From a virus: a DNA stretch of 27,593 bases. The notes beneath the pieces are model-generated. The model saw only the letters and a program-made list of their open reading frames with translations. It was not told where the DNA came from and did no database searches. How positions within the stretch are numbered: position 1 is the first letter of the stretch; each line of letters opens with the position of its first letter. The stretch spans positions 1-27,593 of the IMG/VR virus record IMGVR_UViG_3300017730_002400; one strand, 5' to 3'. The translations under genes and the position numbers were made by a program. Of this stretch, positions 1-27,593 are shown piece after piece.

Positions 1-2
1 GC

Positions 3-176
3 AAAAATAACATAAAAATTAATTTGTCTGATGACGATTTCAACAAAAAATCTTTAAATATAAATCATAGAAAATCATTGAATAACGTTAAGCCAATAGA
101 GTGGTGGTTCTCTGGACCGAGAGGCAAGGAGATCAAACAGCTAGTAGGTAAAACTTTCGGCCATATAAAAATATAA
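3..176 (+). CDS. 3' end of an unknown gene (partial)
   Basis: A frame open from the window edge encodes 57 residues and stops with TAA at 174-176. The visible tail is basic and contains a WWFSGPRGKE segment. I do not recognise a family. The stop codon lies inside the late promoter of the next gene, the same compact arrangement as at 24790. Because a glycosyltransferase and sugar-nucleotide genes follow, it may belong to the same operon, but that is inference from position only. Confidence 0.6.
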   Translation, partial: KNNIKINLSDDDFNKKSLNINHRKSLNNVKPIEWWFSGPRGKEIKQLVGKTFGHIKI

Positions 177-179
177 ATA
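172..179 (+). promoter_or_regulatory. T4-type late promoter, perfect TATAAATA
   Basis: TATAAATA matches the T4 late consensus at all eight positions. Only five bases separate it from the ATG at 185, so a normal start about seven bases downstream would produce an mRNA with essentially no leader. Confidence 0.75.
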
Positions 180-184
180 CTATC

Positions 185-2017
185 ATGGAAAAACCTTACA
201 ATACGCATTTGTGTACATTCATGGGCCGGCAAAATAATTTAGAGATTCTTCTGTATTATGTCGAACAAGCATTAGAAATTGAAGCTGTAGATAATTATCA
301 TATGATCGACATGACTAGAACCATGCATGATCATGAGTTTATATATGCCGAGCAACAGAGACTCAACGAGAAATATCCCGGTCGTGTGCATCTAGTCAAT
401 AGAGATCTACGTGGCAAACAATTACGGGATGGTAGCTGGAAAGCGACATTAGGCTTGTGGTCACCCTTCTATAAGTACTGCAAGCAGTTTAAAAATAATG
501 ATGTAATAATCAAGTGTGATGACGACACTTTGTTTTTTGATGTTAATACACTAAAGCAAGCCGCGGAACTTAGATGGAAAAACAAGAGCCCGTTCTTGAT
601 GCATGCTAATACTATAAACAACGGAATATGCGCATATCATCAAGCTAAAAAAGGTGTATGGAAAAACTTAGATCCTATCATCAAAAAATACCCAACAAGC
701 GGATTGACCGGGCCGTTGTTCTCACATCCAGATTTGGCGTGTGATTGTCACGAACAATTTATAACTGATATCTCGAAATCCTTAGACAACCTAAAAAAAT
801 ATAAATTAAAAGAAAATATATACTTTACAGCTCGAGTGTCGATAAATTTTATTTTTATGTTAGGTGAGGACCGAGAGCATCTTGTCGATATTGATTCACA
901 GGATGAATATGTCACAAGCTCTAAAATAGGGCAAGAGCTAGATCGACCTAACATGATAATAGGTGATTTTATCGCGGCGCATCACACGTATGGAGTACAG
1001 GAGCCGGTGATGGAGGAACGTAAAACGTATGAACAATATGTGGGGCTGCGTGATGCTTTGACAGATACTAAGTGGTCGAATCAAGAAATCTGTATGAAAT
1101 TTAACAACACTACCACTATAAAGCATGATGGGAATTACATCATGAAATATTGGTGTAACCAAAACAGTTACATGATCAAGAATTCCAGTAATGACCAATA
1201 CATATCTCTTGACTGGGACGTGAAGGAGCGAGAGAAGGTTGTTGACAACAGGACGAAGATCAAAACAGGCACGTCATATCACAACACAACTATGGCGAGT
1301 TGTGATACTGACGGAGGTATATTCAATCTGAATATCGATGACGTGACCATGATTCAGATACAGGATTGTACAGAAATTTTAAGATCTGAAGATCAAAACA
1401 AAAACACGAATCAATTTTTATGTTGGCCGGTCAAGACTTGGTTTCGTCAAAATTATAAAAAACAATTGTGCAAGTTACACAAGCAAGCAGATGATACATA
1501 TTTGATTGAATCTAATTCAAACCCTGGTTATTATCTATCAGCACAGTACGTTAATGAGAACAAAACACTTTACCGGTTCAAAGAGCACGGATCAGGAGTT
1601 GACACATGGGTTTTAGAGCCGATGAAAAAACATCATAACAAAGCTGTCTCTGCGACAATCCATCGACCAAATATCCACGTCACTGAAAATGATCCAACAT
1701 ATGCTACAACAATAGGATTGCCAAGCAACAGAATTTACCGAGAGTATTATTGGATGGTGAGTGATTACATATGGGAGATACAGAAGATAGGAGACAAGCA
1801 CTGTCACATCAAGCTCGTAGCGGATGACAAACAACCATTGTACTTGTCATATGACAATAAAAATAAAATTGTTAGAGTGACACCAAATAAACAAAAATGG
1901 TCCATTACAAGTAAAGGTATACAACACGTACCGACAAAAAAGTTTTTAGAGGTAAATAATGACGTGATAACACTGACTGACAAAGGCTCTCAGCTTAGAA
2001 TTAAATATGAAGATTAA
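185..2017 (+). CDS. Glycosyltransferase-like protein with C-terminal beta-trefoil-like region
   Basis: This 610-residue protein has an N-terminal half resembling phage GT-A-type glycosyltransferases. It has an opening LCTFMGR segment, a YHMIDMTR segment and an acidic DDD triad at residues 112-114 preceded by VIIKC, as expected for metal and nucleotide-sugar binding. The C-terminal half (about 320-610) has repeated patterns such as YLIESNSNPGYYLS and YLSYDNKN, which look like a ricin- or fascin-type beta-trefoil and could bind carbohydrate. It is the first gene behind a perfect late promoter and overlaps glf by 11 bases, so it probably uses sugars made by the downstream enzymes. Acceptor and donor are unknown. 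The GT assignment is moderate; the trefoil is a guess from repeat pattern. Confidence 0.6.
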   Translation: MEKPYNTHLCTFMGRQNNLEILLYYVEQALEIEAVDNYHMIDMTRTMHDHEFIYAEQQRLNEKYPGRVHLVNRDLRGKQLRDGSWKATLGLWSPFYKYCKQFKNNDVIIKCDDDTLFFDVNTLKQAAELRWKNKSPFLMHANTINNGICAYHQAKKGVWKNLDPIIKKYPTSGLTGPLFSHPDLACDCHEQFITDISKSLDNLKKYKLKENIYFTARVSINFIFMLGEDREHLVDIDSQDEYVTSSKIGQELDRPNMIIGDFIAAHHTYGVQEPVMEERKTYEQYVGLRDALTDTKWSNQEICMKFNNTTTIKHDGNYIMKYWCNQNSYMIKNSSNDQYISLDWDVKEREKVVDNRTKIKTGTSYHNTTMASCDTDGGIFNLNIDDVTMIQIQDCTEILRSEDQNKNTNQFLCWPVKTWFRQNYKKQLCKLHKQADDTYLIESNSNPGYYLSAQYVNENKTLYRFKEHGSGVDTWVLEPMKKHHNKAVSATIHRPNIHVTENDPTYATTIGLPSNRIYREYYWMVSDYIWEIQKIGDKHCHIKLVADDKQPLYLSYDNKNKIVRVTPNKQKWSITSKGIQHVPTKKFLEVNNDVITLTDKGSQLRIKYED

Positions 2018-3092
2018 TATATTCGGATGTGGTATGAGCGGCACGGTAGCTGCTGTGATATTAAAAGAGATGGGACACGATGTAGAGATTTTCGAAGTTC
2101 GAGATCATATAGGAGGTAATTGTTATGATGAAAAAAATGAGGATGGGTGCACCGTACATAAGTATGGTAGTCACATATTTCATACCAATGATGAAAAAGT
2201 TTGGAAATTCTTAAACAAATATACAAAATTTAACAGTTATGAACACCGGGTCAGAGCCAACACGAGCGAGGGTCAGATCAGTATACCATATAATAAAAAA
2301 ACAGAAGAACAGCTCGGCCGGGAACTCACTGGTGATGAGATTCATCAGATACTCTTCAAACAGTACTCAGAGCGACATTGGGGAGTGCCTTGGGAAGAGC
2401 TACCAAAAACAATAACCGGGCGGGTACCGAAAAAGAGAGACAACGATGATGACAGGTATTTTACAGACAAGTATCAAGGAATACCAGCGGAAGGCTACAC
2501 AGCTATGTTTAAAAATATGCTCAATGGTATAAAGGTCAATCTAGGCGTTGAGCGTGATCTATACAGACGGTTAAAGGCTGACCTAGTTATCTGGACCGGT
2601 ACAATATCATCCTACTATGACAATTATTTTGGTCATTTACCTTACCGGTCGTTGATCTTTAAACACCATCGAGTACCGGCAGATAAGAATTATACTTGGG
2701 ACAAAGGAGCTGTAATAAATGAATGTAATGAGTTACCATACAACAGGACAATGGATAACAGTGTGTATTTGAATGAGACGGTTGATTATACTATACATAC
2801 ACGCGATCATCCAGAAGAGTATGTACCTGGAGTTAATATGCCAATATATCCAAAGACATTCGGGAACGGTCCAGAGATTTACAAGCAGTATGTCGATCTA
2901 GCCAAAACTGATAAAAATGTTATGTTTCTTGGTAGGCTCGCGACATACAAGTACCTAGACATGTGGATGGCAGTTGCTCAAGTCATGTCTAAAATAAAAA
3001 ATAGTGGTATAGAAAAGGCCCGAACAACCACCGGTAATGTCATTGACCTGTACCAACCACCGTGGGACTGGACTGAAGAAGGAGAGCCATGA
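2007..3092 (+). CDS. glf: UDP-galactopyranose mutase
   Basis: A flavoenzyme that interconverts UDP-galactopyranose and UDP-galactofuranose in the cytoplasm. The 361-residue protein opens with a Rossmann FAD motif, GCGMSG at residues 7-12, and then has HDVEIFEVRDHIGGNCYDE, the family's FAD-binding segment. The KYGSHIFHTND block and the YSERHWG and GRVPKKR regions are also typical of Glf. Its length is close to the usual 365-390. The start lies inside the preceding gene and the stop overlaps the next start as ATGA, so it should be translationally coupled. It supplies a galactofuranose donor, presumably for the upstream glycosyltransferase or another phage transferase. Confidence 0.92.
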   Translation: MKINIFGCGMSGTVAAVILKEMGHDVEIFEVRDHIGGNCYDEKNEDGCTVHKYGSHIFHTNDEKVWKFLNKYTKFNSYEHRVRANTSEGQISIPYNKKTEEQLGRELTGDEIHQILFKQYSERHWGVPWEELPKTITGRVPKKRDNDDDRYFTDKYQGIPAEGYTAMFKNMLNGIKVNLGVERDLYRRLKADLVIWTGTISSYYDNYFGHLPYRSLIFKHHRVPADKNYTWDKGAVINECNELPYNRTMDNSVYLNETVDYTIHTRDHPEEYVPGVNMPIYPKTFGNGPEIYKQYVDLAKTDKNVMFLGRLATYKYLDMWMAVAQVMSKIKNSGIEKARTTTGNVIDLYQPPWDWTEEGEP

Positions 3093-4024
3093 AAATACTT
3101 GTAACCGGAGCCACTGGGCTGGTCGGTACTGCCGTTCAGCGTGTGAGTAAGTCATTGTTCCCAGAATATAACATGACATTTATATCTAGTAAGGACTGTG
3201 ACCTATTAGATCTAGAGCGAACTACATCTACATTTAAAACCCACTCACCAGATTGTGTACTACATCTAGCTGCGGATGTAGGAGGTCTGTACAAAAACAT
3301 GAATCAAAAAGTACAGATGTATGAAAATAATCTGATCATGAACTACAACGTGATCAAATCATGCTATCATAACAACATAAAGCAATTAGTTGGAATGTTA
3401 TCAACATGTATATTTCCGGATGATATAGAATATCCAATTGATGAAACTAAATTAACACTCGGCCCGCCACATGCTTCAAATGATGCTTACGCATATGCCA
3501 AGCGTATGTTCAAGGTTCAATGCGATGCATATAATGATCAATATAACACCAATTATAATTGTGTTATTCCAGCCAATATATATGGTATAAATGATAATTA
3601 CGATCTAAATGATGCTCACGTAATACCCGCGTTGATACACAAAGGGTACCTCGCAAGAGATCAAGGAGATATTTTCGAGGTATTAGGCACTGGTGAACCT
3701 TTGAGACAGTTCATATATAGTGATGACCTAGCAGAGATCATTTTACGATTATTACCCACACTGAATCAAGATAGTGTCATAATAACAAACCCTCAAGAAT
3801 ATAAAATTAAAGAAGCGGCGACATATATTGCTGAAGCTTTTGAAATAGAGGCGCGGTTGAAGTTTCAACCAACAGCGAGTGATGGTCAGTACCGAAAACA
3901 AGCTAGTGTCGATCACATGCTGAAGTTATTAAATACTGATATTTTTCAGTTCACATCCCTGAAAGACGGAATAGACAGGACTGTAAAACATTTTATAGAT
4001 AATTATCCAAATTTAAGAATATGA
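3089..4024 (+). CDS. fcl: GDP-L-fucose synthase (epimerase/reductase)
   Basis: Converts GDP-4-keto-6-deoxymannose to GDP-L-fucose with NADPH. It belongs to the short-chain dehydrogenase/extended SDR family: GATGLVG near the N terminus is the nucleotide-binding glycine motif, LHLAADVGG follows, the catalytic serine lies in the STCIFPD segment and the Tyr/Lys pair lies in AYAYAKR. The STCIFPD and NIYG motifs are characteristic of Fcl/WcaG. At 311 residues it is a normal family length. An AAGGAG-like Shine-Dalgarno precedes the ATG, and it overlaps glf and gmd by ATGA junctions. It follows Gmd in the pathway although the gene lies upstream of gmd. Confidence 0.88.
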
Positions 4025-5025
4025 AAATAGCATTAATAACAGGAATAACTGGACAGGACGGCTCATATTTAGCTGAACTGTTGTTAGAGAAAGGATACGA
4101 AGTCCATGGAATGGTTCGACGATCGTCAATGATTAACACACATCGAATCGATCATATATTTGACAAAATAACATTACACTATGGTGATCTTTCTGATAGT
4201 ACAAATGTAATCAGAATAATCAAGGAAACACAACCTGACGAGATATACAACTTAGGTGCCATGAGCCATGTTAAGGTGAGCTTCGACGTCCCTGAGTACG
4301 TTGCGGATATTGACGGTGTTGGAACTCTAAGAATTTTAGAAGCAGTCAGATTGTTAGACATGACTAAGAAGACTAGAATATACCAAGCATCAACAAGTGA
4401 GCTATACGGTAAGGTACAAGAAGTACCACAGACAGAAGCAACACCATTCTATCCAAGATCACCATACGGGGTCGCTAAATTGTACGGTTATTGGATCACG
4501 AAAAATTACAGAGAAGCATATGACATGTTCGCGTGTACTGGTGTACTATTTAATCATGAGAGTCCAAGACGTGGAGAGACATTCGTTACAAGAAAGATAA
4601 CAATGGCGCTCAACAAAATTATAAACGATTCAGACGCAAAACTAACTTTAGGAAATTTAGATTCTAAAAGAGATTGGGGACACGCGAAAGATTACGTTGA
4701 GGGTATGTGGAGAATGTTACAAGCTGACAAGCCAGGTGATTATGTTCTATCTACAAACGAGTTTCATAGTGTGAGAGAATTTGTTGAAAAGGCCTTCGCG
4801 TTGAAAGGGTTTGATATCAAGTGGATGAATTCCGGGTTGAATGAGATTGGTTATGACGAGAACACAGGAAGAGAGTTAATATTTGTTTCAGAAAAATATT
4901 TCAGACCAACAGAGGTTGATGAGCTATTAGGCGATTCAACTAAAGCCAGGACAGAGCTAGGGTGGGAACCATTAACAACATTCGATCAGTTAGTAGAAGA
5001 GATGGTATCAGAGGACTGTAAATGA
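4021..5025 (+). CDS. gmd: GDP-mannose 4,6-dehydratase
   Basis: Makes GDP-4-keto-6-deoxy-D-mannose from GDP-mannose, the first committed step to GDP-L-fucose. The 334-residue protein starts with [20 protein letters not shown], close to a family signature, followed by GMVRRSS, the QASTSELYG catalytic block and [11 protein letters not shown] with the YxxxK pair. [15 protein letters not shown] is also highly conserved in Gmd. It is slightly shorter than the E. coli enzyme (about 373). It overlaps fcl upstream and the dehydrogenase downstream by four bases each, so the group should be one translationally coupled unit. GDP-mannose itself must come from the host. Confidence 0.93.
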
Positions 5026-5852
5026 AGATTGGTGTTATAGGTAATGGATTTGTTGGTCACGCCATGTCAGTATTGTCACCGGCGGTTGAAATATTATTCT
5101 GGGATTTGGAGCCATCAAAGAGATGCCCACACCATCTAACTATAGACCAGCTAGTTAAAGAATCTGAAATCGTATTTATATCCGTACCAACACCGATGGA
5201 TGCCTCTGGGAACTGTCATACTGATATCGTCGAAAGTGCAGTGCGTGAAGTACAATCTATTGACTCGAATAAACATATTGTTATACGATCCACAGTCCCT
5301 CCTGGTACATCTGATAGATTGGGTGTGAGTTTCATCCCTGAATTTCTCACTGAAAAGAACTGGAAGAGTGATTTTATAAATTGTGAGCAATGGATTATCG
5401 GGTCTAGTGATTATGGACTAGTATCTAAAATTACGAGTATGATCGATTCAGCCTATAAGTGTAAGTTAATATACAATAATAATGTTATACATGTAACAAC
5501 TAAAGAAGCTGAAATGATAAAATACGTCAAAAACTGTTTCCTCGCTACAAAAGTTAGTTTCTTTAATGAGATGTATCGCTTGTGTGAGAAGACTTCGATT
5601 AATTATGAGACAGTCCGGAAATTATCTGCAGAGGACAGCAGAATTGGAGAAGGTCACACGAAGGTACCTGGACATGACGGAAAAGCTGGTTTTGGTGGTA
5701 CATGCTTTCCTAAAGATATGTGGGCATTGTTACGTTTTATGGAGGAAAATAATGTATCTAGCCATGTCGTTTATGGTGCATTAACTAGGAATGAAACGAT
5801 CGATCGTGAAGAAAAAGACTGGACTGATGATAAAGGCAGAGCTAGCCTCTGA
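5022..5852 (+). CDS. Nucleotide-sugar dehydrogenase, shortened (UDP-glucose/GDP-mannose type)
   Basis: Resembles the UDP-glucose/GDP-mannose dehydrogenase family, which oxidises a sugar C6 alcohol to a uronic acid in two NAD-dependent steps. Visible are the Rossmann motif [24 protein letters not shown], the central [14 protein letters not shown] helix and GGTCFPKD with the catalytic cysteine. The protein is only 276 residues and stops soon after that cysteine, so the C-terminal substrate-closing domain (about 100 residues) of the usual 400-450 residue enzymes is absent. It is either a naturally short phage form or one that acts on another substrate or not at all. The substrate cannot be told from sequence. 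Last gene of the sugar operon. Confidence 0.8.
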
Positions 5853-5878
5853 TCAAACGATATAAAACCCCCCGGTTC

Positions 5879-5896
5879 GTCATAAATAATTATGAC
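5879..5896 (+). promoter_or_regulatory. Late promoter inside a perfect inverted repeat, before the fibre gene
   Basis: CATAAATA (5881-5888) matches the T4 late consensus at seven of eight positions and lies 13 bases before the fibre ATG. It is embedded in a perfect 7-base inverted repeat, GTCATAA and TTATGAC, with a 4-base centre. The repeat could be an operator or cruciform, or a chance product of AT-rich promoter sequence. Confidence 0.6.
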
Positions 5897-5901
5897 ACAT
5901 T

Positions 5902-8900
5902 ATGGGACATACAGATAACAGCATATTAAAGCAGAAATTCGAGGATGGCGATCGGCCTGTAGGTGAAGATTTTGCAAATTTATTAGACTCCTGTCATAAC
6001 ACTAAGCAGGATACACCAGTCACAATAACCAAGACGTTGACCGTCTCCGGAGGCAGTACATTCAGAGATGACGTTAACATATTGAAGGATTTAACCGGTA
6101 GCGGTGACTTGACAGTTGATGGTACAGTTATTCTTAAAGATACACTGAGCGTATATCAAAACACTAATTTGAATGGTGAGTTATATGTCGCGAAGCCTAC
6201 GAGATTAAATCAAACATTAACCGTAACTGGGAATACAACGCTTAATGATGATTTGAATGTGGTCGGGTCTACGGACTTAAATGTATTAAATGTCGGCTCT
6301 GATATAACAGGTCATGGTAACTTAGTTCTAGATGGCACATCGATATTTAATGATACGATAACAATCAACGGAAAGGCTACAGTTAACGCGGACTTGGATG
6401 CAGAACATGATCTCAAAGTAGATGGTGTCGCTACATTTAATAGTACAGTCGTGTCTAACGCTGGTAGCTTAACTACCGGCAATGCAATTTTTAATGATAG
6501 TGTACACATAAAAGGTGATTTACGTGTTGACGGCAATGCGTTCCTTTCAGCCGGTGAAGGTGGTAATATCAACGTAGGTGATAGTAGTTCTGATAATGTT
6601 TTATTTAAGGCTGATGTAGATAGTAATATTCTACCCAACACAACTGAGACAAATGATCTAGGATCCACAACAAAGCAATGGAGAGATTTATATACAAAGA
6701 ATGTGTATGTTCAAGATATAGACGTTGCGAATACTGTTGATGGTAGAGATGTATCAAGTGACGGTGATGTCTTAGATAGCCTGAATAGTACTACTCATAC
6801 AAATAGCGCCAACTGGTCCACCGGCTATAATAAATCACTGAGTAATGAAGCGCAAATAGCTATTGTGAGTTATGCAAGTGCAGGATGGAACAACACAGAA
6901 GATATTGTCAATGGTAAAATGGGGTCTTGGGATGATGTTAGATCAACTGTAGATACGTTTAGTGCTAGTTGGGAAGAAAGCGCTGATATACAGAATGTCG
7001 CAGATGATGTTGCTACAATGGGCTCAATCAGTGGTGACTGGAGTGACACTAGAACGACAGTTGATGCTAACAGTGCTATTTGGAACAAGACCAAACTAGT
7101 AGAGTTTGTGGATGTCAATCCAGCAGGCTTATCTAACAACTCTATACTACGATATGATGATGCAACAAGTACATGGGTAGCGTCTACAACTGAGGATACG
7201 AAATCTTCCGGTAATATTACGATATTGGATGGTAATAATTCTGCATGGAATAACGCTACATTAATTTTAGTAGATAACGATGCCCCAGCAAATACAGTAA
7301 CATTTACAGGTGATAGAAATGTCGAATATGATACCAATACGGTAGTTAATAATTTTACATACACGTTCGGGTATTCCGGAGTAGTAACCAACTCACGCGC
7401 AGCTGAAGTATTGGCCAACGTGATTAACCTCGCGTCATCGAATGGTGACCTAGCTATAACAGCAGAGGCAGTAAATGATAGCGTTAACTTATCACAAGAT
7501 AAGGCTGGAGAGGGCGGAAATACTAATATAACAGGTGATCTGCTAGCCATGCAGTTGATATCAGTTTCGAATTTTACTGGAGGAGAAAATCCGGATGCAT
7601 TTGAGCATCTTGATGACACGCCTGCCAGTTATGGTGGTAATAGTGGTAAGTTCGTAAAAGTTAATAGCGGCGAGGACGGCTTAGAATTTATAGAAGACGA
7701 CACCCGCACGACAGTTAATACATTAAGTGGTGCCTGGAACGATATCAAAATGAGAGTTGATATATACGGGCCAGAGTGGGACGCGACAGCCACACATGTT
7801 AGCCATGGGATGGCTAGTTGGTGGAGCGTACATAGCGATGTGAGTGTGACTAGCGGTGACTGGAACGATACTAGAACAACTTTAGGATCAACTAGTGCTG
7901 ACTGGAACGATACTAGAACAACTTTAGGCGCTACGAGCGCTGATTGGAACGATACACGCTCTAGCTTACAAGCTGCTAGCGGTGACTGGAACGAATCACA
8001 GTCTATTGTTAATAGTACTAGTGCTGACTGGAGCGATGCTCGCTCTAGTTTGATGGCAACGAGTGGTGACTGGAACGACGCACGGACAAGTTTAGTAGCA
8101 GCCAGCGGGGATTGGAACAACTCACAGTCTGTTGTTAACAATACTAGCGGAGATTGGAACAGTGTTTATTCTCATATTAATAGTGTGTCCGGTCAAGGAC
8201 TAGCAACAGTAGATGCGCAAGGCAAGCTGCTCGTTGATCAAATTCCTGAATTGAGCATAACGAGAGTACACACTGCAAACAACCCTAGTGATGTACAACA
8301 ACTAAGCCCAACGACTGGTATACAGGTGGGTGATGTTGTGGTTGTCATGAGCACACATGATAATCTTATAGCTTTAGTTGATGCACCTGATGGCGCTTAT
8401 GATTCCGGAACCAAAGATTATACAGGCTATGCAAAACTAGCAATGCCTGACGGTCTAGTACAGACCGTTAATGGAAAACCCGGGCCAAGTGTTGTACTAA
8501 ATCCAGACGACTTCTTGGATGATTCAACAGCACATAAATTTGTATCACAGCAGCACATCGATAGCTGGAACGATGCTAGAACAACGCTCGGAACTACTAG
8601 TGGGGACTGGAACGATACTAGAACAACACTTAGAACTACTAGTGCAGATTGGAATAACACCCGAACTACATTAGGAGCTGCTAGCGGTGACTGGAACGAT
8701 ACACGCTCTAGCTTACAAGCTGCTAGCGGTGATTGGAACGAATCACAGACAATCGTTAATACTACGAGCGGTGATTGGAATGAGTCACAGACAGTCGTTA
8801 ATAACACCAGTGCAGACTGGAGCGACACCCGGACAACACTGAACACGAGTAGTGGTGATTGGTATGACACACGTAGTAGTGTAATGGGTACGAGTGGTAG

Positions 8901-9762
8901 TTGGGATAGTGTTTACAGTTTTGTTAATGGTGATAGTGCTACTAACAACTCTACATATAATGATGACACATATGTAAATGCTGGTGGAGACACGATGACT
9001 GGTAATTTGGATATCGATGGAGGTGAGTTGATAGTCGGTGGTAATATAACAATGGCTGGAGACTTAATACATCAAAACGATACCGGTACTCGTATATCGT
9101 TCAATGATGATATAATCAGTCTGGAGACAAACGGTCAAGAGTTTATCACAATTGATGGAACTGCACCTACTCCGGATGCAGTTATTATAAATGACCCAGC
9201 TGCCAAGGCTATACACTTTCAAATCAAATCACCTACTGATAGCAATTTATTGTTTATAGATGGATCTACAGATCAAGTAGGTATTGGAACCGGGACTATA
9301 TCAAATGGTGTAAAGCTCGAGGTCAACGGTGATGCTAAATTACAGAACATCTCTGCAAATGATATAACTGCCGAAAACATGGCAGTCACAACTGGCGGAA
9401 CGATGGTCAGTGCGGGAGTGGATCTATACGATTTATTCAGTACATCTACTGACATACAAGGAGACTTAACAGTCCACGGTAGTGTTAGTTCTCGAGATGA
9501 AATAGTTGTTAGCAGTACAGCCACTATAAGCGGTGACTTAACAATCGGTAGTGATATTAAGATGCCTAACAGCCCATGTGAGGTAACTGGAGCAGTTGCT
9601 GTGACGTCAGGCCTTTCCGGTCAGACGATAACAGCAGAAAACTCATATACAACTTTTGATAATACAGGACAAGCAGTACACGGCGTCACACAAAATGTGA
9701 ATATTGGAGGTCATGTGATACACATTGTTAACGGTATAATTGTAAAGGTAACGGATGAGTGA
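5902..9762 (+). CDS. Fibre-like virion protein with beta-type repeats and W/L 14-residue repeats
   Basis: This 1286-residue protein begins with ILKQKFEDGDRPVGEDF and LLDS, an N-terminal pattern common to marine phage tail-associated proteins. Residues about 40-260 are short beta-like repeats of the type LTVDGTVILKDTLSV. Two arrays of 14-residue units, with W and L/V seven residues apart (for example DWNDTRTTLGATSA), lie at about 651-762 (eight units) and 886-1011 (nine). Between them is a segment with GLATVDAQGKL and VQTVNGKPGP, a pattern seen in many fibre and prophage tail proteins. The C-terminal third returns to beta repeats (GDLTIGSD). No enzyme motif is visible. A host-contact fibre is the likeliest role; the exact attachment site on the virion is unknown. 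Confidence 0.75.
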   Translation: MGHTDNSILKQKFEDGDRPVGEDFANLLDSCHNTKQDTPVTITKTLTVSGGSTFRDDVNILKDLTGSGDLTVDGTVILKDTLSVYQNTNLNGELYVAKPTRLNQTLTVTGNTTLNDDLNVVGSTDLNVLNVGSDITGHGNLVLDGTSIFNDTITINGKATVNADLDAEHDLKVDGVATFNSTVVSNAGSLTTGNAIFNDSVHIKGDLRVDGNAFLSAGEGGNINVGDSSSDNVLFKADVDSNILPNTTETNDLGSTTKQWRDLYTKNVYVQDIDVANTVDGRDVSSDGDVLDSLNSTTHTNSANWSTGYNKSLSNEAQIAIVSYASAGWNNTEDIVNGKMGSWDDVRSTVDTFSASWEESADIQNVADDVATMGSISGDWSDTRTTVDANSAIWNKTKLVEFVDVNPAGLSNNSILRYDDATSTWVASTTEDTKSSGNITILDGNNSAWNNATLILVDNDAPANTVTFTGDRNVEYDTNTVVNNFTYTFGYSGVVTNSRAAEVLANVINLASSNGDLAITAEAVNDSVNLSQDKAGEGGNTNITGDLLAMQLISVSNFTGGENPDAFEHLDDTPASYGGNSGKFVKVNSGEDGLEFIEDDTRTTVNTLSGAWNDIKMRVDIYGPEWDATATHVSHGMASWWSVHSDVSVTSGDWNDTRTTLGSTSADWNDTRTTLGATSADWNDTRSSLQAASGDWNESQSIVNSTSADWSDARSSLMATSGDWNDARTSLVAASGDWNNSQSVVNNTSGDWNSVYSHINSVSGQGLATVDAQGKLLVDQIPELSITRVHTANNPSDVQQLSPTTGIQVGDVVVVMSTHDNLIALVDAPDGAYDSGTKDYTGYAKLAMPDGLVQTVNGKPGPSVVLNPDDFLDDSTAHKFVSQQHIDSWNDARTTLGTTSGDWNDTRTTLRTTSADWNNTRTTLGAASGDWNDTRSSLQAASGDWNESQTIVNTTSGDWNESQTVVNNTSADWSDTRTTLNTSSGDWYDTRSSVMGTSGSWDSVYSFVNGDSATNNSTYNDDTYVNAGGDTMTGNLDIDGGELIVGGNITMAGDLIHQNDTGTRISFNDDIISLETNGQEFITIDGTAPTPDAVIINDPAAKAIHFQIKSPTDSNLLFIDGSTDQVGIGTGTISNGVKLEVNGDAKLQNISANDITAENMAVTTGGTMVSAGVDLYDLFSTSTDIQGDLTVHGSVSSRDEIVVSSTATISGDLTIGSDIKMPNSPCEVTGAVAVTSGLSGQTITAENSYTTFDNTGQAVHGVTQNVNIGGHVIHIVNGIIVKVTDE
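7852..8187 (+). repeat. First array of eight 42-base coding repeats
   Basis: Eight in-frame 14-codon units, each built on S-G/A-D-W-N followed by an L/V seven residues after W. The 7-residue alternation suggests a trimeric coiled-coil-like stalk with W/L at one core position. Five of the eight units carry W-N-x-S/T. Confidence 0.85.
8557..8934 (+). repeat. Second array of nine 42-base coding repeats
   Basis: Nine 14-codon units of the same type as the first array. The stretch around 8694-8755 is almost identical at DNA level to that around 7944-8000, so the two arrays are recent or homogenised copies about 750 bases apart. Confidence 0.85.
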
Positions 9763-10849
9763 CACTGAAGTAAAACCATTAAGCTCTTTTTATAGTACGA
9801 ATCTAAACCCGATTGTAGATTCATATGAGCGATTGGCAGTTCGAATTGCACATACATTAGGGTATCCTCAAATAAATGTTGAAGCTCATCAGAATCAAGT
9901 ATTCGAAAATATTAGTATAGCTATTGAGATGTTTACAAAATTCGCAGGTTACACTGAAGAGCTTATAACGTTTCACTCTGGTTTATATGAGCCTGGAAAA
10001 GGACTGAGAATGGATGTACTGTTCACTGCAACCACACAATTAAACATGTCGTATGAAGCTGATCCAAAAACGACCACTCTTGATAAAGAATTATATGAGG
10101 TCGGTAAAATGGTAATCGGTGGTGGTCCTTTAGATTTCGCGGTGTCTTATAAAGGCCCGGGAGACGGAGATACATCTAAACATAAAGATCTAATCAACGG
10201 CGCTCCATCTAGCAGACCGGATAAGTCTAACAGATCACAATCATCTGAAGATGTAGGCAAACCTGCTCCAAACAAAAAAGGGTATGATTATCTAACTGAT
10301 AGCTACCGTAAGGTCGTTGACGTATTTGCGTTTGAAGAAGGTTCATCTAGTGGTATTAATACACTATTTACTCTCGAACAAACACTCGCCCAACAAACAT
10401 ATTTTAGCTACGCATTAGGTAAATATGGATTTGACCTTGTAAGTTGGTTTACGATGAAGAATTGGTTAGATACAAGACGTAAACTACTGTCTCAAGATTA
10501 TTATTTCAGATTTGATGACCGGAAGCAAACATTGTACCTAACTCCAGAGCCTAAGGTTGGTGGTCGAAGAGCAGAGTTCTACGGTATAATCGGTGCATAT
10601 GTAGAGAGGCCTGTATGTGAGATTGTGTCTGAAGCATGGGTATACCAGTACGCTCTAGCATTAACAAAAATCTCCATCGCTAGAATTCGAGGAAAATATC
10701 AAGGAACAAACTTATTCGGAGGCGGTGCACCAAATTATAGTGAATTATTAAGCGAGGGCAATACAGATAAAGACAAGCTCGAACAAACACTATATGAAGG
10801 CGTACCTGGATTTGGTGACGGTCAACCACCGCTATTCTTCGTAGGGTAA
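9755..10849 (+). CDS. Virion structural protein, possible neck (gp13-like) protein
   Basis: The 364-residue protein lies between the fibre gene and the head-completion genes and overlaps both neighbours (8 bases and TAATG). The N terminus has RIAHTLGYPQINVEAHQNQV and a helical IAIEMFTKFAG, a pattern seen in head-tail connector or neck proteins. The C-terminal half has WLDTRRKLL, YYFRFD, LYLTPEP and a conserved-looking ISIARIRGKYQG, and it ends PPLFFVG. I recall similar ends in T4-type cyanophage structural proteins, but I cannot assign a T4 gene with certainty. A structural role is well supported by context; gp13 is a tentative name. Residues about 150-180 form a charged, low-complexity insert. 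Confidence 0.55.
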   Translation: MSDTEVKPLSSFYSTNLNPIVDSYERLAVRIAHTLGYPQINVEAHQNQVFENISIAIEMFTKFAGYTEELITFHSGLYEPGKGLRMDVLFTATTQLNMSYEADPKTTTLDKELYEVGKMVIGGGPLDFAVSYKGPGDGDTSKHKDLINGAPSSRPDKSNRSQSSEDVGKPAPNKKGYDYLTDSYRKVVDVFAFEEGSSSGINTLFTLEQTLAQQTYFSYALGKYGFDLVSWFTMKNWLDTRRKLLSQDYYFRFDDRKQTLYLTPEPKVGGRRAEFYGIIGAYVERPVCEIVSEAWVYQYALALTKISIARIRGKYQGTNLFGGGAPNYSELLSEGNTDKDKLEQTLYEGVPGFGDGQPPLFFVG

Positions 10850-11196
10850 TGGATTATCTCTATAAGGTAGAGATATTACGCGTTGTCGATGGTGACACAG
10901 TTGATGTTAATATAGATCTAGGGTTTGATATATCTCTATACAAGAGAGTCAGATTACATGGTATAGATGCGCCAGAGACTCGGACAAGAGACAAAGCGGA
11001 AAAGATCCGAGGATTTAAAGCAAAAGCGCGGTTGGAAGAGTTATTGTTAGAACAAGATAAAGAAATATACTTATACTCGATTGATAAAGGTAAGTATGGT
11101 AGGTGTGTCGGGTCGTTATTTTATGCTGATTTTCTACATGAGAGTATAGGTGATATATTGATTAAAGAAGGACATGCAAGTAAATACGAAAAATGA
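10849..11196 (+). CDS. Staphylococcal-nuclease-type (SNase) endonuclease
   Basis: A 115-residue single-domain SNase fold protein. VDGDTVDV (13-20), RLHGIDAPET (35-44) and YGRCVG (83-88) are visible. They give the full active set Arg35, Asp40, Glu43 and an Arg at 85 equivalent to Arg87 of staphylococcal nuclease, so a calcium-dependent phosphodiesterase is expected. There is no signal peptide, so it acts in the cytoplasm or with the capsid. It overlaps the upstream structural gene as TAATG and the gp4-type gene as ATGA. That position suggests a role in head completion, DNA packaging or host DNA degradation. Family call is firm; role is inference. Confidence 0.85.
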   Translation: MDYLYKVEILRVVDGDTVDVNIDLGFDISLYKRVRLHGIDAPETRTRDKAEKIRGFKAKARLEELLLEQDKEIYLYSIDKGKYGRCVGSLFYADFLHESIGDILIKEGHASKYEK

Positions 11197-11663
11197 AGAA
11201 GAGAATCGGTAAAAAATATAAGCAATATAAGCAAGGTATATACCGACCGGTTAATAAAAATAAATATGAAGGAGCAAAGGCTCCTAGATATTTAAGTAGC
11301 TGGGAGCTCAAGTTCTTCCGGTGGTGTGACCGCAATCCATATGTTGTTAAATGGACAAGCGAGTCCGTATGTCTCCCGTATGTCTCCCCGGTAGACGGTA
11401 AGATGCATAGATACTTCGTTGACAATACTGTACATATTAAAGAAGGGGATAAGATTGTTAAGTATCTCATAGAAATAAAGCCTAGCAAACAGACTAGACC
11501 TCCAACGACTCACGGCAATAAAAAACGATCTACAGTCATACATGAAGCGTCAACATGGAGTGTGAATCAAGCGAAGTGGGACGCTGCTAGAATATGGAGT
11601 GAAAAGAACGGATATGTATTTCAAATAGTAACAGAAAAGGATTTAAATCTATTCTCGAGATAA
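11193..11663 (+). CDS. 4: Head completion protein, T4 gp4 (gp50) family
   Basis: The 156-residue protein matches the T4 gp4 family, needed to finish filled heads before tails are added. Family-typical parts are YLSSWELKFFRWCD (about 31-44), the VKWTSES and PVDGKMHRYFVDN blocks, and YLIEIKPSKQTRPP. The Glu of SSWEL, the Asp of YFVDN and the ExK of IEIK are spaced as in the PD-(D/E)XK/TnsA-like nuclease fold, so it may still cleave or trim DNA. The lysine-rich N terminus resembles other members. No clear Shine-Dalgarno; the ATGA overlap with the SNase gene suggests coupled translation. Confidence 0.85.
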   Translation: MKKRIGKKYKQYKQGIYRPVNKNKYEGAKAPRYLSSWELKFFRWCDRNPYVVKWTSESVCLPYVSPVDGKMHRYFVDNTVHIKEGDKIVKYLIEIKPSKQTRPPTTHGNKKRSTVIHEASTWSVNQAKWDAARIWSEKNGYVFQIVTEKDLNLFSR

Positions 11664-11689
11664 GAAAGCGTGGAAAAGCTTGAATATGG

Positions 11690-11697
11690 AATAAATA
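11690..11697 (+). promoter_or_regulatory. Late promoter for the gp21 gene
   Basis: AATAAATA, seven of eight matches to the T4 late octamer, 10 bases before the ATG at 11708 in a 44-base gap. No Shine-Dalgarno follows, so the transcript leader would be only a few bases. Confidence 0.55.
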
Positions 11698-11707
11698 ATT
11701 AGTAATC

Positions 11708-12406
11708 ATGCATGCTAAACTATTAATCGAAACATCCGACCCGGCTGACTTTGAGTATATTATTGAAGAAAAGAACAGCAAAGAACAACCAACAGTGTAC
11801 ATCAAAGGCCCATATGCTATGGCGACTGATGATCCTACAGAAGCGAACAAGAATAAGAGATGTTATTGCCCTGGTGAAATGAGAGATGAGGTTAAGAGAT
11901 ATACAGAACAGATGATTAACACTAAGCGCGCATTAGGTGAACTCAATCACCCCACAAGTGCTGATGTTGATCTCGAAAGAGCATGTCACTTGGTAACCGA
12001 GCTGGTACCTTCAGGTGATAACCCTAACATTTATATCGGTAAATCTAAAGTACTAACAACACCCAGTGGTATGATTGTTAGATCTTTAATACAAGATGGT
12101 TGTAGTGTTGGTATGAGTACGAGATCGCTAGGTAAACTGGTACAGTGTGAAGACAATTCTGATATTAGTAAGGTACAGGATATGAGACTAGTAGCAGTTG
12201 ATTGTGTAGCTGATCCCAGCTTTGGTGAGGCTTTCGTTAATGGTATACTTGAAAGCAAGCAGTATGTACTTGACAACTACGGTCAGTATGTAGAGGCTTA
12301 TGAGACATTTGAAGGTTCATTGACAACACTACCGAAGAATGACGTAGAGTCATACATCAAGGAAAATATTTTAACATTTTTAGAAAAAATAAAAAAGAAA
12401 ATTTAA
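11708..12406 (+). CDS. 21: Prohead core protease, T4 gp21 family
   Basis: The maturation protease that digests the scaffold core and trims the capsid protein inside the prohead. It has the herpesvirus-assemblin-like fold. Visible are GELNHPTSADVDL with the candidate catalytic His81 and GCSVGMSTRSLG with the candidate nucleophile Ser137, followed by VAVDCVADPSF. All are standard for the family. The length of 232 residues is close to T4 gp21 (212). Genes for a small core protein, gp22 and gp23 follow, the standard T4 order, and they are its expected substrates. Confidence 0.9.
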   Translation: MHAKLLIETSDPADFEYIIEEKNSKEQPTVYIKGPYAMATDDPTEANKNKRCYCPGEMRDEVKRYTEQMINTKRALGELNHPTSADVDLERACHLVTELVPSGDNPNIYIGKSKVLTTPSGMIVRSLIQDGCSVGMSTRSLGKLVQCEDNSDISKVQDMRLVAVDCVADPSFGEAFVNGILESKQYVLDNYGQYVEAYETFEGSLTTLPKNDVESYIKENILTFLEKIKKKI

Positions 12407-12408
12407 TC

Positions 12409-12576
12409 ATGAGCAATAACGAAAAACCCAACGATCGCGCTGATATCGCGCAATTTGTAAAGCATTTAGGTGAGAAAAATTATGCGAAAGCTAATGAATT
12501 CCTTAAAAAGACAATAGAAAAGAAGCTATCTGATAAAATAAGTCACCACAAAAGCATAAATATTTTTAAGAAATGA
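12409..12576 (+). CDS. Small prohead core protein (gp67/gp68-like position)
   Basis: A 55-residue ORF starting two bases after the gp21 stop and overlapping the gp22 start as ATGA. It reads MSNNEKPNDRADIAQF onwards, with a helical FVKHLGEKNYAKANEFLKK then KKLSDKI. This F/L-x-G-x-x-x-x-A-x-x-x-F-K-x-x-x-x-x-K-L-x-D pattern recurs in small core proteins of T4-like proheads. Charge is mixed and largely basic at the C terminus. In T4 the small core genes 67 and 68 lie just upstream of gene 21; here the gene is between 21 and 22. The core-protein call rests on position and this motif. Confidence 0.65.
   Translation: MSNNEKPNDRADIAQFVKHLGEKNYAKANEFLKKTIEKKLSDKISHHKSINIFKK
12555..12562 (+). promoter_or_regulatory. 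Internal late promoter for gp22
   Basis: CATAAATA (seven of eight to the late octamer) lies within the last codons of the 55-residue core gene, 10 bases before the gp22 ATG, the same spacing as at gp21. It would give extra scaffold and capsid transcript. Confidence 0.5.
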
Positions 12577-13502
12577 GCGAGAACACAATATCAGAACAAC
12601 TAAAAAAAGTAGCATCCGACGTTTTGTCTGAGGAAACCTTAGCGGCTATTGAAGATGCTTTCACACAATCAGTTCAAGAAAAGTCTGAGGAACTATCCGC
12701 ACTCCGGGTAGAGAAGGCCCTGATTGAACAAGACGAAGCACACGCCGTTAAGCTAGAGAAGCTCTTAGAAGCGATTGATACTGACCATTCGAAGAAGCTG
12801 CACAAAGTAGTTTCAGCGATCGACAAGAATCATTCACAGAAGCTAGTATCGCTAGTCGAAAAGTTTAAGAAAGAATTAGACACTGACGCCGGTAACTTTA
12901 AGGAAAGCGTTGTTGATAATATCAGCAATTATCTCGACTTATATGTTGAGCAGGCTATACCAACGGAAGACGTTGCAGAAGCTGTTAAGAATAAACACGC
13001 TATACATATCTTAGAGAATCTTAGAAAGACATTATCGATTGATAACGCATTAGCTAATACACAAATACGTGAAGCTGTTATTGATGGTAAGAAACAACTC
13101 GATGAATCCGCTAACACTACTAAGACACTTCAAGCTGAGAACGCTCAACTCAAGCAGAAGATGGAAAGACAGGAAGCGAAGATTGTTTTAGAACAACTTT
13201 CAGCCGGGTTGCCAAGCGTTAAGAAACGCCATATTGAAAAGGTATTGGCAAACAAAAACGTACAATTTATAAAAGAGAACTTTCAATTCACAGTTGATAT
13301 GTTCGAAAAATCTGAAACAGAAAAGCTCGCAACACTTAAAGAGCAGGCAACAGCTGACAAGCAAGTCGCCGATCGCCCAGTTGAGAAACAACAAGCAGTT
13401 GTTGAAGAGAGCGTTGAGCAGCAAATTGCTCAATCTGAACCAGAAGGTCTACAAGACCAGGGCTTGTTTAGTAACTACATGGAGGAACTAAACAGGACGT
13501 AA
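12573..13502 (+). CDS. 22: Prohead core scaffold protein, T4 gp22 family
   Basis: The major internal scaffold around which gp23 assembles; it is later degraded by gp21. The 309-residue protein is strongly helical and charged, rich in E, K and Q, with long coiled-coil-like stretches (residues about 30-110 and 165-260) and no hydrophobic core signature. Family members diverge greatly, so the call rests on composition, size (T4 gp22 is 269) and position between the protease and capsid genes. Several (L/I)xE sites, which gp21-type proteases cut, are present. The C terminus ends in a glutamine/glutamate-rich tail followed by LFSNYMEELN. Confidence 0.82.
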   Translation: MSENTISEQLKKVASDVLSEETLAAIEDAFTQSVQEKSEELSALRVEKALIEQDEAHAVKLEKLLEAIDTDHSKKLHKVVSAIDKNHSQKLVSLVEKFKKELDTDAGNFKESVVDNISNYLDLYVEQAIPTEDVAEAVKNKHAIHILENLRKTLSIDNALANTQIREAVIDGKKQLDESANTTKTLQAENAQLKQKMERQEAKIVLEQLSAGLPSVKKRHIEKVLANKNVQFIKENFQFTVDMFEKSETEKLATLKEQATADKQVADRPVEKQQAVVEESVEQQIAQSEPEGLQDQGLFSNYMEELNRT

Positions 13503-13512
13503 CACTTTGTTG

Positions 13513-13526
13513 AGGCCTTCGGGCCT
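13513..13526 (+). promoter_or_regulatory. UUCG-tetraloop hairpin between genes 22 and 23
   Basis: AGGCC, TTCG, GGCCT form a 5-base-pair stem with a C(UUCG)G loop, one of the most stable RNA tetraloops. No T-run follows, so it is not a classic terminator. It sits 10 bases after the gp22 stop and 22 bases before the capsid ATG, where it could shield the abundant gp23 message or mark a processing point. Confidence 0.6.
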
Positions 13527-13548
13527 GAGTTATGGAGAACATTATAAT

Positions 13549-15039
13549 ATGTCACAGGTAAAACCCGCACAATCTTATATCGATGAGGCAAGAGCCGGAA
13601 CACTTCTTGAGAAGTGGGCCCCAGTTCTTGACTACTCTTCCGATAATGTTGCACCTATCACTGACGATCATTCCCGTCTCAATACCGCCATTCTTTTGGA
13701 AAACCAAGAGTCATGGTGCTTGAACGAGAACATCGCCGGCGCAGGTGGAGTATTCGGAGGCGGGGCAGCTGGCGGAGGCAATAGTATGGGTCACGGAGGT
13801 GCAATGACACCTGCAAGTGATTTCTATGCTAAAGGCGACGCAAGGCTTCCCAAGATCCTCATTCCGATGATTCGTCGTACATTTCCTGAACTAATTACTA
13901 ATGAGATCGTTGGTGTTCAGCCAATGAGTGGTCCTGTCGGACTTGCTTTCGCTATGCGTTACAAGTACGAAGACGATTCACTTGGCGCTAATGGCATTGA
14001 TGGGCATGGGGCCTTAGGCCCTCACAACACCCAGTCTGGTAACGACGACCCCTCCGGAGCAGGAACTCTTGATGAGTTACGCGCTTCCGGTAAGGACGAA
14101 GTCGGATATCAGGACCTCGACACACGCTTCACAGGTACTCAAAATTCCGAGCTTAGCTCTGGATGGGACAGTATCGGTGAATTCGTTGCTGACGACGCTG
14201 GTGTTGCGAAAAAGCTCGCCGATTACGAACTTACTGGCAAGATTCCACAGATGGTTGTTTCTTTTGAAAAGACCGCTGTTGAAGCTGGTACTCGTAGGCT
14301 TGCTGCTCGTTGGTCCGTTGAACTTGAGCAAGACCTCAAGAACATGAATGGTATTGATATCGATACTGAATTGACAAACGCTATGTCGTATGAAATTCAG
14401 GCCGAAATCGACCGTGAAATGCTCATGAGAATGGTTCAAGTTGCAGCAGCCAATTCAGCTGGAGGCAAGGGTGTTAGCACCTGGAGCCCTGCTACTGCAG
14501 ATGGCCGCTGGATGGCTGAACGTAATCGTGACCTCTACGCAAAGATAATCGTCGAAGCGAATCGTATTGCAATTCGCAACCGTCGTGGTGCTGCTAACTT
14601 CTTAGTTGCTACACCTCGCGTTTGTGCTATCTTGGAAATGCTCCCTGAGTTTCAGTGGATGCAAGTTCAAGGCAATGTGAACACCCAACCTGTTGGGATC
14701 GCACGCGTCGGAAATCTTGGCGGAAGGTTCAACGTTTACCGCGATACGCGTACAGAAGGACAGTTCGAAGCGGGCAGCCGCACCGAGCGTCTTGAGTACA
14801 TACTGTTGGGCTATAAAGGACCTGAGTTTTACGACACAGGTATTATTTACTGCCCGTACATCCCAGTGATGGTACAGCGTACAGTAGGTCCTAACGACTT
14901 TGCACCTAGAGTTGGATTGTTAACACGTTACGGCGTTGTTGATAACATCTTTGGAGCTGAGTTGTACTACCACGTAATCGTAGTCAACAATCTTGGTGAT
15001 TCGTTCACACCCGGCACTCAGTCGGTGTACTTCGGATAA
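13549..15039 (+). CDS. 23: Major capsid protein, T4 gp23 family
   Basis: Forms the hexameric shell of the head. I start it at the ATG at 13549, giving 496 residues, because GGAG lies 11 bases upstream; an in-frame TTG at 13507 has no such support. Family blocks are PAVD-like LDYSSDN, MIRRTFPELITNEIVGVQPMSGPVG, YEIQAEIDREML, FLVATPRVCAILE, VGNLGGRFNVYRD and the ILLGYKGPEFYDTGIIYCPYIP block near the C terminus. A glycine-rich segment follows LNE at 58-60, a good (L/I)xE site for gp21 processing, close to the position cut in T4 gp23 (residue 65). The gene is visibly richer in C-ending codons than its neighbours, as expected for the most abundant protein. Confidence 0.95.
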   Translation: MSQVKPAQSYIDEARAGTLLEKWAPVLDYSSDNVAPITDDHSRLNTAILLENQESWCLNENIAGAGGVFGGGAAGGGNSMGHGGAMTPASDFYAKGDARLPKILIPMIRRTFPELITNEIVGVQPMSGPVGLAFAMRYKYEDDSLGANGIDGHGALGPHNTQSGNDDPSGAGTLDELRASGKDEVGYQDLDTRFTGTQNSELSSGWDSIGEFVADDAGVAKKLADYELTGKIPQMVVSFEKTAVEAGTRRLAARWSVELEQDLKNMNGIDIDTELTNAMSYEIQAEIDREMLMRMVQVAAANSAGGKGVSTWSPATADGRWMAERNRDLYAKIIVEANRIAIRNRRGAANFLVATPRVCAILEMLPEFQWMQVQGNVNTQPVGIARVGNLGGRFNVYRDTRTEGQFEAGSRTERLEYILLGYKGPEFYDTGIIYCPYIPVMVQRTVGPNDFAPRVGLLTRYGVVDNIFGAELYYHVIVVNNLGDSFTPGTQSVYFG

Positions 15040-15093
15040 TCTTAGGTTTCCATAACAGCCGTTGAAATGATATATACGGCGATAAAAATTTTC

Positions 15094-15130
15094 CGACCCT
15101 TACAGATGATGCTGGAGGGTCGTTTTTTTT
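15094..15130 (+). terminator. Rho-independent terminator after the capsid gene
   Basis: CGACCC pairs with GGGTCG across a 17-base loop and is followed by eight T (15123-15130), 55 bases after the gp23 stop. Read on the other strand the same stem is followed by GAAAATTTTT, so it may also end the converging queF transcript. Confidence 0.85.
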
Positions 15131-15132
15131 GT

Positions 15133-16062
15133 CTACTGCTTAGCAGTCTTGACGTGCATTACATGTACATCAATTAACTTCTTGTTGAGTATACTCTTAT
15201 CGCTAGCTCTAGTTGGATTGATATCGATACCACCTCGTCGAGCGTATAAGCATGAAACGACTAGAGTCTCAGGATTTAATATATCAAACATCCTCTTGTA
15301 TACTGTTTCACATATCTCTTCATGAAAGTGACACTCATCTCGGAAAGAGATTATATACTTCAATAACGATAACGGTGTTACCATTTTGTCTGCGATATAA
15401 CTAATATATATGTCACCCCAATCTGGTTGACTTGTCACGCGACAATTACTCTTTAATAAGCTGCTATGGTGATGAATCGGCTTCCCAACACGCGATGCCG
15501 GCCACTTTTCTGATAATACTAATAGAGATGGATCCTCTTGATATGTTTTAAATGGTGTCTCGTATAATCTCCTTCTGTCTACAATTGATTCTAGTGTCGA
15601 GTATTTGTGAGCGTTAAAAACGTTTTCTCCCATGGGTATGATATAGCTAGGCTCGATATGAACGTTAACTGTCGTTTCTAGTAAGTTACTGAGATCGAAA
15701 GACGCTCTATTAGCAATAAAGCTCAAGACATCCTCCTCATCACTACCGCACTTGTACATATTGAATGAATTAAAGTATAGCTTAATACTCTTACTCTCAA
15801 CAATACACTTACTATCACACGAATATACAATTTTAGCCACACCTGAAACCGGTAGTCCGTTCTCAGTCAATCCACTAACTTCATACGCATTCCATGTATC
15901 ATAACCAACGAATGGTAGATCGGTGTCGATTATATCGAGATGCTTTCTATTATTTGCTCTAGGCTCTGCAACTAACAAGTCAGGATCATACTGATCTTTA
16001 TATTCAGATACTTGACCTAAATGCTTTGAAATTTTACTATTATCTAATACTTTGTTACTCAT
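15133..16062 (-). CDS. queF: NADPH-dependent 7-cyano-7-deazaguanine reductase, long form (QueF)
   Basis: Reduces the nitrile of preQ0 to the aminomethyl of preQ1 using NADPH. At 309 residues it is the two-domain type, like the E. coli enzyme of about 280. ESKSIKLYFNSFN (89-101) is the conserved QueF segment of the N-terminal half. LLKSNCRVTSQPDWG (203-216) holds the catalytic Cys207, which forms the thioimide with preQ0, and Asp214. CHFHEEICE (244-252) supplies the His/Glu of the substrate pocket. All key residues are present. It overlaps the kinase gene by ATGA and is last in the operon that begins with the DpdA-like gene. That context points to modification of phage DNA rather than tRNA. 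Confidence 0.92.
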   Translation of the reverse strand: MSNKVLDNSKISKHLGQVSEYKDQYDPDLLVAEPRANNRKHLDIIDTDLPFVGYDTWNAYEVSGLTENGLPVSGVAKIVYSCDSKCIVESKSIKLYFNSFNMYKCGSDEEDVLSFIANRASFDLSNLLETTVNVHIEPSYIIPMGENVFNAHKYSTLESIVDRRRLYETPFKTYQEDPSLLVLSEKWPASRVGKPIHHHSSLLKSNCRVTSQPDWGDIYISYIADKMVTPLSLLKYIISFRDECHFHEEICETVYKRMFDILNPETLVVSCLYARRGGIDINPTRASDKSILNKKLIDVHVMHVKTAKQ

Positions 16063-16643
16063 TTTAAATTGTTTATATGCGTATGTATAGTGCTCATCCT
16101 CTCATCAACATTACCTGATAGACGGACTATTTTCCTTCTCCAAGTATCACGTCCCGGGGTACTGAGTGAGTTTGATATAAGATCTTCGTATATCTTAATA
16201 ATCTCGTTACGGAAATCTACATTAACACTACGTTCACCATCATCTTCTATAGGTACATCCCTAGGATCAGTATAGAAGATTATATCTAAATGCTTACCTA
16301 ATAAGTTGAGAAGGTTGCCAGCATATGTTAGAACCCAGGTATCAACTGCACCTTGTTCACATAACCACTTAGTATATATGTAGCCATCCAATATACACCT
16401 ATCTAGTATCCACTTCTCTGACTTAGATACAGTATGGTTTTGTAAGTGTTCCTTTAATATAAAAAGCTGAGTTAAATTATCACCATCCTCATTGATACTC
16501 CAACCATCTCTCATTACCTTCCGCGTTACTTCATCTACAAAATTCCACCCCTTTTTATCTGATGGTACACATAATTCTTCTTTACACCTATTCAGCAGAG
16601 TTGTCTTGCCTGTGCTTTGTGCTCCTGTGAAACCAACTAACAT
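16059..16643 (-). CDS. P-loop kinase/ATPase, NadR-like AAA_28 type
   Basis: A 194-residue protein with a clean Walker A, GAQSTGKTT, at residues 6-14, then FVDEVTRKVM and KWILDRCILDGYIYTKWL, where the DR is typical of nucleotide or nucleoside kinases. Later comes a TDPRDVPIEDDGERS lid-like stretch. This architecture is seen in NadR-type ribosylnicotinamide kinases and in phage proteins annotated AAA_28 or deoxynucleotide kinase. The substrate cannot be read from the sequence; a nucleoside, nucleotide or NAD precursor is possible. A -10-like TATAAT sits six bases before the ATG, and the end overlaps queF. Confidence 0.7.
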   Translation of the reverse strand: MLVGFTGAQSTGKTTLLNRCKEELCVPSDKKGWNFVDEVTRKVMRDGWSINEDGDNLTQLFILKEHLQNHTVSKSEKWILDRCILDGYIYTKWLCEQGAVDTWVLTYAGNLLNLLGKHLDIIFYTDPRDVPIEDDGERSVNVDFRNEIIKIYEDLISNSLSTPGRDTWRRKIVRLSGNVDERMSTIHTHINNLK

Positions 16644-16649
16644 AATATT

Positions 16650-16678
16650 ATTATAATATATCTCCTGTCAGAATGCTA
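16650..16678 (-). promoter_or_regulatory. Possible sigma70-type promoter for kinase-queF
   Basis: On the - strand TAGCAT (16673-16678) and TATAAT (16650-16655) are separated by 17 bases. The -35 is weak, but resembles the TTGCAT of the clp gene. The -10 ends six bases before the ATG at 16643, the same spacing as at dpdA. Confidence 0.4.
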
Positions 16679-16682
16679 CACA

Positions 16683-17054
16683 TCATCTCGGAAAGTTGTG
16701 GCTATCTTGTGTTATATGTTGAAAGTCCATCTCTTCTTCTGTTGGATCTTCTCCCACAAAGCTTTTATCCTCCGTCCACATGGCACATAGCATGTTCCAC
16801 ACAACCGCTGCCGCGTGATCTTCATCAGTTTCTCCAGCCCACCATGCATCTAGATGCCGGTGCGCGCAGTCATAAAACACGCTCAATGGCATGCCTTTCA
16901 TCCAGTTGTTCTCACCATACTTCTCCGCGCCATCTAGGTATCTTTTCATCACCCGTTTCAGCGCTTTCCGTGGTATAAGACTCATTCGAAGTTTACCTTC
17001 TCCTGTGTCGCGTTGTGCTCCTGTATCGAATTGTCTATTCTTCTCTTCCATCAT
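16683..17054 (-). CDS. MazZ-like dATP/dGTP pyrophosphohydrolase (DUF5664 type)
   Basis: This 123-residue protein carries the signature of the family that includes phage MazZ: FDTGAQRDTGEGKLRMSLIP near the N terminus, GAEKYGENNWMKG in the middle, RHLDAWWAGE, and EDHAAAVVWNMLC with the metal-binding acidic residues. Known members convert dATP and/or dGTP to the monophosphate and pyrophosphate. No PurZ or DatZ partner is visible here, so diaminopurine DNA is not implied. In this operon it may adjust the deoxyguanosine or deoxyadenosine pool during 7-deazaguanine modification. It overlaps the small membrane-protein gene by 20 bases. Confidence 0.75.
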   Translation of the reverse strand: MMEEKNRQFDTGAQRDTGEGKLRMSLIPRKALKRVMKRYLDGAEKYGENNWMKGMPLSVFYDCAHRHLDAWWAGETDEDHAAAVVWNMLCAMWTEDKSFVGEDPTEEEMDFQHITQDSHNFPR

Positions 17055-17244
17055 TAATATCTTTTGCGTCCTTGTGTTGATAGTGTGGGTGATATGTCCA
17101 TAAACCGCACCACGCGGCCATGGCCATCGAGAATACCGCGATCATTGAACCTTGGCGAGTGAGTATAATTGCTAATATAACATTAATGATACATGCTATT
17201 ACGAGCATTCGGCCTTGAAAGTTTAGATTTCTCCATGGAGCCAT
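17035..17244 (-). CDS. Small membrane protein, unknown
   Basis: A 69-residue protein starting at the ATG at 17244, which overlaps the preceding stop as TGATG; a GTG one codon upstream is less likely. Residues about 12-30 (MLVIACIINVILAIILT) and about 33-50 form two hydrophobic segments, and the C-terminal tail is charged (HKDAKDINDGREE). No family recognised. Coupled translation with both neighbours places it in the dpdA operon, but its role is unknown. Confidence 0.55.
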   Translation of the reverse strand: MAPWRNLNFQGRMLVIACIINVILAIILTRQGSMIAVFSMAMAAWCGLWTYHPHYQHKDAKDINDGREE

Positions 17245-17774
17245 CACTGCTTACCAACAATTTTAGGTCCAGCTCGATTCCAAAGATCAACCTCACATGC
17301 GCTAACACGCTCACAAGTAGTAGTAAATTTTTTAACATCACCTGTATTATCTCTCTTTCTTGTTAAACCTCTCTTCTCAATCTCAACACAATCAATTAAA
17401 TCAGTGCCATTATATCCATTTTCGTAAGAGGTACTAAGTAGACCATCCGGATGTTGAAATCCAACAATAAGACCAAATTTACTAATACCAGCAGTCTTTT
17501 TACATATAATATCTCCGAGCTCGAGTATCGTTGATGTATTAAATTTAAAGTTTTCATCTATTAATTTACATTTCTTGGCGGGGATTTTTTTAATTTTAAA
17601 GCTACCGTCATGGCGGTTCACTGGTTTGAGTCTCTTATCATATACAATGATTTCATACTTGTCATTAGCTAGCATGTTATACACTTCACCGACGGTTGTT
17701 TTACCGTCGACTCTATACTTAACAACGCTACCGACTTCAACATCATCATCTCTATTAATTTTTAATCTTCTCAT
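17244..17774 (-). CDS. Unknown 176-residue protein of the dpdA operon
   Basis: The gene overlaps its upstream neighbour by 20 bases and its downstream neighbour by one. The N-terminal third (VEVGSVVKYRVDGKTTVGEVYNM) looks like a small beta-barrel of KOW/SH3 type, followed by a basic KIKKIPAKKCKL stretch and a beta-rich C-terminal half with several cysteines. I recognise no catalytic motif. A nucleic-acid or partner-binding role would suit the fold guess, but that is speculation. Confidence 0.6.
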   Translation of the reverse strand: MRRLKINRDDDVEVGSVVKYRVDGKTTVGEVYNMLANDKYEIIVYDKRLKPVNRHDGSFKIKKIPAKKCKLIDENFKFNTSTILELGDIICKKTAGISKFGLIVGFQHPDGLLSTSYENGYNGTDLIDCVEIEKRGLTRKRDNTGDVKKFTTTCERVSACEVDLWNRAGPKIVGKQ

Positions 17775-18006
17775 ATTGTTTCTCTGCTAGTTTTTCTGAA
17801 TGTATCATTGCTAGCTTTTTTTGTTCGTATGTTAGGTTATTATCTAAAAATGCATGGGTGTGTTTTAGATTCAAATCAATCGCTGGTATATTCATATCAA
17901 TCGTTATCTTATGATCTAATGTTATGTGATGTTCTGTCTTGATAAAGGATGAACAACTAGCAGTAAAAGTCATAAGTGCTGCCGCGATTGATGTGTGTTT
18001 GATCAT
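17755..18006 (-). CDS. Small lipoprotein
   Basis: An 83-residue protein with a short positive N terminus, a hydrophobic stretch and the lipobox TASC, giving Cys18 as the lipidated residue after signal peptidase II cleavage. After that comes HHITLDHKITIDMNIPAIDLN, an alternating beta-like segment, and a helical charged tail ending EKQYEKIKN. It is fused by ATGA overlap to the formyltransferase gene. A periplasm-facing lipoprotein in a DNA-modification operon is unexpected; superinfection exclusion or a spanin-like role are possibilities without further support. Confidence 0.6.
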   Translation of the reverse strand: MIKHTSIAAALMTFTASCSSFIKTEHHITLDHKITIDMNIPAIDLNLKHTHAFLDNNLTYEQKKLAMIHSEKLAEKQYEKIKN

Positions 18007-18530
18007 TTTTGATTAAATAGGTCTAACCACAATTCTGTAGCCATTTCATGTAAACGGCAACTTATTTGTTTTTCGCCGGAATACACATTATGTGTTGATG
18101 ACTCTGCAATTACAGGTCCTTCATCAACTCCAGGAGTAACACGATGAACAACGCACCCGATGTGTGAGTATTCCGGATCGGTCTCTGCTGCACGCTTTTG
18201 GGGGTCTGCTCCTTTTAGTTCAGGGTATTTAGTTATAAGACCTGGATGTAAGTTGTATATCTCATACTCCTCGCAGATCTCCGGAGGTATTATTCTCATC
18301 CATCCGTGAAGTGTGACTACAGTATCCGGTTGAAACAAATTTCGGTAATCTGTAACCGATGGTCTATTAGGTGTGTACACCACCTCCGTTAAATCTTTAT
18401 TAATGTCACCAGAAGTAGGTGCCTTGTTAGTTATAATCACATCCGGTGATCTTTTTAACCGGGAAGATATCTTTATTATTTCAGATCCTGTATGACTGAA
18501 AAGAGCTGTCCAATGTTTTCCGTTAATCAT
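18003..18530 (-). CDS. dpdN: Formyltransferase, PurN fold; candidate dPreQ1 formyltransferase (DpdN-like)
   Basis: A 175-residue formyltransferase-fold protein. The catalytic triad of the 10-formyl-tetrahydrofolate-dependent family is intact: Asn93 and His95 in YNLHPGLITKYPELKG, and Asp136 in VHRVTPGVDEGPVI. HTGSEIIKIS near the N terminus replaces the GSGSNL-type nucleotide loop of PurN. True PurN (about 210 residues) formylates glycinamide ribonucleotide. Here the gene overlaps dpdA by one base and shares an operon with queF, whose product preQ1 has a free primary amine. Published work on phage 7-deazaguanines predicted a formyltransferase named DpdN that makes 7-(formylamino)methyl-7-deazaguanine, and this gene fits that role. 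The family is firm; the substrate is inference. Confidence 0.75.
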   Translation of the reverse strand: MINGKHWTALFSHTGSEIIKISSRLKRSPDVIITNKAPTSGDINKDLTEVVYTPNRPSVTDYRNLFQPDTVVTLHGWMRIIPPEICEEYEIYNLHPGLITKYPELKGADPQKRAAETDPEYSHIGCVVHRVTPGVDEGPVIAESSTHNVYSGEKQISCRLHEMATELWLDLFNQK

Positions 18531-19348
18531 TATCTACCTAATATCTTCTTAAACATTCTCGTATTGTATTTTATAGTATCTAATTCACAATCCGTAACTT
18601 TATGATCAATTAAATCAGCTAACAATGTTTTTGGTTTTTGATATAAGCCCATACTATCATTATATCTCAAACCTTTAATACCGGCAACTACAGGGTTACT
18701 GGTATCCACACTACGAATATTGTAGATATTATTATCCACGTAATATTTAAACTCTCTCGCTAAACTACATCCTAATAAATGATGCGGCTTCTCCCAATTC
18801 CAATAACCCTCATCAATCAATTGACTAATAAATCGTTTCCTTCCGGAACTATATTTAACTAACTCCATTGGGGCCCAATCATCCTCTACCAACCCGGTCA
18901 TTTGATAGTAACTATAATCGAAACTGATAGCAATATAGTCCGCCCGGTCTTTCATGAAGTTATAACATCTTACCAGGTCATTCCAATTCTTGCCCTGTAC
19001 CACCCCAATTCTCAGTGCGTCTGTATTATCTGTATAATTACCTTCCCAGTCTTTCCATTGCTGTATTGTATCAGAACAACTCTCTAGTACATCTGGTACA
19101 ATATACCAATTAGGTTTTAACTTATCGATCCACCCGGCATACTTCTTCCTGTCAAATGATTTACCTAACTCAAATATACTATTATCCAACAAAACCGGTT
19201 TCTCGCCATATAATACCATCTTTGCATAATGGCTGTAATAATCTGGATGTGTTTCAAACAAGTGAACTAGAGCGTACCCGTAATCATTGTATTCGTCTGC
19301 CTCATCAAATATACTAATAGGGCTCTCATGTGATACTTCAATCTTCAT
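18530..19348 (-). CDS. dpdA: DNA guanine transglycosylase, DpdA-like (TGT superfamily)
   Basis: A 272-residue relative of tRNA-guanine transglycosylase that in phages swaps guanine in DNA for a 7-deazaguanine. Segments match the TIM-barrel pattern: LLDNSIFELG (53-62), YIVPDVLES with Asp86, RIGVVQGKNW (113-122), AISFDYS, HHLLGCSLAREF (189-200) and SVDTSNPV with Asp215, the likely nucleophile. It is shorter than bacterial TGT (about 375) and lacks the C-terminal zinc site, as in phage DpdA forms. First gene of the operon that also holds the formyltransferase and QueF. A consensus promoter ends six bases before its ATG. Which DpdA subfamily it belongs to cannot be settled by eye. Confidence 0.82.
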   Translation of the reverse strand: MKIEVSHESPISIFDEADEYNDYGYALVHLFETHPDYYSHYAKMVLYGEKPVLLDNSIFELGKSFDRKKYAGWIDKLKPNWYIVPDVLESCSDTIQQWKDWEGNYTDNTDALRIGVVQGKNWNDLVRCYNFMKDRADYIAISFDYSYYQMTGLVEDDWAPMELVKYSSGRKRFISQLIDEGYWNWEKPHHLLGCSLAREFKYYVDNNIYNIRSVDTSNPVVAGIKGLRYNDSMGLYQKPKTLLADLIDHKVTDCELDTIKYNTRMFKKILGR

Positions 19349-19354
19349 ACTATA

Positions 19355-19383
19355 ATTATATGAACACTTGTTGCATATGTCAA
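19355..19383 (-). promoter_or_regulatory. Perfect sigma70 consensus promoter for the dpdA operon
   Basis: TTGACA (19378-19383 on the - strand), a 17-base spacer and TATAAT (19355-19360): all twelve consensus bases and ideal spacing. The -10 ends six bases before the dpdA ATG, so the transcript would start at or next to the start codon. Confidence 0.85.
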
Positions 19384-19399
19384 CAACAAACTGTATAAT
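19371..19399 (+). promoter_or_regulatory. Sigma70-type promoter for the clp gene
   Basis: TTGCAT (19371-19376), a 17-base spacer and TATAAT (19394-19399). Its -35 lies within the spacer of the opposed dpdA promoter next to that promoter's -35, so the two polymerases should compete. A late-like TTAAATA (19404-19410) follows before the ATG at 19418. Confidence 0.75.
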
Positions 19400-19417
19400 A
19401 TTATTAAATATTATTGC

Positions 19418-21877
19418 ATGAAAGACATTCCAAACCTATCACCGGCTAGCCGCCGCGCGTTGTTATCAGCCAAGACTATCGCACGGGACTGTAACCACGA
19501 ATTCTTAACTACAGAGCATATATTATTAGCTCTATTAGACCGTAAGACAGAAACCATGGGTATAAAGGTAATGAGACGTGAAGGAATGGATCTAGAGGCT
19601 TTCCGAGCGTTTATAGTATCTAATCTATCTAAGTGGAAGGGGACTGAATCCCCAGATATAGATCAAATTGAACCAAGTGCACGAATGTTAAGTATGTTGA
19701 GTTATGCTAGTTGTGTAGCTCAAGAACTAGGATGTGAGCTGATACAGGTCGATCACCTATTATTGAGTATATTAGTAAGTGATACAGGCACAGGTAACAA
19801 CCTTTTTCGTCTTAAGAATATCGATACTAGTGATTTATATGAAGCGATATACCTCGAACTAGAACCAGCTAAGAAGCCGCGAAATAAATCTAAAGCTAAA
19901 CAAGCTGCTGCTGGTGGTAGAGATCGCGAACCAGCAGACGGTACAGTAGAGATGAGCAGCTTAACTGATTATGCCGTGAATTTAACTGATGAGGCAGCTA
20001 ATAAGCAATTAGATCCTGTTATAGGTAGAGAAGACGAGCTACAGGATATGATACAAATATTAAGCCGACGAACGAAAAATAATCCAGTGTTAATTGGAGA
20101 CCCAGGCGTAGGTAAGACAGCTGTAGTTGAAGCGCTAGCGCAGAGAATAGTATTAGGAGATGTACCATACGGATTAAAAGACAAGCAAATATATGCACTT
20201 GACCTAGCCAGATTAGTGGCCGGTACTATTTACAGAGGACAATTTGAAGAGAGATTAAAAGCTGCCATATCATTTGTCACATCTAGACCGGATATCATTC
20301 TATTTATAGACGAATTACATATGCTCGTAGGAGCTGGTAGCACCACCGGTAGTATGGACGCTAGTAATATACTAAAGCCAGCATTAGCGAGAGGAAAAAT
20401 ATCATGCATAGGTGCTACAACAACTATGGAATATAAAGAGCATATAGAGGGAGACGGTGCACTAGAACGTCGTTTCCAGACTGTTATTATAGATCAACCA
20501 TCATCTGCAGATACCCTTGAAATACTAAAGGGTATAAAACATAAATATGAAGTGTATCATAACGTTAAGTATAGCCAATTAGTGCTCAATACTATTGTAT
20601 CGTTATGTGATAGATATATGCCAGAGAAAAGCTTTCCTGATAAGGCTATTGATATACTCGATGAGGTTGGAGCAAAATCACGGGTAAGTCAATATAGTAA
20701 GAGAACTGACGTGCTTGACACATATAAAGAGTTAGATGTTGTTATACAGAAAAAAGAGGCTGCAGTGCTAACACAAAAATTCACTGAAGGTATTAAACAC
20801 CGTACCAGGGAGATGGAATTAAGAGATAAGCTAATAGAGCAAGATCAAGCGTATATCGATGATCAAGAAAAGGAATTTAAAACCATCCGGATTACCCCAA
20901 ATTGTGTAAATCAACTAGTATCTGACAGAACCGGTGTACCTGTAACAAAGCTACAGGAAGGAGAAGCAACCGTGCTCAATACTCTTTCTAAGAGAATATC
21001 CAGCAGAGTAGTCGGGCAATCTGGTGGTATAGATAAAATTGTTAATAGTATTAAGCGTAGTAGAGCGGGTATCAGTAACCCTGATAAGCCTATATGCTCT
21101 CTATTGTTTCTCGGACCAACAGGTGTCGGTAAAACACATCTAGCTAGATGTATGGGTGAAGAAATGTTTGACAGTAATAGCTTCAAGCAATTCGACATGT
21201 CAGAGTTTACTGAAAAGCATAGCGTTAGTAAGTTTATCGGAGCCCCTCCAGGTTATGTAGGCTACGGTGAAGGTGGTGCATTAACAGAGTTTGTTAGATT
21301 TAATCCTTACTGCGTCTTGTTATTTGATGAGATTGAAAAGGCTCATCCAGAAGTAATGCAGATATTCTTACAGTTGCTCGAGTATGGTGTACTTACGGAT
21401 AGTGAAGGACTGGAGGTCAATTTTAAAAACACAATTATTGTGATGACCAGTAATATAGGCTCACATAAGTTCGAGAAAGGCACAAGTGTCGGCTTTGGAA
21501 GTGCTGAGTTGTCTATCGAACAAGCAGTACATGAAGAGATCGAGAAGCTGTATCCCCCAGAATTTTTAAATAGAATAGATGAGACGATCGTATTTAATAA
21601 GCTTGAGCCTAGTGAGTTAATAATCATATGTAATATCCTACTGAAGGATTTGAAGAGAAACATACGAAAAAATGCTAACCGTAAGATTGTTATAGATGAG
21701 GATGTATCACAGTATATTGTGGATCAGATTGTAAACAACAAGTATGGTGCCAGGCCAATCAAACGCTGTATAACAAAATGTATAGAGACTCCGCTAGCGG
21801 ATCACATAATATCGACCGTCAATTCAACTGAATGCATTAACGTAAGTGTTGTTGAGGATGTTATTGCTATATCTTAG
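19418..21877 (+). CDS. clpC: ClpA/ClpC-type AAA+ unfoldase
   Basis: An 819-residue, two-ring Hsp100 ATPase. Residues 1-150 are two Clp-N repeats (LTTEHILLALL; QVDHLLLSIL). Module D1 has Walker A GDPGVGKT (about 227) and Walker B IILFIDELH; module D2 has GPTGVGKT (about 566), LLFDEIEKAHPEV and NRIDE. The middle insert is short, as in ClpC and unlike ClpB. A VGF tripeptide (about 691-693) follows TSNIGS in D2, at the place of the ClpC loop that docks ClpP, so it probably feeds a protease rather than only disaggregating. No ClpP gene is in the window, so host ClpP is the likely partner. Large ClpC-like proteins are uncommon in phages. Confidence 0.9.
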   Translation: MKDIPNLSPASRRALLSAKTIARDCNHEFLTTEHILLALLDRKTETMGIKVMRREGMDLEAFRAFIVSNLSKWKGTESPDIDQIEPSARMLSMLSYASCVAQELGCELIQVDHLLLSILVSDTGTGNNLFRLKNIDTSDLYEAIYLELEPAKKPRNKSKAKQAAAGGRDREPADGTVEMSSLTDYAVNLTDEAANKQLDPVIGREDELQDMIQILSRRTKNNPVLIGDPGVGKTAVVEALAQRIVLGDVPYGLKDKQIYALDLARLVAGTIYRGQFEERLKAAISFVTSRPDIILFIDELHMLVGAGSTTGSMDASNILKPALARGKISCIGATTTMEYKEHIEGDGALERRFQTVIIDQPSSADTLEILKGIKHKYEVYHNVKYSQLVLNTIVSLCDRYMPEKSFPDKAIDILDEVGAKSRVSQYSKRTDVLDTYKELDVVIQKKEAAVLTQKFTEGIKHRTREMELRDKLIEQDQAYIDDQEKEFKTIRITPNCVNQLVSDRTGVPVTKLQEGEATVLNTLSKRISSRVVGQSGGIDKIVNSIKRSRAGISNPDKPICSLLFLGPTGVGKTHLARCMGEEMFDSNSFKQFDMSEFTEKHSVSKFIGAPPGYVGYGEGGALTEFVRFNPYCVLLFDEIEKAHPEVMQIFLQLLEYGVLTDSEGLEVNFKNTIIVMTSNIGSHKFEKGTSVGFGSAELSIEQAVHEEIEKLYPPEFLNRIDETIVFNKLEPSELIIICNILLKDLKRNIRKNANRKIVIDEDVSQYIVDQIVNNKYGARPIKRCITKCIETPLADHIISTVNSTECINVSVVEDVIAIS

Positions 21878-22148
21878 TAGTACACTCTATAATCTCTAGC
21901 TCAATCTTTTGAATTATACCGTCGACCCAGAACTCGTCTATCTCTGGGAACTCACCGGTCTTATTCATATGATCTAATAATCTCAATTCTATCTCTTGAT
22001 CCTTATAACAACCTATTATGTGGGTAACGTCATCTTCTATATTGCCGGTTAACTCTTCGTCATAACAAACCGGGCAATGAGAGCTCTTATTATCTTTGTT
22101 GATTTTATATTGATCTAAGTAATCGGTTAATTTAAGAGTAAATTTCAT
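21867..22148 (-). CDS. Unknown 93-residue protein with possible zinc knuckle
   Basis: The protein has CPVC at about 25-28 and H..GC at about 43-47, a C-x2-C...H-x3-C spacing that could hold one zinc ion. The rest is acidic and helical, with IIQKIELEIIECTTK at the end. It overlaps the clp stop tail-to-tail by 11 bases and has a perfect late octamer 12 bases before its ATG. No family recognised. Confidence 0.6.
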   Translation of the reverse strand: MKFTLKLTDYLDQYKINKDNKSSHCPVCYDEELTGNIEDDVTHIIGCYKDQEIELRLLDHMNKTGEFPEIDEFWVDGIIQKIELEIIECTTKI

Positions 22149-22154
22149 TTAATA

Positions 22155-22168
22155 CATAAGTATTTATA
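22155..22168. promoter_or_regulatory. Overlapping divergent late promoters
   Basis: On the - strand, TATAAATA (22161-22168) is a perfect late octamer, 12 bases from the ATG at 22148. On the + strand, CATAAGTA (22155-22162) lies five bases before the ATG at 22168. The two share two bases, and the - strand octamer covers the first base of the + strand gene. Confidence 0.6.
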
Positions 22169-22602
22169 TGGGACCAATCTTAAATACAATTTTAGGCGCT
22201 GGTATAAAGATACTAGTAAATTGGATCAATGCATGGATTGAACAAAAACGTCAAGATCAATTGATGTTAGCAGCTAGAGACGATAGAATGATGCAAGCGC
22301 TACTAGATAATCAACAAGCTCAAGCACATGATCCATTCGTCAAGATAACACGGAGAATATTATTCTTGAGTATAACATTTACATTATGCTTTCTTATGAT
22401 ATATTACGCATTAAATCCAAGTATAACATATGATGTCATAGTACCTCGCGGAGAAAGTTCAAGATGGGGAATATTCACGTGGGTATTTGGTGGGAAAGAT
22501 TGGGAGGTAGTTAAGATGACCGGTGGTCTGTTGTTAACTAGTTTTTTCGATCTATGTTTTATGGTAGTTGGCTTCTATGCGGTGCCTAGTAAGAGACGAT
22601 GA
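22168..22602 (+). CDS. Two-segment membrane protein, holin-like candidate
   Basis: A 144-residue protein with an amphipathic N terminus (about 1-25), a charged and glutamine-rich stretch (25-60) and two strong transmembrane helices at about 63-82 and 115-138, ending in the basic tail PSKRR. The organisation, with DPFVKITRR just before the first helix, recalls the GTA-type holin family, but I cannot confirm membership. Its stop overlaps the next gene, an exported lipoprotein with a Cys/His/Glu triad, as ATGA, and it is behind a late promoter. Both points fit a lysis or envelope role. Confidence 0.55.
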   Translation: MGPILNTILGAGIKILVNWINAWIEQKRQDQLMLAARDDRMMQALLDNQQAQAHDPFVKITRRILFLSITFTLCFLMIYYALNPSITYDVIVPRGESSRWGIFTWVFGGKDWEVVKMTGGLLLTSFFDLCFMVVGFYAVPSKRR

Positions 22603-23231
22603 GTACGCGTAATAAACGTATATGCTGGTCATGTTTATGTCTTTTTATATTAGGTATAGTTATTACGTGGATGTTAACATCATGTAAAACTGGTGGTAAG
22701 TTTGATGAATTGAAAGACATCCCAGTTACTGTATTCGCGACGGAGGATCGCAAAGATTCTATTACGAGATCCGATATAGGCTATCATTTTAATCATCAAC
22801 GAGGATTTAATTACATTAAGCTAGAGGTTCCAAGGGATATCCGAGTAATACAACTCGATAGTAGATACAGAGAGGTCGATTATTTCTGGTTACTCAAATT
22901 TAATAACTGGTTTAAGAAGCTACAACATGAGAATGGTATACTACCAATAGATCAAGATCAGAATCATGATTGTGATAACTTTGCAATGCTATATAAATCA
23001 TTGATGTCTATAGCTAGCTACAAGGGTGGTCATAAGGATGAACCAGCTTGCGCCGTACTAGTGGTAAGACAGGTAGAGAAGTTTGGTGGTATACCTGCTA
23101 CTGGTGGTTTGCATATGGTTAATCTAGTGTTTACTAATCATGGATGGTTTATAATAGAGCCTCAAACTAACGAACGAGTACTATTAGAGGAATATCCCAA
23201 CGAGAAGCACGTACAATATTTAATATTCTAA
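22599..23231 (+). CDS. Exported lipoprotein with transglutaminase-like Cys/His/Glu triad
   Basis: The 210-residue protein opens with a basic N terminus, a hydrophobic helix (about 9-26) and the lipobox LTSC, giving Cys29 as anchor. The mature part contains NHDCDNFAMLY with Cys125, GGLHMVNLVF with His172 and WFIIEPQT with Glu187. This is the spacing and local pattern of transglutaminase-like or papain-like cysteine enzymes, where D-C-x-x-F/Y-A is common. Substrate unknown: peptide crosslinks of the cell wall or a host envelope protein are options. ATGA overlap couples it to the holin-like gene. Confidence 0.65.
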   Translation: MSTRNKRICWSCLCLFILGIVITWMLTSCKTGGKFDELKDIPVTVFATEDRKDSITRSDIGYHFNHQRGFNYIKLEVPRDIRVIQLDSRYREVDYFWLLKFNNWFKKLQHENGILPIDQDQNHDCDNFAMLYKSLMSIASYKGGHKDEPACAVLVVRQVEKFGGIPATGGLHMVNLVFTNHGWFIIEPQTNERVLLEEYPNEKHVQYLIF

Positions 23232-23276
23232 CAAAATATTACGATTAACACAAGCATTACAATCTTCATATACCAT

Positions 23277-24206
23277 CTACTTATGATCTAATGATGGCTT
23301 CTCTTGTGGATCTACCGGTATAATTTTAATCAGGTACGGAAATGACTTACCACCTGGCTTTTTCTTCTTCGATGGACCGTCCTCAGATGATATCGTTTCG
23401 ATTGGTAATTTCTCTATATCAGCCATCGATGGCATTTTAACTTTTGGGTCGAGAGCCCACATAATATCATGCTCTTTCGCCCATTTCTTCATCCTCCGAA
23501 TAGGTACCATCAGATTAAAACCTTCTCCGGCTCCACGGACTATCATACCAACATATTCTCCAGTCTGTAAGAATACACCTCCACCAGAGCTTCCTGGAAA
23601 TGCAGTTACAGTTGTTTGATCATATTCGGCTTTACCATGTATTCTTCCAACTTGCGATACAATTCCACTCGTCATACTATTAGCTCCCATTTGTCCCAAT
23701 AGCGACCCTACGTGAAACAGGGGGGTACCAATTGGTATGATAGGCTCACTATTATCAAGATAAAAACGCCCTGAGGCTTTGCCATAGTCCCTAGCTCTTA
23801 CCATTAATACAGCTAGATCTTCACCATCATCTGCGTCACTATACTTAACGACTACAGCATCCATCTTAATCTCACCAACTCTACGACCGGATTCTACTAG
23901 TTCTTTAACTATCTGTACATCATCGAACTCTACAATCTTCTTCGAAGCACCATTCTTAATAACTGTTCTAACTGATCTGAGGTTATCTATCACATGACCG
24001 CATGTCCATACAAAGGTAACTTTCTCTTTTCCGATTGTTCTAGTGATTAATATACCAGAGCCTTCTGATCTGCTGTATTTACCTTGAGATTTAATAGTGA
24101 CAGATATATCTTGTAGATACTCCGACACCTTTCTTGTCTCAGCAGGCGATAGTGCAAGTAATGGATTTAATAATAGAACGAGTGATAGTGTATAAAGTAG
24201 CTTCAT
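23277..24206 (-). CDS. Secreted trypsin-like serine protease
   Basis: A 309-residue protein. I start at the ATG at 24206 rather than the upstream one at 24239, because a late-type octamer sits five bases before it and the resulting N terminus MKLLYTLSLVLLL...ALS is a clean signal peptide. The mature part has the chymotrypsin-fold triad: His71 in WTCGHVI, Asp130 in GEDLAVL and Ser207 in FPGSSGGGVF, in the DegP/HtrA-like order, and GYV-like YVGMIVRG follows. There is no PDZ domain; the C-terminal 70 residues are lysine- and proline-rich. It should act in the periplasm or outside. Phage-coded exported proteases of this kind are rare. Confidence 0.82.
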   Translation of the reverse strand: MKLLYTLSLVLLLNPLLALSPAETRKVSEYLQDISVTIKSQGKYSRSEGSGILITRTIGKEKVTFVWTCGHVIDNLRSVRTVIKNGASKKIVEFDDVQIVKELVESGRRVGEIKMDAVVVKYSDADDGEDLAVLMVRARDYGKASGRFYLDNSEPIIPIGTPLFHVGSLLGQMGANSMTSGIVSQVGRIHGKAEYDQTTVTAFPGSSGGGVFLQTGEYVGMIVRGAGEGFNLMVPIRRMKKWAKEHDIMWALDPKVKMPSMADIEKLPIETISSEDGPSKKKKPGGKSFPYLIKIIPVDPQEKPSLDHK

Positions 24207-24211
24207 ACACA

Positions 24212-24219
24212 TACTTATT
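24212..24219 (-). promoter_or_regulatory. Late-type promoter for the secreted protease
   Basis: AATAAGTA on the - strand (six of eight to TATAAATA), five bases before the ATG at 24206, matching the CATAAGTA-N5-ATG at 22155. It supports the later start codon. Confidence 0.5.
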
Positions 24220-24239
24220 AGGGTATCTACGTTATACAA

Positions 24240-24785
24240 CTACTTTTCTTTAGTAGCCGCGAAGACTTCGATTAGCTTAGCAATAACAGCTTCACCATCT
24301 CCGAGGTCAACCGGTGGTTTTACAGGTGCGATTGATTCATTTGCACTGTTGAACTCTTCATCACCATAACCGTAATCACCATATATATCCTCACCATCGG
24401 CATCTGCATCAATATCCAGTGCTTCCGCTTCAACTGGTGCAGGAGGAGCCTCCCATTCATCAGCTTCGACTTTATATATGTCGCTAAACACAACCCATAA
24501 TAGCTGTTTAGTGTGCTTATGTGATTTACTCCGTGCAACAAAGTCTATAATATCGGCCTTAGTGAACTGACCGTTAAGCGCTTTTATAGGGTTCTTTATA
24601 CTACTGTAACATTTGAGAGGGATATAATCGTGAGCAATCGTAGCGCAGTCTCTAATAACATAATAAGCGCTCTTTTTACGTATTTCTACACCAGTATCCG
24701 GCTTGACCATCGCAATACTCGAAGGCTTGATCAACATACGTTCTTTTATCTTACTAGTAGATAATATCTTCTCTTCAAACTTCAT
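24240..24785 (-). CDS. Unknown 181-residue protein with acidic linker
   Basis: The N-terminal 110 residues look folded and basic (KIKERMLIKPSSIAMVK; FTKADIIDFVARSKSHKHTKQLLWVVF). A proline/alanine and aspartate-rich linker follows (DIDADADGEDIYGDYGYGDEE), then a short helical C terminus. No family recognised. A late-type ACTAAATA lies five bases before the ATG. The neighbouring short coiled-coil gene ends two bases inside that promoter. Possibly a virion or assembly accessory protein; this is only context. Confidence 0.6.
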   Translation of the reverse strand: MKFEEKILSTSKIKERMLIKPSSIAMVKPDTGVEIRKKSAYYVIRDCATIAHDYIPLKCYSSIKNPIKALNGQFTKADIIDFVARSKSHKHTKQLLWVVFSDIYKVEADEWEAPPAPVEAEALDIDADADGEDIYGDYGYGDEEFNSANESIAPVKPPVDLGDGEAVIAKLIEVFAATKEK

Positions 24786-24789
24786 ATAG

Positions 24790-24984
24790 TTATTTAGTCT
24801 TTTTCTTTACCGGAGGGGTACAATCACAACATTTACATATCTCGTCTACTTTCTTCTCTATACTATCTAATTTCTCATTAAGCGCAGAGAGAGAGCCAAC
24901 GGCCTCAAGAGCTGCATTCTTAGACTTAAGATCGTCTATTTCTTTATATAAGGCATTTACTTTACTTACTTCCCATTCTTTCAT
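24790..24984 (-). CDS. Small coiled-coil protein with CKCCDC cluster
   Basis: A 64-residue protein. Residues about 8-48 form a heptad-like helix (YKEIDDLKSKNAALEAV; LNEKLDSIEKKVDEI), followed by CKCCDC, which may bind metal or form disulfides, and a lysine-rich end. The stop codon lies at the edge of the next gene's late promoter. A GATAAATA octamer lies five bases before its own ATG. Function unknown. Confidence 0.6.
   Translation of the reverse strand: MKEWEVSKVNALYKEIDDLKSKNAALEAVGSLSALNEKLDSIEKKVDEICKCCDCTPPVKKKTK
24791..24798 (-). promoter_or_regulatory. Late promoter for the 181-residue gene
   Basis: ACTAAATA (six of eight to the late octamer) five bases before the ATG at 24785. Confidence 0.5.
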
Positions 24985-24989
24985 ATATC

Positions 24990-24997
24990 TATTTATC
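24990..24997 (-). promoter_or_regulatory. Late promoter for the coiled-coil gene
   Basis: GATAAATA (seven of eight to the late octamer) five bases before the ATG at 24984; it follows the tandem hairpins that end the upstream gene. Confidence 0.6.
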
Positions 24998-25018
24998 TAA
25001 CGGTAATAATAAATCAAT

Positions 25019-25033
25019 AGCGCCGCAGGCGCT
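25019..25033. terminator. Second hairpin of a tandem pair
   Basis: AGCGCC and GGCGCT pair across a GCA loop. On the - strand it directly follows the T-run of the main terminator; it shares the GCC-GCA-GGC core with that hairpin. It may back up termination or protect the 3' end. Confidence 0.55.
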
Positions 25034-25054
25034 AAAAAATTGAGCCGCAGGCTC
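25034..25054 (-). terminator. Rho-independent terminator after the EF-hand lipoprotein gene
   Basis: Read on the - strand, GAGCC, TGC, GGCTC is followed by AATTTTTT. It lies 19 bases after the stop at 25074. Confidence 0.85.
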
Positions 25055-25073
25055 CCGTTTTGCTCCGTTTCCC

Positions 25074-25568
25074 TCACCCCTTCCGTTTACCAACGTTGGA
25101 CCCGCTAGGATCGGCTGCAAAGTCCTGCTCTGCATGGCACCACATCTCATCATCGTCTAGATTTTGTTTATTCTCTACAATAATCTGATCTTCTGAAGAG
25201 ACAAACGTTCCCATATCTGCCTTAACAGAGCGTGTGCGGGGTTGGTGGGGAATTTTAGACCTACTGAGAATTACGCAGAGCCCACATACTGCCACCACTA
25301 GGCCGCCTATACACATAAATGTGGTTATAACGGATGGCTTGTCTTGTGTAATTAACTGTATCTCAGATTGGTCTAATTTACCATCTTTGTTCAAGTCCGC
25401 CTGATCTACTGATATTGGGTTAGTTGGGGTGGGTGTGGATCTCGGTGTAGAATAACTTTGCTGCTTCGCAGGCTTCAGTACAGAAGCGCAACTAGTCAAA
25501 AAACCGATCAGTACCAATACAGCTAATCCAACCATAATAGCGCTTAAGGATCCTCTAGAACATTTCAT
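25074..25568 (-). CDS. Lipoprotein with one EF-hand loop and a transmembrane helix
   Basis: A 164-residue protein. The signal helix (9-26) ends in the lipobox LTSC, anchoring Cys27. A Ser/Thr/Pro linker follows, then DLNKDGKLDQSE at 58-69, a textbook 12-residue EF-hand calcium loop (D1, N3, D5, G6, D9, E12), then a transmembrane helix at 82-102. The C-terminal 60 residues are acidic in the middle and end in a basic KRKG. If lipidated at the periplasmic side, the loop is outside the cytoplasm and the C terminus probably inside. Family unknown. A late-like octamer precedes it, and a strong terminator follows. Confidence 0.7.
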   Translation of the reverse strand: MKCSRGSLSAIMVGLAVLVLIGFLTSCASVLKPAKQQSYSTPRSTPTPTNPISVDQADLNKDGKLDQSEIQLITQDKPSVITTFMCIGGLVVAVCGLCVILSRSKIPHQPRTRSVKADMGTFVSSEDQIIVENKQNLDDDEMWCHAEQDFAADPSGSNVGKRKG

Positions 25569-25575
25569 ATACGTT

Positions 25576-25583
25576 TATTTACG
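25576..25583 (-). promoter_or_regulatory. Possible late promoter for the EF-hand lipoprotein
   Basis: CGTAAATA (six of eight to the late octamer), seven bases before the ATG at 25568. Confidence 0.4.
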
Positions 25584-25743
25584 CTCTCTCTGTGCAAATT
25601 GCCATATATGGGAACGGCTCGGGAATTTGCGAAAAAAAATTTGGAGCATGCGATCCACGTTAACTTGGGTTTTGGGCTCTATATAGTATGTTCTCGCACG
25701 CCTGGGGTCTCTATAGCACCCGCTCTCTCTGAGACACCTGCGC
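25584..25743. other. Gene-free stretch with repeats and inverted repeats
   Basis: No convincing gene on either strand. CGCTCTCTCTG occurs at 25582-25592 and again at 25721-25731. GCAAATT (25594-25600) and AATTTGC (25624-25630) form an inverted repeat, and GTCTC/GAGAC (25707-25711, 25731-25735) another. It lies between the end of the early - strand transcript and the start of a late gene. It could hold a small RNA or be the scar of a rearrangement. Confidence 0.45.
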
Positions 25744-25777
25744 AAAAGAAACGGGGGCCCGATTTCGGAACCCCCGT
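25744..25777 (-). terminator. Rho-independent terminator of the early region
   Basis: On the - strand ACGGGGG pairs with CCCCCGT around an inner CCG/CGG stem, and the hairpin is followed by TTCTTTT. It lies 22 bases beyond the stop at 25800, and so closes the early operon. Confidence 0.8.
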
Positions 25778-25799
25778 CAGGATCAGTTATGGAAAAGTG

Positions 25800-26141
25800 T
25801 TAGGCAGCTGGGAAGCTTTCGTTGCCGGACTGGAGGTCAGCTAGCTCTCCTTTAAGGTTGCTGATCTGTTTGAAGTAACGATCAATCCTGTCCTGAATTT
25901 GTTGCACCTTACGCTCGTTCTTACTAGGACCGGCCTCTCTACTCACATAAGTCTCTCTGAAGAGATCGATATTGCTTTCGAATTTGGTGACAATCATATT
26001 GTGAAGGTATTTGTGATAGAAGCTTTTGCTGTTGCCGGTAACGGTGCAAGTGACCTTATAGTTGTTGAGATCGATATTGACCTCCTTACCTGCTTTGTTG
26101 AGGAGTGAGTAAAATTGTTTTGCTTTTCTGTTCTTTTTCAT
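25800..26141 (-). CDS. Unknown 113-residue early protein with C-terminal coiled coil
   Basis: The N-terminal 70 residues are basic and mixed alpha/beta (KKNRKAKQFYSLLNKAGKEV; YKVTCTVTGNSKSFYHKYLH). Residues about 72-104 form a coiled coil (VQQIQDRIDRYFKQISNLKG). No family recognised. It has its own early promoter (26196-26224), with a leader of about 50 bases and no clear Shine-Dalgarno, and is followed by the terminator at 25744. A small host-directed early protein is likely from context. Confidence 0.65.
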   Translation of the reverse strand: MKKNRKAKQFYSLLNKAGKEVNIDLNNYKVTCTVTGNSKSFYHKYLHNMIVTKFESNIDLFRETYVSREAGPSKNERKVQQIQDRIDRYFKQISNLKGELADLQSGNESFPAA

Positions 26142-26173
26142 AACTGTTTTGATCTTGTGTTGTTGATTGTGGC

Positions 26174-26189
26174 TTGATTGCCTGATTGT
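26174..26189 (-). repeat. Conserved initial transcribed 16-mer, copy 1
   Basis: The first 16 predicted transcribed bases below promoter P1 (ACAATCAGGCAATCAA) differ at one base from those below P3 at 26922-26937. The pattern AATCA repeated eight bases apart could bind a regulator or set promoter escape. Confidence 0.55.
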
Positions 26190-26195
26190 TTATAT

Positions 26196-26224
26196 ATTAT
26201 ACGCTCTAGCCTTTGAATGCGCAA
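26196..26224 (-). promoter_or_regulatory. Early promoter P1
   Basis: TTGCGC (26219-26224), 17-base spacer, TATAAT (26196-26201) on the - strand. It overlaps the last codons of the 152-residue gene and drives the 113-residue gene. Confidence 0.8.
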
Positions 26225-26664
26225 CTAATGTCTTTAGTGAAGTTTGGTACGATGAACTCTTCTGCGTCTAAGGCTGCGATCTCATCTTCGATCCTCATCA
26301 CCTCGCATCGTGCTCGTGTGCTTGGCCAGTTCCATTCTGCTGCTTCTGCTTGTTTAAGTCTAACCTTTAATGCTGCTCGTCGACAATCGAACCAGGCGTG
26401 CCAACCTTCGTTGCTATCTACCTCGCTGATGTCCATACTTGTTTGATTGCTCGTCCTATTCCCTTGATGTGAAACCATATTCTGTTGTAGTGATGTGTTC
26501 TTATTTGCTGCTTGATGCAGCGTGTGTGGAGTATAATCTGATCCTGTATAGGCATCAGTCGCTAACAGGCCTGAATAGGTCTGTTTGATCCCTGAAGAGA
26601 TCGATGATAAGGCAAACTGGAACAGCTGCGATAGGTGAGAGAAGAATAATTGTAAGTATTTCAT
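26206..26664 (-). CDS. Unknown 152-residue early protein
   Basis: The N-terminal 25 residues are hydrophobic and aromatic (MKYLQLFFSHLSQLFQFALS), possibly a signal or membrane-associating helix. A Ser/Thr/Asn/Gln-rich, low-complexity section follows. Residues about 85-135 form a helix with many Trp, Arg and Ala (WHAWFDCRRAALKVRLKQAE), ending VPNFTKDISCAFKG. No family recognised. Early promoter P2 lies 13 bases before the ATG and no Shine-Dalgarno is visible. Promoter P1 of the next gene is embedded in its 3' end. Confidence 0.6.
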   Translation of the reverse strand: MKYLQLFFSHLSQLFQFALSSISSGIKQTYSGLLATDAYTGSDYTPHTLHQAANKNTSLQQNMVSHQGNRTSNQTSMDISEVDSNEGWHAWFDCRRAALKVRLKQAEAAEWNWPSTRARCEVMRIEDEIAALDAEEFIVPNFTKDISCAFKG

Positions 26665-26677
26665 TTATCATAAGTTG

Positions 26678-26706
26678 ATTATAGTGTGAATAGCTCTAAT
26701 GCGCAA
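26678..26706 (-). promoter_or_regulatory. Early promoter P2
   Basis: TTGCGC (26701-26706), 17-base spacer, TATAAT (26678-26683) on the - strand; preceded by AG and followed by AT after the -35, as in P1 and P3. Confidence 0.8.
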
Positions 26707-26708
26707 CT

Positions 26709-26903
26709 TTAGTTTTGTTGAATGAAGTCAGGTGCGCCAACCTTTACGCCCGGGCGCTCAACGTCCTCCGCTTTGACGATAGTGTAAGGTGAGTGGCTTG
26801 TAAGCCTGTTGAGTCCGCTCTCTAGACTCTGAACGAACCTGATTGCGGTTGGAAGATCGTCGCAGTCGATCACTGGTGTTTTACCTTGTAGTATTGTGTA
26901 CAT
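26709..26903 (-). CDS. Unknown 64-residue early protein
   Basis: Reads MYTILQGKTPVIDCDDLPTA at the start, then AIRFVQSLESGLNRL and an SPYTIVKAED segment, a compact alpha/beta composition. No family recognised. It has the clearest translation signal of the region, AAGGAGA just before the ATG, and promoter P3 about 40 bases upstream, so it is very likely expressed early and strongly. Confidence 0.68.
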   Translation of the reverse strand: MYTILQGKTPVIDCDDLPTAIRFVQSLESGLNRLTSHSPYTIVKAEDVERPGVKVGAPDFIQQN

Positions 26904-26921
26904 ATTCTCCTTTGTTAGTGT

Positions 26922-26937
26922 TTGATTACCTGATTGT
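26922..26937 (-). repeat. Conserved initial transcribed 16-mer, copy 2
   Basis: ACAATCAGGTAATCAA, beginning at the predicted +1 of P3 and matching 26174-26189 at 15 of 16 bases. Confidence 0.55.
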
Positions 26938-26943
26938 CTCTAT

Positions 26944-26972
26944 ATTATAGCGTGGCGCTTCAGTATGCGCAA
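26944..26972 (-). promoter_or_regulatory. Early promoter P3
   Basis: TTGCGC (26967-26972), 17-base spacer, TATAAT (26944-26949) on the - strand. Confidence 0.82.
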
Positions 26973-27059
26973 CTTATCTTTTGCTTGTGCTTCTTCTTTC
27001 TATCGAGCAACTTATTCTTTAGTTTGTGCGGGCGGGCTTTAGTGAATAATATTTGTTGC

Positions 27060-27278
27060 CTAATCTTCATAATCTCCTTCTCCTTCACAACATTCAATCA
27101 AACCATCCAATTCCTTATCCTCTTCTCTATAGATGGTCATATAATTCATCACATCATCTCCTCTACCAATATGAATGTTGTAATCTCCTTCATCATAATT
27201 CTCCTCAACATACATCTGGACTTCTTTAACATTATCCAAATCATATCCAAAAGCATAACTCTTAATTCTCTTATCCAT
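27060..27278 (-). CDS. Small very acidic early protein (72 residues)
   Basis: Start chosen at the ATG at 27278 because GGGAG lies just upstream; an in-frame ATG eight codons earlier lacks this. The protein begins MDKRIKSYAFGYDLDNVKEV and becomes strongly acidic (EENYDEGDYN; REEDKELDGL; CEGEGDYED). The 5' end overlaps the preceding 56-residue gene by eight bases. No family recognised. The charge would suit a DNA-mimic inhibitor, but nothing else supports that. Confidence 0.62.
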   Translation of the reverse strand: MDKRIKSYAFGYDLDNVKEVQMYVEENYDEGDYNIHIGRGDDVMNYMTIYREEDKELDGLIECCEGEGDYED

Positions 27279-27441
27279 TATCTTCTCCCTTCCCATAATC
27301 ATAATAGGTATAATCTTGCACTTGACTGATTACATCTTCCATCACAATCTCAAAAGTTTCTTCTTCACTCTCATTTGAGCAATCTCTTTCTGATTGGTGG
27401 AATTCAATCCAACTCTTAACGTATTCTTTTAAATGATCCAT
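27271..27441 (-). CDS. Small acidic early protein (56 residues)
   Basis: This ORF starts MDHLKEYVKSWIEFHQSERD and ends DYTYYDYGKGEDNG. It overlaps the following acidic gene by eight bases, so the two should be co-translated. The -10 of promoter P4 ends six bases before its ATG. No family recognised. Confidence 0.6.
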   Translation of the reverse strand: MDHLKEYVKSWIEFHQSERDCSNESEEETFEIVMEDVISQVQDYTYYDYGKGEDNG

Positions 27442-27447
27442 AATTGT

Positions 27448-27476
27448 ATTATCGTCTATTTCTTTATAAAGCGCAA
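27448..27476 (-). promoter_or_regulatory. Early promoter P4
   Basis: TTGCGC (27471-27476), 17-base spacer, GATAAT (27448-27453) on the - strand. The predicted start is at or beside the ATG at 27441. Less perfect -10 than P1-P3. Confidence 0.65.
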
Positions 27477-27477
27477 C

Positions 27478-27593
27478 TTAATAAGCACATTCAGAATAGA
27501 GATAATTGAGGGTGTCTTTCAAATCTTCATAAACAGATAATCTTATTCCCTCTTCATTAAAGGTCACTTCTTCATCTTCCTTATCATACCAAA
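27478..27593 (-). CDS. 3' end of another acidic early gene (partial)
   Basis: A frame open from the window edge ends with TAA at 27478-27480. The last 37 residues include WYDKEDEEVTFNEEG and a helical VYEDLKDTLNYLYSE ending. Composition is like the two acidic genes that follow. The start is outside the window. Confidence 0.55.
   Translation of the reverse strand, partial: WYDKEDEEVTFNEEGIRLSVYEDLKDTLNYLYSECAY

Follow-up and report, generated by a model that had tools for sequence, protein, structure and literature searches.

A phage operon that joins a small DpdA-type transglycosylase to a kinase, QueF and a PurN-fold formyltransferase

Related systems and layout of the operon

The closest named relative of the operon described here belongs to the Flavobacterium phage vB_FspM_immuto (NC_055915), in which the genes for DpdA, a formyltransferase, a kinase and QueF stand in the same order. 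We take the immuto formyltransferase to be the published DpdN example; formylated dPreQ1 in phage DNA is reportedly on record, in the same paper that is said to name DpdA3 and DpdN. The phages of the Campylobacter phage CP220 group (Firehammervirus) have a DpdA followed by a related kinase, with an HD plus P-loop gene upstream, and are reported to replace dG by dADG, the final base being amido and not formyl. There are arguments on both sides as to whether 7-deazaguanines enter phage DNA before replication or after it. For the Campylobacter phages a route through modified dGTP has been put forward, while the DpdA of Enterobacteria phage 9g (DpdA1) acts on DNA and, in E. coli, modifies plasmids together with Gat-QueC (PMC6884629).

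The window, by which we mean the entire analysed stretch of 27,593 nucleotides, contains a minus-strand operon in the order DpdA (18530-19348), PurN-fold formyltransferase (18003-18530), kinase (16059-16643) and QueF (15133-16062). The identities to the immuto proteins are 46% for DpdA, 44% for the formyltransferase, 32% for the kinase and 46% for QueF, and the two formyltransferases fall into one clade. Unlike the window, immuto carries folE, queD and queE beside the operon and QueC elsewhere, and it has a PRA-PH gene where the window encodes a dATP/dGTP diphosphohydrolase-family protein (PF18909 = DUF5664, 81 bits; 16683-17054, minus strand). The window in turn has two extra genes without assigned function. 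Upstream of the PF18909 gene, on the same strand, lie a 176-aa protein (17244-17774) and an 83-aa ORF with a hydrophobic N-terminus (17755-18006), both found in a marine subset only and neither with a match in Pfam or PHROG. The CP220 group, whose DpdA is 40% identical to that of the window, differs by lacking a formyltransferase and, in the DpdA region, QueF.

The preliminary description had placed DpdA, formyltransferase and QueF in one minus-strand operon with a one-base overlap between the first two genes. Indeed, we found all three ORFs, and the overlap is seen as a TAATG junction. The three genes of the pathway proposed there stand, but its completeness does not, since the kinase and the PF18909 gene had been left out. 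The identical gene order recurs in 26 IMG/VR loci retrieved by the formyltransferase alone, which excludes a chance grouping. The operon is a further member of the known DpdN-type kind associated with dPreQ1 formylation, and it is very probably a small-DpdA kit with which this marine phage replaces the guanine of its genome by a 7-deazaguanine.

DpdA, formyltransferase and QueF

The window DpdA (272 aa) gave no Pfam or NCBIfam match. Its AlphaFold2 model (pLDDT 93.9) is a TGT-like barrel without the zinc domain, and the top PDB fold matches are tRNA-guanine transglycosylases (E down to 6e-8), so that the predicted structure belongs with the DpdA/TGT superfamily, in line with the TGT-type transglycosylase described earlier. 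Aligned by hhalign with the TGT and 9g sequences one at a time, the DpdA profile gave no significant match, so that it is the fold search that bears the TGT assignment. Residues D55, D86, Q118, H190, G193 and D215 are invariant among 14 relatives; R170 and K238 are invariant as well. The catalytic and base-binding Asp/Gln/Asp motifs are present, and by inspection they match the motifs of E. coli TGT and 9g DpdA in the same order. Unlike the window type, the likewise TGT-like 9g DpdA is not matched by the A1 profile and has no kinase. With 46% identity to the annotated DpdA of immuto (gp206) and 40% to the CP220 protein, the window enzyme is kin to the small type that is presumably the DpdA3 of the literature. 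Positions 73, 91, 92, 123, 212 and 233 differ between DpdAs with and without formyltransferase, a difference confounded by phylogeny.

The formyltransferase (175 aa) matches Formyl_trans_N (PF00551) with 51 bits, and the residues Asn93, His95 and Asp136, previously noted as intact, were all found and are invariant among its relatives. Could it be an ordinary phage PurN that raises purine synthesis and sits in the operon incidentally? PurN is the best-scoring named family, but the NCBIfam PurN model reaches only 47 bits against a cut-off of 150. Additionally, 28 DpdA-linked formyltransferases form one clade with a long stem (support 96/94), which includes the immuto enzyme and is separate from the PurN of E. 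coli and of cyanophages. The SGNGSN loop, with which PurN binds the substrate phosphate, is replaced in this clade by S[HQ]TGSE. Finally, DpdA adjoins the formyltransferase in every IMG/VR locus having enough flank, and no pur genes were found beside it. Score and tree rule out PurN (GAR formyltransferase) identity, the tree comparison proposed in the preliminary description thus yielding a separate phage clade; the incidental-PurN explanation, contradicted already by the present evidence, is extremely improbable. The Formyl_trans_N fold, the Asn/His/Asp triad and the grouping with the immuto enzyme are those of a DpdN-like N-formyltransferase.

As judged from sequence, the set of QueF, DpdA and formyltransferase fits dPreQ1 formylation, and a formyl product of the pathway is probable. 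It is unlikely that the kit, whether working on nucleotides or on DNA, ends in plain dPreQ1 or another derivative while the PurN-fold enzyme acts on, for example, a metabolite. Such an outcome would suit the substrate-site residues peculiar to the clade (SxTGSE, HGW, KGxDPQ) and the further tailoring-like enzymes found in the same operon slot. It agrees less well with the intact catalytic triad, with the position next to DpdA/QueF in all family members with enough flank, and with the formylated dPreQ1 reportedly recorded in phage DNA.

QueF (309 aa), the predicted preQ0 to preQ1 reductase, has two domains (PF14819, QueF_N, 108 bits; PF14489, QueF, 87 bits). The enzyme was described before as full-length with Cys207 and Asp214, and both catalytic residues are present, so that it belongs to QueF by its sequence. 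The closest solved relative is the NADPH-dependent QueF 3bp1 (E 3e-45); the NCBIfam score of 237 lies below the equivalog cut-off of 293 and above the QueF-II cut-off. In agreement with the earlier reading, no folE, queD, queE or queC was matched among the scanned window ORFs, the record being a 27.6-kb contig that may be a fragment. That reading had left preQ0 to the host or to genes elsewhere; since QueC and QueD are each present in 6/8 large relatives (both in immuto and CP220), another part of the phage genome is the likely source.

The kinase and its pairing with DpdA

The kinase (AAA_28; PF13521, 55 bits) is a P-loop protein whose fold matches are deoxynucleoside kinases and thymidylate kinases, equally near to nucleoside and nucleotide kinases. 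The P-loop, a DR motif, lid arginines and the dNK/TMPK fold predict a deoxynucleoside/nucleotide kinase.

Of 55 IMG/VR loci that were selected by DpdA and extend 4.5 kb or more downstream, 54 have the kinase after DpdA, and 54 have QueF. After 90% clustering the pairing holds in 53/54, in a set that includes kinase-selected loci too. In one locus with DpdA, L065, neither the kinase nor QueF was seen within 6 kb. Conversely, each of the 56 loci that were selected by the kinase and include upstream sequence contains DpdA, and the kinase accompanies every strong DpdA match in named phage records (18/18). In eight phages whose 7-deazaguanine genes are of other kinds, neither a DpdA of this type nor, above 16 bits, such a kinase was present. 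At its smallest the kit consists of three genes, DpdA, kinase and QueF, in a cassette between virion genes. In Campylobacter phage CC_R7 a previously unrecognised DpdA was found from a weak kinase match, in the order QueC, DpdA, kinase, DNA polymerase. Phage phiST has an AAA_18 P-loop protein beside DpdA in place of the AAA_28 kinase, with MazG near, and its relatives carry an AAA_18 domain near DpdA as well. No other partner accompanies the small DpdA as constantly as the kinase, which is steadier than the formyltransferase, which is an optional member of the gene kit.

In the kinase tree, 34 DpdA-linked kinases group together (85/87), and those of CP220, immuto and L026 are long branches without firm placement; with these the tree gives no proof of a single origin. 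A shared polymerase type among the DpdA phages was likewise dropped, family A being found in immuto only.

Other slots are more variable. The dNTP-pyrophosphohydrolase families PF18909, PRA-PH and MazG recur beside DpdA, and one DpdA operon also has an inorganic pyrophosphatase. In the DpdA scan, none of the 23 loci that lack the formyltransferase has a known pyrophosphohydrolase family beside DpdA. A 115-aa ORF between formyltransferase and kinase in 21 loci, with a weak DUF1599 match in one member and a weak Imm42 match in another, was left out of the pyrophosphohydrolase count. MazG or PF18909 as a universal DpdA partner was rejected, and PF18909 was dropped as a specific marker, since it occurs in 741 phage records and is common in unrelated phages. 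Operon slots elsewhere hold a tryptophan-halogenase-family protein, an ornithine-cyclodeaminase-family protein and a cupin.

Insertion before or after replication

A phage DUF5664 protein converts dGTP and dATP into the monophosphates (dNTP to dNMP and PPi; PMC12884076). DUF5664 and MazZ yield dNMPs, and in the Z-phages DmtZ exchanges bases on dNMP (PMC12884076, PMC8342488). We propose a likeness to these Z-genome pools (PurZ/MazZ/DatZ; DutZ/DmtZ/DUF5664), which combine a dNTP pyrophosphohydrolase, a base change at the monophosphate level and incorporation by the polymerase. The key step is not homologous, being made by PurZ or the NDT-fold DmtZ there, in contrast to the proposed TGT-fold guanine exchange with its own kinase in the window.

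In the corresponding scheme, preQ0 from the host or from phage QueC would be reduced to preQ1 by QueF, and the PF18909 enzyme would turn dGTP into dGMP. DpdA would then replace the guanine of dGMP (or deoxyguanosine) by the deazaguanine base; the dedicated kinase would phosphorylate the modified nucleotide, one that host kinases may refuse, and the phage polymerase would put it into DNA. The PurN-fold enzyme would formylate the aminomethyl group.

What we observed directly is the identity of the genes, their folds, the conservation of catalytic residues and the near-invariant DpdA-kinase pairing. Of these, it is the constancy of the kinase beside an optional formyltransferase that leads us to prefer a base swap on free dGMP, after which the nucleotide would be rephosphorylated and incorporated by the polymerase, to an exchange in DNA already made. 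Insertion at the nucleotide level has, in our estimate, an even chance, and a small-DpdA kit with nucleotide-level base exchange is the best explanation of the whole, just on the likelier side of even. Somewhat more tentatively, the small DpdA may be a TGT-fold 2'-deoxyribose-5-phosphate transferase on free dGMP, which with an obligate kinase and dNTP pyrophosphohydrolases makes modified dGTP, as the guanine counterpart of the Z-genome pathway.

A real though less probable alternative is that DpdA acts post-replicatively on finished DNA, QueF giving preQ1 and the formyltransferase working on the free base or on DNA, with the kinase as an ATPase partner or in salvage or dNTP supply. The plasmid modification by 9g DpdA and Gat-QueC argues for it and counts against the nucleotide route, and the window DpdA shares its motif order with 9g DpdA and TGT. 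A 2023 paper on these derivatives reportedly also concluded that insertion is post-replicative, which again speaks against the nucleotide route. The catalytic motifs and charge of DpdA resemble those of 9g DpdA, and DpdA sequence by itself does not tell a DNA from a nucleotide substrate. Charge and pI were dropped as a sign for or against DNA binding, TGT and 9g DpdA being acidic too. Exchange in finished DNA, however, leaves three things unexplained: the near-invariant kinase, even in three-gene cassettes, its absence with other DpdA types, and the unrelated AAA_18 P-loop protein in the kinase slot of phiST. Against the nucleotide route we further weighed that PF18909 is common elsewhere, that the kinase fold is ambiguous, and that there are L065 and the 23 loci without a known pyrophosphohydrolase family beside DpdA.

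Given the near-constant pairing of kinase and DpdA, two purified proteins suffice for a direct test of the timing of insertion. Should dGMP prove to be the site of the exchange, DpdA would join DmtZ as the second natural family of deoxyribose-5-phosphate transferases, differing from it in fold, and would open a route to the enzymatic synthesis of 7-deaza-dNTPs. A modified-dGTP pool, if true, would also explain the complete replacement of G. Finally, the halogenase-family, cyclodeaminase-family and cupin genes in operon slots point to deazaguanine derivatives yet undescribed.

Gene content of the operon

The preliminary description had placed DpdA at 18530-19348, the formyltransferase at 18003-18530 and QueF at 15133-16062, all on the minus strand; we recovered these ORFs with all the catalytic residues it had named, and the one-base overlap of DpdA and formyltransferase is present at the junction. 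Further overlaps join the formyltransferase to an 83-aa ORF (4 bases), this ORF to a 176-aa ORF (20 bases) and the kinase to QueF (4 bases). Four minus-strand ORFs between formyltransferase and QueF had been missed, namely these two, a PF18909 protein of the dATP/dGTP diphosphohydrolase family (16683-17054) and a P-loop kinase-like protein (AAA_28; 16059-16643). The 83-aa gene, whose product has a hydrophobic N-terminus, and the 176-aa gene (17244-18006) are conserved only in the marine subgroup of the window. The surroundings are a T4-like head region, with the Gp23 capsid protein just past QueF; the virus record is 27.6 kb long and possibly only part of a genome. Divergent from the operon lies a phage gene for an AAA+ unfoldase that resembles ClpA/ClpB and has a Clp_N domain (19418-21877), and an HtrA/trypsin-like serine protease ORF is found at 23277-24239 (Trypsin_2, 51 bits; TTG start as called). 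Upstream of the virion genes, a sugar cluster (185-5852) encodes a glycosyltransferase-like protein, a UDP-galactopyranose mutase, two nucleotide-sugar epimerases and a UDP-glucose-dehydrogenase-family match.

The DpdA of the window matches no Pfam or NCBIfam model; it is matched by PHROG 19058 (function not given). Its AlphaFold2 model is confident (pLDDT 93.9) and has tRNA-guanine transglycosylases as top PDB matches. By inspection, the motif order of E. coli TGT (DSGGFQ, FDEC, IIQG, YLMG, IDMFD) is common to this protein and 9g DpdA. The TGT zinc domain is absent from the window protein. D55, D86, Q118, H190, G193 and D215 are invariant across the aligned relatives. Among named phages, the window protein is most similar to the annotated DpdA of Flavobacterium phage immuto (46%), followed by a Campylobacter phage CP220 protein that carries no annotation (40%).

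The formyltransferase scores 51 bits with Formyl_trans_N and 47 bits with the PurN model, against a cut-off of 150. Its proposed separation from PurN is upheld by the tree, in which 28 DpdA-linked sequences, immuto included, form one clade (support 96/94) whose stem measures 3.58 changes per column, with E. coli PurN, PurU, Fmt, a cyanophage PurN and a gut-phage relative all outside. The clade retains the catalytic Asn/His/Asp; the PurN loop SGNGSN has become S[HQ]TGSE, and HGW and KGxDPQ motifs are peculiar to it, a sequence pattern as would be expected for a new substrate. No second strong family member was found in the 14 phage/virus genomes searched whole.

The DpdA-kinase-QueF arrangement

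In all 26 IMG/VR loci fetched with the formyltransferase only, DpdA immediately precedes this gene, and kinase and QueF follow it wherever the contig extends far enough. A DpdA profile scan gave over 550 relatives. Of the 80 best, 55 have at least 4.5 kb downstream, and these loci contain the kinase in 54, QueF in 54, the formyltransferase in 32 and PF18909 in 12. After clustering at 90% identity, kinase and QueF are each found in 53 of 54 loci and the formyltransferase in 43, in a set that pools the DpdA- and kinase-scan loci and hence favours the kinase by selection. The separate kinase scan found DpdA in 56/56 loci with enough upstream sequence, and among named phage records that match DpdA strongly, the kinase is present in 18/18. 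Because some large genomes were picked through the kinase, 54/55 and 18/18 are the unbiased figures. The minimal form has exactly three genes, DpdA-kinase-QueF, among virion genes. From these counts and this minimal form we conclude that the kinase belongs to the core, while tailoring by the formyltransferase is optional.

Other genes accompany the core in places. PF18909 or a 115-aa family occurs only with the formyltransferase (34/43 versus 0/11 non-redundant DpdA- and kinase-scan loci, phylogeny not controlled). Related operons enclose a tryptophan-halogenase family protein (L103:6807-8390; 255 bits), an ornithine-cyclodeaminase family protein (L049:7906-8826 and, by sequence likeness, L052:9395-10321) and a cupin (L047:6804-7253), which may serve as tailoring enzymes in the making of so far undescribed deazaguanine derivatives.

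Two phages served as independent checks. In phage phiST, a divergent DpdA of the window type (HMM E 4e-13; fold match TM 0.84/0.88) is adjoined by a different P-loop family, AAA_18, and then by a MazG protein, FolE, QueE and QueD; AAA_18 domains lie nearby in its relatives too. Campylobacter phage CC_R7 at first looked exceptional, with kinase matches and no DpdA by BLAST. Its weaker kinase match (57 bits), however, directly follows an unrecognised, unannotated DpdA of the window type (246 aa, E 5.5e-21). The two genes (PQ092953, 103384-104727) have QueC before them and the DNA polymerase gene after them, a genomic place different from that of the CP220-type pair.

The kinase and its predicted pool-acting neighbours

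Among solved proteins, the kinase profile comes nearest to thymidylate kinases, deoxynucleoside kinases and NadR; fold matches of the structure model (pLDDT 86) are to deoxynucleoside kinases and thymidylate kinase. Little or no variation is seen in the P-loop, DR and lid arginines, whereas 3/14 sequences lack the acidic residue at position 38, presumably the catalytic base of nucleoside kinases. This residue pattern leans weakly towards a nucleotide kinase. At E <1e-10 the named phages with the kinase are only Campylobacter phages and immuto. A second, distant paralogue occurs in CP220-type phages and six large IMG/VR genomes, lying between the topoisomerase II and dUTPase genes in the Campylobacter phages. 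We did not find the kinase in 9g, CAjan, Dp-1, 7-11, HVTV-1, pf16 or Vibrio 2.275, and nt-1 gave only 15 bits; none of these eight has a DpdA of the window type.

Additional neighbours are predicted to act on the nucleotide pool. In the group of the window, PF18909 stands just ahead of the kinase; immuto has PRA-PH immediately upstream of DpdA, the related locus L226 has it close upstream, and MazG precedes DpdA in L227. There, MazG and a DUF3310 ORF (L227:182-789) stand immediately before DpdA; the same domain is found in T7 gp1.7, whose annotation is nucleotide kinase. L224 holds a QueE-like ORF, QueD, FolE, DpdA, formyltransferase, kinase, QueF, QueC and PRA-PH within ~11 kb. Between its kinase and QueF, locus L054 has an inorganic pyrophosphatase (L054:8230-8742; PF00719, 166 bits), which would be fitting for a PPi-releasing pathway. 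The fuller pathway clusters or phages repeatedly contain a phosphoribosyltransferase gene (L030, L202, L220, L224, L226), confirmed by Pfam in the last three and also annotated for immuto and phiST. Its product could reclaim the guanine that the exchange sets free. We give PF18909, PRA-PH, MazG and the pyrophosphatase less weight than the kinase, since they are not universal and PF18909 is common elsewhere.

Level of the base exchange

Judged from families and synteny, QueF would furnish preQ1, DpdA would carry out the base exchange, and the formyltransferase would add the formyl group at some stage. A kinase so nearly invariant makes most sense if what the exchange yields is a free nucleotide or nucleoside in need of phosphorylation. 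We give insertion at the nucleotide level about an even chance. Against it, Cui et al. 2023 reportedly concluded for these deazaguanine derivatives that insertion is post-replicative. The activity of 9g DpdA on plasmid DNA in E. coli also counts against it, while a modified-dGTP route has been put forward for Campylobacter phages, in which DpdA had not yet been recognised (PMC6884629). Taken as a dPreQ1-formylation operon, the window adds one more case to the already known immuto type. The DpdA-kinase core and the nucleotide-level model that it implies, part of which Cui et al. 2023 may discuss, were apparently unstated before.
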